Shown in pieces: positions 1-64,000 of a stretch of DNA of 64,000 nt. Made by a program: the position numbers and the translations under genes. The notes below the pieces were generated by a model that was not told where the DNA came from, searched no databases, and worked only from the letters and a program-made list of their open reading frames with translations. Source of the DNA: Epinephelus fuscoguttatus (taxonomy: Eukaryota; Chordata; Actinopteri; Perciformes; Serranidae); the NCBI RefSeq assembly GCF_011397635.1, contig NC_064764.1:37360777-37424776 (forward strand), given 5' to 3'. Each line of letters starts with the position of its first letter. Position 1 is the stretch's first letter.

Positions 1-30
1 TTATTGTTTGCTTTACGTGCATATTGAGTT

Positions 31-975
31 TTACATTTTGGCAGCAGGACTTTTCTTAAAAAATCTAAAAATCACTCCTTTTATTTGAGGCAGACTCAGG
101 CCGTAAACTAGAGGGTTATTGATGGGTGGAATGGTTAAATACTCTAAAGACAAAACAACTGTCAACACTGGATTCATTTTATCAGCCTCAATTCGCCTCA
201 ATGACATGTCACAGAATATAGATAGAGTATAGTTAATTAATGTCACTATGTGAGGAAGGCACGTTTGTGCAGCCTTTCCTCTGATTTCAGATGAGCTTCT
301 CCTGCAGACGAGCAGAATGCGCAGGTAAGTGTACAGGATGTAGAATAGGGGGATGAAGATGGTTGACATCGTAACAAGCTGACCTGCTATGTTGTTCACA
401 GTTGTGTCCATGCAAGAGAGCTGCACCACCGGCCAGTTTGAACAGAAAAGCTTGTGCAGTTTATTTCCACACAACGGTAATCGAACAGTAAGATAGAGAC
501 AAAACCCACATGCAAGTGCAGGGTAGAACACGGCAAAGACCAAAAGATGTTGCACCATCCTTAACGTCATTTTACTGTGATAGTGTAAGGGCTGGCAAAT
601 AGCCACAAATCTGTCATAGGCCATGACACCGAGGATGGTAAACTCAAATGCTGCATAGGTGGAAATAACATACATCTGAATGAAACACAATGGACGTGAG
701 ATCAAATGAGTGTCAGACAGAATGTCCATCAGAAACCTGGGGAAGAAGCCAGCTGAGCCATACAGAGAGTTAAAAGACAGACTGCAGATGAAAATGAACA
801 TGGGCTGATGCAGGGACTTGTGTAGGCAGACTGTGACAACAATGACAATGTTAGCAGAGATTATAGTCATGTAGACCAACAGACACAGACTGAAGAACAG
901 ATATCTGAAGGGCCCATAGTCTGCAAACAGAGTGAGCTGAAAGTATAAAGGATTCAGGCTGCTGTTGCTCTCCAT
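31..975 (-). CDS. Odorant receptor, 7-TM GPCR (subfamily distinct from the others here)
   Basis: Encodes 314 residues, normal for a teleost OR. It should sit in the plasma membrane of olfactory neurons and signal through a Golf-type G protein; the ligand cannot be read from sequence. Visible motifs: N-terminal glycosylation site NSS (4-6), LHQPMF at the start of TM2 (55-60), TM3 end MAYDRFVAIC (118-127), TM6 start KAAQTCLPH (234-242) and TM7 NPLVY (287-291). The frame stays open for 68 codons upstream, but the start at 975 (MESNSS) aligns with normal OR length, and the upstream residues look like translated untranslated sequence. It differs from the other six receptors at almost every non-motif position, so it is an older branch of the cluster. 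No frame damage is seen. Confidence 0.93.
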   Translation of the reverse strand: MESNSSLNPLYFQLTLFADYGPFRYLFFSLCLLVYMTIISANIVIVVTVCLHKSLHQPMFIFICSLSFNSLYGSAGFFPRFLMDILSDTHLISRPLCFIQMYVISTYAAFEFTILGVMAYDRFVAICQPLHYHSKMTLRMVQHLLVFAVFYPALACGFCLYLTVRLPLCGNKLHKLFCSNWPVVQLSCMDTTVNNIAGQLVTMSTIFIPLFYILYTYLRILLVCRRSSSEIRGKAAQTCLPHIVTLINYTLSIFCDMSLRRIEADKMNPVLTVVLSLEYLTIPPINNPLVYGLSLPQIKGVIFRFFKKSPAAKM

Positions 976-2264
976 GTCTGCACAACAACAGAGCTGGATG
1001 AAGAGAAGTGAGAGTGATGGAGGGAAAGACGGAGGGTGAAAAACAGACTGAGGTGCAGTAAATGAGATTAAATTGTCTGAAGCAAACAATCTTATTTTAC
1101 CACACACTTTAATCAGACATAAAACACACATGCATGCATGTAAGTTGCTTAAGATACTCATAACAGCCGTACCTGACAATATTCAGTTTACCTTGAAAGA
1201 TTCAAGTAACTAGAAGTAATTTTTGAAAAATAAGACTGGGTGGAAAAACTTCATTCCCACATTTACTACATGCACCACCGAGCTGACATTTCTGTTTGAG
1301 TGCATTCAGTGATATAAACAGTATTACATACAGTCACTCGGGCTCCTGTTGCTCCTCATATCTGCATTATGGAGTTAAAATAAAAGATGGATTCAAAGAA
1401 CAAACAGGAGAGAGTGAAAGAAGATAAAGTAAAAGAAAGGAGAATTTAAATAAAGGCTAAAACTGGCCCAAGACAACATTCAGTACAATTACATTTTAGT
1501 AAGTAAGTAAAATAAGAATCACGTTTTCCTTACCTGTTGTACTTATATAGAAATGTGTGCACAAATCCATTCATCCAAATATAAATGTACCACCTGCAGA
1601 ACCAGCTAATAAACATGTTAATTATTGAATTATCATCCTACATCATTACTTGTCACAGCTTGTATATGATAAACAGATCAAAGTCAACTGTTTTCCCATA
1701 GCATGGGGAAAGCTTAAATACAATTTCACAAATAAACTGATGATGTAATGTTGGTATAATAGCAGTAAAATGTTACATCTTTATGCTTGTATTGAGATTA
1801 GGTAGTCCTACAGCATGATGATCCTTTATGTGCATTACCAGTAAAGCAGACAATTTAGATATCTACTGAAAAGATCCTCAGTCTGTTGTGTTTCCTATAA
1901 TAGTTTAAAAACTACAATCATCAGCCAACAAAATATTAAGTTTTAAGGTTCAACACAGGTATTTGTAATAATAAAACTTTCACAAAACAACACATGATCA
2001 GCTCGATAAAAAAGAGGTTTGACAGATGAAGTGTCTCACATCTAATGCTCCAGACAGAAGTGGCAGTGGAAACTTTATCTCTGCCTGCTGCTAGGATGCA
2101 AGCAGCAGTAAATCCGAAGGGATTTTTTGTAGCATTTCAGTCATCTGTTCACATCACAATGGCAAAGTCTCTTCAGACAACTTTCAAACCACTGATATTT
2201 TCCTCTCGTATCTATTATATCAATAGAGAAAGTGCACAATAATTAACAACACTATTAAATTTTT
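976..2264. other. Unannotated AT-rich stretch upstream of the first OR
   Basis: No coding region, repeat boundary or RNA gene is recognised. Around 1340-1420 there is weak similarity to the sequence around the OR start at 960-1020 (a CTGTTGCTC-like word followed by a purine-rich run), which may be an old partial duplication of the OR 5' end. The short open frame at 2045-2242 has no recognisable domain. Confidence 0.4.
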
Positions 2265-2990
2265 TGCGCCGGCGATTGCCTTGGTCGGAGGTATTATGTT
2301 TCCGGGTGTTTTATCTGTCCATTCATCCCTCCTATTGTCATGAACGTGATATCTCAAAAACGCCTCAAGGGAATTTCTTAGAATTTGGCAAAAACATCCA
2401 CTTGAACTCAAAGATGAACTGATTAGATTTCGGTGGTCATAGGTCAAAGGTCAAGCTCACTGTGACCTTGGGGCCGTCTCATTTCATGTGAACACTATAT
2501 CTCAAGAACACCTTGAGGGAATTTCTTCAAATTTGGCCCAAACGTCGACTTGGACTCAGCAATTAACTGATTAGAATTTGGTGGTCAGAGGTTACATCAC
2601 AAAACAAGATTTTTTAGCTTTGACAAAATTTCACACAAATGTCTAACATGACAAAATGATTAATTATATATCTAAAAGGTCAAATGCCAACTTCTCTGTG
2701 AGGAGAAGAGGCGACATTTGGTCAGATACTGAATTGGTAGCACTAACCGTGGGTGTCCACCTTGAAACTGTGCTGATTGTATAGATCATCTGTGCTGCCA
2801 GGGTAAAGAGGTGTTTGAAGCACCCATGTTTTCACAGACATGGATGTAAACTGTAACTGCAACCTGACCGGTTCTTTGAAGCATACAACTATGAGGTGGT
2901 GATTCCAGTTTCTTTCTGCACTAACTTGGGATATACTGGTGCTTGGTTTTTGTTTGTTTGTTTTGGGGTTTTTTTTACCAAAGACCCAGT
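2265..2990. repeat. Teleost interspersed repeat with internal ~120-bp tandem units
   Basis: Two consecutive imperfect units start near 2348 and 2496 and share ATATCTCAA-AACRCCT, AGGGAATTTCTT and AATTTGG, then a GGTGGTCA-containing end. The following part to about 2990 (TGTGCTGATTGTATAGATC and onward) fits my recollection of the rest of the same widespread fish repeat. The first unit contains an exact direct repeat AGGTCAAAGGTCA (2441-2453) and an adjacent imperfect palindrome ending GTGACC (2455-2467). No terminal inverted repeat or target duplication was found, so the superfamily is not assigned. Confidence 0.6.
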
Positions 2991-3286
2991 GGCAGTTCTA
3001 GCCCAAATGGCACCCCCCCATGGTGCCGACAGTTTGTTACCTGACATAATTATTGTTATGGACACTGTGTAACATGCAGCTCACACAGCAGCACAGCACA
3101 GCACTGAACATACAGTCAGTTACCTGTGTTGTGTTCAGGCGTTGTCACATAGATTACAAATTCCAGCACTTGCCACTCCTGCCGCCTCCCCCACACTTCG
3201 TGACAAAGTGCCGCCCATTCAGCCCATATCAGGATCTGCTACTGCAAAGACCCCTGTTCTTTGCCAGTAACTGACCTATGTCTAAG

Positions 3287-3313
3287 CCCCGCCCTCAAAC
3301 GCGATGAGCCAAT
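3287..3313 (+). promoter_or_regulatory. GC box and CCAAT box upstream of the THAP exon
   Basis: CCCCGCCCT at 3287-3295 (Sp1/KLF-type) and GCCAATCA spanning 3308-3315 (NF-Y type) lie about 125-150 bp before the ATG at 3437. Order and spacing suit a TATA-less promoter. No expression evidence is available from sequence alone. Confidence 0.4.
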
Positions 3314-3436
3314 CACAGTGCATATAGCCATTCCCATACACTCAGACATTCTCTGCCTGGACGTTCATTGAAATGCATTACAGAAAGTCAGTTCTGTTTG
3401 GTTTTATGAGCTTTTTCAGAAATTTGAAGTTTAAAA

Positions 3437-3642
3437 ATGGTCAAACGGTGTGCATGGGGTACATGCAACTCTGACACAAAGTATCCTGAGAGGCTGGGCG
3501 ACGGGGTGTATTTTTTATCCTTTCTTAAACAACATCTCAACCGAGAAAAGTGTCTCCTTTGGATAAAGTTGTGTGGTAACGTTAGACCACAACATCAACT
3601 CAACGTGAAAAGATTAACAATGATGTCTACATCTGTTCTAAG
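3437..3642 (+). pseudogene. THAP-domain zinc-finger first exon, frame-damaged
   Basis: The translation begins MVKRCAWGTC and continues to W42 (LLWIKLC), matching the start of a THAP DNA-binding domain (first Cys pair C5/C10, then the conserved Trp). The open frame runs to 3646, but residues after QLNV do not look like THAP. In another frame the same bases read EKINNDVYICSK, which carries the third zinc Cys (C-x2-H motif) and runs into a splice donor AG|GTAAGT at 3642/3643. This suggests one base lost near 3608. The rest of the domain (His and AVPTIF-type end) would lie in a downstream exon that I could not find. It could be a dead host THAP gene, a THAP transposon remnant, or an exon with a sequencing error. 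Confidence 0.6.
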
Positions 3643-5112
3643 GTAAGTCAACATTGTGTTTGAGGCAACATATTGTCACTTTGCTGGAAAGAAATCTAAA
3701 GTTATCTTTAACATCTCTAGCTAACGTTAGCTAAAGTTAGCCTAACGTTAGCTCCTAGCTGCGTTGTTCATCATGTCACCTTGTTTGCTGGGAGTTCATT
3801 AGCCTATTTTGTTCTAGTTTTGTACTTTGGTGATCGTACATCATTGTTAGCTGTTGTCCAAAGGGCTCTAGTTAAGCTAACGTTAACTACCTTACCTAAC
3901 TTCATTAACTTCTCTGTAATGGCAGAGATAACAAAGGTTGGCAAACGTTATGCTGAATGATTCCGTGTAAATACTGTAGCACCAAACTAACGGAGAGACA
4001 CTCTTGGTAAAGATGGTAAAAAGGCCGTTATCCTTTTCTCATATTCTGAGCCAAAAACCTTAACTTCAGTGGCACTTTAACTTGTTGTCTTTGATGGTGA
4101 CGGCAACCAGATGCGGTTCACAAGCGTACACTGTGACCTGTAAATTTTGGCTTGTAATTTAAGCTTTTCATCGACCTTCTCAACAATAAAATGATGAATA
4201 TATCCCTCCAATGCGTAGTTTAGGCCCTTTTGGTTAGTTTGTCCGAGTGAGTGGAGGGGGGCACGGCTTAGCCATAAGTCAATTTGGCATTTTATCCCTC
4301 CTACACATTGTTTCCATCAGTTTCCATAATCCATGCAAAAAGACATATTTTGTAAATGTTATATTGGTCAACTTGGACCTGGAGCTGATCTTACCATCAC
4401 AACATTGGGCCCTGCAATTTGAGTTGAAATTCTGAGGAGGCTACTGGAGTGATCCTGGGGCATGGACTAAGCTGTTGTTCCCTCAAGTGGTCTGAAAGTA
4501 TTTTCCTGTAGTATAGTGCCTGTACGTCTTAAATAGCTGCAACTTCCTTCTTTTCAAAAAATGATTCTAAAGAGTGATCACATTGACTGTTGCTTAGAAT
4601 TTATTGCAAAACAAAGTGAGAAAACAAGATGAAGTCATTTTAGTGCCCTTATATTTTGCAGGTTTCATTCATTTGCGGTGGTTAAGGCTGAGATCAATGA
4701 CAGTATCTGCTTCCTTGTACCCTCACCAACTGTTGAGGGTGCCCACTTGCATGCACAGATGTAGAAAAATCAATAATTTATGTGAATAGAAATAAACTTA
4801 AATGACACTCCTACACACCGGCCCCTAATTGCTCTCTATAGAATCAATTTTTTTTTAAATTAATTACAAAAAAGGAGCCACTAAATAAATGACAAACCAA
4901 TGCATTCCGAAAAAAAGAAAAAAACGATAACAAATTTACACATTACATCTCTTATTGATGTCTGTGATCTTCAGAAGGAGGACCTGTCATTCCTCAGTCT
5001 CTAGGATGTGGACAGCTTGAATATAGGCTTTCAATGACTAAAGTCTTAGGCTCAATCCAATTTCTTCGTTTTACCTGCTCCCTCATTTTCCTGTGCCTTG
5101 TTGCCACCCCAG
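3643..5112. other. Putative intron and intergenic sequence, nothing recognised
   Basis: Starts at the THAP exon donor. Around 3715-3760 and 3870-3890 the palindromic word TAACGTTA recurs several times, a common low-complexity theme in fish introns. No second THAP exon, domain or transposon end could be supported. Short open frames at 4247-4435 and 4604-4789 have no recognisable content. Confidence 0.35.
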
Positions 5113-5136
5113 CCCTAATCCTAACCCTAACCCTAA
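5113..5136. repeat. Short interstitial telomere-like repeat
   Basis: Four units of CCCTAA with one variant (CCCTAA TCCTAA CCCTAA CCCTAA). Far too short and internal to be a chromosome end; probably a chance or repair-derived interstitial tract. Confidence 0.7.
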
Positions 5137-5394
5137 GTGGTTGAAATCTTCTCCTATGAAATGATTTCAAGACCCTAATACATCATCAGAAATGTCATTA
5201 TCATCAATGATGTTTATGTAGCACACATGACTATAAAAATAATGGTATCATCACAGTACCATTTATATGATAGAGATGGAAAAGCATGGACGCTCATGAT
5301 TCATTCACAACTTAAGTTTAAATCCATCAAAAAAAGTCATCAAATAAAAAAGAACACCCCTGATTAGCAAGACACTATTCTCCGTAACGTTTGC

Positions 5395-5800
5395 AGCCTA
5401 CAGAGCCTGGGATTAAACCCAGGGCTCCACTGAGCAGACAAGACCTCTTGCATCAGGCTTGGTCTCCAGTATTCTGGCTAATAAACATGACACCCAAAGA
5501 GAGGTGAGGTCAACCACCAGGACAATGTCTCCAATGTTAAAGTTCTTCCTCACTTTTATCCATGTCTGCATTTCTTGGAGCAGAACCATGAATGCAGGAG
5601 TCAGTCAATTAAATTGGGCCAAAACAGTGCAACTCAGTGTTGGTAAAAGAAAGAAGTCAAGTAGGATTCTTTCCTGAGTCAAATCTGCAATCTTCTGCTC
5701 AATTCTTTTGCCTTGCATATGTTGCCGCCAAGATGTTTGTTGCACCCTGGGGTTTAAACAGTTCTGTTGACCCGCCATGAAGGACGTCAAAAGACTCTGT
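5395..5800 (-). mobile_element. BEL/Pao LTR-retrotransposon fossil, integrase C-terminal part
   Basis: On the minus strand the translation around 5500-5590 reads QEMQTWIKVRKNFNIGDIVL, which resembles the region after the integrase core of BEL/Pao elements (Trp-Lys, Arg-Asn-Phe, Gly-Asp-Ile-Val-Leu). This is a short, clearly broken fragment with no LTRs in sight. The age looks old. Edges are approximate. Confidence 0.55.
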
Positions 5801-5889
5801 TACTGCCCGACCTATGTGTGCCAAACACACATAGTCTTTAACATGTGCAGGTGGCACCAGGAAACAATGGTAATGAAATCAGGTAATAA

Positions 5890-6890
5890 TGTCATATGCA
5901 CAGGAGAAGTTGATTAAAACTATCAGATGAGGTAAACATTTCTGTGCAGCTCAGAAGCACAGGGACAATTGCAACATCAAGCAAAATTACCATATTCTGT
6001 ATATTATGTGCTCTTCAGACCACACATTGAAGTTTATAAACTGTATCATTACAAAAAACCCCTTGCAAAATAAAGTTACAGAATTTTTTATTAGCACTCA
6101 AACCAGTTGGCACTGTGACCTGACAAGCAGGCAGAACCCAAGCTAAAAGTAGGAAAATACTGACAGTTGTTTTGGTCATGATATTTGGATACTTGTCATA
6201 GGCTATGGTTGCCAACAGTAAAAACTCTGCACCACCAAAAGACTAAAGTGCAACACACACCGCCGCCATACGCCACACGTCAAAACGCCCGCCTCCATTA
6301 TATTCTATGAACAAACCCACACTGGCGCCGGCGTAATGCTCTGCTTCAGCCCACTGCTCTATTTCCAGCGCAGCCGGCGCTGCGAGTAAAGCCTTTTCAT
6401 TTGCAGCTTTCAAAGGGGTATCTGGATGCTTAACGTTTTTAAGTTTTTAAAATTTTTAATAAGACGATTTTGATAAGAAACTTAACCGTGAAATCCAAGT
6501 TGTTGTTGCTTCAAGGTTTTTCCTCTTCTTCTTCCGTTACTAGCAGTTGGCAACCATTGGCAACTAGTGTAGGTACAGCCATCTAGCGGGCTGGGGTGGG
6601 AAATACATGGTTGATGGTACTGCTGCGCGCCGCTGCCAATGTGTGTTGCACTTAACTTATATGTAACTGAGAGAGCCATGCAGAATATGATATGATCTGT
6701 TTTTCAGATAAAAAGTCAATTAAACACTTTGAGTTGACAGGTTTTTGTGAACCCAGATAAGGTACACAATAGTAGAATTATTGCATATCATTAGAATATA
6801 TGCTGTGAAAATGATAACAAAACACGTGCACTTGTCCACCTCGACATGCCCACCAAGAGTTATATATGTTACATTTAATTCATCATCCAT
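5890..6890 (-). pseudogene. OR pseudogene split by a MITE
   Basis: Minus-strand remains of a receptor close to the 8868-9794 gene. The 5' end (MDDELNVTYITLGG, start near 6890) and TM1 lie at 6656-6890. The middle and 3' parts (SIFLLLAWVLPACQ, then KFCNFILQGVFCN) lie at about 5890-6243. A 406-bp MITE at 6247-6652 interrupts the TM3 region. Two further lesions are seen against intact paralogues: loss of roughly 85 bp covering TM2, and loss of a similar length between ECL2/TM5 and TM6. The TM3 motif is also degraded (IAYDKYPNI). The TM6-TM7 end is missing or unrecognisable. It sits just before the first full OR unit, so it is a dead sister of the array. Confidence 0.88.
6247..6652. mobile_element. 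MITE with 13-bp TIRs and TAA target duplication (Harbinger-like)
   Basis: Ends are AGTGCAACACACA and TGTGTGTTGCACT, an exact 13-bp inverted repeat. Both sides are flanked by TAA (6244-6246 and 6653-6655). Removing the element plus one TAA restores a sequence that aligns with the intact OR paralogue at 9470-9500, so the insertion is well defined. A 3-bp TWA duplication is typical of PIF/Harbinger. No coding capacity is seen. Confidence 0.8.
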
Positions 6891-7474
6891 TAAGATTCTC
6901 AAAGAGGCAGATACACAAGGAAATGATTGTGGAAAGAACACTGTTCTTCCAATAACAGGCTTATAATGAACCCATAACAATTCAGAAAAAATACCCAATA
7001 TCAACCTTATTTTTCCTATACCTGAATTTCATGTGTTGACTTTGAGAGTGGAATGTTGGAATTTTTTCTCTGTTTAGATAGATAGTATAACGTATCATTC
7101 TTGTCTCTTTTTTCTTCAAAGTTATATGTCTGTCAGTTGTGTAAACATAACACCACATTTAAAGATGCTAGATGTTTAAAAGTCATGTTAACTGTTATAG
7201 AAGTTCAGTGTGATCGAACATGATTTTAATCAGAAACACTGATGACATGACCCCAAAATCTCAGTGGAAGTTCTGGCCCTGTGATGGCTGTGTTAAACAG
7301 TTCATTTGTAACAACAGTTAACAACATTGATATTCCCTGAATTGCACACAAAACACACGATAAAGGATAAAGGAAAACAAAGACGGAGTAACCTGTTACT
7401 GTAAATTAACCTTTTGTTTGTTGTATGTGTGTATGTGCATGTGTGAGTGTGTGATATTGAAACAATTATTTTAG

Positions 7475-7811
7475 GGGAACTGCCCATTGGTTCGACAGCC
7501 CATTGGTTCGACATCTCATTGTTCCGACCATATTAAACTCATTGTTCCGAAGTCCATTCCGAAATCATCATGATGCCCTGTGGTTAAGGTCTGGTTAGGT
7601 TTAGGCACAAAAACCACTTGGTTAGGGTCAGGAAAAGATCATGGCGTGGATTAAAAGGAAAAAGTAAGTGACAAACACATAAGCCGTGAGCCTGCTCTGC
7701 CTCAAGCCGGTCGCAGCGCACCATACGCCCGCCGCGAGCCATTCAGCACCGCGGACAGTTGGACTAATGGGATGTCGAACCAATGGGCTGTTGAACCAAT
7801 GACATGGACCC
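7475..7811. mobile_element. MITE with 9-bp target duplication (Mutator-like or foldback)
   Basis: Flanked by TTATTTTAG at 7466-7474 and 7812-7820. The paralogous flanks at 28883 and 45056 have a single TTATTTTAG here. Ends are GGG...CCC, with subterminal inverted copies of CATTGGTTCGACAGCC. The left arm repeats the CCCATTGGTTCGACA word twice in tandem and a diverged version follows. The middle (GGTTTAGGCACAAAAACCAC) is a motif I recall as common in fish repeats. A 9-bp duplication suggests the Mutator superfamily. Confidence 0.7.
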
Positions 7812-7963
7812 TTATTTTAGAGCAACAAATTCAGAATGAAACTTGTGATCACATAACAGAATGAAAATACTATGTTCTAAAATTCATTGATCAGTCGTTA
7901 CATTTTCAAGGCTGATGTTTGCTTTACTGTGTATAAGTCATACTAACAAATTCTGACATTGCA

Positions 7964-8778
7964 CTCCACCCCCATTTTGTAGCGAAAACGCCTAAAATGA
8001 CATACCCAAATTAAAATGACTGTAGCCTCTGAACCGCTCTGACTACATGCATGCATGAGGTCTTGCCAGAAAGAAAACTCCCCGAAGTTTCTTTTGAAAG
8101 TGTCAGAAACACTCTAGGTGATACAGAGACAGAGTAATGGGCCTCTGAAGTCAGTAAAAAGTTGAAGATTTTGCCTAAAATAAAATAAAAAATGTATTAT
8201 AGGATGAATAACTGTCTGTGGCTTCATCTGAGCAGGTAAATGACACTGTGGGGCTGTAGGCACACTGTCAATGAACATTTGTTTCAAATTTGAAGAAGAT
8301 TCTGCTTCAAAACAGTACTATCAGTGTTCAAACAACACAGCCAGCTTCAAACATTGTACCTTTTTGAAATCAGGTATGATTATGATAGCTGATGTTGTTT
8401 ATGACACAGAAACACCATAAAATATCACCAAATAAAGCCATATGAAACGTGAAAGTTATGATCCCACTTTCTAGGCGATATATCTCAGCCAAAAATAGTG
8501 TTAGGAGTGAGACTCTTACCTTTTATAAAAGATTTAAGTCCCTACTTGTGCACCGCATAAGATCATGAGTAATCCTGTAACTTTTCCCATCGAAAAACGG
8601 TATGACATGACTTGTCACCACTCATCGCAATTTTGGACTTTGTGTGTTTAGGCTGCTCTGGTGCGAAATCCATAAGAAATAAAAGAAAAACGACGTCATT
8701 TTTGAAAAATCGAGAGCTCCCTGAATCCGGCAATACCGAGGGCGAGGACGTCAGCGTCTGGACGGAGTTAGAGAGGTT
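7964..8778. repeat. ~0.8-kb insertion of unknown class in the OR 3' flank
   Basis: The paralogous flanks read straight from ...AAATTCTTACATT into AAACAAAACC (29015-29040, 45190-45215, 53925-53945). Here about 815 bp lies between those two words. No terminal inverted repeat, poly-A tail or clear target duplication is visible. The 3' part has overlapping open frames on both strands (8563-8808) without recognisable domains. Confidence 0.5.
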
Positions 8779-8867
8779 AAACAAAACCAAATGATCACAG
8801 TGAGTCACTTATCCTTGATTAATCCATGATTACAGTTAAAAATAAGACACTAATGAATGTTTATGCA

Positions 8868-9794
8868 TTACTTCATTTTGGCTTGACAGAACAACCTCTT
8901 AAGGTGTTTGGAAATTTCTTTCATCTTTACTCCGTACATGATTGGATTAAATAGAGGGTGATACAAAACAATTTGTAAAGTCATTATTAGATGAACAATT
9001 TCTGGAAAAACAGGTTCCAGTCCAACTATAATGACATCATAAACACACAAACAGGAAAGGTTTACCAAAACGATCAAGTGCGGTAAACAAGTCTGTGCAG
9101 CCTTTTTTCTGACTTCTCTACCATTCTGATAAGTTATTAGGAATATCCTAGTGTATGTAAAAAGTATGAAAAGCACAGGGACAAGTGCAACATTAACCAG
9201 TATAATCATATCTCGTACAAAACGTGCTTTTGAGATCACACATTGAAGTTTATAAACTGTGTTGTTACAAAAAACTCCTTTTAAAATAAAGTTACAAAGT
9301 TTTTCATTAGCACTCAAACCAGCTGGCACTGCCATCTGGCAAGCAGGCAGAACCCAAGCTAAAACCAGGAAAATACTGACAGTTGTTTTGGTCATGATAG
9401 TTGGATATTTCAGAGGTTTACATATTGAAACATATCTGTCATAAGCCATGACTGCCAGCAGTAAGAACTCTGAACCACCTAGAGAGTAGAATACATGAAA
9501 CTGAAAGAGACACGCAGAATATGATATGATCTGTTTTTCAGATAAAAAGTCAATCAAAAGCTTTGGGTAGACAGCAGTGCTGAAAAGGACAGAGTTCAGT
9601 AACAAAGCTGCAATGAAAATGTACATAGGCTCATGAAGGTTTTTGTGAACCCAGATAAGGTACACAATAGTGGAATTACTGCATATTATTAGAATATATA
9701 CTATGAACATAATCACAAAATACACATATCTGTACTTGTCCACTTCGACATGCCCACCAAAAGTTATATATGTTACATTGAACTCATCATCCAT
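8868..9794 (-). CDS. Odorant receptor, array copy A
   Basis: 308 residues, intact. Motifs: N-glycosylation NVT (6-8), TM1 about 23-48, HEPMY at TM2 start (54-58), Cys95 before TM3, MAYDRYVSIC (116-125), TM4 about 138-160, extracellular-loop-2 cysteines C167, C176 and C185, KAAQTCLPH (231-239), TM7 with NPIMY (283-287). The frame is open 13 codons further upstream, but those residues are predicted to lie in a 94-nt 5'UTR intron (9811-9904), and the MDDEFN start matches all sister genes and MEKLN of the plus-strand copy. The role is odour detection in olfactory neurons; ligand unknown. Small basic C-tail (FCQAKMK). Confidence 0.95.
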   Translation of the reverse strand: MDDEFNVTYITFGGHVEVDKYRYVYFVIMFIVYILIICSNSTIVYLIWVHKNLHEPMYIFIAALLLNSVLFSTAVYPKLLIDFLSEKQIISYSACLFQFHVFYSLGGSEFLLLAVMAYDRYVSICKPLKYPTIMTKTTVSIFLVLAWVLPACQMAVPAGLSANEKLCNFILKGVFCNNTVYKLQCVISKARFVRDMIILVNVALVPVLFILFTYTRIFLITYQNGREVRKKAAQTCLPHLIVLVNLSCLCVYDVIIVGLEPVFPEIVHLIMTLQIVLYHPLFNPIMYGVKMKEISKHLKRLFCQAKMK

Positions 9795-9904
9795 TAAGGT
9801 TGTTAAAAAACTGAACAGACAGATTATACACAAGGAAATAACTGTGAAAAGAGCTGTTACTGAATAAACATGTAACCTTGACTGGAGAGTCTTTTTTCAA
9901 TTAC

Positions 9905-10080
9905 CTGACTTGAAAACACACTGAGAGAGTTTTCATCTCCAGAATTCACTGTGAAGTGTTTGAGTCTGTGGAACATTCTTTTGTTTATCATATTGCTTTG
10001 CTCTCCATGGATCTCATTAAAACTCTTCAGCAAGAACAATTAAACTTGTAAATTGTAAACGATTTCATCACACTTTCCTC
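9905..10080 (-). promoter_or_regulatory. Conserved OR upstream block, candidate 5'UTR exon (copy A)
   Basis: On the minus strand the block ends in AAGTCAG|GTAATT, a splice donor, and an acceptor AG lies at 9811-9812, 17 bases before the start codon. The same arrangement recurs upstream of the other array ORs. The upstream edge (near GGAGGCCTGAACTCT, 10090) is approximate. Confidence 0.45.
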
Positions 10081-10329
10081 ATCAGTCTTTGGAGGCCTGA
10101 ACTCTAAAGGAAGGAGACCCAAAGGACAAGAGGTTGAAAATGTAACTGCAAAGCCTCTGGCTAGTTGGACGTCTGGATCCAGACATGTCTACGTGTTCAA
10201 GCTCAATCAACCTGTCAAGCTGATACTGGCTACTGCCACAGCTGGCACTGAAGGCTGAGCCCAAGTAAGCCTTCTTCCTCTGGCAGTTCTGTGCGATGCA
10301 CTTTGGTGTCTGCAATACCTGCCTGTTCT

Positions 10330-10640
10330 CATTCCGAAGATGTCAAATACCGCCACTTTGTCAATGATTCAATGTCAGACACAGATGTCAAAAGCCACCT
10401 TTTGCGATGGTATGATATGCTGCTGGGCACCATTAGTTTGTAACACAATCAGAAAGAACCTTTCACTGTATTATGATATACAGTTGGTCGGCTGGATGGC
10501 ATCTGTCACAGCAGTATGATATGCAGACGGATGGCACTTGCTGTATGATACGCTGGAGGATGGTAGAAATGCTACCATAACAAGGTAATAGAAGGAGCTT
10601 GAAAGCCCTTATGGGGTCGGTGGGACGGGTCCAACAACCC
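10330..10640. repeat. Repeat with four TATGATAYRC words
   Basis: TATGATATGC (10411), TATGATATAC (10472), TATGATATGC (10515) and TATGATACGC (10544) recur at irregular spacing, each followed within about 25 bases by a GGATGGCA/GGGCACC-like word. It resembles the internal part of a MITE, but no ends were found. Confidence 0.35.
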
Positions 10641-10762
10641 TGGACTTTCACTTGTTTTTTTGTTTATAAATCAACCTAAACACTCAAGAAGTGGTAACTG
10701 ACAATTCACTACCAAAGGCCACACCAGTAAGATAAAGATTTTGAATGATTTATTGCATATGA

Positions 10763-10880
10763 TGGATTATGGGATGAAGGGTCAAATGGATGAGGGATGA
10801 GGGATGGAGGGTTGAGGGATGAGGGATGAAGGGTTGAGGGATGAAGGGTTGAGGGATGTGGGACGAAGGGATGAGGGATG
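10763..10880. repeat. Purine-rich minisatellite
   Basis: Imperfect tandem array of GGGATGA and GGGTTGA units, about 7-8 bases each, purine-rich on the plus strand. The open frames across it on either strand (SLNPS/HPSTL repeats) are a by-product of the repeat and are not genes. Confidence 0.75.
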
Positions 10881-10890
10881 GAGGGTAGCT

Positions 10891-11999
10891 GGCGAGCACG
10901 GTGATGAATGTGTTGAGTCAAAGGCAGGAACACAGGATAGAGCCCCAAAGAGAGCTTCAAGAGTGCATGGGAGTTTGGAATCATATTGCATATGTGTGAT
11001 GTTTACTAATGACAACAGCGCCCAGGAATTTTAATGTGGTCAAGAATTTTCTGCCGATAAATGGTTACAGTGGCTCCATGCGAAGAGACAACCCAAGTAA
11101 ACAGTCGAAAGGTTGGAGGCTGGTGCTAATTGTCAGAATTTCTGGAATTAATAACGGAAGGATAAACGAATGAGAGAACGGGATAAACATGGGGCAGGAG
11201 GTTGTCCATTAATGCTTGTCTGGAACGGATATACAAGGGTCTGGGAGGAGGAAATGGTTACGACTGTTGCAAACATGGGAGAGAATCTGGTGGCCAGCGG
11301 TGGAGGCTGCATTGATTTACTTCTCAGGAGTGAGAAAGACAGAGAGTTGGAAGTATAAAGTTGTGTTAGATAAACTGGGACAAAGTGGAGGGTTGTAGAT
11401 GCTTTGGGGCAAATTCAGAGCACTGCGGGAAGTGACCAGACACAGAGGCTGCATTGATTTACTTCTCGGGGGGTGAGAATGAGAGACAGTCGGAAGTATG
11501 AGGTTGTGTTACAAAAACGATGATGCGAGAGAGTGAAAATGAGAGAGTTGAAAATATGAAGTTGCATTAGAAAAAACTGGGACTAGAGGATCGATCCGGA
11601 GTTGGAGAGTTTGTGGGGCAGGTGGAATGGAGGAGCTGGCCAACGCTTGCGGCTCTGCCTGAAAGTTTGTCTGTAGTCCGACTGCTGCAGGAATTATATG
11701 ACTCAAGAATAATCGCCTTCGGGTGGATTTTGTCTGGATCAGGAGGATTGTTCTGCAGCTCTGGATCCGTGGTGAGTTGATTAATTGATACAATAAAAAC
11801 TAGAGTTTGTATTAATTTTAGATTGAGGTAAGCCTGTGGTTACACGTGAAGTGCACATCGGTCGATGTGAGAAATGTGTCGAAGGGAAAGAGAATGCATC
11901 AGGTGTGCTTAAATACTTTTGGACAGAAATGGGATGTGTTTGAGGCGTGGTCTTTGTTCCCGAACCTAGTTATAAAACTGCATTAATAATATGATGAAA
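10891..11999. other. Intergenic, nothing recognised
   Basis: Two partly similar segments (about 11270-11360 and 11440-11500) share TGCATTGATTTACTTCTC and a following GAGA-rich stretch, so there is a local duplication. No gene or transposon end could be supported. Confidence 0.3.
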
Positions 12000-12560
12000 C
12001 AACTATATAAAAAGCCATGTCCTGCACAGTTGAAACAAGACTGGGAGCTGAAAGTTGATCTGGGGAGGCAGCTGAAGTTCCCAGAAACTCGCCACAACAT
12101 TGCTAAGGCCAGACATAGTGCTGACCTCTGAAGCCTCCAAGCAGGTCATCCTCTTGAAACTCACCATGACTTGGGAGGACCACATCGAGGAGGCCAAGGA
12201 GAGGAAGAGGGCCAAGTATACCGAGCTGGTGGAGGAATGCCGAAGCAATGGGTGGCGAGCAAGGTGTGAGCCCATCGAGGTGGGATGCAGAGGGTTCGTG
12301 GGCCAGTCCCTCTGTAGGGTCTACAAGATGCTGGGCGTCACAAGGGCCAGTAGGAGAAGAGCCATCAAGTTGGCCACTGATGCAGCAGAGGTGGCATTAA
12401 GGTGACTGTGGATCAGGAGAGTCGTGGGTGGGGTAGAGCTACCTGGACACAAGTCGGGGCTTGATCAACCCTGGCTGGGGCGCCTGGGAGAGGGTGTCTG
12501 ATTGTTGAAAGACCCAAAACACCCAGTGACCCCAGGTTATATCACTGAAGATGTGTCAAG
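12000..12560 (+). mobile_element. 3' end of an R2-group LINE with restriction-like endonuclease domain
   Basis: The plus-strand translation at 12100-12402 starts RPDIVLTSEASKQVILLKLT and ends with a basic stretch (RASRRRAIKLATDAAEVALR). PD followed about 15 residues later by the (E/K)LT-x-W segment is the layout of the PD-(D/E)xK restriction-like endonuclease found C-terminal to the reverse transcriptase in R2/HERO-type LINEs. Upstream, in another frame, DWELKVDLGRQLKFPE continues the same domain, so a frame change lies near 12095. The usual Glu before LT is Lys here. The reverse transcriptase is absent, so this is a 5'-truncated remnant. Confidence 0.55.
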
Positions 12561-13440
12561 GAGCACCAAGTTGGTGTATGTTAAAGAAAAGGATTAAACA
12601 GGCTGTTCAAGATAAATAGAGTTTGCTACTGGTTGCTGGAGCCACAGATGATAACTATATAAGACACCATGCTCCAGTGGACAGCCCAGTGTATCACAGA
12701 ATGTTGTTCTGGGACATTTACTTTGGGTGATCTGGCAAAACACATGATGCCTGAGTATTTTGATCCAACTCATTGCACTGTAGTGGCCAGGACACCACTA
12801 AGTTGCCTGGATGGACAGAGCAATTTAAGTATTTTAAAGCTCTTCTCCCTTGGATAATGAGGCTCTCTTCCGAGGTCAAAGGAATCACAAAGACACAGTG
12901 GAGAGGTCCTTCGGCAGACTCAAGGGCAGGTTTTGGTGTCTACTCAATTAGAGCCAAAGCCACATTAATGTTGCAAGCAAATTCATCTTTTCCTATTATT
13001 TTCCTAACATTTTTTAGGAACTGCATAAAAAATATTTTGATAAGAAAGAAGTGTATATGGAGGGAATGGAAAGGATGGAGAAGGTGATGATGCCACAGCA
13101 CAGTAAAATCAGAGGGTCTGGATTAGGGATTCAGGGGGAAGCAGAGAGATGGGGCCTGGATGATGAAGATCAGTAAGGTAGACAAGCTCAGGCAGATGGC
13201 CGTGGTCCTGGACAGAAGCAGAGCAGGAGACCTCAGGTGAATGGAACAGATATTAAACAGTGGCAGGGATTATGCTGACCACAGGGCAGGGCAGATAAAG
13301 GAAGTTGGTCAGGAGGACGAACAGAGGATGGGGCAAATGGATGGAGTTGCTAAAGAGGGAGCACAGAAGGAAGGGACTAAGGTGGTGAGTCTTTGGTTTC
13401 TCAGGATTATGAGGATTCATCCATCCTTTCACGTCTCCAA
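12561..13440 (+). mobile_element. Harbinger-type transposase remnant (older copy of the compound block)
   Basis: The translation at 12860-12950 contains NEALFRGQRNHKDTVERSFG followed by RLKGRF, the C-terminal core of PIF/Harbinger (HARBI1-like) DDE transposases (VERxFGxLKxRF). Upstream is a segment read as ALLPW. Multiple frame changes are present. The stretch from 12840 to 13440 is a diverged relative of the block found at 21790-22400, 31990-32600 and 49020-49600. Confidence 0.5.
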
Positions 13441-14217
13441 GATTTAACCAATTAAAGGTCTCATTGGAACCCTCACCACCCCCCAGTTTGTTGATGGAGA
13501 GACCATCTTTACTGTCATGTGCCTTCTGGGGATTTATTCCTAGGATGGGGACTCTAAAACCTGGTCACTGGGAAGGGTTACAAACCTGATTATATTCTGG
13601 ATTAGTTCTTGAGTGATGACTTCCATCGCAGTTATCCTAACCATCCTGTATTTCTCACTGACAGGTCTCATGAGAGATGAAGAGACACAAGTATGGATAT
13701 GCAAACAGATGTTTAAGGGCGTTTCTACATTTATTTATGGCTAACTGTGGGTGTGGAAATGAGGGTTCTACACATGGGCCGAGCACCACAATGATCAACA
13801 TTTATAAAACAGAATCAGGTCCAATCAAGGTTTTAATAATCTGATGAAAAAAAGGGTATGCATATTTTATTTTTGTTGTACTTGTGCAATGACAATAAAG
13901 ATCAAACTATAAAGTCTTCATATGGAATATGGTGGATTTGTAATTGAATTGTAAAATGACCACAAAATAGTCAGGGCATAAGGTGACATTTTTCATCACT
14001 ATCACACCACTACTAACACCTTCTTGGCTAAATTATTGGAACTTGTCATATACTTGTATTGTCTGACAGTTCTTTAAATAATGCAGCCAGGCTAAAAATG
14101 TTGAAGAAACATATACATATGGGTTGACTTCACGCCACTGGCAATGAGAAGATTTTATATTTGGCGCTGAGATTTTGCTGGTCATTTTCATGACAAGTGT
14201 TGCATGTGTGGGTGCTC
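13441..14217. other. Intergenic, nothing recognised
   Basis: No domain, RNA gene or repeat boundary seen on either strand. An AATAAAGATC word at 13893 follows a pyrimidine-rich tract but has no gene before it. Confidence 0.3.
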
Positions 14218-14232
14218 ATATTACTGTGCTTT

Positions 14233-14427
14233 TTTTTTTTTTTTTTTTTGTAAAGATATTTTTTGGGCCATTTTGCCTTTAATGGACAGGACAGGTAAGT
14301 GTGAAGGGGAGAGAGAGAGAGGATGACATGCAGCAAAAGGCCACAGGCTGGATTCGAACCCGGGCCGCTGCGGCAACAGCCTTGTACATGGGGCGCCTGC
14401 TCTATCCACTAAGCCAACAACGCCCCA
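14233..14427 (-). mobile_element. tRNA-derived SINE, copy 1
   Basis: On the minus strand it starts TGGGGCGTTGTTGGCTTAG (A-box region, GGCTTAGTGGAT), then the B box GGTTCGAATCC, a (CT)n stretch, and ends ATCTTTAC plus an A tail (14233-14250). A 15-bp target duplication, ATATTACTGTGCTTT, flanks it at 14218-14232 and 14428-14442. Intact polymerase III promoter boxes; no coding. Confidence 0.9.
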
Positions 14428-14442
14428 ATATTACTGTGCTTT

Positions 14443-15534
14443 AAATCCTTTATCAGCCTGAGGGCAGACACAGATCAAAGAGTTGAGCCGTTTTGGCCAT
14501 GTTTGGCTGAAGAATATCAAATATAACATACATACTGTGTATATTCATTAGACTTCTAAAGATTTATTAAAAGTCTTCTACCACTTATTGGATATTTATT
14601 CCAAATCCTCAGATTATCAAATTAGCTTGCATCAGGCTGTCAGACTCTCTGTTTCCTTCAGTGTCATGGCTCTTCTGTAGGCCAGTGGTTTCCATGGTGT
14701 GTCTGTTTCCATGTTTGTGTTTTCTGCAGCTTCACAGTGCAGATGAACCTCACAGGGGACCATACATACATGCTAATGTAATCATTATTTTAATTTTGTT
14801 TTGTTTCAGATGGCACAAATTTACAATAACAACCTGTTCATTAACAAAATCTGCTCATGTAAATGAACATGTTACTGGGATGATTTTGATGTATTTCTAA
14901 ACAAAAACAGAATAAAGGAAAACATAAGGATTTCATCAACACAGGAATATGTTCTTGTGTTAAACGCTGTTAAAACTTCACAAATTAACCCATAAAAAAG
15001 AGCATTTTATAATGTTAACATAATTAATACTTAAAATAGCCATCTTCAATTTATAACCATGAACCATAAACTCATTTAATAAACCCAACCATAAACTCAT
15101 TTAAGAAACCCAGAGACATTAATACACTAAATCACTATAAATGGCATATATGCTTGTGAGACAGTGCTTTTGTGGTGTAATTCATTCAAGAACCAGTCTC
15201 TGTTTTTCCACCATATAAAGTTTTGCTTGATTTGCATATATCCTTCAGTGTAAATTAAAAAAAAAAATTGTGTACGAACTAATCATGGTTTCTAAGCTTT
15301 CAGACAATGTCAGAAAACATTATTTAGGTGAAACAGTTTAAATGACAGAAATTGCCATCTGAAGAGGAAACCTTGATCACTTGATTAGCAAAAAGGGGTG
15401 ATTTTAATAACAGTAAATTGATGAGTGATGACAAATTAAAGTTGGCAATATTCTTTTCTGTGCATTCATCGTAGAGATGATTTAAAACCTACGTAAATTA
15501 TCCTCAATTCTGAAATTACATAAGTGTTAATACA
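14443..15534. other. 3' region of OR copy B, nothing recognised
   Basis: AT-rich, with two direct copies of ACCATAAACTCATTTAA near 15063-15105. Unlike the other array units, this OR is not preceded by the shared 3' flank (6946-type sequence). Confidence 0.35.
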
Positions 15535-16461
15535 TCAGACAATTTTGGCTTGAAAGAACAACGTCTTGAGGTGTTTAGAAATTTCTTTCATCTTTAGCCC
15601 ATACATGATTGGATTAAAAAGAGGGTGATACATTATGATTTGGAGAGACATTATCAACCTTACAGTTTTGGAAAAGTCAGATTCCATCTGAGCCCTAATG
15701 ACATCATATGCACACAGACAGGAGAAGTTGATTAAAACTATCAGATGAGGTAAACATGTCTGTGCAGCTTTCTGTCTGACTGCTTGACTACTTCGATAGG
15801 TTATTAGAAGTATTCGGGTGTATGTAAAAAGGATGAAAAGCACAGGGACAAGTGCAATATTAAGCAAAATTACCATATCATGTATAATTTGTACTCTTGA
15901 GATCACACACTGAAGTTTATAAACTGTGTTGTTACAAAAAACTCCTTGTAAAATAAAGCCACAGATTTTTTTATTGGCACTCAAACCAGCTGGCACTGCA
16001 ACCTGGCAAGCAGGCAGAACCCAAGCTAAAACCAGGAAAATACTGACAGTTGTTTTGGTCATGATAGTTGGATATTTCAGAGGTTTACATATTGAAACAT
16101 ACCTGTCATAAGACATGGCTGCCAACAGTAAGAACTCTGAACCACCTAAAGAGTAAAACATGTGAAACTGAAAGAGACACGCAGAATATGATATGATCTG
16201 TTTTTCAGATAAAAAGTCAATCAAAAGCTTTGGGTAGACAGCAGTGCTGAAAAGGACAGAGTTCATTAACAAAGCTGCAATGAATATGTACATAGGCTCA
16301 TGAAGGTTTTTGTGAACCCAGATAAGGTACACAATAGTGGAATTACTGCATATTATTAGAACATATACTATGAACATAGTCACAAAATAAACATATCTGT
16401 ACCTGTCCACTTCGACATGCCCACCAAGAGTTATATATGTTACATTGAATTGATCATCCAT
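15535..16461 (-). CDS. Odorant receptor, array copy B
   Basis: 308 residues, intact, ending FFQAKIV with a TGA stop. Same architecture as copy A: NVT glycosylation site at 6-8, MSYDRYVSIC at the TM3 end (Ala changed to Ser in the MAYDRY motif), KAAQTCLPH before TM6 and NPIMYG in TM7. It is the most diverged of the five minus-strand array copies; for example, the IC3/TM6-TM7 segment reads YRSSQAVRQ and MESDFSKTVRLIMSLQII, which resembles the plus-strand OR at 61728 more than its neighbours. The open frame extends 35 codons upstream, but a 93-nt 5'UTR intron (16478-16570) is predicted there, so the start is at 16461. Confidence 0.95.
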   Translation of the reverse strand: MDDQFNVTYITLGGHVEVDRYRYVYFVTMFIVYVLIICSNSTIVYLIWVHKNLHEPMYIFIAALLMNSVLFSTAVYPKLLIDFLSEKQIISYSACLFQFHMFYSLGGSEFLLLAAMSYDRYVSICKPLKYPTIMTKTTVSIFLVLAWVLPACQVAVPAGLSANKKICGFILQGVFCNNTVYKLQCVISRVQIIHDMVILLNIALVPVLFILFTYTRILLITYRSSQAVRQKAAQTCLPHLIVLINFSCLCAYDVIRAQMESDFSKTVRLIMSLQIIMYHPLFNPIMYGLKMKEISKHLKTLFFQAKIV

Positions 16462-16570
16462 TAAGCTTGTTAAACAACTCAACAGACAGATTATACACAA
16501 GGAAATAGCTGTGAAAAGAGCCGTCACTGAATAAAAATGTAACCTTGACTGGAGAGTCTTTTTCATTTAC

Positions 16571-16745
16571 CTGACCTGAAAACACACTTAGAGAGTATTC
16601 ATCTACAGAATTCACAGAGTGAAGTGTTTGCATCTGTGGAATGTTCATTTTTAAAAGATTGTTTAACCCTCTACGGATCTCATTAAAACTCTTCAGCAAG
16701 ACCAACTTACTTGTAAACAACTTCATCAAACTCTGGAGGCCTGAA
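16571..16745 (-). promoter_or_regulatory. Conserved OR upstream block, candidate 5'UTR exon (copy B)
   Basis: Minus strand: donor GGTCAG|GTAAAT at 16571/16570, acceptor AG at 16478-16479. The block includes AATGAACATTCCACAGAT and GAGATCCGTAGAGGGTTAA-like words shared with the other copies. Confidence 0.5.
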
Positions 16746-16827
16746 CTCTAGAGGAAGGAGACCTAGAGGTGGAAAACGAAATTGCAAAGCCTCTGCTTAA
16801 TTAGTCAAATGTTTGGCAGGACAATAT

Positions 16828-17471
16828 GGCCATGTTTACATGAAAACAATCCGCTGAAAACGGAATTGTTTCTCATTTTCATTTTGAAATAAGTTCCGCG
16901 TTCAGACGACAATGTTTTGATAATTGCTGTGCACACGGATCTGCAAAAATGACCAAAAACGCTGCAGTATACATGCCAGGCCAGTAGTTGGCGGTCTGAC
17001 CTCACAATGAAACAATACCCGCCTGTGCACATGCGCTTCCCTCTACAGAGCGGTGATGTATAAACAAACAAAATGGCAACTGCACAAACATTTGTCTGGA
17101 TGGACGACGAGATGGAGTTGCTACGGTAAATCTACACTTTGCTGGAGAAGCGTTGATAAATTCAGCAGGGTGAGCAGCACAAACAGAGCTCGGGAGTCCG
17201 CCATTGTTGTGATGGTCGACTTTCTCGCGCACGCCTAGTGACTGGAACCGTAATGCGCGTGTGTGAAAAGTCTTCGTTTTCAGAGGAACTGCATATTGCA
17301 AGTTTACATAACAACGGAGATGGTGCTGTTTCCAAAAAATGCACTCTGGAACCTGTTTTCAAAACATTGTGTTTACAGGCACCCAAAACGCTGCTGTCAT
17401 GTAAACGATCAGCCACAACGGAACTAAAGTTCACCGTTTTCAGTTGAAATCATTGTCGTATAAACAGGACC
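16828..17471. mobile_element. Harbinger-like nonautonomous element, copy 1
   Basis: Ends GGCCATGTTTAC... and ...GTATAAACAGGACC form an imperfect ~35-bp inverted repeat (core GGYCCTGTTTA). Flanked by TAT at 16825-16827 and 17472-17474. Excision in silico gives a sequence of the same length as the paralogous site at 30376-30395. Internally, at 17071-17124, the plus strand reads MATAQTFVWMDDEMELLR, a likely vestige of a Myb/SANT-like or accessory transposon protein, interrupted directly afterwards. Confidence 0.75.
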
Positions 17472-18347
17472 TATATGTGCTTCAGGAGACCCAAAGCTGG
17501 GAAAAGGACATTGACCTCAGCGGGGGTTACAACAACAGAGCAGAAAATTAAAGTCACCAAATGGTGAAATGGTCTTGTAAAAGTGTATGAGAGGGGATTA
17601 CTTAAAATGCAATTATTTCTTAAATTATTTTCTAAATGCTTCAAAAACAGGAGCTCTGCATTTGTGTAAATTATATTTTGCTGGCAGAATAAATTTGTTT
17701 TACAAGATATTCAACATGTCAGTATTTGTGGACATGTTCCCAGTTTCAGGCCCTGTTTAGACGATAACGGTTTCTCTAAAAACGGAAAAGTCTGTCCTTT
17801 GCGTTTTAAAAAAGTTCTGCGTTTATATGACGACGTTATTGAAACGATCTCTGTTCATACAGAGCCGCAAAATCTACTGGAAATGTTGTAGTATGCACAC
17901 CAGGCCAATGGGTGGCAGCGTAAATTTGCAAAGCAACACCACGGCATGATGCCATGCGCCTGCGCTGAAGCGCCTTCCTCTACAACACGGTGATTACAAA
18001 CCAAAACAAACAAGACACAATGGCGAAAGCATGCACAGATAACTTTGTCTGGATGGATGACGAGGTGGAGTTGCTACAGTAACAGATCTACACTTCACTT
18101 GAAATCAACAGGGTGAGCAGCATAAACAGAGCTCGGCATTGTTGTTCTGACGGTCGGCTTGCCTAGTGACTGGAACCGTAATGCGCATGTGCGAAAAGTC
18201 TCCGTTTTCAGAGGAACTGCATGTTGTACTCTGGAACCCATTTTCGAATCGCTGCGTTTTCAGGCACCCAAAACACCACTGTCGTGTAAACGATCGGCCA
18301 ACGTGCAACTAAAGTTTACCATTTTCAGTTGAAATCGTTGTCGTATA

Positions 18348-20535
18348 TGGGTCAATGACGTAGAAGGATTTTCAACAGGCCAATTTCAAAATAGAAAAAA
18401 TAAGAATATCTCATGCAATTGTTCAAACATGAAGAATGTTTTGTACCCATAAATTCATATGAATTTAAATAAAACAAACATTTAATCAAACATTTCATAA
18501 ACACGTTTTTAATAAAACAAATAGGCTATTTAATCAAACATTTCATGAACACTTTAATAAAACAAACATTTAGTCAAACATTTAATCAAGCTTAACAAAC
18601 ATTTAAGCAAACTTAAGTTACTTTTAATCAAATCTAATCATCAAGCTGATGATTTGGAATGTCCGCGTGAATGTCCCCCTTTGCTTAAATTTTTCACTTA
18701 GGCCTACTCTTTGTCTTGCCCTTAACCTCTCCTCATTCTTTCTGAACTTATCTTTTTCTTTCTTCATCTCTGCTAGCTGGTTCCTCAGAAGTAAGACCTG
18801 CTTTTTCAGCTGACACTTCTCTTCCTGCAGTTTTTTGCAACGCGTCTCAGCTGAAGATTGTATTGTATGATTGTATTGTTGTAAGATTGTATTCCTTCTC
18901 TGATCTCTGTCTGGTGTGGAGGACACTGGTGGAATAAAATCCTCATTCAGAGCTATGGGGTCTACCACAGCTTGACCTGCATTTTCTGGCTGCTCTTGTG
19001 GCTGCTCTTGTGCTACATTTACATCAACCAGAACTGCTGGGATGTCCTCCATAGATGGTGGTGTGATGTCTAAGACAGCATTTGCCATCGTTTTCCTTTC
19101 TCTGTGGCACAGGATGCAGCCTTCCATTTCTCTTTTTCTTTTTCTCTCTCTCTGGCAGCTCACTTGACTTCACATATAGAATCTTTGCCTGTTGTTTTCT
19201 TCTCTGGTAGCTGAAAAAGTAACATGATAGCATCATGCCATTTGGTGCTGGAGTCAGTTTTATTTTGGACTAATGATGACAGCAGATGAACATGTTAACA
19301 AAAAATGAATTTATCTCAGGAAATTAAACACACAAGGGCAATTTACACTTCATGTTGCTTTATTTATAGTTTTCATTTGTCAGATACCTTTGTCTTCTCC
19401 TTGAAAGGTACTCTGCTCTTGCTGCAGGGTCAGAATTAATACAGTTTTGACTTTGCTTGACAGCGGCATCTGGTAAAAATAGATTAAAAGTTATAAATAA
19501 GTAATAAATTAGTAATAAATGTATAATTACCAAAGTTAGATTACATGCTCTAAATTATTATTTTTTCATTTTTCTCGTATTGTACACAAATTAAGCAAAC
19601 CATTGTTTCTGAAATACCAGGAAAAAAATACTCAATTTGCAAAAAAATATTACAAATAGCACCAAAATAAAGTATATTACTTATAGAAATCATCAATTGA
19701 ATATAAAAGCACATAAATGGCCAATTTAGGACATACATCTATCATGGAAAGCTCTCGGCAATGGTTGCACCACATGACGTTTGGTCGCCCCACATGACAT
19801 TTTCAAGTTAAATCAAAGTTAAGAGGCTAAGAATTAGCCACCTAAACAAAACAAGCTAGCTACCCACAAAAGGTTACTGTTTAATTTATAATCAAAATCT
19901 GTATTTGTAGAAAAAACGTAATATTCATTGTTTTTTTAAGGTCATACCGCATGATGTCCAAATATGGAAACTACATACCAACTGTTAAAAGGGTCCTTTT
20001 TTCCAAAGTTGCGAGAGAGTAACAAACCTGTTAGCTGCTCCCATTGGTCCTTGACCATCTTGTGTATGATGCAACTTCCTGTCCTTGAACATATTTCAAA
20101 AATAGAAGTGCCAAAGTGGTAATTTCTTGATGGTCGCACCGCATGATATTTCATAAAATGGGCATCATCGGACAAAGTTTGCATGAATATTATGATGGAA
20201 ATAGAAAGAGAAATACTTTGAAATTTTATGCAGGACTACAAAACACTTAGGAAATCATGCCAAATAGGGCAGAAAATAAATTTGAATAGATTGAGAGTAA
20301 TTTTAAAGATGTTTTTGAAATAGCAGTTGTGACTGGACAGTCGCACCACATGATATTTTGACACTTTAAATAACAGAATAAATTACAGATAAGTGATGTT
20401 TTTTTGAAAATTCAAAGTGAGTGCATATATAGGAGAGGTACTACATATATGGTATTTTTTTTATGCATTTAAACCTTTTTTTAACTGAAATAAATGCAGC
20501 TGGACAGAAAATTTAGGCGTCATGTCATTAACCCA
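18348..20535. mobile_element. 2.2-kb element with TA target duplication and subterminal direct repeats
   Basis: Ends TGGGTCAATGAC and GTCATTAACCCA form a 12-bp inverted repeat with one mismatch. TA is duplicated at 18346-18347 and 20536-20537; joining across it restores the GTATAAACAGG end of the host MITE. The right third has five direct copies of a ~20-bp motif of the type GGTCGCACCGCATGATATTT: 19763, 19783, 19940, 20132 and 20338. Such arrays are often transposase-binding sites. A basic/coiled-coil protein frame lies on the minus strand. No catalytic domain is seen, so it is either nonautonomous or of a superfamily I do not recognise. Confidence 0.7.
18624..19163 (-). CDS. Basic coiled-coil protein inside the TA element
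   Basis: An open frame of 179 residues: N-terminal basic part, an acidic/Gln-rich middle (TPPSMEDIPAVLVDVNV, QEQPQEQPENAG), then a heptad-like coiled coil (residues about 105-155, KKLQEEKCQLKKQVLLLRNQ onward) and a basic tail. The true start may be a later Met (MANAVLD, residue 26), or the protein may be spliced. A possible upstream exon near 19390-19475 (minus) reads SDPAARAEYLSRRRQR before a GTATCT donor, and another near 19150-19215 follows a TTTTTCAG acceptor. It resembles, from memory only, short Lys/Arg-rich proteins repeated in fish genomes. No enzymatic motif is seen and the function is unknown. Confidence 0.4.
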   Translation of the reverse strand: MSCQRERKRKREMEGCILCHRERKTMANAVLDITPPSMEDIPAVLVDVNVAQEQPQEQPENAGQAVVDPIALNEDFIPPVSSTPDRDQRRNTILQQYNHTIQSSAETRCKKLQEEKCQLKKQVLLLRNQLAEMKKEKDKFRKNEERLRARQRVGLSEKFKQRGTFTRTFQIISLMIRFD

Positions 20536-20735
20536 TAAACAGGACCTCAGACACCTCATGCAAGTCATGTGATCAGCTACCTCAGTACACAAACAACTAT
20601 TACTAACACTATAAAAAAATCCCAATTGACTTATCATGGAACAATTTGGCTTCGGTTTATTAATAATTGCTCGATTATTCAATCATATTATTATTACAAC
20701 TCCAAAAATGTGTTGCTTGTATAAAGTGTTTTCTT

Positions 20736-20930
20736 TCTTTCTTTCTTTCTTTCTTTTTTTAAAGATATTTTTATGGGCATTTTTTGCCTTTAATTGATAG
20801 GATGGTGAAGTGTGAAAGGGGGAGAGAGAGAGGGAGAGACATGCAGCCAAGGGCCACAGGCTGGAGTCGAACCCAGGCCGCTGCGGCAACAGCCTTGTAC
20901 ATGGCTGTACCACTAAGCCACCGATGCCCC
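20736..20930 (-). mobile_element. tRNA-derived SINE, copy 2
   Basis: Same family and orientation as 14233-14427. TSD ATAAAGTGTTTTCTT at 20721-20735 and 20931-20945. The tail has become a (TTTC)n microsatellite (20731-20755). B box GGTTCGACTCC is intact; the A-box region is shortened. Confidence 0.88.
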
Positions 20931-20945
20931 ATAAAGTGTTTTCTT

Positions 20946-23125
20946 GAGCCAGTTGAAGGCACAGTATACATGCAGAAGTGTGCACATGATCAGGATAGTA
21001 CCACCTCCGCCTCATTTTGGGCCAGGAAAAACCTTTGATGTTGGCTACTACCTCAGTTGGCACTTGAGGCCCAGCCCAGGACAGCATTTAGCATTGGGCC
21101 TCTGGCAGTTCCATGAGATGTGCTCTGGGCTCTGCTACACCCTGGCCACTTTCAGCAAGATGAAGGAGAGGGAGCTAACGCAGACCAAAAAGCTGCACTT
21201 GAGCACAGTGTGAAGACCACAACCAATGGCCGACCAGCACATACGTTATGCACCTGCATGAGAGGAAATAACTCAACAACAGCACAGGGCAGTATTTTGT
21301 GACTGTCGTTCAAAAAGGGAAATCAGGAGATCACCATGACCCTATTAGCCAATTAGCAGCACATTAACAACACAATCCAGTGTCGAGGGAACAAAGCATA
21401 TTTACTGTGCACCAGTGAACAACACAAACCATCGCAAAATGTTTTTACTTATGAGCTCAATGGCTAAAGAATAATAATCCTACTTCATGTAACAAGTTTG
21501 TTTTGGTCAATTCCCACTTGACTTTAACCATTTGTTTTGTTTCCTCATTTCGGTTTCTTTTCTCATGCAATGAGCTGAACTGCCAGTCAGAGTGATGTTG
21601 TTCACCCGTGTGCTCCACCATCCCTGACACCAATTCAAGGCGCTGAATCAACTGAAAAAAAGTCAACAAGAGCCAACAGTGTGGGACACACTACAAAGAC
21701 TGGGGTGATGCTCACTGCTGGCCAACCAACAGCTTGATGCGTCAGAGTCTTAAGGATGATGTAGATCCATTCTGCATTCCAGGTAGTATTGTTTATCGCT
21801 TTCCTTGGAAAATGAAGCTTTCCTCTGAGGTCAAAGGAGTAACAGAGATACAGTTCACTCGCCTGCATAGTCAAACATTGGAGAGAGCCTTTGGCAAAGT
21901 CCCACACACACCCAAATCACTTTTGCAAGTAAATTCATCTCTGCCTGTTGTTTTATTCACAATTTAAGGAACTGCCTAACAAATATTTTGCTAAGGAGGA
22001 AGCTGCACATGGATAGAATTGCCAGGATTGATAAGATGATGATGGCACAACACAGTATAATCATAATGGCTGCTGGAGATAGAGGGCCCAGACAACAAAA
22101 ATAGAGAAGTCACCACCAAGCAGAGTGTGTGAGAGGTCTGGATTAGAAATTCAAAGGGAACGACAGAGATGGGGCCTGGATGATGGAGATCAGCAGGGCA
22201 GAAAAGCTTGGGTAGGTGTCCTGGGGACTGGACACCAGCATAGCAGGAGACCTTAGGGAAACGGCCTGGGGACTGGCCAGTGGCAGAGATCATGCTGACT
22301 AGAAGGTAGAGCAGATGATGATTAGGAGGACAACCACAAGACAGGGCCAATGGATGGAGTTGCTAAGGATGGAGCACAGAAGCCAGGGTACATCCTCCAT
22401 TTGTCAGGATCATGAGGAGGAGTTTGATTGGTCAGAAGATGATCAAGGCACTATACAATTACAAGTCCATTTACCATTCAATCTATTTAACTCAAACCAC
22501 TTCACCTAAAGGTGAAACATCTTGGTTTGCATCGCGCCTTGGCCTCCTCTGCCAAACCTTTGGGCTCCCGCCAGACCACTACACCGTCCATTCACTGGGC
22601 ATAGGAGCAGCAACAACCGCTGCATGTATAGCTCCTGTCTCAACAATCAAGGCTATGGGCCGAGGGACATCACAAGCCTATGAGAGTGACTATCGGCCTG
22701 AGACTTAAGCCATCCTAGATGCTCAAAAAGCCATGAGTGCTCTTAAAAATTGCTGGCTGACAGAATAAATGTATAACATATCTGCTGGGTTCTCTTCATT
22801 AAGTTAATTGTATGTTTATAATTTAGCACTGTTTAGATTGAATTAGCTTCATTGCAATTACCTAATCTAATTTGGCTCTCAGTTAAACTGCTCCTCTGCT
22901 GACTCTTCCATATAAGACTCCGGAAGGCCAGAGATGGTTTCCTTGCATGCGGGTTGAGGGCAGAGAGGTGTGCTCTCTCTGCCTTCGGCTTTCCATGTCG
23001 GTGCATGGAAGGTGGAGCCATACTGCCAAAATTGCAATGGAAATAAGATTTTCTTTGACTACAGTGGTCCGAACTGAAATAAAACTCTTAACACCAAATT
23101 ACAATACAATATTGAAGCTTGTAAA
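20946..23125 (+). mobile_element. Compound repeat block, copy in unit B
   Basis: This block is present in each later OR unit. At 21790-21930 it holds MKLSSEVKGV...TLERAFGKV, a degraded Harbinger-type transposase C-terminus. At about 22510-22705 lies a tyrosine-recombinase C-terminal fossil of DIRS or Crypton type (FGLPPD, then GAATTAA and IKAMGR); it is broken. The 5' part (20946-21300) is unrecognised. At 22916-23125 there is an extra segment with an AATAAAAC signal, absent from the 36.4-kb copy. Confidence 0.55.
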
Positions 23126-23189
23126 GACATGATGAAAAGCTTGAAAACACTTGTCAGTTGCACTCAGGTCCTACACAGTACCAATCTCC

Positions 23190-25435
23190 CTCATTGTCTC
23201 CCTGCAATTATGAATAAAAGGCTTAACGTTACAGTAACAAGAAGGGTCCCGGACAGTGGCATATAAATAACGTCTTGGCTTTCAGAGTAAAATCTCCACT
23301 GACAAACCGCTTGAGCTGTTCTCAGCAGCTTAGCATCGTCAATCACAGCAACAACAGCAACAATATAGCAGCGCAAGGAGCCAGACATTGGCAGGAAGCT
23401 CCCCAATTCACGACAATTTTTTAAGGTACTCAGGTTTAAAACTTAAGGAAATACGGAAATACTGGTTGAACTTTGTTCCAGAGGACATGAAATCCTTTCC
23501 AAGACGGACTATTCATCCATGGAAGCGCCTGGAATTAATCCGAGTTGCCATCAGACCCAGACTGTGGAGATACAGGCGACAGAAGCGAGGTAAAGGGGCA
23601 GGCTGACAGACTACGTCAGGCTCCACACAGACCGGCCCTTCCAAGCTTACTCCTCGTTAAGGCTTGCTCTCTTGTCAACAAAATGGATGATTTGAGACTT
23701 AAATTTGTAAATAACAGGTGGGACAGCTGTATAACAATAATTTCTGAGACACGGATGCATGGCAACATCCCAGATGCAGCTGTGGAACTACAGGGACACA
23801 ACATCTACAGAGCAGACCGCACATCAGAGGCTGGGAAGAAAAAAGGAGGAGGTGTGTGTGTTTTTATGAGAGACGATTTTTGCACTGATGTCACTGTTAT
23901 AGAAAGGCACTGTTGTACAGACTTGGAGATTCTGGCCCTAAAATGCAGGCCATCCCATTCAGTCGTGAGCACAGCGCACTTTTGTTGTTTTTGTTGTGTA
24001 CACTCACCCACGAGCTAATGCAAAGTTAGCCATGAGCAGGCTGCATGAAGCAATCAGCAAACAACAGGACAGACTACCAGACAGTTTCATCATTGTGGCG
24101 GGGGACTTTCATCACACAAACCTGAAGTCTGTGTTACCCAAATTCCACAAAAACATCCACATGGGAACATGGAAAAACACTGGACCAGGTTTACACTAAC
24201 TTCAAAGGTGTCTACAAAGATTGCCCAGCCCCCCACTTTGGACAGTCAGACCACTTGGCTCTGTTCTTAAAGACCTACATACCAACCTCTCATTAGCAAA
24301 ACAAAGAGTCAGGTCAGGACCATTCAGATTTGGTCTGAGACTGAGGCAACACTGTAGGACTGCTTTGAGGACACAAGGTGGGAGCTCTTTGATCAGGGAG
24401 ACACAGAGCAATACACCTCCACAGTACTGGATTACATCAGGTTCTGTGTTGAGAGCTCCACCAAAACCAAACACATCAGAGTGTCTCAAAACCAAAAGCC
24501 CTGGTTCAACAGCCCTGCCTACACCCTACTGAAAGCCAGGAATGTGGCGCTGTGGTCAGGTGACAGGGAGGCCTACACACTGCACTGACACACCTGGAGA
24601 ACCCCGACACCTGCGTGAGAATTCTGTTTGTTGAGTTCAGCTCGGCATTTAACACTGTCAACCCCGGGCAAGCTGGTCAACAAGCTGCTGTCACTGGGCC
24701 TGGACCACCACCTCTGCAGCTGGATTAAGGACTTCCTCCCCAACAGACCACAGCACGTGAGACTTGGAGATCTCATCTCCTCTAACACCATCCTCAATAC
24801 CAGCACCCCCCACGGCTGTGTTCTCAGTCCACTCCTATACTCACTATTCACAGACGACTGCACTCCCATCCATAACACAAACTACACATACAAGTTTGCA
24901 GATGACACAGCCGTGGTGGGGTTCATAACCAACAATTATGAGACAGCCTACAGAGAGGAGAACAATGACTTGCTTTTCAGCTCCAACAAGACAAAGGAGC
25001 TCGTTACTGACTTCAGGAGACACAAGGACACAACACATGCGAGTCTGGTGATCACTGGAGAAGAAAAACTGGGCTTCCACAGAAACTCCTCACCAACTTC
25101 TACCACTGCACCATAGCAAGTGTCCTGAGCTATGGATGCACAGTGTGGTTCTCCAGCTGCACCTCAGAGGAGTGGAAGGACTTGCAGCGGATAATCAAAA
25201 CTGCATTGAGGGTCACTGGTGCCCCTCTTCCATCCTTGGATTACATCCACTCTGCCTGGCTGAGAAACAGAGCTGAAAAGATCAGGTCTGACTGCACACA
25301 CCCCAGACAATATCTTTTTTACACACTCCCCTCTGGAAGGCTCAGGGTCATGAGGGCACAGACAGAAAGACTTAAAAACAGCTTCTTCCCCAAGGCTGTA
25401 CAAGCTCTGAAAGCCTGAGCTGGACATTTTGCACC
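23190..25435 (+). mobile_element. LINE A (Rex1/CR1-like), copy 1
   Basis: Non-LTR retrotransposon remnant. Order seen: an N-terminal segment (RRTIHPWKRLELIRVAIRPR), AP-endonuclease parts (VNKMDDLRLKF, SETRMHGNIPDAAV, KKKGGGVCVF, VAGDFHH, GQSDHLALF), reverse transcriptase with FADDTAVVGF at 24891-24920, and the C-terminal part SYGCTVWFSSCTSEEWKDLQ to ERLKNSFFPKAVQAL. Several frame changes, an internal deletion between endonuclease and RT, and loss of a short segment after the FADD box. The same copy, differently damaged, recurs at 36480 and 50535, so it was duplicated with the OR unit. Confidence 0.8.
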
Positions 25436-28300
25436 TCACTCTCTATATTCATTTGAACTCATTCGACTTTCGACACTGCCGCGAGTAGCAGCCTTTCCAG
25501 CAGCTCCGTGTGTTGTTGCTCTTTCTCGTCTTTTTTGTTACTCTATGCTGTGGACATGGCATTTCACCCACCTAAACTCGTTTATTGGAGTAATCAACTC
25601 CTCGCTCTGAAGACTAAGTCCCATGCCGGTGTGGTTTCATATTTACCCGACAAGGTGAGGAGACCGTATTGCGGCTGCAGAGCCGGCGCAAAGCTAGCGG
25701 CTAAGCTGCTGGTAAAGAAGTGGTTATATAAACCTTCGGTACCTTCAGTGATCATGGGAAATGTGAACTCACTACCTAATAAGATCGACAAACTGGCTGC
25801 GCTGGTGAAAAATGTTAAGACCTACAGAGAGGGCAGTTTGTTGTGCTTCTCTGAAACGTGGCTAACGACTAGCATTCCAGATGCTAACGTGGAGCTACTC
25901 GGCTTCAGCACAGTCAGGTTGGACAGAGACACAAAAGCCTGCAGGAAGCGAAAAGGAGGGGGACTCGCTGTGTACGTGAACACAAGGTGGTGTAATTCTG
26001 AGCATGTAAACATCAAGGTCTCCATCTGCTGCAGGGACAACAAACTTCTGGCTGTAAGTTTGCATCCCTATGACTTGCCTATGGAGTTTGGATACACCAT
26101 TGTTGTCATTGTTTACATCACGCCACGAATGACGCAGAAGTAGCATGTGACGTCACCCACTCTGCTGTTGCTAAACTACAAACACAGCATCCTGAGGTAC
26201 TTGTGTTAATCTCTGGGGACTTTAATCATGTGACTCTAGACACCACACTACCTGTTTTTTTCTACTGACCTACTGTATGCAAATGTAAAGGATGCATACA
26301 GGGCCACCCTGCTGCCTGCACTGGGAAAAGCGGACCACAATCTTATTCTGCTTCAGCCTCAATACAAACTGAAGGTGAGGAGGCTACCCACAACCGCACA
26401 CTCATTCAGGAAGTGGTCTCCCGGGGCAGAGCATGCTCTGAGAGACTGCTTTGGAACTATGGACTGGGATGTACTTCAGGTGTCGCGCAGTGGGAACATG
26501 GAGGAGGTTGTTGACTGCACCACTGACTACATTAACTTCTGTATGGACGTTGTTGTTCCTGTAAGAACGGTGCCCTGCTATGCTAACAACAAGCCCTTGA
26601 TTACGAGTTACATTAAAGGCCTTCTGAATCAGAAGAAGAAGGCCTTTAAAGACGGTGATCAGCAGGAGCTTAGACGCGTGCAGCAGGAACTCAGAGTCCA
26701 GCTCAGGGAGGCGAAGGAGCAATATAGGAGAAAGTTGGAGCAGAGGTTGCAGAACAACAGCATGAAGGAGGTGTGGGGCGGGTTGAAGATCATCACCGGC
26801 TGCAGCTCGAGGCAGGGCGCCACCATCATGGGGGATGTGGGCAGAGTGAACCGGTTGAACAACTTCTTCAACAGGTTTGACAACCCCATCCCAATCTCAC
26901 CTCTGATCACCACGCCCCCCACGCCCTCTTCTGCTCTCTCCCTCCCACTACGAGCAGACACCTGCACTAAGGAGACTCCCTCTCCACCTGCAATCACAGC
27001 AGCCCAGGTGTGCGGAGAGCTGAGGAGGCTTCACCCCAGCAAAGCAGCAGGTCCAGATGGAGTATCCCCTCGACTGCTGAAGGCCTGCACGTTGGAGCTG
27101 GGAGACCCTCATCCTGCAGAGCTGAATGACTTCAGGCCGGTCACCCTGACATGACGTGATAAAGACCATGGAGCGGCTGCTGCTACACCACCTGAGGCCA
27201 CAGGTTCGCCACGCCCTCGACCCGCTGCAGTTCGCGTACCAGTAGAAGGTGGGAGTGGAGGATGCCATCGTCTACATGCCACACTGATCCCTCTCTCACC
27301 TGGACAGAGAGGGATCAGTGTGGCATGTAGACACACTGATCCCTCTCTCACCTGGACAGAGGCAGCTGTGCCTGGACTACTCCAGTACCTTCAATACCAT
27401 CCAGCCTCAGCTCCTCAGGCACAAACTGACTGATATGGGAGTAGGCTTACACCTGGTGGCATGGCTGAGGTCTGCCTGTCAGGTAGACCTCAGTATGTGC
27501 AACTGGGGGACTGCAGGTCTGACACTGTGGTCAGAAGCACAGGAGCGCCGCAGGGGACTGTGCTTTGTCCTGTCCTGTTCACCCTGTACACGTCGGACTT
27601 CCAATACAACTCGGAGTCCTGCCACATGCAAAAGTTTGCGAACGACACAGCCGTTGTGGGCTGTATCGGTAGTGGACAGGAGGAGAAGTACAAGAAACTG
27701 ATTCAGGACTAAGGACAAGACTAAGATGGTGGACAGGGTCGATTGTACTTCCTCAGAAGGCTGGCATCCTTCAACATCTGCAAAAAACTGTTGCTGATGT
27801 TCTATCAGACTGTTGTGGCGAGCGCCCTCTTCTATGCGGTGGTGTGCTGGGGAGGCAGCATCAAGAAGAGGGACCCCTCACAACTGGACCAATTGGTGAG
27901 GAAAGCGGGCTCTGTTGTGGGGACACAGAACTGGACAGCCTGACATCCATGGCAGAGCGACAGGCGCTGAGCAGAGTCCTGTCAATCATAGACAATCCAC
28001 TGCATCCACTGCACAGTACCATCCACAGGCAGAGGAGCAGTTTCAGTGACAGGCTGCTATCTGCTACTGAGGAAATCGTTCCTCCCATACGTCATGCGGC
28101 TCTTCAACTCCACCCAGAGGAGATAACTGTGGGTGTCTAATTGTATATGTATGCTAACTTCATTGGTCAAACGGACCACACATCAATATTCTCTCATCTT
28201 ACTTCGCTGTTGTTAGGCATGCTTTTTTCCATTACCTTGCTGGCTACCAAATTTCTGGTCCTAGTATGCTGCTTTGTCAATCAGCTCTTCATTGTCCAGT
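25436..28300 (+). mobile_element. LINE B (Rex1/CR1-like), copy 1
   Basis: A second, different LINE immediately after LINE A. Endonuclease domain at 25556-26140 (MGNVNSLPNKIDKLAALVKN, FSETWLTTSIPDANV, RKGGGLAVYV), an arginine-rich linker, pre-RT at 26375-27154 (SKAAGPDGVSPRLLKAC, LNDFRPVTLT), RT part with FANDTAVVGC at about 27637, and a 3' segment (27740-28140) ending before a GTGGGTGTCTAATTGT 3'UTR. The usual F/Y-x-D-D active-site box reads FAND here and in the 37681 copy. Multiple frame changes and a private palindrome at 27272-27330. Dead. Confidence 0.8.
27272..27330. repeat. Perfect 25-bp-arm palindrome in LINE B copy 1
   Basis: Arms 27272-27296 and 27306-27330 are exact reverse complements around the 9-base loop CACCTGGAC. 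The sister copy at 39591-39630 has the left arm and loop once and no inverted arm, so the palindrome arose after duplication. Confidence 0.92.
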
Positions 28301-29110
28301 AAAATTGTAACGAGTCAATATGATTTGTCTACACATTCTGCTGACAGTGTGTACTGAATGTTTTTATCCATACTGTTCTGAATACAAATTCCATACTGAA
28401 CAAAGTGAAGTGGAAATCACTGCAAATGTTGCCAAGACTGTACCAATACCAGGCTTATTATGAACCCATAACAATTCAGAAAAAAATACCCTATATCAAC
28501 CTTATTTTTCCAATACCTGAATTTCATGTGTTGACATCAAGAGTGTAATTTCCTGATTATTCATGGCTTAGTTTAACATATCATTCTTATTTCTTTCTTC
28601 TTCAAAATTATTTCTGACAGTTGCGTAAACATATGACAGTGCTTAAAAAGTTTATCTCCTCCAAAACCACCACATTTAAACATGCTTGATATTTAAAAGT
28701 CATGTTAACTGTGTAGCTGAACATGATTTTAATCAGAAACACTTGTGACATGACCCCAAAATCTCAGTGGAAGTTCTGGCCCTGTGACGGATTTGTTAAA
28801 CAGTTCATTTGAAACAACAAGACTTAACTGTTTTTGCAAGTGAACCTTTTGTTTGTATGTGGGTGTGATATTGAAACAATTATTTTAGAGCAACAAATTC
28901 AGAATGAAACCTATGATTACTCAACAGAATGAAAATACAATGTTAAAATTTCATTGATCAGTCGTTACATTTTCAAGGCTGATGTTATGTTTTACTGTGT
29001 ATAAATCATACTAACAAATTCTTACATTAAACAAAACCAAATGATCACAGGGAATCACTTATCCTTAGCATGATTGCAGAAAAAATAAGACACCAATCAA
29101 TGTTTATGCA
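28301..29110. repeat. LINE B 3' edge and shared OR 3' flank (unit C)
   Basis: From about 28430 this is the same OR 3' flank as at 6946, 44545 and 53280 (CAATACCAGGCTTATTATG onward). No gene. Confidence 0.75.
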
Positions 29111-30037
29111 TTACTTCATTTTGGCTTGACAGAACAACCTCTTAAGGTGTTTGGAAATTTCTTTCATCTTTAATCCGTACATGATTGGATTAAATAGAGG
29201 ATGATACAAAACAATTTGTAAAGTCATTATTAAATGCACAATTTCTGGAAAAACAGGTTCAAGTCCAATTATAATGACATCATACACACACAAACAGGAA
29301 AAGTTTAACAAAACTATCAAGTGCGGTAAACAGGTCTGTGCAGCCTTTCTTCTGACTTCTCTACCATTTTGATAAGTTATTAGGAATATCCTAGTGTATG
29401 TAAAAAGTATGAAAAGCACAGGAACAAGTACAACATTAACCATTATAATCATATCTCGCACAAGGCGTGCTCTTGAGATCACACACTGAAGTTTATAAAC
29501 TGTATTGTTACAAAAAACTCCTTTTAAAATAAAGTTACAAAGTTTTTCATTAGCACTCAAACCAGCTGGCACTGCAACCTGGCAAGCAGGCAGAACCCAA
29601 GCTAAAACCAGGAAAATACTGACAGTTGTTTTGGTCATGATAGTTGGATATTTCAGAGGTTTACATATTGAAACATACCTGTCATAAGACATGGCTGCCA
29701 ACAGTAAGAACTCTGAAGAACCTAAAGAGTAAAACATCTGAAACTGAAAGAGACACGCAGAATATGATATGATCTGTTTTTCAGATAAAAAGTCAATCAA
29801 AAGCTTTGGGTAGATAGTAGTGCTGAGAAGGACAGAGTTCAGTAACAAAGCTGCAATGAATATGTACATAGGCTCATGAAGGTTTTTGTGAACCCAGATA
29901 AGGTACACAATAGTGGAATTACTGCATATTATTAGAATATATACTATGAACATAATCACAAAATACACATATCTGTATTTGTCCACTTCGACATGCCCAC
30001 CAAAAGTTATATATGTTACATTTAATTCATCATCCAT
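29111..30037 (-). CDS. Odorant receptor, array copy C
   Basis: 308 residues, intact, very close to copy A along its whole length. Motifs at the same positions: NVT 6-8, MSYDRYVSIC 116-125 (Ser instead of Ala, as in copy B), ECL2 cysteines 167/176/185, KAAQTCLPH 231-239, NPIMYG 283-288. Differences from A include TTIYPKLL against TAVYPKLL in TM2 and GSSEF against GGSEF in TM3, residues likely to face the ligand pocket. Start at 30037 because a 94-nt 5'UTR intron (30054-30147) is predicted upstream. Confidence 0.95.
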   Translation of the reverse strand: MDDELNVTYITFGGHVEVDKYRYVYFVIMFIVYILIICSNSTIVYLIWVHKNLHEPMYIFIAALLLNSVLLSTTIYPKLLIDFLSEKQIISYSACLFQFQMFYSLGSSEFLLLAAMSYDRYVSICKPLKYPTIMTKTTVSIFLVLAWVLPACQVAVPAGLSANEKLCNFILKGVFCNNTVYKLQCVISRARLVRDMIIMVNVVLVPVLFILFTYTRIFLITYQNGREVRRKAAQTCLPHLIVLLNFSCLCVYDVIIIGLEPVFPEIVHLIMTLQIVLYHPLFNPIMYGLKMKEISKHLKRLFCQAKMK

Positions 30038-30147
30038 TAAGGTTGTTAAAAAACTGAACAGACAGATTATACACAAGGAAATAACTGTGAAAATAGCCGT
30101 TACTGAATAAAGATGTAACCTGTACTGAAGAGTCTTTTTTCATTTAC

Positions 30148-30310
30148 CTGACCTGAAAACACACTCAGAGAATATTCATCTACAGAACTCACACAGTGAA
30201 GTGTTTGGGTCTGTGGAATGTTCATTTTTAACAGACTGTTTAACCCTCCATAGATCTCATGGAAACTCTTCACCAAGAACAACTTCATCAAACTCTGGAG
30301 GCCTGAACTC
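30148..30310 (-). promoter_or_regulatory. Conserved OR upstream block, candidate 5'UTR exon (copy C)
   Basis: Minus strand donor GGTCAG|GTAAAT at 30148/30147, acceptor AG at 30054-30055. Shared words: GAGATCTATGGAGGGTTAAA and AATGAACATTCCACAGACC. Confidence 0.5.
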
Positions 30311-30769
30311 TAGAGGAAATAGACCCAGAGGTGGAAGACGAAATTTCAAAGCCTCTGTTTAATTAGTCAAATGTTTGGTGGAGGACATTTTATGTGCTTC
30401 AGCATACCCAAAGCTGGGAAGAGGACATTGACCTCAGCATGGGTTACAACAACAGTGCAGAAAATTAGTCACCAAATGGTGAAATGGTGTTGTAAAAGTG
30501 TATCAGAGGGGAATCTTAAAATGCAATTATTTCTTAGTTTATTTTCTAAATGCTTCAAAATCAGGAGCTCTACATTTGTGTAAATAATATTTTGCCGGCA
30601 GAATAAACTTGTTTTGCAATAAATTCAACATGTCAGTATTTGTAGACATGTTCCCAGTCTCAGACACCTCATCCAAGTCATGAGATCGGCTACATCAGTA
30701 CACAAACAACTATTACTAGAACTATAAAAAAAAATCCCAATTGAATTATCATGCAACAATTCGGCACTT

Positions 30770-32907
30770 GAGGCCCAGCCCAGGACAGCATTCAGCATAG
30801 GCCAAAGCTTCTGGCAGTTCCATGAGATGTGCTCTGGGCTCTGCCACACCCTGGCCACTTTCAGCAAGATGATGGAGAGGGAGCTAACCCAGACCAAAAA
30901 GCTGCACTTGAACACTGTGTGCAGACCACAGCCAATGGCCTACCAGCACATACGTTATGCACCTGCATGAGAGGAAATAACTCCACAACGGCAGAAGGCA
31001 GTATTTTGTGACTGTTGTTCAAAAAGGGAAATCAGGAGATCATCATGACCCTACTTAGCCAATTATCACTAGCCTGAGTGTCAGACTTAAGCTCCCAGAA
31101 CCTTCAGTCTGACATCGCCTCCATTGAAGACGATTTACAAGGGGGATCAATGACTCACCCAGAATCTGACGCCATTAGTATCCATGCCTCGGGGGTGCCG
31201 AAAACAAGCGAGGATTGCCCGTTTAAAATGTCTCTGTCATTGTGCATGCCCAGCTGCATCGCTGATAAATCCAGTTTAGCAGCTCCCTTAATTTGGTCCT
31301 CCATTAACGCGAGTAATGGCGAAATACCTCGATAGCATCATTAATGTGGTCTGTAGGATCTGTAGCGGTCGCCATTAGCGTGGCGCTGATTGGCTAATCG
31401 CTAGACCCGCCCCCACCCCCGGCGTTCATTGGTCTGTCCATCGTTTGAACGAGATAAATCGCAAATTCACTGCAGTATGCCAGACCAGAGATGCAAGCCT
31501 ACTCAGTTGAGTGGGCGGGGTCTATGGTCTGGAACCACGCTAAATTAGCACATTAACAACACAATCCAGTGTTGAGAGAACAAAGCATATTTACTGTGCA
31601 TCAGTGAACAACACAAACCATCACAAAATGTTTCTACTTATGACTGGCTAAAGAATAATAATCCTACTTCATGTAACAAGTTTATTTTGGTAAATTCCCA
31701 CTTGACTTTAACCATTTGTTTTGTTTCCTCATTTCGGTTTCTTTTCTCATGCACTGAGCTGAACTGCCAATCGGAGTGATGTTGTTCACCCGTGGGCTCC
31801 GCTGTCCCTGACACCAATTCAAGGCACTGAATCACCTGAAAAATGTCAACAAGGGTCAACAAGAGCCAACAGTGTGGGACACACTACAAAGACTGGGGTG
31901 ACGCTCACTGCTGGCCAACCAACAGCCTGATGCATCAGAGTCTTGAGGATGATGAAGATCCAGTCTGCATTCCAGGTAGTATTGTTTATCGCTTTCCTTG
32001 GAAAATGAAGCTTTCCTCTGAGGTCAAAGGAGTAACAGAGATACAGTTCACTCGCCTGCATAGTCAAACATTGGAGAGAGCCTTTGGCAAAGTCCCACCC
32101 ACACCCAAATCACTTTTGCAAGTAAATTAATCTCTGCCTGTGGGTTTATTCACAATTTAAGGAACTGCCTAACAAATATTTTGGTAAGGAGGAAGCTGCA
32201 CATGGATAGGATTGCCAGGATGGATAAGATGATGATGGCACAGCACAGTATAATCATAATGGCTGATCGGGATGCTGGAGATAGAAGGCCCAGACAACAA
32301 AAATAGAGAAGTCACCACCAAGCAGGGTGTGTGAGAGAGGTCTGGATTAGAAATTCAAAGGGAACGACAGAGATGGGGCCTGGATGATGGAGATCAGCAG
32401 GGCAGAAAAGCTTGGGTAGGTGTCCTGGGGACTGGACACCAGCATAGCAGGAGACCTTAGGGAAACGGCCTGGGGACTGGCCAGTGGCAGAGATCATGCT
32501 GACTAGAAGGTAGAGCAGATGATGATTAGGAGACAACCACAAGACAGGGCCAATGGATGGAGTTGCTCAGGATGGAGCACAGAAGCCAGGGTACATCCTC
32601 CATTTGTCAGGATCATGAGGAGGAGTTTGATTGGTCAGAAGATGATCAAGGCACTATACGAGTACAAGTCCATTTACCATTCAATCTATTTAACTCAAAC
32701 CACTTCACCTAAAGGTGAAACCTCTTGGTTTGCATCGCGCCTTGGCCTCCTCTGCCAAACCTTTGGGCTCCCGCCAGACCACTACACCGTCCATTCACTG
32801 GGCATAGGAGCAGCAACAACCGCTGCATGTATAGCTCCTGTCTCAACAATCAAGGCTATGGGCCGAGGGACATCACAAGCCTATGAGAGTGACTATCGGC
32901 CCGAGAC
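30770..32907 (+). mobile_element. Compound repeat block, copy in unit C (left part)
   Basis: Paralogue of 20946-22740. Carries the Harbinger remnant at 32010-32130 and the broken tyrosine-recombinase fossil at about 32720-32907. It is interrupted by a hAT-type MITE (31069-31542) and, at its TTAA, by the 32912-36194 element; it resumes at 36199. Confidence 0.6.
31069..31542. mobile_element. hAT-type MITE
   Basis: Absent from the paralogous sites at 21350 and 56128. Ends CTAGCCTGAGTGTCAGAC and GGTCTGGAACCACGCTA are imperfect inverted repeats. Flanking 8-mers AATTATCA (31061-31068) and AATTAGCA (31543-31550) differ at one base and fit an 8-bp hAT duplication. Internally there are CCAAT and GC-rich words but no domain. 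The frame at 31078-31335 has no recognisable content. Confidence 0.65.
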
Positions 32908-32911
32908 TTAA

Positions 32912-33264
32912 AGGCTAAGTTCGGTTTTTTGACACCTGGACCTTATTTCTAGGATTAAATACGCTCGTAGACTCACCCAGACAATTTTGGTGGAGCTCAG
33001 AGCCGTTTTCGAGCAATTTAGATCCATCTGACGGCGTTTTCTCTCATGCCATAGAAGCAGACGGGGCCAAAAATCGAAGCCCCTAAATTAGACATTATCT
33101 GCTGCAAAACTCGCTCATTTCACCTACATTTTATAAATGAATGGCCAGTGTTATCGCCATGTCAGCTCAACTTCGTTGTTATGGTCATCCGGGGCTTTAC
33201 AAGGATGGATAACTTTTGGTGATGTCATAGACGTGCGCCGCAGGAGCGCAGCTGAGTAGAGCCG
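32912..33264. repeat. Left 353-bp terminal inverted repeat
   Basis: Pairs with 35842-36194. By eye fewer than about a dozen substitutions separate the arms. The inner end holds TGATGTCA (a one-off CRE) and a GC-rich stretch, 50-100 bp before the ballast gene start, so the promoter probably lies in the repeat itself. Confidence 0.9.
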
Positions 33265-33309
33265 CTGTTGTTGCTAGGATACATGGCTACACGGCTTTTC
33301 TTGTGCAAC

Positions 33310-34264
33310 ATGGCGGAATATTTATCCGATGTAGAAGTGTCTGACGACGACTTTGAGTATGATGGATGTCCGTATCGTTTTGAGCCAGAATACACCGATG
33401 AGGAGCTATTTGAAAGGAGGATGCAGAGGGAAAGAGCTGAACAGCTGGCCAGAGAACAAGCAACCACTGCACGTCCACGAGTGGGGGCTAACTGGTGGTG
33501 TTGTTGTGGACACTGCACGGCAATGGTAACAGAGGAGGAGTGCCTTTGCTGCTCAGAGTGGGACTTGAGACCAGAGGAAACACGTATTGATGCCCCCCAA
33601 AATACGTGTCTCACTACACTCGAAGATTTTTCTGCCATGACAAACCGGGCTGTGGTAGAGACTTTTTTTCATGTCCCGAGAGTCAACTGGCAGACGCAGC
33701 CGAAGCCAGCAGGACCGAACGGCCAACTTTCGATAGAGTAAGTAGCCCATACAAATGCAAAAAGGGTATATTTTCTATGAGTGTTTGCTTTATAAGTAAA
33801 TAACTTGGGTATGGTGTCTTTACTTTGTAGTTATGTATGATCTGGAATGTAGACAGCAGACTCAGGCTATTACACAGAAAAAATAATGTAGAAACACGGT
33901 TGACAGTTTCATAGATATGAGTTTGGCATTTAGGAAATTTAGCTCAGTGTGGTTTATTAAAAAAAAAATCCATTGATAATCACTCCTGAATATCTTTTCT
34001 AACTTCTGTTTACTTTGTGCTAATTCTCTGTCCTGTAGGCAATGCAGACTGGTGGCATACCGGATTGTTATAGAGTGGGCACTTGCAGGGGAACACCTTG
34101 GACCTGGGAACAGGAGGATAATTCCTAGCTGCATTGTCTCTGCAATCAGAGGAAAATACCCCTCTCCCACAGGCAGTTATGTGGGATTCACTGAGGCTCA
34201 GGATGCTAATCAGCATCTGATTAGCAAGACAAAAGACTCAATTTTTCTTGGACAGTTTGTGTGA
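33310..34264 (+). CDS. P2X7 ballast-domain-like protein (2 exons: 33310-33737, 34039-34264)
   Basis: Predicted 217 residues. Exon 1 ends at GA|GTAAGT; exon 2 starts after TCCTGTAG; the 301-nt intron joins in frame as [14 protein letters not shown]. An acidic N-terminus and an E/R-rich helix (30-50) precede WWCCCGHC (62-69), ECLCC (77-81), CLTT (100-103), IIPSC (170-174) and [12 protein letters not shown] (182-193). These match, in order, the Cys-rich zinc and guanine-nucleotide-binding cytoplasmic domain of vertebrate P2X7 (CITT, ILPSC, FPKSEGQYSGF in the human receptor). No transmembrane segment, so it is not a channel; it would be a free soluble ballast domain. Start chosen at MAEYLS (ACATGG context); 14 more codons upstream are open. 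No frame damage. AATAAA at 34497. Function unknown. Confidence 0.8.
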
Positions 34265-34624
34265 AGGCTGTTACATTTGCTTTGTTTTTGCTATTGTCTT
34301 TGTATCTATTTCTATGCATATGTGTAAACACACAAATACTTATATTATTGTACATAATTGCCTTTTGTTTTTTGACAATTCATTTATGACCACTATTCAA
34401 TACAAAGTCATAAAACAAACTTGTTTTATTTTTTCCCATTATAAGAGTCAGTACGAAATATAACAACAGCAGAGTCCAGACATAACACAAGTGTAAAATA
34501 AAAACATATTTTAGCACACAACAGAAAAATAGTGAAAAAAAAGAAAACTTTTCAAAAACTTCCAAAACAAGATAAACAAACAAAAAGAAAAAAAACTAGA
34601 GTTGCAAGGCCCAAGAGGCAATGT
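34265..34624. other. 3' region of the ballast gene
   Basis: AT-rich, with a polyadenylation signal AATAAA at 34497-34502. Nothing else recognised. Confidence 0.4.
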
Positions 34625-34872
34625 CAAAAATACAGAAAGGCAAGCAGCACTCAAGTGTGTATCTTACATTTGTTCTTCTATTTGTCTCACACGGCAGGCA
34701 CAGGATCAGCAACAGAAACGTGTTGCAAATTTTGTCAGTGTTTGTAACACACACTGAGGAAGACTAAAGTCAATACACGTTTCTGTTATTGATCCCGTGC
34801 CTGCCGTGTGAGACATATAGAAGAACGTATGTAAGATGTACACTTGAGTGTTGCTGGCCTTTCTATATTTTC
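34625..34872. repeat. Long imperfect hairpin (about 97-bp arms) inside the TTAA element
   Basis: Arms 34625-34722 and 34776-34872 are inverted copies, including CTCACACGGCAGGCAC and its complement GTGCCTGCCGTGTGAG, separated by a 53-base loop. It lies between the 3' ends of the convergent ballast gene and the antisense THAP gene. It could be a nested foldback MITE, a terminator-like structure or a source of hairpin RNA; no target duplication was found. Confidence 0.8.
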
Positions 34873-35655
34873 TTGCATAGAAAATAAAAATCAGACATCA
34901 TGACTGTCACAAAAAAAAAAACTAATATGAGGCAGCTCTAAAAGACCGGCCATGTTGGAGCCAAAGCAAAGTATTTCCCTGATAGTGATCGTTTTGTGCT
35001 GGTTGTTTTCTGAGGTGGACTGGTGAGCACAAGAGTAAGTGCAGAGGCCAAATGAGATCCAGACAATCCTGTAGGCTCCTTAGCTGCTCTGTGTTGGCTT
35101 TTTATTGGAGTGGATTGTGGGAGTGCTTAAAGCTCTGATTCAAGAAGACATTCAACACTGGCACTTCCCTAAAGAAAAAAAAAAGTGTTATACACAGCGT
35201 CATCTACAGCAACTTTTACCTTACTCATCTGAGTGTGCCAATGTACCCACGTCCTTTAGTGCACTTTATTCTACGTTTTTGTACATTTTAGATTGATCAA
35301 AAACGGTCGAAACAACTGACAATTAGTTTTGGAGAAAGCATATGACTACTTGTAAGTGTGCGCTAACAATGCAGACCCATGGTGATTGCAGCTCGAGTCA
35401 CAATTTATTGCCTGCAGAGAATAACCATATCATATGCATTGCGAGTTAGTTTTTCAAAAACTAGCATGGACTAGAGTAAATTATATTGCGTTACAGTGCA
35501 GTATTCTTTTGCAGGAATGTATTTTTAGTAGGCTACTGCCGCTCAGAAATAGGTCGTGAAGATAGCTATTCATTTTATACAAGGAGCTGTATACGCTGGC
35601 CGACGTGCACTGGTTATCGACCAATATTATTACATCTTCAAAAGAAATGCATTAC
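34873..35655. other. Interior of the TTAA element, largely unrecognised
   Basis: Between the hairpin and the THAP exon. Contains a strong pyrimidine tract plus AG (minus strand, about 35170-35185) that would suit a splice acceptor for a downstream transposase exon. The sequence after it (STPIKSQHRAAKEP, then TSPPQKTTSTKRSL in one frame) is low-complexity and not diagnostic. Confidence 0.35.
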
Positions 35656-35810
35656 CTCCGCTGCGTCTGTTTTGCCCTCTGAAACAATCGGGATGGCATT
35701 CCTCCTGAGGTACTGACGCTGAGCTTCCTGGCCTTTTGCCTGTGGAAGGTGAACTTTGTCCAACTAGTCATTTTGTTTGGACAAAGTGGAAAAACGCAAT
35801 GACGAACCAT
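35656..35810 (-). pseudogene. THAP-domain exon, antisense end of the TTAA element, damaged
   Basis: Minus strand starts MVRHCVFPLCPNKM and continues WTKFTFHR, the beginning of a THAP zinc finger (C5, C10, then Phe-His-Arg). After FHR the reading frame no longer resembles THAP; in the next frame GQEAQRQYLRRNAIPIVSEG follows, so a small deletion near 35740 is likely. It ends in a donor GGAG|GTAATG at 35656/35655. Kolobok and P-type transposases begin with THAP domains, so this is probably the first exon of the element's transposase. A possible later exon follows the acceptor TTTCTTTAG (minus) near 35175. The catalytic part is absent. Confidence 0.6.
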
Positions 35811-35841
35811 GTTTGTAGCCGTGTAGCTCCTAGCCTAGCGC

Positions 35842-36194
35842 CGGCTGTACTCAGCTGCGCTCCTGCGGCGCACGTCTATGACGTCACCAAAAGTTACCAA
35901 TCCTTGTAAAGCCCCAGATGACCATAACAACGAAGTTGAGCTGACATGGCGATAACACTGGCCATTCATTTATAAAATGTAGGTGAAATGAGCGAGTTTC
36001 GCAGCAGATAATGTCTAATTTAGGGGCTTCGATTTTTGGCCCCGTCCGCTTCTATGGCATGAGAGAAAACGCCGTCGGATGGATCTAAATTGCTCGAAAA
36101 CGGCTCCGAGCTCCACCAAAATTGTCTGGGTGAGTCTACGAGCGTATTTAATCCTAGAAATAAGGTCCAGGTGTCAAAAAACCGAACTTAGCCT
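35842..36194. repeat. Right 353-bp terminal inverted repeat
   Basis: Pairs with 32912-33264. Contains a perfect cAMP-response-type palindrome TGACGTCA at 35879-35886, about 70 bp upstream of the antisense THAP start. Confidence 0.9.
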
Positions 36195-36198
36195 TTAA

Positions 36199-36479
36199 GC
36201 CATCCTAGATGCTCAAAAAACCATGAGTGCTCTTAAAAATTGCTGGCTGACAGAATAAATGTATAACATATCTGCTGGGTTCTCTTCATTAAGTTAATTA
36301 TACGTTTATAATTTAGCACTGTTTAGATTGAATTAGCTTCATTGCAATTACCTAATCTAATTTGGCTCTCAGTTAAACTGCTCCTCTGCTGACTCTTCCA
36401 TATAAGATGAAAGATGATATGATGAAAAGCTTGAAAACACTTGTCAGTTGCACTCAGGTCCTACACAGTACCAATCTCC
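36199..36479 (+). mobile_element. Compound repeat block, copy in unit C (right part)
   Basis: Continuation of 30770-32907 after the TTAA element (GCCATCCTAGATGC onward). Compared with unit B (22916-23125) and unit D (50140-50355) it lacks about 210 bp after CCATATAAGA, where GATGAAAGAT joins directly to ATGATGAAAAGC. Confidence 0.6.
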
Positions 36480-37680
36480 CTCATTGTCTCCCTGCAATTA
36501 TGAATAAAAGGCTTAACGTTACAGTAACAAGAAGGGTCCCGGACAGTGGCATATAAATAACGTCTTGGGTTTCAGAGTAAAACCTCCACTGACAAACCGC
36601 TTGAGCTGTTCTCAGCAGCTTAGCATCGTCAATCACAGCAACAACAGCAACAATATAGCGGCGCAAGGAGCCAGACATTGGCAGGAAGCTCTCCAATTCA
36701 CGACAATTTTTTAAGGTACTCAGGTTTAAAACTTATGGAAATACGGAAATACTGGTTGAACTTTGTTCCAGAGGACATGAAATCCTTTCCAAGACGGACT
36801 ATTCATCCATGGAAGCGCCTGGAATTAATCCGAGTTGCCATCAGACCCAGACTGTGGAGATACAGACGACAGAAGCGAGGTAAAAGGGCAGGCTGACAGA
36901 CTACGTCAGGCTCCACACAGACTGGCCCTTCCAAGCTTACTCCTCGTTAAGGCTTGCTCTCTTAGTCTCTTGGTGGTCAGGTGACAGGGAGGCCTACACA
37001 CTGCACTGACACACCTGGAGAACCCCGACACCTGCGTGAGAATTCTGTTTGTTGAGTTCAGCTCGGCATTTAACACTGTCAACCCCGGGCAAGCTGGTCA
37101 ACAAGCTGCTGTCACTGGGCCTGGACCACCACCTCTGCAGCTGGATTAAGGACTTCCTCTCCAACAGACCACAGCACGTGAGACTTGGAGATCTCATCTC
37201 CTCTAACACCATCCTCAATACCAGCACCCCCCAAGGCTGTGTTCTCAGTCCACTCCTATACTCACTATTCACAGACGACTGCACTCCCATCCATAACACA
37301 AACTACACATACAAGTTTGCAGATGACACAGCTGTGGTGGGGTTCATAACCAACAATTATGAGACAGCCTACAGAGAGGAGATCCAGGCCCTCACATCCT
37401 GGTGTCAGAACAATGACTTGCTTTTCAGCTCCAACAAGACAAAGGAGCTCGTTACTGACTTCAGGAGACACAAGGACACAACACATGCCAGTCTGGTGAT
37501 CACTGGAGAAGAAAAACTGGGCTTCCACAGAAACTCCTCACCAACTTCTACCACTGCACCATAGCAAGTGTCCTGAGCTATGGATGCACAGTGTGGTTCT
37601 CCAGCTGCACCTCAGAGGAGTGGAAGGACTTGCAGCGGATAATCAAAACTGCATTGAGGGTCACTGGTGCCCCTCTTCCA
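36480..37680 (+). mobile_element. LINE A, copy 2
   Basis: Same insertion as 23190-25435. The N-terminal segment is kept (36678-36896). The whole endonuclease and early RT are deleted (junction near 36965). The RT from VRILFVEFSSAFNTVNPG to FADDTAVVGF (37311-37340) and WCQNNDLLFSSNKTKELVTD is better preserved than in copy 1, which lacks the TSWCQ segment. The 3' end is cut at 37680, where it joins LINE B. Confidence 0.8.
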
Positions 37681-40364
37681 TTTTGCACCTCACTCTCTAT
37701 ATTCATTTGAACTCATTCGACTTTCGCATCAGCTTACGCGAAACATAATGCGCCTTTCCAGCAGCTCCGCAGGTTATTGCTCTTCTCAGCTTCTTTTGTT
37801 ACTCTACATGCTGATATGGCATTTCACCCACCTAAACTCGCTTTATTGACTCTATGCTGTGGACATGGCATTTCACCCACCTAAACTCGTTTATTGGAAT
37901 AATCAACTCCTCGCTCTGAAGACTAAGTCCCATGCCGGTGTGGTTTCATATTTACCCGACAAAGTGAGGAGACCGTATTGCGGCTGCAGAGCCGGCGCAA
38001 AGCTAGCGGAAAAGCTGCTGGTTAAGAAGTGGTTATATAAACCTTCGATACCTTCAGTGATCATGGGAAATGTGAACTCACTAGCTAATAAGATCGACAA
38101 ACTGGCTGCGCTGGTGAAAAATGTTAAGACCTACAGAGAGTGCAGTTTGTTGTGCTTCTCTGAAACATGGCTAACGACTAGCATTCCAGATGTTAACGTG
38201 GAGCTACTCGGCTTCAGCACAGTCAGGTTGGACAGAGACACAAAAGTCTGCAGGAAGCGAAAAGGAGGAGGATTTGCTGTGTACGTGAACACAAGGTGGT
38301 GTAATCCTGGGCATGTAAACATCAGGTCTCCATTTGCTGCAGGGACATCGACCTTCTGGCTGTAAGTTTGCGTCCCTATTACTTGCCTAGAGAGTTTGGA
38401 CACGCCATTGTTGTCATTGTTTACATCCCGCCACAAATCGACGCAGAAGTAGCGTGTGACGTCACCCACTTTGCTGTTGCTAAACTACAAACACAGCATC
38501 CTGAGGTACTTGTGTTAATCTCTGGGGACTTTAATCATGTGACTCTAGACACTACACTACCTGTTTTTTTCCCACTATGTGGACTGTAACACCAGGGGAA
38601 ATAGGACTACTGACCTACTGTATGCAAATGTAAAGGATGCATACAGGGCCACCCCGCTGCCTGCACTGGGAAAAGTGGACCACAATCTTATTCTGCTTCA
38701 GCCTCACTACAAACTGAAGGTGAGGAGGCTACCCACAACCACACACTCATTCAGGAAGTGGTCTCCTGGGGCAGAGCATGCTCTGAGAGACTGCTTTGGA
38801 ACTACTACTACTACTTTGGATCGAGGAGGTTGTTGACTGCACCACTGACTACATTAACTTCTGTATGGACGTTGTTGTTCCTTTAAGAACGGTGCCCTGC
38901 TATGCTAACAACAAGCCCTTGATTACGAGTCACATTAAAGGCCTTCTGAATCAGAAGAAGAAGGCCTTTAAAGATGGTGATCAGCAGGAGCTTAGACGCG
39001 TGCAGTGGGAACTCAGAGTCCAGCTCAGGGAGGCAAAGGAGCAATACAGGAGAAAGTTGGAGCAGAAGTTGCAGAACAACAGCATGAAGGACGTATGGAA
39101 CGAGTTGAAGATCATCAGCGGCTGCAGCTCGAGGCGGGGCACCACCATCGAGGGGGATGTGGGCAGAGTGAACCAGTTGAACAACTTCTTAAACAGGTTT
39201 GACAACCCCATCCCAATCTCACCTCTGATCACCACGCTCCCCACGCCCCCATGCTCTCTCCCTCCCCCTACGAGTAGACACCTGCACTAAGGAGACTCCC
39301 TCCCCACCTGCAATCACAGCAGCCCAGGTGCGCGGAGAGCTGAGGAGGCTTCACCCCAGCAAAGCAGCAGGTCCAGATGGAGTATCCCCTCGACTGCTGA
39401 AGGCCTGCACGTCGGAGCTGGGAGACCCTCATCCTGCAGAGCTGAATGACTTCAGGCCGGTCACCCTGACATGACGTGATAAAGACCATGGAGCGGCTGC
39501 TGCTACACCACCTGAGGCCACAGGTTCGCCACGCCCTCGACCCGCTGCAGTTCACGTACCAGTAGAAGGTGGGAGTGGAGGATGCCATCGACTACATGCC
39601 ACACTGATCCCTCTCTCACCTGGACAGAGGCAGCTGTGCCTGGACTACTCCAGTACCTTCAATACCATCCAGCCTCAGCTCCTCAGGCACAAACTGACTG
39701 ATATGGGAGTAGGCTTACACCTGGTGGCATGGCTAAGGTCTGCCTGTCAGGTAGACCTCAGTATGTGCAACTGGGGGACTGCAGGTCTGACACTGTGGTC
39801 AGAAGCACAGGAGCGCCGCAGGGGAGCGGCTGCTGCTCCACCACCTGAGGCCACAGGTTCGCCACACCCTCGACCCGCTGCAGTTCGCGTACCAGGAGAA
39901 GGTGGGAGTGGAGGATGCCATTGTCTACATGCTACACTGATCTCTCTCTCACCTGGACAGAGGCAGCGGTGCTGTGAGAACTACATTTCTGGACTACTCC
40001 AGCACCTTCAATACCATCCAGCCTCAGCTCCTCAGGCACAAACTGACTGATATGGGAGTAGGCTTACACCTGGTGGCATGGCTGAGGTCTGCCTGTCAGG
40101 TAGACCTCAGTATGTGCAACTGGGGGACTGCAGGTCTGACACTGTGGTCAGAAGCACAGGAGCGCCACAGGGGACTGTGCTTTCTCCTGTCCTGTTCACC
40201 CTGAACACGTTGGACTTCCAATACAACTCGGAGTCCTGTCACATGCAAAAGTTTGCGAACGACACAGCCATTGTGGGCTGTATTGGTAGTGGACAGGAGG
40301 AGAAGTACAAGAAATAAGATGGTGGACAGGGCCGACTGTACTTCCTCAGAAGGCTGGCATCCTT
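37681..40364 (+). mobile_element. LINE B, copy 2 (left part)
   Basis: Same element as 25436-28300; it continues at 43451 after an L2 insertion. Endonuclease at 37865-38340, pre-RT at 38796-39470, RT box FANDTAIVGC near 40254. Around 37800-37875 the MAFHPPKL start segment is tandemly duplicated. A second, ~335-bp tandem duplication lies at 39490-40175. Dead. Confidence 0.8.
39490..40175. repeat. ~335-bp tandem duplication inside LINE B copy 2
   Basis: The segment from GAGCGGCTGCTGCT through GGAGCGCCGCAGGGG (39490-39823) is followed at once by a second copy (39824-40175) that has a few substitutions and one 18-base longer stretch (GGTGCTGTGAGAACTACA). The other LINE B copies have it once. Confidence 0.8.
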
Positions 40365-42329
40365 AGTTTAATCTGGGCAGACAGTCTCAAAACTTATAAG
40401 AAGGGCCTCCGTAATGCCAGAGCAAACTATTACTCAGCATTAATAGAAGACAATAAGAACAACCCCAGGTTTCTTTTCAGCACTGTAGCCAGGCTGACTG
40501 AGAGTCAAAGCTCTATTGAGCCTTGTATTCCTTTAGCCCTTAGCAGTAATGATTTTATGAGCTTTTTTAATGACAAAATTCTAACTATTAGAGGCAAAAT
40601 TCACGACCTCCTGTCCTCAGATAGTACCTATCTAACCTCAAACACAGCTGTAAAACCTAATATATATTTAGATTGCTTCTCCCCAATTTCTCGTCAAGAA
40701 TTGACCGCAGTGACTTCAACGTGTCTCTTAGACCCCACCCCAACTGGGCTACTTAAGGAGGTCTTACCTTTAGTTAACACTCATATATTAGATATGATCA
40801 ATATATCCTTATTAACAGGCTATGTACCACAGTCTTTTGAGGTAGCTGTAATTAAACCTCTACTAAAAAAGCCCACCCTGGATCCAGAGGTGTTAGCCAA
40901 CTATAGACCAATATCTAATTTTCTCTTTATGTCAAAGATCCTTGAGAAAGTAGTCACAGACCAGCTGTGTGATTTTCTCCAGGATAATAATCTATTTGAG
41001 GAATTTCAGTCAGGATTTAGAGTGCATCATAGCACTGAGACAGCACTAGTTAAAATTACAAATGACCTTCTGATTGCTTCAGACAAAGGACTTGTCTCTG
41101 TACTTGTTTTATTAGATCTTAGTGCAGCGTTTGACACAATTGACCATCAAATTCTACTGCAGAGACTGGAACACTTAATTGACCTAAAAGGTTCTGCACT
41201 AAGCTGGTTTAAATCTTATTTGTCTGATCGTTTTCAGTTTGTTGAGGTTCATAATGAATCATCCTTACGTACCAAAGTTTGTTTTGGAGTTCCGCAAGGT
41301 TCTGTGCTCGGACCAATCCTATTTACTCTATATATGCTTCCTTTAGGTAACATCATTAGAAATCACTCTATAAATTTCCATTGTTATGCGGATGATACAC
41401 AGTTGTATTTATCAATGAAGCCAGAAGAAAGTAATCAATTAACTAAACTCCATGACTGCCTTAAAGACATAAAAACCTGGATGAGCACCAATTTCCTGAT
41501 GTTAAATTCAGACAAAACTGAAGTTATTGTTCTTGGCCCCAGACAACTCAGAGACTCTTTATCTGATGATATAGTTTCTCTAGATGGCATTGCTCTGGCC
41601 TCTAGCACTACCGTAAGAAACCTCGGAGTAACATTTGATCAAGATTTGTCTTTTAATTCTCATTTAAAACAAACCTCACTGACTGCATTTTTTCATTTGC
41701 GTAATATTGCGAAAATTTGGCCTATCCTGACCCGAAAAGATGCAGAAAAATTGGTCCACGCTTTTGTTACCTCAAGGCTGGATTACTGTAACTCTCTATT
41801 ATCAGGTAGCTCTAATAAGTCCTTAAAAACTCTCCAGCTAATTCAGAATGCAGCAGCACGTGTACTAACAGGAACTAAGAAACGAGATCATATTTCTCCT
41901 GTTTTAGCTTCTCTGCACTGGCTCCCTGTAAAATCCAGAATTGAATTTAAAATCCTACTGTTAACTTATAAAGCTCTAAATGGTCAGGCTCCGTCATATC
42001 TTAGAGAGCTCATAGTGCCTTATTATCCCACCAGAACACTGCGCTCTGAGAACGCAGGGTTACTCGTGGTCCCTAAAGTCTCCAAAAGTAGATCAGGAGC
42101 CAGAGCCTTCAGCTATCAGGCTCCTCTCCTGTGGAATCATCTTCCTGTTACGGTCCGCGAGGCAGACACCGTCTTCACATTTAAGACTAGACTTAAGACT
42201 TTCCTCTTTGATAAAGCTTCTAGTTAGGGCTGGCTCAGGCTTGCCCTGTATCAGCCCCTAGTTAGGCTGACTTAGGCCTAGTCTGCCGGAGGACCCCCCT
42301 ATAATACACCGGGCACCTTCTCTTCTTCT

Positions 42330-42375
<46 letters not shown>

Positions 42376-42740
42376 TTCTATTACTGCATCTTGCTGACTC
42401 GGCCATTCTGGATGTCACTAACTCGGCTTCTTCTCCAGAGCCTTTGTGCTCCACTGTCTCTCAGATTAACTCATATCACAGCAGTGCCTGGACAGCGTGA
42501 CGTGTGTGATTGTGCTGCTGCCGTGGTCCTGTCAGATGCCTCCTGCTGCTGCTGCCATCATTAGTCATTAGTCATACTTCTACTGTTATTATACACATAT
42601 GATTATTGTCACACATGTATACTGCCAGATATTAATATATACTTTCAACATATTGTATCACAGTAGCCAGAACTATAACTCTAATATTATTACTTTCAAT
42701 AATGTTGTTGTAAGCTACTGTCATTACCGTCTGTCCTGCA

Positions 42741-42772
<32 letters not shown>

Positions 42773-43048
42773 ATTGTGTCATACGGATTACTGTTAATTT
42801 ATTATGCTGATCTGTTCTGTACGACATCTATTGCACGTCTGCCCGTCCTGGAAGAGGGATCCCTCCTCAGTTGCTCTTCCTGAGGTTTCTACCGTTTTTT
42901 TTCCCCGTTAAAGGGTTTTTTTGGGGGAGTTTTTCCTTATCTGCTGTGAGGGTTCTAAGGACAGAGGGATGTTGTATGCTGTAAAGCCCTGTGAGGCAAA
43001 TTGTGATTAGTGATATTGTATTGTATAAATAAAATTGATTGATTGATT
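40365..43048 (+). mobile_element. L2 LINE, 5'-truncated, young
   Basis: Inserted in LINE B copy 2 after GGCTGGCATCCTT. 5' truncated in the pre-RT region; RT and C-terminal part fully open (40368-42227). The 3'UTR has a (TC)n tract (42332-42372), a second one at 42741-42764, and an L2-type end (TGTAAAGCCCTGTGAGGC) with a (ATTG)n tail. No clear target duplication; the 3' tail is the landing site of a SINE. Confidence 0.85.
40368..42227 (+). CDS. L2 reverse transcriptase, 5'-truncated but open (619 codons)
   Basis: Open without interruption from the 5' truncation point; the first Met is at 40557 (556 residues). RT motifs in order: [46 protein letters not shown] (first catalytic Asp), [28 protein letters not shown] (catalytic Asp pair), then the thumb and a C-terminal [19 protein letters not shown] segment typical of the L2/CR1 group. 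No endonuclease domain, so it cannot be complete. The lack of any stop in 1.86 kb indicates a recent insertion. It would copy L2 RNA at target-primed nicks. Confidence 0.88.
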
Positions 43049-43450
43049 GATGGGTGGCACAGTGGTGTGGTGGTTAGCACTGTCGCCTCACAGCAAGAGG
43101 GTTGCCGGTTTGATCCAGGGTGTGGGAGCCCTTCTGTGTGGAGTTTGCATGTTCTCCCCGTGTCAGTGTGGGTTCTCTCCGGGCACTCCGGCTTCCTCCC
43201 ACAGTCCAAAGACATGCAGATTGGGGTCTAGGTTAATTGATAACTCTAAATTGACCGTAGGTGTGAATGTGAACGTGAATGGTTGTCTGTCTCTATGTGT
43301 CAGCCCTGCAACAGTCTGGCGACCTGTCCAGGGTGTACCCTGCCTCTCGCCCGATGTCAGCTGGGATAGGCCCCAACCCCCCCCGCGACCCTCAAGAGGA
43401 TGAAGTGGTTAGAAGATGAATGAATGAATGAATGAATGAATGATTGATTG
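43049..43450 (+). mobile_element. tRNA-derived SINE (second family) at the L2 tail
   Basis: Starts GGGTGGCACAGTGGTGTGG (A-box region TGGTGGTTAGCAC), B-box-like GGTTTGATCC, then the body with GTTTGCATGTTCTCCCCGTG and GACATGCAGATT, ending in a (GAATGAAT)n tail. Flanked by TGATTGATTGATTGA-type sequence on both sides, i.e. the L2 tail was the target. This is a different family from the minus-strand SINEs at 14233, 20736 and 56581. Confidence 0.85.
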
Positions 43451-43930
43451 ATTGAACATCTGCAAAAAACTCTGATGTTCTATCAGACTGTTGTGGCAAG
43501 CGCCCTCTTCTATACGGTGGTGTGCTGGGGAGGCAGCATCAAGAAGGGGGACCCCTCACAACTGGACCAATTGGTGAGGAAAGCGGGCTCTGTTGTGGGG
43601 ACACAGAGCTGGACAGCCTGACATCCGTGGCAGAGCGACGAGCGCTGAGCAGAGTCCTGTCAATCATAGACAATCCACTGCATTCACTGCACAGTACCAT
43701 CCACAGGCAGAGGAGCAGATTCAGTGACAGGCTGCTATCTGCTACTGAGGAAATCGTTCCTCCCATACGTCATGCGGCTCTTTAACTCCACCCAGAGGAG
43801 ATAACTGTGGGTGTCTAATTGTGTATGTATGCTAACTTCATTGGTCAAACGGACCACACATCAATATTCTCTCATCTTACTTCACTGTTGTTAGGTATGC
43901 TTTTTTCCATTACCTTGCTGGCTACAAAAT
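43451..43930 (+). mobile_element. LINE B, copy 2 (right part)
   Basis: Resumes AACATCTGCAAAAAACT, matching 27772 onward, through the C-terminal segment (CGDTELDSLTS) and the 3' end TAACTGTGGGTGTCTAATTG. Confidence 0.8.
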
Positions 43931-45284
43931 AAATCATTTTCTTTGGTTTCTGTCTTTTTCACCCAAAGACAGCCCCTAGAGTACAGCATGCACTCCCAGT
44001 TTAAGGGTCAGTGGGCTCCGTTATGTATTTTTGCCTGCACCTTACTACAAATTTTTCCTCAAACTACTGGCTTTTTGACGGTTATTATGTAATGTGACCT
44101 ATTTTGCTTGATATTTAGAGTACAAAACAATGTCAGTATCATCAGAAAGCTGGGATTCACTTCTAACTGTATAAAACTCATTGCTGTTTGCAGCTTTTCT
44201 GCTGCTGTTATATGGATACAGAATTCTGCCTCTTAATTTCTAGTCCTAGTACGCTGCTTTGTCAATCAGCTCTTCATTGTCCAGTAAAATTGTAACGAGT
44301 CAATATGATTTGTCTACATATTCTGCTGACAATGTGTACTGAATGTTTTTATCCATACTGTTCTGAATACAAATTCCATTCACCATCACCACATCTGGAA
44401 CCCTTCAAAGAGAGACAGCTAAAGCAAGCTTGACGCACCCAACATCGTTTCTAAAATGCACTGAGAGTGCAGGAGCTGCTGATGGCTCAGCAGGTACTGA
44501 ACAAAGTAAAGTGGAAATCCCTGCAAATGTTGCCAAGACTGTACCAATACCAGGCTTATTATGAACCCATAACAATTTAGAAAAAAAAAAAACAATATCA
44601 ACCTTATTTTTCCTATACCTGAATTTCATGTGTTGACATCAAGAGTGTAATTTCCTGATTATTCATGGCTTAGTATAACATATCATTCTTATTTCTTTCT
44701 TCTTCAAAATTATGTCTGACAGTTGTGTAAACATATGACAATGCTTAAAAAGTTTATCTCCTCCAAAACCATCACATTTAAAGATGCTTGATGTTTAAAA
44801 GTCATGTTAACTGTGATAGAAGTTCAGTGTAGCCGAACATGATTTTAATCAGAAACACTGGTGACATGACCCCAAAATCTCAGTGGAAGTTCTGGCCCTG
44901 TGACGGATTTGTTAAACAATTCATTTGTAACACCACTTTTTTGATATTCGCTGAATTGCACACAAAAACACATGATAAAGAAAAAAACAAAGACGGACTT
45001 AACCGTTTTTGCAAGTGAACCTTTTGTTTGTATGTGGGTGTGATACTGAAACAATTATTTTAGAGCAACAAATTCAGAATGAAACTTGTGATTACTCAAC
45101 AGAATGAAAATACAATGTTAAAATTTCATTGATCAGTCATTACATTTTCAGGGCTGATGTTATGCTTTACTGTGTATAAGTCATACTAACAAATTCTTAC
45201 ATTAAACAAAACCAAATGATCACAGGGAGTCACTTATCCTTAGCATGATTGTAGAAAAATAAGACAATAATCAATATTTATGCA
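43931..45284. repeat. Shared OR 3' flank, unit D
   Basis: Very similar to 52670-54019 of unit E and, from 44545, to the flanks of copies A and C. Contains no gene. The stretch at 44390-44500 (CCCTTCAAAGAGAGACAG) is present only in units D and E. Confidence 0.75.
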
Positions 45285-46211
45285 TTACTTCATTTTGGCT
45301 TGACAGAACAACCTCTTAAGATGTTTGGAAATTTCTTTCATCTTTAATCCATACATGATTGGATTAAATAGAGGATGATACAAAACAATTTGTAAAGTCA
45401 TTATTAAATGCACAATTTCTGGAAAAACAGGTTCCAGTCCAACTATAATGACATCATACACACACAAACAGGAAAAGTTTACCAAAACGATCAAGTGCGG
45501 TAAACAAGTCTGTGCAGCCTTTTTTCTGACTTCTCTACCATTTTGATAAGTTATTACAAATATCCTAGTGTATGTAAAAAGTATGAAAAGCACAGGAACA
45601 AGTGCAAGATTAACTAGCATAATCATATCTCGTACAAGGCGTGCTCTTGAGATCACACACTGAAGTTTATAAACTGTATTGTTACAAAAAAACCCTTTTA
45701 AAATTAAGTTACAAAGTTTTTTATTAGCACTCACACCAGTTGGCACTGCCATCTCGCAAGCAGGCAGAACCCAAGCTAAAACCAGGAAAATACTGACAGT
45801 TGTTTTGGTCATGATAGTTGGATATTTCAGAGGTTTACATATTGAAACATACCTGTCATAAGCCATGACTGCCAACAGTAAGAACTCTGAAGCAGCTAAA
45901 GAGTAAAACACCTGAAACTGAAAGAGACACGCAGAATATGATATGATCTGTTTTTCAGATAAAAAGACAATCAAAAGCTTTGGGTAGACAGCAGTGCTGA
46001 GAAGGACAGAGTTCAGTAACAAAGCTGCAATGAATATGTACATAGGCTCATGAAGGTTTTTGTGAACCCAGATAAGGTACACAATAGTGGAATTACTGCA
46101 TATTATTAGAATATATACTATGAACATAATCACAAAATACACATATCTGTATTTGTCCACTTCGACATGCCCACCAAGAGTTATATATGTTACGTTGAAT
46201 TCATCATCCAT
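45285..46211 (-). CDS. Odorant receptor, array copy D
   Basis: 308 residues, intact. Same motifs as copy A (NVT 6-8, MAYDRYVSIC 116-125, KAAQTCLPH 231-239, NPIMYG 283-288). Private changes sit in or near the transmembrane core: LLIVFLSEK (Asp82 to Val, in an otherwise invariant IDFLSEK), SLAASEF in TM3, PACEMAVPTGVS at the TM4/ECL2 edge and KGFFCN in ECL2. Compared with copy E I count about 19 amino-acid differences, more than the flanks would predict. Start at 46211; predicted 93-nt 5'UTR intron 46228-46320. Confidence 0.95.
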   Translation of the reverse strand: MDDEFNVTYITLGGHVEVDKYRYVYFVIMFIVYILIICSNSTIVYLIWVHKNLHEPMYIFIAALLLNSVLLSTAVYPKLLIVFLSEKQIISYSACLFQFQVFYSLAASEFLLLAVMAYDRYVSICKPLKYPTIMTKTTVSIFLVLAWVLPACEMAVPTGVSANKKLCNLILKGFFCNNTVYKLQCVISRARLVRDMIMLVNLALVPVLFILFTYTRIFVITYQNGREVRKKAAQTCLPHLIVLVNFSCLCVYDVIIVGLEPVFPEIVHLIMTLQIVLYHPLFNPIMYGLKMKEISKHLKRLFCQAKMK

Positions 46212-46320
46212 TAAGGTCGTTAAAAAACTGAACAGACAGATTATACACAAGAAAATAACTGTGAAAATAGCCGTTACTGAATAAAGATGTAACCTGTACT
46301 GAAGAGTCTTTTACATTTAC

Positions 46321-46490
46321 CTGACCTGAAAACACACTCAGAGAATATTCATCTACAGAACTCACAGAGTGAAGTGTTTGGGTCTGTGGAATGTTCATTT
46401 TTAACAGATTGTTTAACCCTCCATAGATCTCATGGAAACTCTTCACCAAGAACACTTGTAAACAACTTCATCAAACTCTGGAGGCCTGAA
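46321..46490 (-). promoter_or_regulatory. Conserved OR upstream block, candidate 5'UTR exon (copy D)
   Basis: Minus strand donor GGTCAG|GTAAAT at 46321/46320; acceptor AG at 46228-46229, 16 bases before the ATG. Nearly identical to the block of copy E. Confidence 0.5.
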
Positions 46491-47146
46491 CTCTAGAGGA
46501 AATAGACCCAGAGGTGGAAGACGAAATTGCAAAGCCTCTGTTTAGTTAGTCAAATGTTTGGTGGAGGACATTTTATGTGCTTCAGCATACCCAAAGCTGG
46601 GAAGAGGACATTGACCTCAGCAGGGGTTACAACAACAGTGCAGAAAATTAAAGTCACCAAATGGTGAAATGGTGTTGTAAAAGTGTATGAGAGGGGAATC
46701 TTAAAATGCAATTATTTCTTTTATTTATTTATTTATTTTCTAATTTAATTTATTTTCTAAATGCTTCAAAATCAGGAGCTCTACATTTGTGTAAATAATA
46801 TTTTGTCGGCAGAATAAACTTGTTTTGCAATATATTCAACATGTCAGTATTTGTGGACATGTTCCCAGTCTCAGACACCTCATCCAAGTCATGTGATCGG
46901 CTACCTCATTACACAAACAACTATTACTAGGACTATAAACAAAAAACCCCAATTGAATTATCATGTAACAATTTGGCCACAGTTTATTAATAATTGCTCT
47001 GCCTCTGGCAGTTCCATGAGATGTGCTCTGGGCTCTGCCACACCCTGACCACTTTCAGAAAGATGATGGAGAGGGAGCTAACCCAGACCAAAAAGCTGCA
47101 CTTGAGCACAGTGGGAAGACCACAGCCGATGGCCTACCAGCACATA

Positions 47147-48770
47147 CAGTACAGGCCAAAAGTTTGGACACACCTTCTCATTCAATGCGTTTTGTTTATT
47201 TTCATGACTATTTACATTGTAGATTCTCACTGAAGGCATCAAAACTATGAATGAACACATGTGGAGTTATGTACTTAACAAAAAAGGTGAAATAACTGAA
47301 AACATGTTTTATATTCTAGTTTCTTCAAAATAGCCACCCTTTGCTCTGATTACTGCTTTGCACACTCTTGGCATTCTCTCCATGAGCTTCAAGAGGTAGT
47401 CACCTGAAATGGTTTTCCAACAGTCTTGAAGGAGTTCCCAGAGGTGTTTAGCACTTGTTGGCCCCTTTGCCTTCACTCTGCGGTCCAGCTCACCCCAAAC
47501 CATCTCGATTGGGTTCAGGTCCGGTGACTGTGGAGGCCAGGTCATCTGCCGCAGCACTCCATCACTCTCCTTCTTGGTCAAATATCCCTTACACAGCCTG
47601 GAGGTGTGTTTGGGGTCATTGTCCTGTTGAAAAATAAATGATCGTCCAACTAAACGCAAACCGGATGGGATGGCATGTCGCTGCAGGATGCTGTGGTAGC
47701 CATGCTGGTTCAGTGTGCCTTCAATTTTGAATAAATCCCCAACAGTGTCACCAGCAAAACACCCCACACCATCACACCTCCTCCTCCATGCTTCACAGTG
47801 GGAACCAGGCATGTGGAATCCATCCGTTCACCTTTTCTTCTCACAAAGACACGGCGGTTGGAACCAAAGATCTCAAATTTGGACTCATCAGACCAAAGCA
47901 CAGATTTCCACTGGTCTAATGTCCATTCCTTGTGTTTCTTGGCCCAAACAAATCTCTTCTGCTTGTTGCCTCTCCTTAGCAGTGGTTTCCTAGCAGTTAT
48001 TTGACCATGAAGGCCTGATTCGCGCAGTCTCCTCTTAACAGTTGTTCTAGAGATGGGTCTGCTGCTAGAACTCTGTGTGGCATTCATCTGGTCTCTGATC
48101 TGAGCTGCTGTTAACTTGCGATTTCTGAGGCTGGTGACTCGGATGAACTTATCCTCAGAAGCAGAGGTGACTCTTGGTCTTCCTTTCCTGGGTCGGTCCT
48201 CATGTGTGCCAGTTTCGTTGTAGCGCTTGATGGTTTTTGCGACTCCACTTGGGGACACATTTAAAGTTTTTGCAATTTTCCGGACTGACTGACCTTCATT
48301 TCTTAAAGTAATGACGGCCACTCGTTTTTCTTTAGTTAGATGATTGATTCTTGCCATAATATGAATTTTAACAGTTGTCCAATAGGGCTGTCGGCTGTGT
48401 ATTAACCTGACTTCTGCACAACACAACTGATGGTCCCAACCCCATTGATAAAGCAAGAAATTCCACTAATTAACCCTGATAAGGCACACCCGTGAAGTGG
48501 AAACCATTTCAGGTGACTACCTCTTGAAGCTCATGGAGAGAATGCCAAGAGTGTGCAAAGCAGTAATCAGAGCAAAGGGTGGCTATTTTGAAGAAACTAG
48601 AATATAAAACATGTTTTCAGTTATTTCACCTTTTTTTGTTAAGTACATAACTCCACATGTGTTCATTCATAGTTTTGATGCCTTCAGTGAGAATCTACAA
48701 TGTAAATAGTCATGAAAATAAAGAAAACGCATTAAATGAGAAGGTGTGTCCAAACTTTTGGCCTGCACTG
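47147..48770 (-). mobile_element. Tc1-type DNA transposon, nearly complete
   Basis: 1624 bp, ends CAGTACAGGCCAAAAG and CTTTTGGCCTGCACTG, flanked by TA (47145-47146, 48771-48772); the empty paralogous site is CACATACGTTATGC at 21239. Terminal inverted repeats extend about 270 bp and reach into the 3' end of the transposase. One frame break in the transposase, so nonautonomous now. Confidence 0.93.
47309..48357 (-). pseudogene. Tc1 transposase, one frameshift
   Basis: DDE transposase that would cut and paste the element at TA sites. Start MARINHLTKEKR at 48357; two helix-turn-helix parts (QSVRKIAKTLNVSPSGVAKT, then TTVKRRLRESGL) with a GRPR-type hinge (RKGRPRVTS); catalytic Asp in WSDESKFEIF; second Asp in QQDNDPKHTS; Glu in SPDLNPIE, i.e. 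the DD34E layout. The frame changes at about 47755: MVWG is followed by VLLVTL in one frame and CFAGDTVGDLF in the other, consistent with loss of one base. The C-terminus MERMPRVCKAVIRAKGGYFE is normal. Confidence 0.93.
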
Positions 48771-50534
48771 TACGTTCTGCGCCTGCATGAGAGGAAATAA
48801 CTCCACAACAGCACAGGGCAGTATTTTGTGACCGCCGTCCCTGACACCAATTCAAGGCGCTGAATCAGCTGAAAAAAGTCAACAAGGGTCAACAGTGTGG
48901 GACACACTACAAAGACTGGGGTGATGCTCACTGCTGACCAACCATGAGCTTGATGCGTCAGAGTCTTAAGGATGATGAAGATCCACTCTGTATTCCAGGT
49001 AGTATTGTTTATGGCTTTCCTTGGAAAATGAAGCTTTCCTCTGAGGTCAAAGGAGTAACAGAGATACAGTTCACTTGCCTGCATAGTCAAACATTGGAGA
49101 GAGCCTTTGGCAAAGTCCCACCCACACCCAAATCACTTTTGCAAGTAAATTCATCTCTGCCTGTTGTTTTATTCACAATTTAAGGAACTGCCTAACAAAT
49201 ATTTTGGTAAGGAGGAAGCTGCACATGGATAGGATTGCCAGGATGGATAAGATGATGATGGCACAGCACAGTATAATCATAATGGCTGATCGGGATGCTG
49301 GAGAAAGAAGGCCCAGACAACAAAAATAGAGAAGTCACCACAAAGCAGGGTGTGTGAGAGGTCTGGAGTAGAAATCCAAAGGGAATCAGAGAAGATGGGG
49401 CCTGGATGATGGAGATCAGCAGGGCAGAAAAGCTTGGGTAGGTGTCCTGGGGACTGGACACCAGCATAGCAGTAGACCTTAGGGAAACGGCCTGGGGACT
49501 GGCCAGTGGCAGAGATCATGCTGACTAGAAGGTAGAGCAGATGATGATTAGGAGGACAACCACAAGACAGGGCCAATGGATGGAGTTGCTCAGGATGGAG
49601 CACAGAAGCCAGGGTACATCCTCCATTTGTCAGGATCATGAGGAGGAGTTTGATTGGTCAGAAGATGAGCAAGGCACTATACGAGTACAAGTCCATTTAC
49701 CATTCAATCTATTTAACTCAAACCACTTCACCTAAAGGTGAAACCTCTTGGTTTGCATCGCGCCTTGGCCTCCTCTGCCAAACCTTTGGGCTCCCGCCAG
49801 ACCACTACACTGTCCATTCACTGTGCATAGGAGCAGCAACAACCGCTGCATGTATAGCTCCTGTCTCAACAATCAAGGCTATGGGCCGAGGGACATCACA
49901 AGCCTATGAGAGTGACTATCGGCCTGAGACTTAAGCCATCCTACATGCTCAAAAAGCCATAAGTGCTCTTAAAAATTGCTGGCTGACAGAATAAATGTAT
50001 AACATATCTGCTGGGTTCTCTTCATTGTTAATTGTATGTTTATAATTTAGCACTGTTTAGATTGAATTAGCCTCATTGCAATTACCTAATCTAATTTGGC
50101 TCTCAGTTAAACTGCTCCTCTGCTGACTCTTCCATATAAGACTCCGGAAGGCCAGAGAGGCTTTCCTCGCATGTGGGTTGAGGGCAGAGGGGTGTGCTCT
50201 CTCTGCCTTCGGCTTTCCACGTCGGTGCATGGAAGGCGGAGCCATACTGCCAAGTATCAAATTGCAATGGAAATAAGATTTTCTTTGACTAAAGTGGTCC
50301 GAACTGAAATAAAACTCTTAACACCAAATTCAGACAATACAATATTGAAGCTTGTAAAGACATGATGAAAAGCTTGAAAACACTTGTCAGTTGCACTCAG
50401 GTCCTACTCAGTACCAATCTCCCTCATTGTCTCCCTGAAATTATGGGCTCTATTTTCCTGGTGCAGCGCAGGGTGGCGCAGAGTGGCGAACCTGCACACG
50501 GCACCTTTGTGGTTCTTAACAGTGGGGGCCCTGC

Positions 50535-51720
50535 TCAACATCCATGGCAGGAAGGCAGCTGGTGCGGACAGGGTCCCAGGACGTGCCCTAAAGGCATGTG
50601 CACACCAACTTGCAGCTGTCTTCACCAACATATTTAATAGGTCACTGAAGGAGGCCACAGTTCCCACCTGCTTGAAGGCCGCGACCATTATCCCCATCCT
50701 GAAGCGCTCAGCAGTTACAAACTTGAGTGATTATCGGCCTGTTGCACTAACACCGATAATCATGAAATGCTTTGAGAGACTGGTAATGCACTGCATCAAG
50801 GCCTCTGTCCCTGCTGACCTCGACCAGTATCAGTTTGCCTATAAAGCCAACAGGTGAAATGAGGACACCATCTCACTCCTGCTCCACACTGCACTGACAC
50901 ACCTGGAGAACCCCGACACCTGCGTGAGAATTCTGTTTGTTGACTTCAGCTTGGCATTTAACACTGTCAACCCCGGGCAAGCTGGTCAACAAACTGCTGT
51001 CACTGGGCCTGGACCATCACCTCTGCAGCTGGATTAAGGACTTCCTCTCCAACAGACCACAGCACGTGAGACTTAGAGATCTCATCTCCTCTAAAACCAT
51101 CCTCAACACCAGCATCCCCCAAGGCTGTGTTCTCAGTCCACTCCTATACTCACTATTCACACACGACTGCACTCCCATCCATAACACAAACTACACATAC
51201 AAGTTCGCAGATGACACAGCTGTGGTGGGGTTCATAACCAACAATGATGAGACAGCCTACAGAGAGGAGATCCAGGCCGTCACATCCTAGTGTCAGAACA
51301 ATAACTTGCTTCTCAGCGTGAACAATACAAAGGAGCTCGCACTGACTTCAGGAGACACAAGGACACAACACATGCCAGTCTGGTGATCACTGGAGAAAAA
51401 AAACTGGGTTTCCACAGAAACTCTTCACCAAATTCTACCACTGCACCATAGCAAGTGTCCTGAGCTATGGATGCACAGTGTGGTTCTCCAACTGCACCTC
51501 AGAGGAGTGGAAGGACTTGCAGTTGATAATCAAAACTGCACTGAGGGTCATTGGTGCCCCTCTTCCATCCTTGGAATACATCAACTCTGCCCGGCTGAGA
51601 AACAGAGCTGAAAAGATCAGGTCTGACTGCACACACCCCGGACAATGTCTTTTTTACACAATCCCCTCTGGCAGGCTCAGGGTCATGAGGGCACAGACAG
51701 AAAGACTTAAAAACAGCTTC
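50535..51720 (+). mobile_element. LINE A, copy 3
   Basis: RT region preserved better at the 5' side than in the other copies: [76 protein letters not shown] (51203-51232). Endonuclease absent. 3' half RNRAEKIRSDC to ERLKNSFFP. At 51720 it is fused to the middle of LINE B. Upstream (50440-50510) lies a GGGCTCTATTTTCCTGGTGC segment that may be the end of a further MITE. Confidence 0.75.
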
Positions 51721-52640
51721 TTCCCTGCAGCTGCAGCTCGAGGCGGGGTGCCACCATCGAGGGGGATGTGGGCAGAGTGAACCGGTTGAACAACTTCTTC
51801 AACAGGTTTGATGACCCCATCCCACTCCCACCTCTGATCACCACGCCCCCCACGCCCTCTTCTGCTCTCTCCCTCCCCCTATGAGCAGACACCTGCACAA
51901 AGGAGACTCCCTCCCCACCTGCAATCACAGCAGCCCAGGTGTGCGGAGAGCTGAGGAGGCTTCACCCCAGCAAAGCAGCAGGTCCAGGAGTATCCCCTCG
52001 ACTGCTGAAGGCCTGTACGTCGTAGCTGGGAGATCCTCATCCGGCAGAGCTGAATGACTTCAGGCCGGTCACCCTGACATGATGTGATAAAGACCATGGA
52101 GCGGCTGCTGCTACCGCTGCAGTTCGCGTACCAGGAGAAAGTGGGAGTGGAGGATGCCATCGTCTACATGCTACACTGATCCCAGTCTGATACAACATCT
52201 GCAAAAAACTGTTGCTGATGTTCTATCAGACTGTTGTGGCGAGCGCCCTCTTCTATGCGGTGGTGTGCTGGGGAGGCAGCATCAAGAAGAGGGACCCCTC
52301 ACAACTGGACAAATTGGTGAGGAAAGCGGGCTCTGTTGTGGGCACAGAGCTGGACAGCCTGACATCTGTGGCAGAGTGACGGGCGCTGAGCAGAGTCCTG
52401 TCAATCATAGACAATCCACTGCATCCACTGCACAGTACCATCCACAGGCAGAGGAGCAGTTTCAGTGGCAGGCTGCTATCTGCTACTGAGGAAATCGTTC
52501 CTCCCATACATCATGCGGCTCTTCAACTCCACCCAGAGGAGATAACTGTGGGTGTCTAATTGTGTATGTATGCTAACTTCATTGGTCAAACAGACCACAC
52601 ATCAATATTCTGTCATCTTACTTCGCTGTTGTTAGGTATG
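51721..52640 (+). mobile_element. LINE B, copy 3
   Basis: Begins inside the pre-RT region (GCTGCAGCTCGAGGCGGGG), skips most of the RT, and ends with the C-terminal part and the GTGGGTGTCTAATTGT end, as in the other copies. The junction with LINE A at CTTCCC|TGCAGCTGCAG indicates a deletion between the two LINEs. Confidence 0.75.
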
Positions 52641-54019
52641 CTTTTTTCTGTTACCTTGCTGGCTAGGTGTTTTTCACCTAAAGACAGCCCCTTGAGTACA
52701 GCATGCACTCCCAGTTTAAGGGTCAGTGGGCTCCGTTATGTATTTTTGCCTGCACCTTATTACAAACTTTTCCTCAAACTACTGGCTTTTTGACGGTTAT
52801 TATGTAATGTGACCTATTTTGCTTGATATTTAGAGTACAAAACAATGTCAGTATCATCAGAAAGCTGAGATTCTCCTCTAACTATAAAATTCAATGTTGC
52901 ATTACCTTTTTTTTAAAAAAAAAAGTTTTTGAACAGCTTTTCTGCTGCTGTTATATGGATACAGAATTCTGCCTCTTAATTTCTCGTACGCTGCTTTGTC
53001 AATCAGCTCTTCATTGTCCAGTGAAATTGTAATGAGTCAATATGATTTGTCTACACATTCTGCTGACAATGTGTAGTGAATGGTTTTATCCATACTGTTC
53101 TGAATACCAATTCTATTCACAATCACCACATCTGGAACCCTTGAAAGAGAGACAGCTAAAGCAAGCTTGACGCACCCAACATCGTTTCTAAAATGCACTG
53201 AGAGTGCAGGAGCTGCTGATGGCTCAGCAGGTACTGAACAAAGTAAAGTGGAAATCACTGCAAATGTTGCCAAGACTGTACCAATACCAGGCTTATTATG
53301 AACCCATAACAATTTAGAAAAAAAAACCAATATCAACCTTATTTTTCCTATACCTGAATTTCATGTGTTGACATCAAGAGTGTAATTTCCTGATTATTCA
53401 TGGCTTAGTATAACATATCATTCTTATTTCTTTCTTCTTCAAAATTATGTCTGACAGTTGTGTAAACATATGACAATGCTTAAAAAGTTTATCTCCTCCA
53501 AAACCATCACATTTAAAGATGCTTGATGTTTAAAAGTCATGTTAACTGTGATAGAAGTTCAGTGTAGCCGAACATGATTTTAATCAGAAACACTGGTGAC
53601 ATGACCCCAAAATCTCAGTGGAAGTTCTGGCCCTGTGACGGATTTGTTAAACAATTCATTTGTAACACCACTTTTTTGATATTCTCTGAATTGCACACAA
53701 AAACACACGATAAAGAAAAAAACAAAGACGGACTTAACTGTTTTTGCAAGTGAACCTTTTGTTTGTATGTGGGTGTGATACTGAAACAATTATTTTAGAG
53801 CAACAAATTCAGAATGAAACTTGTGATTACTCAACAGAATGAAAATACAATGTTAAAATTTCATTGATCAGTCGTTACATTTTCAAGGCTGATGTTATGC
53901 TTTACTGTGTATAAGTCATACTAACAAATTCTTACATTAAACAAAACCAAATGATCATAGTGAGTCACTTATCCTTAGCATGGTTGCAGAAAAATAAGAC
54001 ACTAATCAATATTTATGCA
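52641..54019. repeat. Shared OR 3' flank, unit E
   Basis: Near-identical to unit D (43931-45284) close to the gene, less so at 52850-52940, where a short AT-rich stretch differs. No gene. Confidence 0.75.
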
Positions 54020-54946
54020 TTACTTCATTTTGGCTTGACAGAACAACCTCTTAAGGTGTTTGGAAATTTCTTTCATCTTTAATCCGTACATGATTGGATT
54101 AAATAGAGGATGATACAAAACAATTTGTAAAGTCATTATTAAATGCACAATTTCTGGAAAAACAGGTTCCAGTCCAACTATAATGACATCATACACACAC
54201 AAACAGGAAAAGCTTAACAAAACTATCAAGTGCGGTAAACAAGTCTGTGCAGCCTTTTTTCTGACTTCTCTACCATTCTGATAAGTTATTAGGAATATCC
54301 TAGTGTATGTAGAAAGTATGAAAAGCACAGGAACAAGTGCAAGATTAACCATTATAATCATATCTCGTACAAGGCGTGCTCTTGAGATCACACATTGAAG
54401 TTTATAAACTGTGTTGTTACAAAAAACTCCTTTTAAAATAAAGTTACAAAGTTTTTTATTAGCACTCAAACCAGCTGGCACTGCAACCTGGCAAGCAGGC
54501 AGAACCCAAGCTAAAACCAGGAAAATACTGACAGTTGTTTTGGTCATGATAGTTGGATATTTCAGAGGTTTACATATTGAAACATATCTGTCATAAGCCA
54601 TGACTGCCAACAGTAAGAACTCTGAGCCACCTAAAGAGTAAAACACCTGAAACTGAAAGAGACACGCAGAATATGATATGATCTGTTTTTCAGATAAAAA
54701 GTCAATCAAAAGCTTTGGGTAGACAGCAGTGCTGAGAAGGACAGAGTTCAGTAACAAAGCTGCAATGAATATGTACATAGGCTCATGAAGGTTTTTGTGA
54801 ACCCAGATAAGGTACACAATAGTGGAATTACTGCATATTATTAGAATATATACTATGAACATAATCACAAAATAAACATATTTGTATTTGTCCACTTCGA
54901 CATGCCCACCAAAAGTTATATATGTTATATTTAATTCATCATCCAT
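54020..54946 (-). CDS. Odorant receptor, array copy E
   Basis: 308 residues, intact. Motifs as in copy A: glycosylation site reads NIT (6-8), MAYDRYVSIC 116-125, ECL2 cysteines 167/176/185, KAAQTCLPH 231-239, NPIMYG 283-288. Private changes: YKYVY before TM1, LSTYTRIF at the end of TM5 and IVLLSFSCL in TM6. Start at 54946; predicted 93-nt 5'UTR intron 54963-55055. It is the last minus-strand array member; its downstream (higher-coordinate) neighbours are transposons. Confidence 0.95.
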   Translation of the reverse strand: MDDELNITYITFGGHVEVDKYKYVYFVIMFIVYILIICSNSTIVYLIWVHKNLHEPMYIFIAALLLNSVLLSTAVYPKLLIDFLSEKQIISYSACLFQFQVFYSLGGSEFLLLAVMAYDRYVSICKPLKYPTIMTKTTVSIFLVLAWVLPACQVAVPAGLSANKKLCNFILKGVFCNNTVYKLQCVISRARLVRDMIIMVNLALVPVLFILSTYTRIFLITYQNGREVRKKAAQTCLPHLIVLLSFSCLCVYDVIIVGLEPVFPEIVHLIMTLQIVLYHPLFNPIMYGLKMKEISKHLKRLFCQAKMK

Positions 54947-55055
54947 TAAGGTTGTTAAAAAACTGAACAGACAGATTATACACAAGGAAATAACTGTGAA
55001 AATAGCCGTTACTGAATAAACATGTAACCTGTACTGAAGTGTCTTTTACATTTAC

Positions 55056-55235
55056 CTGACCTGAAAACACACTTAGAGAATATTCATCTACGGAAGTCAC
55101 AGAGTGAAGTGTTTGGGTCTGTGGAATGTTCATTTTTAACAGATTGTTTAACCCTCCATAGATCTCATGAAAACTCTTCACCAAGAACACTTGTAAACAA
55201 CTTCATCAAACTCTGGAGGCCTGAACTCTAGAGGA
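55056..55235 (-). promoter_or_regulatory. Conserved OR upstream block, candidate 5'UTR exon (copy E)
   Basis: Minus strand donor GGTCAG|GTAAAT at 55056/55055; acceptor AG at 54963-54964. Confidence 0.5.
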
Positions 55236-55739
55236 AATAGACCCAGAGGTGGAAAACGAAATTGCAAAGCCTCTGCTTCATTAGTCAAATGTTTGGTGGA
55301 GGGCATTTTATGTGCTTCAGGAGACCCAAAGCTGGGAAGAGGACATTGACCTCAGCAGGGGTTACAACAACAGTGCAGAAAATTAAAGTCACCAAATGGT
55401 GGAATGGTATTGTAAAAGTATATGAGAGGGGATTATTTAAAATGCAAATTTCTTAAATTATTTTCTAAATTCCTCAAAAACAGGAGCTCTACATTTGTGT
55501 AAATAATATTTTGCCGGCAGAATAAACTTGTTTTGCAATTTATTCAGTATGTCAGTATTTGTGGACATGTTCCCAGTCTCAGACACCTCATCCAAGTCAT
55601 GTGATCGGCTACCTCAGTACACAAACAACTATTACTAGGACTATAAAAAAAAAATCCCAATTAAATTATTATGTAACAATTTGGCCACAGTTTATTAATA
55701 ATTGCTCTATTATTCAATCATATTATTGTATTGTGCTTT

Positions 55740-56826
55740 CAGAAAGTGTTTCTTGAGCATGATCAGGATAGTACCACCTCCTCCTCATTTTGAGCCAGAA
55801 AAAACCCTTGATGTTGGCTACTACCTCAGTTGGCACTTGAGGCCCAGCCCAGGACAGCATTCAGCATAGGCCAAAGCCTCTGGCAGTTCCATGAGATGTG
55901 CTCTGGGCTCTGCCACACCCTGGCCACTTTCAGCAAGATGATGGAGAGGGAGCTAACGCAGACCAAAAAGCTGTACTTGAACACTGTGCGCAGACCACAG
56001 CCAATGGCCTACCAGCACATACGTTATGCGCCTGCATGAGAGGAAATAACTCAACAACAGCACAGGGCAGTATTTTGTGACTGTTGTTCAAAAAGGGAAA
56101 TCAGGAGATCACCATGACCCTTCTTAGCCAATTAGCACATTAATAACACAATCCATTGTTGAGAGAACAAAGCATATTTACTGTGCACCAGTTAACAACA
56201 CAAACCATCACAAAGTGTTTTTACTTATGAGCTCAATGGCTAAAGAAGAATAATCCTACTGCATGTAACAAGTTTGTTTTGGTCAATTCTCTATTGACTT
56301 TAACTTTTTGCTTACTTTCCTCATTTCGGTTCCTTTTCTCATGCACTGAGCTGAACTGCCAATCAGAGTGATGTCATTCACCCGTGGGCTCTGCCGTCTC
56401 TGACACCAATTCAAGGTGCTGAATCAGCTGAAAAAAAGTCAACAAGGGCCTACAAGAGCCAACAGTGTGGGACACACTACAAAGACTAGGGTGACGCTCA
56501 CTGCTGGCCAACTGTCAGCTTGGTGTGTCAGAGTCTTAAGGATGATGAAGATCCATTCTGCATTCCAGGTAGTGATGTTTTTTTTTAAAGATTTTTTTGT
56601 GGGGGTTTTGCCTTTAATTGACAGGAGAGAGTGAAATGGGGGAGTGAGAGAGTGGGGTGATGACATGCAGCAAATGGTTGTGAGCCGGAGTCGAACCCGT
56701 GATCGCTGCAGCGAAGCATCGCCTCTGTATATGGGGTGCCAGCACTATCCACTATGCTACTGACGCCCCGGTAGTGCTGTTTATCACCTTCATTGGAGAA
56801 TGAAGCTTTCTTCTGAGGTCAAAGGA
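55740..56826 (+). mobile_element. Compound repeat block, copy in unit E (truncated)
   Basis: Paralogue of the start of 20946-23125. Interrupted by a SINE (56581-56769) and cut off at GAGGTCAAAGGAGTAA (56826), in the Harbinger remnant, by an antisense LINE. Confidence 0.6.
56581..56769 (-). mobile_element. tRNA-derived SINE, copy 3
   Basis: Same family and orientation as 14233 and 20736. TSD GGTAGTGATGTTT at 56568-56580, with GGTAGTGCTGTTT (one mismatch) at 56770-56782. B box GGTTCGACTCC intact. The empty site is CCAGGTAGTATTGTTTATCG in the sister units. Confidence 0.88.
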
Positions 56827-57475
56827 GTAAAGGACCACCTATCCAGGTGAAGCGCTGTGACAATGGCATCCTCTGTCGATCTGTTAGCTCTGTATGCAAA
56901 TTGAAGTGGATCAAAAGTAGTGATGTTACGCTCGAGCCAGTTCGCTCGACACAGTGTTGATCTTTTGAAGCGGAAGAGTTCCGAGACAGTGTTTCGATCT
57001 CTGATTCATGTCCACAATCACGTGACTGCTATGAGCGAGGCCTCGTTACGTCACATTGCGTGTTGCGCTGCTTCGCGGGAAATTTGAAGGGGTTGGGCAT
57101 TTCAATATGTCAAGGCTTTAAAAGGGGTCTGATTCACTGCTCAAACTGTGGGTTTTTTGAGAGGAGGAGTTCAACGCTATTGCTATATTTGTTATTTGGA
57201 AAGAAGCTAAGGAGAGTATTATTGTAGTTAGAATCAGTTTTAGATAGATTTAGTTACATTTCATACACTAAATAATACACATAGTTAGCCTACATACACA
57301 TAGATTCATACATACACAACAAACATTCATTCATAGAAACACGCTAGACATATAGTGTAGAATAGGCTTATTAGATAGTTACATTAGAGAGTTGTTTGAG
57401 AGGTTGAAAGAGTGTGTTGTGAGTTGTGAGAGTGCAAGGTGTGTTTGTGAGAGTGTGTGGTGGGATATGGGATAT

Positions 57476-59535
57476 GGCAGAGCAACTGGTGCCTTAAAGA
57501 GCGTGCTCTTATGCATGGGAGCACTTTGACCTGATCAACCCCCAGAGGGTGAAGTGTCTTATCTGTGCTCAGGAGCTGACGTTCAGCAACAACACATCAT
57601 CAATGCTGCAACAGCTGCGCAGCAAACACTCAGAAACGACACCCAATACAGCTGCTGGTGCTACTGCTGTTTCTGGGGGGGCGGAGACCAGACAAGGTAA
57701 TTCCTATAGATTCCTACAGAACACATTATATTCAACTGAAATCAATACTTTTTGAAATAATAATGTTTGTATACTTTCATTGTAAGGTCGGCAAGCTGAG
57801 TTGGACAAGGCACTGGTTGACATGGTTGTGCTTGAGACTCAACCATTTTAAGTGGTGGAGGACAAAGGCTTCAGGGTCCTCGCACAGAAGCTGGACCCAA
57901 CCTACATCCTGCCTACTCGCCAGGCCTTACAAGCTTTGGTGGAGAAAAGGTATGAAGACGCTAAAGAGAAGGCAAAGCAGGAACTGGAGAAAGCACAGTC
58001 TGTAAGCTTAACTGGAGACATGTGGACCTCCATGAACATGGATGCTTATCTTGGGGTCACCTGCCACTTTATCAATCACAAAATGGAGCTAGAGAGTGTT
58101 TTGCTTGGTGTGGGACATTTCACACAGTCCCACACAGCAGCAAATTTTAGGGATGCCATGGAGCTGCAGATAAATCAGTGGGGCTTGAGAGAGAAAGTAC
58201 ACTGTTTAATCACAGATAATGCATCCAATATGATCCTTTGTGCCAAAGTGTTGGCTGTCAGAAATGTGCCATGTTTAGCCCACAGTTTCAATCTTATTGT
58301 GAAGAAGGCACTGGATCTCCTCCACTCCCCCACTGGCTGACATTGTTTTTCTTAGGACAAGCAATAAAGCAAAGGAGAAACTCACAGAGATGCAAACTCA
58401 GCTGCAGAAGCCTGTTCGCAAACTGGTTAAAGAAGTAGAAACCAGATGGAACTCCACATACTTGATGTTACAAAGACTGTATGACCATCGAGAACCAGTT
58501 GGTGCGGCAGTGTAATCCCTTACCACAGACATTCCTCCTCTCACATTTGTAGACAATGAGACAGTCAGTGACTGCTTAGATGTTCTTGCACCCTTCCATC
58601 TGGCCTCCACAGAGATGTCAGCTGAAAAGCATGTTTCTGCTTCAAAAGTCACTCCACTCATCAGAATGGTACAGCACAAACTGGCTGTAAAAGCATCAGC
58701 CATTAAAAACCAAACAGCCCTCCATCTGATAAAACAACTGCAGTATGAGCTGGTCAAATGATGCACAGTTGAAAATGTCAAGAGTTCTGACCTTAGTTAC
58801 CATCTTGGACCCAAGATTTAAGACATTAGCCTTTGGCAATGAAACCCATGCACAGGAGGCCATGTCAAAACTGACTGCAGAATGCACTGGAACCATGAGG
58901 GTTGAGAGGGGAATGCCGTCAACATCGCAAGTAGTGTACTATTTATTATTCCATATTATTGTGTTTTCCATACCTCTGTAGTAACACGTATTAAAATGTT
59001 ATCAACTCCATCAGTCAGCTGCCAATGAAGAACATGGGCCTTCAGCAGAAGACAACTTGTGGGATCTTTTGGACAGCAGAGTTGGTTTGTATTATGGCCT
59101 GTTATTACTCTAAGCACCATTTTCTTATTATGAAAGATGGCTCATTTCCCTTTTATTTTTGTTTAGGAAGAACTGAAATCTTTAATCTGACTCTTTCTCC
59201 TTGACTGCTGTAACACTGGAATTTCTCAATTATGGGATCAATAAAGGTGTATCTTATCTTATCTTATCTTATCTTATCTTATCTTATCTTATCACAAAGT
59301 GCAACAGCAGATGCTACAGTTGAGGTTCAGAGATATCTGAGACCCGCTCACTTACTGGGCATCACGTGAAAGTATCTACCCAAACCTCTTCAAGATGGCC
59401 CAAAAGTATCTCCACATGCCAGCAACATCATTGCCATGTGAGCAGGTCTTCTCCAAAGCTGGAGAGGTAGTCAAAAGGAGCAGACTGAAACCTCACACTG
59501 TTGAAATCCTTGTCTTTTTGAATAAAAAAATTTAA
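57476..59535 (+). pseudogene. hAT transposase (BED finger, ZBED-like), degraded
   Basis: Order seen: a start MAEQLVP with an early stop, BED zinc finger (AWEHFDL, CLIC, SSMLQQLRSKH; 57510-57635), probable intron 57693-57786, VVEDKGFRVLAQKLDPTYIL (57853-), the first catalytic region LTGDMWTSMNMDAYLGVTCH (about 58010-58070), CLITDNASNMI (58205-58240, second Asp), LVTILDPRFKTLAF (58793-), and the C-terminal dimerisation part YPNLFKMAQKYLHMPATSLP ... CEQVFSKAGEVVKRRSRLKP (59370-59490). Several stops and frame changes; clearly inactive. Relation to the ZBED/Ac branch is from motif similarity. Confidence 0.88.
59165..59293 (+). repeat. LINE/SINE 3' tail and (TCTTA)n microsatellite
   Basis: TGGAATTTCTCAATTATGG followed by GATCAATAAAGGTGTA and then about nine copies of TCTTA. 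The GGGATCAATAAAG-type end is characteristic of fish Rex1-type LINE tails. Inserted within the hAT transposase reading frame. Confidence 0.6.
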
Positions 59536-60764
59536 ACACTCCCTGGTTTACTAGTACACCCCGTTTATATTACCACAATGGCAAAGTTGCGGAAGCACTA
59601 GCATTAATTTCTACATCACAGCACAAGCACATTCCTTTCCCCCGCTACCTCTATACACACCATATGTATGCATATTTATATTATACACATTCATACATAT
59701 ATTTATATCCGCTTAGATGCAGTTCTGACACACGCCAGCAGATGTCACTCTTCCAATTGTATGAAATGCTTAGAGGCAGTGTGTCATTCTTGAAGCAGTT
59801 GTGTGAAAGTGGTTCACTGCTTCATGAAGCTTTGATTTCACCATCACTAATCAAAAGTGGGTGGGAGGTGGGACATGATGTGACGTCGGACCAGTTTCTC
59901 AAAACACTTAATTATAACAGGTGTCAGAGCAACTGGTCAGTAGTCATTGAGGGTGCTAATGGTGGTCTTTTTGGGCAGCGAGACGATTGTGGCCGATTTC
60001 AAACATGGTGGGATGATGGACTGGGACAGTGATGCATTGAAGATCTTGGTGAAGACCCTGGCGAGCTGGTCTGCACACTCCCTGAGGACGTTCCCCGTCA
60101 CTCCATCTGGTCCAGCAGCCTTCCCAGGGTTCACTGACCTCAGTGTGGCCCTCACCTGGTGCTCCTGCACCGTGAGGCTGGAGCTACTGCAGTCCGGTGT
60201 TCGAGCTGTGGCTGCCTCGGGTACCTTCACCTCGAAGTGGGCAAAGAAGTGGTTAAGCTCCTCCTCGAGCGCAGCGTCTCCCTCAGCCATCATGGCGTTG
60301 CCGGACTTGTAGTGGGTGAGGTGCTGGACTCCCTGCCACACCTGTTGTATGTTGTTAAGGCAATATGACAGGTATTCCTATTTACCAATAGCAACTTTAC
60401 ATTCGCCTGAAGGTCATCAACCTTGCTACGTTGGAACTGGACATTAGCAAGGATGATTAAGAAAAGGGGAATCCATTGATGGCCCTGTCTTTGAAGTCTC
60501 TGGAGCACTCCTCTGCATCTGCCCCTCATCCTCACTCTTGTTGGCCTAGATGCCCAGCTCCTGTTCCCCATGGAAGAAACAGGCCAATTGATTTCTACAG
60601 GGAAAACTGATGTTGGATCCACGACTCCTGTACCTGAGTTCGTAGGTAACAAAAGGAAGCTGTACCAAACAGGCTGCTGCTGCTCCTTTGCCTAAAAAGA
60701 GGCCAGTTGAGGTTGTTCACGCATCTGATGAGGATACATCCTGTTCCTTTTAAAGGTTTTCCGA

Positions 60765-60965
60765 ACATATCCAACTGGTAGAAGGCCCTCAGGTAGACCC
60801 AGGATACACTGAAGGGATTATATATCTCGTTCTGTTTCTCATCCTGGGGGATTCCCCAGATGGAGCTGCAAAAGGTTGCTGGGGTGAGGGACGTCTGGAA
60901 AATCTTGCTGAGCTTGCTAGCACCATGGCAAAAGAAAGGTGGATGGACAGACGGACGGACGGACT
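60765..60965 (+). mobile_element. 3' end of an RTE-like LINE
   Basis: The text CATATCCAACTGGTAGAAGG, then GGGATTATATATCTCG, ends in a (GGAC)n tail at 60945-60965. I recall a very similar 3' terminus from fish RTE-type LINEs and SINEs that borrow it. Less than 10% of an element is present. Confidence 0.5.
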
Positions 60966-61727
60966 AATTATGGGGCATAATGTGATATCAAAGCCTGTAT
61001 TTTTTCCCAGGTGAGGCCCATGTCATTTCTTCATTTGATTTTGCTATGGCTGAGTCACGGTTACCAGTTTGTTGAGTTAGTGGAGTGTTCACTATCATCA
61101 CACACTGTATTTGGGTCAGAAGAAACTGGGAGATGTGGGCAACAACTGAGCCACATGCCAATTGCTTTCTGTGATATTTTGTGCCCAAAGCTGCATCTGA
61201 GGTTCATACTGAGTTTTAGCAGAGAGAGTGGAGCATATCTGACTGTCCTCAAGGAGTACTGGCTGACTTCTGTGTTCCCAAATCAGAACAGTCAGGTAAT
61301 CATCTGAAAAGGTCAGGGCCCCCGAACAAAAAACACATTCGATAAAAAATTAACTTAAAGTACCACAGAAAAAAAAATATAGATGTGCAAGCAATGCATC
61401 ATTTTTTTCTTTGGTGTTGTGCACAGAAAATATGACATAACCTAAGCAAACAAAGTTGAACAACATTTTTGAGTTCAGGCCTCTAGAGTATGATCAAGTT
61501 GTTTATATGTAAGTTTCTTTGGAGAGTTTAATGAGATCCATGGAGGTTGAGGCAGTCTGATAAAAACTTCCTGAAGACTCAAAAACATCACAGATCTAAT
61601 TTCTGTGTTTGTCAAACTTCACCAGTATAAGTCAAGATCAAGTAACGAATAAAACAAGCTGATGCAGGTTATTTGAAACTTCTTGTAATGTAACTGTTGT
61701 ATTCATTAACATTTTTAGACAGCTATA
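60966..61727. other. Upstream region of the plus-strand OR
   Basis: An open frame at 61011-61307 has no recognisable domain. The stretch 61480-61575 (GTTCAGGCCTCTAGAGTATG, ATGAGATCCATGGAGGTTGA) is homologous to the upstream block of the minus-strand ORs. A polypyrimidine-poor acceptor TTTTTAG lies at about 61713-61719, ten bases before the ATG, so a spliced 5'UTR is likely here too. Confidence 0.5.
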
Positions 61728-62645
61728 ATGGAAAAATTAAATGTCACATATATAACTTTTGATGGGCATGTGGAAGTGCACAAATATAGATACCTTTATT
61801 TTGTGATCATGTTTATAGCCTATATTCTGATAATTTGTTGTAATTCCACTATTGTGTGCATCATAGTGATTCACAAATCCTTCCACGAGCCTATGTACAT
61901 CTTCATTGCAGCTTTGTTAATCAACTCTGTTCTTTTCAGCACCGCTATCTACCCAAAGCTTTTAATTGACTTTTTATCTGAAAAACAGATCATATCATAT
62001 TCAGCGTGTATCTTTCAGTGGTTTATATATTACTCTCTAAGCAGTGCAGAATTTTTCCTGTTGGCAGTCATGGCTTATGACAGGTATGTTTCTATATGTA
62101 AACCTCTGCAATATCCAATTATCATGAGAAAAAAAACTGTCAGTATTTTCCTTGTTTTAGCTTGGGTTCTGCCTCTTTGTCAGAGTTCAGTGGGAGCTGT
62201 ACTGAGTGCTTACAAAAAACTCTGTAACTATACTTTCAAAGGAATAATTTGTAACAGCACAGTTTCCAAACTTCATTGTGTAAGGTCAAGAATTCTGAAT
62301 ATATATGGCTTGGTTGTTTTTGTAGGTGTTGTACCTCTCCCTGTACTCTTCATACTTTTTACATACATCAGGATATTTATAATATCCTATCGAAGTAGTA
62401 CAGAAGTCAGGAGAAAAGCTGCACAGACCTGTTTACCCCACCTGCTGGTTCTAATCAACTTTTCTTGTTTGAGTACATATGATGTACTTCTAGCTCGACT
62501 GGAAACTGATTTTTCCAAAACTGTGCGTTTAATAATGTCTTTACAAGTGATTTTGTATCACCCTCTCTTTAATCCAATCATATATGGACTGAAAATGAAG
62601 GAAATTTATAAACACCTGAGGAGGCTGTTCTGTAAAATAGTCTAA
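61728..62645 (+). CDS. Odorant receptor, array copy F (opposite strand)
   Basis: 305 residues, intact, the only plus-strand OR. It begins MEKLNVTYITFDGH, aligning with MDDEFNVTYITFGGH of the minus-strand set and confirming their start. Motifs: NVT (5-7), HEPMY (53-57), MAYDRYVSIC (115-124), KAAQTCLPH before TM6, NPIIYG in TM7. Many private changes in ECL2 (KKLCNYTFKGIICN) and TM5 (GLVVFVGVVPLPVLF). The C-tail is shorter (RRLFCKIV). It may be an older member of the subfamily. Shares LETDFSKTVRLIMSLQ with the same region of copy B. Confidence 0.95.
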   Translation: MEKLNVTYITFDGHVEVHKYRYLYFVIMFIAYILIICCNSTIVCIIVIHKSFHEPMYIFIAALLINSVLFSTAIYPKLLIDFLSEKQIISYSACIFQWFIYYSLSSAEFFLLAVMAYDRYVSICKPLQYPIIMRKKTVSIFLVLAWVLPLCQSSVGAVLSAYKKLCNYTFKGIICNSTVSKLHCVRSRILNIYGLVVFVGVVPLPVLFILFTYIRIFIISYRSSTEVRRKAAQTCLPHLLVLINFSCLSTYDVLLARLETDFSKTVRLIMSLQVILYHPLFNPIIYGLKMKEIYKHLRRLFCKIV

Positions 62646-63719
62646 TCATTAACAGTGATTACTGTTGTGCAGACATTGTTTTGTGTACTAATAATGCAGA
62701 GATAAGAAGTGTGATTTCTGTGATTTTATGTGAGGATTTGTTTCTGCACCACTAATTTACAGTTGATAACACCTTAAGTTTCAACAATTTAACAACTAAT
62801 GACTAAGCAATTGGATGACAATTTTCCAAAAACCATGAAGAGTTCAGCACTCCAACTACAACACATAAAGAACTTTATTGTGAGACAGTTACCTTGGTCG
62901 TGGCCATCATCATCACCAAAACAACAGAACATTTGAAGTCAACTGTGAATTCTCCGGTTTGTTTTTCATTAACTGCAGAAAGCTCCCAGCCCATCTGCAG
63001 ATCTGTGGATGTGTGGGTTCTGGCAGCACACAGGGAAGCCAAACACCATTCCTCTGCACGCACTGCGATGACACACAGCTGGTTAAATATTAAAGTTTCC
63101 TTTTATATTCACTGTCTTCTGTCTCAATCACTTTTACACTGTGATCTGTGCTTTAAAATCTATCTTGATCTTTTCAACCTGTTTATACCGCTGAGTGAGT
63201 TTGACATCTTGGTTCTCTCCCTCAAACACATATTGTAGGCCCCTTTGTCTGCTTCTCTCTGAAACAGCTTTTTCATTTTTCAAAAATTTGATATTATTTC
63301 TTCACAGACTGCAGTGACTTACAGTGTAGGCTCCATACTAGCTCCGACAGCTTGACAAACGAACACAAAGGGAGCAGGGCCTAGCAAAGGGTGAAAGATT
63401 CCCATAACTCCAAAGTATGAACTACAAAGAACCACCGTGTGAAATACAAAGAAATTTGATTTGCATGATCATTACGGTAAATGGACATATCTGCTAGGGG
63501 TTTCAGCCATCAATTCCTGACTCAATAGCTGAGAAATTCACACACACATTTGTCACAACTTGCCCGAATTACTTGTCCTCGGCTTCCACAGGCTTCAATA
63601 CCTCCAGAACAAAATCCTAGCAGCATAGCAGCAAAACACTCTAGCATCTTTACTGGCTTTCAATCATGTTCTATGTAACATTTAAGGACCCTATCAAACT
63701 TACCTTGTCTGGTCCAGAC
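62646..63719. other. Intergenic, nothing recognised
   Basis: The open frame at 62894-63238 has no domain I know. No transposon ends seen. Confidence 0.3.
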
Positions 63720-63816
63720 TTTCACACATTTCAGTTTGATCTGAATCAGACCTCCCCCGTTGAAAACAGGATCTGGATCAAACTGAACTATGGTCTGGCT
63801 CATTTCAAGTGTGAAA
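63720..63816. repeat. Imperfect inverted repeat, possible MITE core
   Basis: TTTCACAC (63720-63727) and TTCAGTTTGATC (63730-63741) are found again as reverse complements GATCAAACTGAA (63776-63787) and GTGTGAAA (63809-63816), with different spacing in the two arms. No target duplication identified. Confidence 0.45.
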
Positions 63817-64000
63817 ATGTTTTACTGAGTGGTTCAAACTTTCGGACCAATTAGTGGAAGTTCTGCCAGGCTGTCTTCAGATTCGGAAAAGGAAAAAAAA
63901 TGCAACAAAATAGTGCCCGATCGATATGGGCTTTGACAGCTAAATTACACAAATTCTAGAGTGGAGAAATTCACTGATTATCCATCAGCAGCTGATTTGG

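Follow-up and report, generated by a model that had tools for sequence, protein, structure and literature searches.

Kolobok DNA transposons of the Kol0 lineage carry KolX as a regular second protein, according to the part of PMC9587614 (Kojima and Bao 2022) drawn on here, and the same source reports a ballast fold for KolX of Kol0. Kolobok termini follow the rule 5'-RR and YY-3' (section 3 of that paper), and a few piggyBac families are also reported there to have a KolX-like protein. Two genes are linked to this protein in the same text: P2X7 is said to descend from a P2X4-like gene fused to KolX (section 16), and nanor is presented as a likely domesticated KolX.

The window, a stretch of 64,000 nucleotides of the Epinephelus fuscoguttatus genome, contains an element at 32912-36194 that we assign with high confidence to this lineage, as an internally deleted Kolobok copy that is non-autonomous and whose ballast gene is KolX; the family is likened to Kol0 by the published description.

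The element, its target site and its ballast gene

The element measures 3283 bp, with inverted ends of 353 bp each at 97% identity, and the following features were placed in and around it.

22497-22910, plus strand: empty sister site with one TTAA at 22705-22708
32908-32911, no strand: left TTAA target-site duplication (from sequence and empty sites)
32912-33264, plus strand: left terminal inverted repeat, 353 bp, starting AGGCTAAGTTCGG (inverted-repeat comparison)
33310-33737, plus strand: KolX exon 1, 428 nt, with six of the seven ballast cysteines
33738-34038, plus strand: phase-2 GT-AG intron, sharing its position and donor with L061 and L075
34039-34264, plus strand: KolX exon 2 with the stop and the seventh cysteine, out of frame with copy C9 over the last ~15 residues
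34627-34871, no strand: internal imperfect inverted repeat, 110 nt, 85%, present in copies C17 and C9 too
35652-35810, minus strand: THAP exon remnant of the transposase gene, shorter by a 142-nt deletion than the exon in C9 and C17
35842-36194, minus strand: right terminal inverted repeat, 353 bp (inverted-repeat comparison)
36195-36198, no strand: right TTAA target-site duplication (from sequence)
49723-50134, plus strand: empty sister site with one TTAA at 49931-49934

The inverted arms span 32907-33264 and 35842-36199 (358 nt, 97%), and removal of the outer TTAA and one further base gives the 353 bp; a weaker extension of the arms reaches 33291 and 35814, at 95% over 387. The left flank of the element is 99.1% identical to 22497-22708 and 98.6% to 49723-49934, and the right flank is 98.5% identical to 22705-22910 and 96.1% to 49931-50134. 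At each empty site the left and right flank matches overlap by exactly four bases, TTAA and nothing more. The near-identical ends and the TTAA duplication with two empty sister sites, both named in the preliminary description of this DNA, are confirmed. The element is a clean insertion and, as two sister sites in the tandem array are empty, it is younger than the local duplications. Its termini, AG...CT, agree with the Kolobok rule.

Two further candidates were noted at the edges of the element. The left-flank open reading frame at 32519-32911, which we take to resemble a tyrosine recombinase, gave no match in a Pfam scan. The right terminal repeat contains TGACGTCA, presumably a CRE-like motif, with three sites in the window against 0.55 expected; it was given no weight, as it was not found in the relatives L061, L075 and L013.

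The KolX start codon of the window copy lies 45 nt inward of the inner end of the terminal repeat, and the two exons (33310-33737 and 34039-34264) join in frame to encode a protein of 217 aa, just as had been proposed from the letters. Residues 41-194 match the Pfam profile PF20478, P2RX7_C (E 2.6e-12, 47.5 bits against a cut-off of 23.5), and the matched domain is complete. In addition, the motifs WC-x-C-x2-C, CC, C and C align in order with those of P2X7, upholding the earlier claim of a match to the P2X7 ballast, and a second alignment of KolX with P2X7 agrees except that CC is left unpaired. These motifs are taken as the seven conserved cysteines of PMC9587614, as far as they are given in the part of that source used here. 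Judged by sequence, through PF20478 and the seven cysteines, the protein is thus predicted to have the ballast fold of the second Kol0 protein. The Pfam profile served as the ballast evidence because a phmmer search against solved structures gave P2X7 at E 0.018 only, ranked below an FGFR2 chain at 0.0089. A P2X channel domain was not found in the 217-aa protein by Pfam, which returned PF20478 only, and exon 1 of the C9 copy by itself was without match in a Pfam scan.

The KolX intron is very likely real, because its donor, GAGTAAGT, and its position recur in the sister families L061 and L075. The description of the gene as open needs a qualification at one end: the ballast domain at residues 41-194 is complete, but beyond a net difference of 2 nt from C9 the last ~15 residues are read in another frame than in that copy. 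KolX stops earlier in C9, as it does in L061 and L075, and the 3' end of the C17 gene is altered differently from that of the window copy.

Relatives in the same genome

The genome searched amounts to 1.05 Gb in 26 contigs, with the window copy on contig C13. Used as a DNA query, the left end had at least 47 matches (40 of 133 candidates scored), and six of these, at 97-100% identity, correspond to three elements, namely the window copy and two same-family copies.

C9:45313983-45319845: same-family copy C9, 5863 bp, with TTAA flanks and KolX
C17:9036117-9040141: same-family copy C17, 4025 bp, with TTAA flanks and KolX

C9 also holds a further block of 1.9 kb.

Ends, TTAA flanks and ballast gene occur together in all three same-family copies (at least three copies, with 40 of 133 candidates scored), which supports the mobile family with a ballast domain that had been predicted. 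At their right ends C9 and C17 have an intact minus-strand THAP exon of 90 aa (PF05485, E 1.6e-14), and the zinc-ribbon exon, for which there was no Pfam match above cut-off, is kept in C9 and carries a stop in C17. The window copy is non-autonomous, with a broken THAP exon left whose 52-aa remnant was without match in a Pfam scan. Neither the DDE core nor the C/DxxH signature was found in any of the three copies by motif scan and DDE match searches. Because no DDE core was found, the window copy was filed as a deletion derivative on its ends, KolX, THAP exon and relatives, and for the same reason (0 of 3 family copies) we infer the transposase that moved it from those relatives.

The remaining left-end matches are 69-84% identical, and seven such places were fetched (L012-L018). 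KolX exon 1 is present between the ends, whole or in part, in six of them (L012-L017); it was not found between the ends of L018. A frame break near '...NRAVFF' is common to all four short derivatives covered by this reading (L013, L014, L016 and L017, with L012 and L015 left out), and exon 1 is unbroken in ten further matches at 73-76% identity, among the matches listed. The expectation of a conserved ballast frame is therefore correct between families and for these ten matches, and incorrect for the four short derivatives.

More complete relatives show the gene layout. L061 is a TTAA-flanked element of 4.1 kb, with 16 of 20 terminal bases alike and an inner repeat of 175 nt at 97%, that contains KolX exon 1 from residue 32 (the first 31 being unmatched), exon 2 and an opposed THAP exon. 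L075 (7.1 kb, TTAA, ends of 364 nt at 95%) contains both exons of KolX and, on the opposite strand, a THAP exon (E 4.8e-17), the zinc-ribbon exon, GDGRSDSPG and a second-D/FDPWH stretch. The degraded L068 (6.2 kb, ends of 127 nt at 79.5%, at which no TTAA pair was found) has the layout of L075, and the DPWH and GD.R.DSPG stretches are present in both. In these two relatives KolX and a THAP/DDE transposase are convergent between inverted ends. L069 has the THAP and zinc-ribbon exons, but the 7.5 kb fetched yielded no KolX match and no TTAA-ended repeat. DDE motifs were recognised in part by the C/DxxH rule given in PMC9587614; the DDE part gave weak domain matches to MULE (E 2.7e-5) and DDE_Tnp_ISL3 (E 6.2e-4), neither of which reached its cut-off, with no Pfam match for the 296-aa reading frame of L075 and nothing over the cut-off for that of L068. 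Thirty ballast loci with ~1.5 kb of flank only (L019-L048) showed no TTAA-ended inverted repeat at 15 of 20 matching bases, and three of them (L024, L036 and L047) contain DDE pieces.

Across the genome, PF20478 has at least 82 matches (150 of 228 candidates scored), two of which (C6:43142617 and C6:43140182) probably represent the P2X7 gene, and the KolX protein has at least 157 (150 of 3364 candidates scored). Two DDE queries gave 39 and 37 matches, or 56 distinct loci. Ballast lies within 10 kb of a DDE piece in 27 of the 82 matches, and the two are convergent in 27 of 27, with two pairs sharing one DDE locus and the second query itself derived from ballast locus L047. Random placement of DDE loci, with contigs taken as equal in length and clustering of elements ignored, gave a mean of 0.076 and a maximum of 2 such pairs in 1000 trials. 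With the first DDE query alone (from zinc-ribbon match L067), ballast was found within 10 kb of 19 of the 39 DDE matches, convergent in 19 of 19 and with 0.16 expected, a count based on the 82 PF20478 matches and 147 listed KolX matches, the top three KolX matches left out. No DDE piece lies within 10 kb in 55 of the 82 ballast matches, including the window copy, C9, C17, L061 and P2X7, and for 30 of the 56 DDE loci no PF20478 match lies that close. The mobility of the family and the number of PF20478 matches agree with the earlier suggestion that mobile elements spread ballast domains; this inference was in print in 2022 (PMC9587614).

The gene had been taken for picked-up cargo, and a nearly complete KolX inside an element without a transposase core is what would be left if a TTAA transposon had picked up a host ballast gene (nanor or P2X7-like). 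The relatives argue against such a capture, as KolX has the same place and orientation in L061, L068 and L075, opposite the transposase, with an unchanged intron position in L061 and L075, and as ballast and DDE are convergent in every nearby pair. Together with the purifying selection between families described below and the standing of KolX as the regular second protein of Kol0 in the available text of PMC9587614, this makes capture very improbable, and the cargo interpretation is abandoned.

Selection on KolX and a proposed mechanism

Between families, estimated dN/dS of 0.13-0.24 shows KolX to be under purifying selection. Comparison of the window copy with L061 gave 0.243 for exon 1 and 0.133 for exon 2, and with L068 it gave 0.189 for exon 2, exon 1 being saturated; values against the broken copies L013 (0.183) and L014 (0.201) were taken outside the break only. 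L061 against L068 gave 0.09 at a dS of 3.1, which is unreliable. For the THAP exon, C9 gave 0.32 against L061, 0.28 against L069 and 0.15 against L068 (dS 2.0). KolX looks to have been maintained while the families were active.

Among the three recent copies, the private changes in exon 1 comprise one synonymous (C13) and six nonsynonymous (three in C17 and three in C9), and exon 1 of C17 has frame-altering indels, which gives no sign of constraint on this exon. Exon 2 shows no difference among the window copy, C9 and C17 over its first 165 nt, with ~2.2% of columns varying among the three copies outside the ends and the gene and 1.4% in the intron; this identity could reflect constraint or chance. 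The dN/dS comparison proposed earlier thus returned purifying selection between families and a mixed picture for the three recent copies.

Recruitment of the window KolX for a host function, with the element ends as relics, has been published as an idea for nanor (in the part of PMC9587614 used), and it would suit both a frame open over the whole ballast domain with seven cysteines and an exon 2 whose first 165 nt are identical in three copies against ~2% varying non-coding columns. That identity is common to C9 and C17, however, and thus does not single out the window copy, whose own KolX has a frame-shifted C-terminus. The one synonymous and six nonsynonymous changes and the indels of C17 also speak against it, although these are small numbers, as do the two empty sister sites in the same tandem array, which make the insertion younger than the duplications. 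Domestication is therefore judged as improbable as capture. A piggyBac-type TTAA element with a KolX-like protein, to which the TTAA duplication would apply equally, is the least probable reading of all, as the KolX-like proteins there are without most of the seven cysteines that window KolX has (PMC9587614, in the part used), as the AG...CT termini, THAP exon and layout of the relatives are all Kolobok-like, and as the few window and family reading frames scanned with Pfam gave no piggyBac transposase match.

For a Kolobok element of the Kol0 lineage, a complete relative would consist of two convergent genes, each beginning just inside one of the near-identical inverted repeats, with KolX running from the left end and, from the right, the THAP/zinc-ribbon/DDE transposase. 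This enzyme would cut at the inverted ends and insert the element at TTAA, which would be duplicated in the process. The window copy would then have lost the DDE core together with a stretch of the THAP exon, kept KolX and both ends, and be mobile only with transposase supplied in trans. As the convergent genes each start just inside near-identical ends (start codons 45 and 31 nt inside them, from the coordinates), the terminal repeat may act as the promoter of both. KolX probably binds zinc, and in view of its fold and conservation it most likely acts as an accessory factor of transposition; since selection seems to have preserved it between families, some use to the transposon is probable.

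P2X7, nanor and Kol0

Two KolX lineages are tied to Kolobok transposases in this genome, the two-exon lineage of the window and a one-exon lineage. One-exon ballast lies opposite Kolobok DDE pieces in four of the five loci fetched with flank, of which L073 and L074 were picked since a DDE piece had already been seen there; at the fifth, L071, the DDE piece is just beyond the fetched stretch. The P2X7 ballast resembles the one-exon lineage in its absent intron and short linkers, which hints at a one-exon donor, but in an unrooted tree of 13 ballast sequences P2X7 falls on the side of the two-exon sequences (split support 0.81), which makes this reading less favoured. That the donor of the P2X7 tail was a one-exon KolX, and that most stand-alone 'P2X7-like' genes in such genomes are Kolobok genes or relics rather than host genes, is put forward tentatively, as a possibility we doubt somewhat more than we believe.

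The window provides a clear single-genome case of the published link that identifies the tail of the immune receptor P2X7 as a transposon protein. Few papers in the literature searched mention the connection of P2X7 with Kolobok, and none was found there that pairs 'P2X purinoceptor 7-like' with transposition. New here are the single-genome counts, the convergent layout, the conserved intron, the selection estimates and the hint on the donor of the P2X7 tail. Ballast genes can litter one genome densely, and that the ballast is a normal Kolobok protein helps explain the many stray copies of the P2X7 tail in this one. It is also a warning that a ballast-only or 'P2X7-like' gene may belong to a transposon.

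Compared with known systems, window KolX has the domain (PF20478) and cysteine pattern of the P2X7 ballast, but it is without the P2X channel domain, has an intron inside the ballast and has longer linkers. Nanor and nanor-like proteins, as described in the part of PMC7016195 used here, are like it in being stand-alone ballast with a short N-terminal part, a likeness drawn from that description of nanor, whereas window KolX belongs to a transposon copy that is itself young. Relative to Kolobok Kol0, of which Kolobok-1_XT is the representative, the window copy has lost its DDE core and some of its THAP exon; in the available description, Kol0 has the same TTAA, 5'-RR/YY-3' termini and ballast-fold KolX as the window element, and the same pairing of transposase and KolX as its complete relatives.

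Internal repeats and short derivatives

All three same-family copies (the window copy, C17 and C9) share an imperfect inverted repeat lying between the element's two convergent genes, which in the window is placed as follows:
34627-34871: imperfect inverted repeat, 110-nt, internal to the element

Copy C9 carries an additional 1.9-kb block (3656-4956 in L010, the locus holding this copy) with inverted repeats adjoining the block's own TTAA, and this block is apparently a nested element. Six other genomic loci hold shortened forms:
L012-L017: short derivatives, about 0.8-1.5 kb, with ends related to the element's

These derivatives retain exon 1 of KolX, the ballast-domain second protein of Kol0 Kolobok, whole or in part and adjoining one end, and a single frame break is common to all four that were read.

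A one-exon ballast lineage

A second ballast lineage is present at the following loci:
L020, L027, L030-L032, L035-L037, L070-L074: one-exon ballast genes, about 170 aa

Frames are open in several copies, and some copies are convergent with Kolobok DDE pieces, which belong to another subfamily.

Genes around the insertion and other transposase-like traces

The window contains a tandem cluster of olfactory-receptor-like genes, whose duplicated stretches contain the element's empty sister sites:
8868-9896, 15535-16566, 29111-30139, 45285-46310, 54020-55045 (-)
61719-62645 (+)

The single cluster member tested against Pfam, at 29114-30139, matched PF13853 (E 7.9e-39). THAP exons are abundant in the same genome, with at least 150 matches (150 of 983 candidates scored), and most of the matches listed are 45-50% identical to the THAP exon of the element family. 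Finally, two overlapping ORFs at window 47309-48465 (-) appear to be a broken Tc1/mariner-type transposase.
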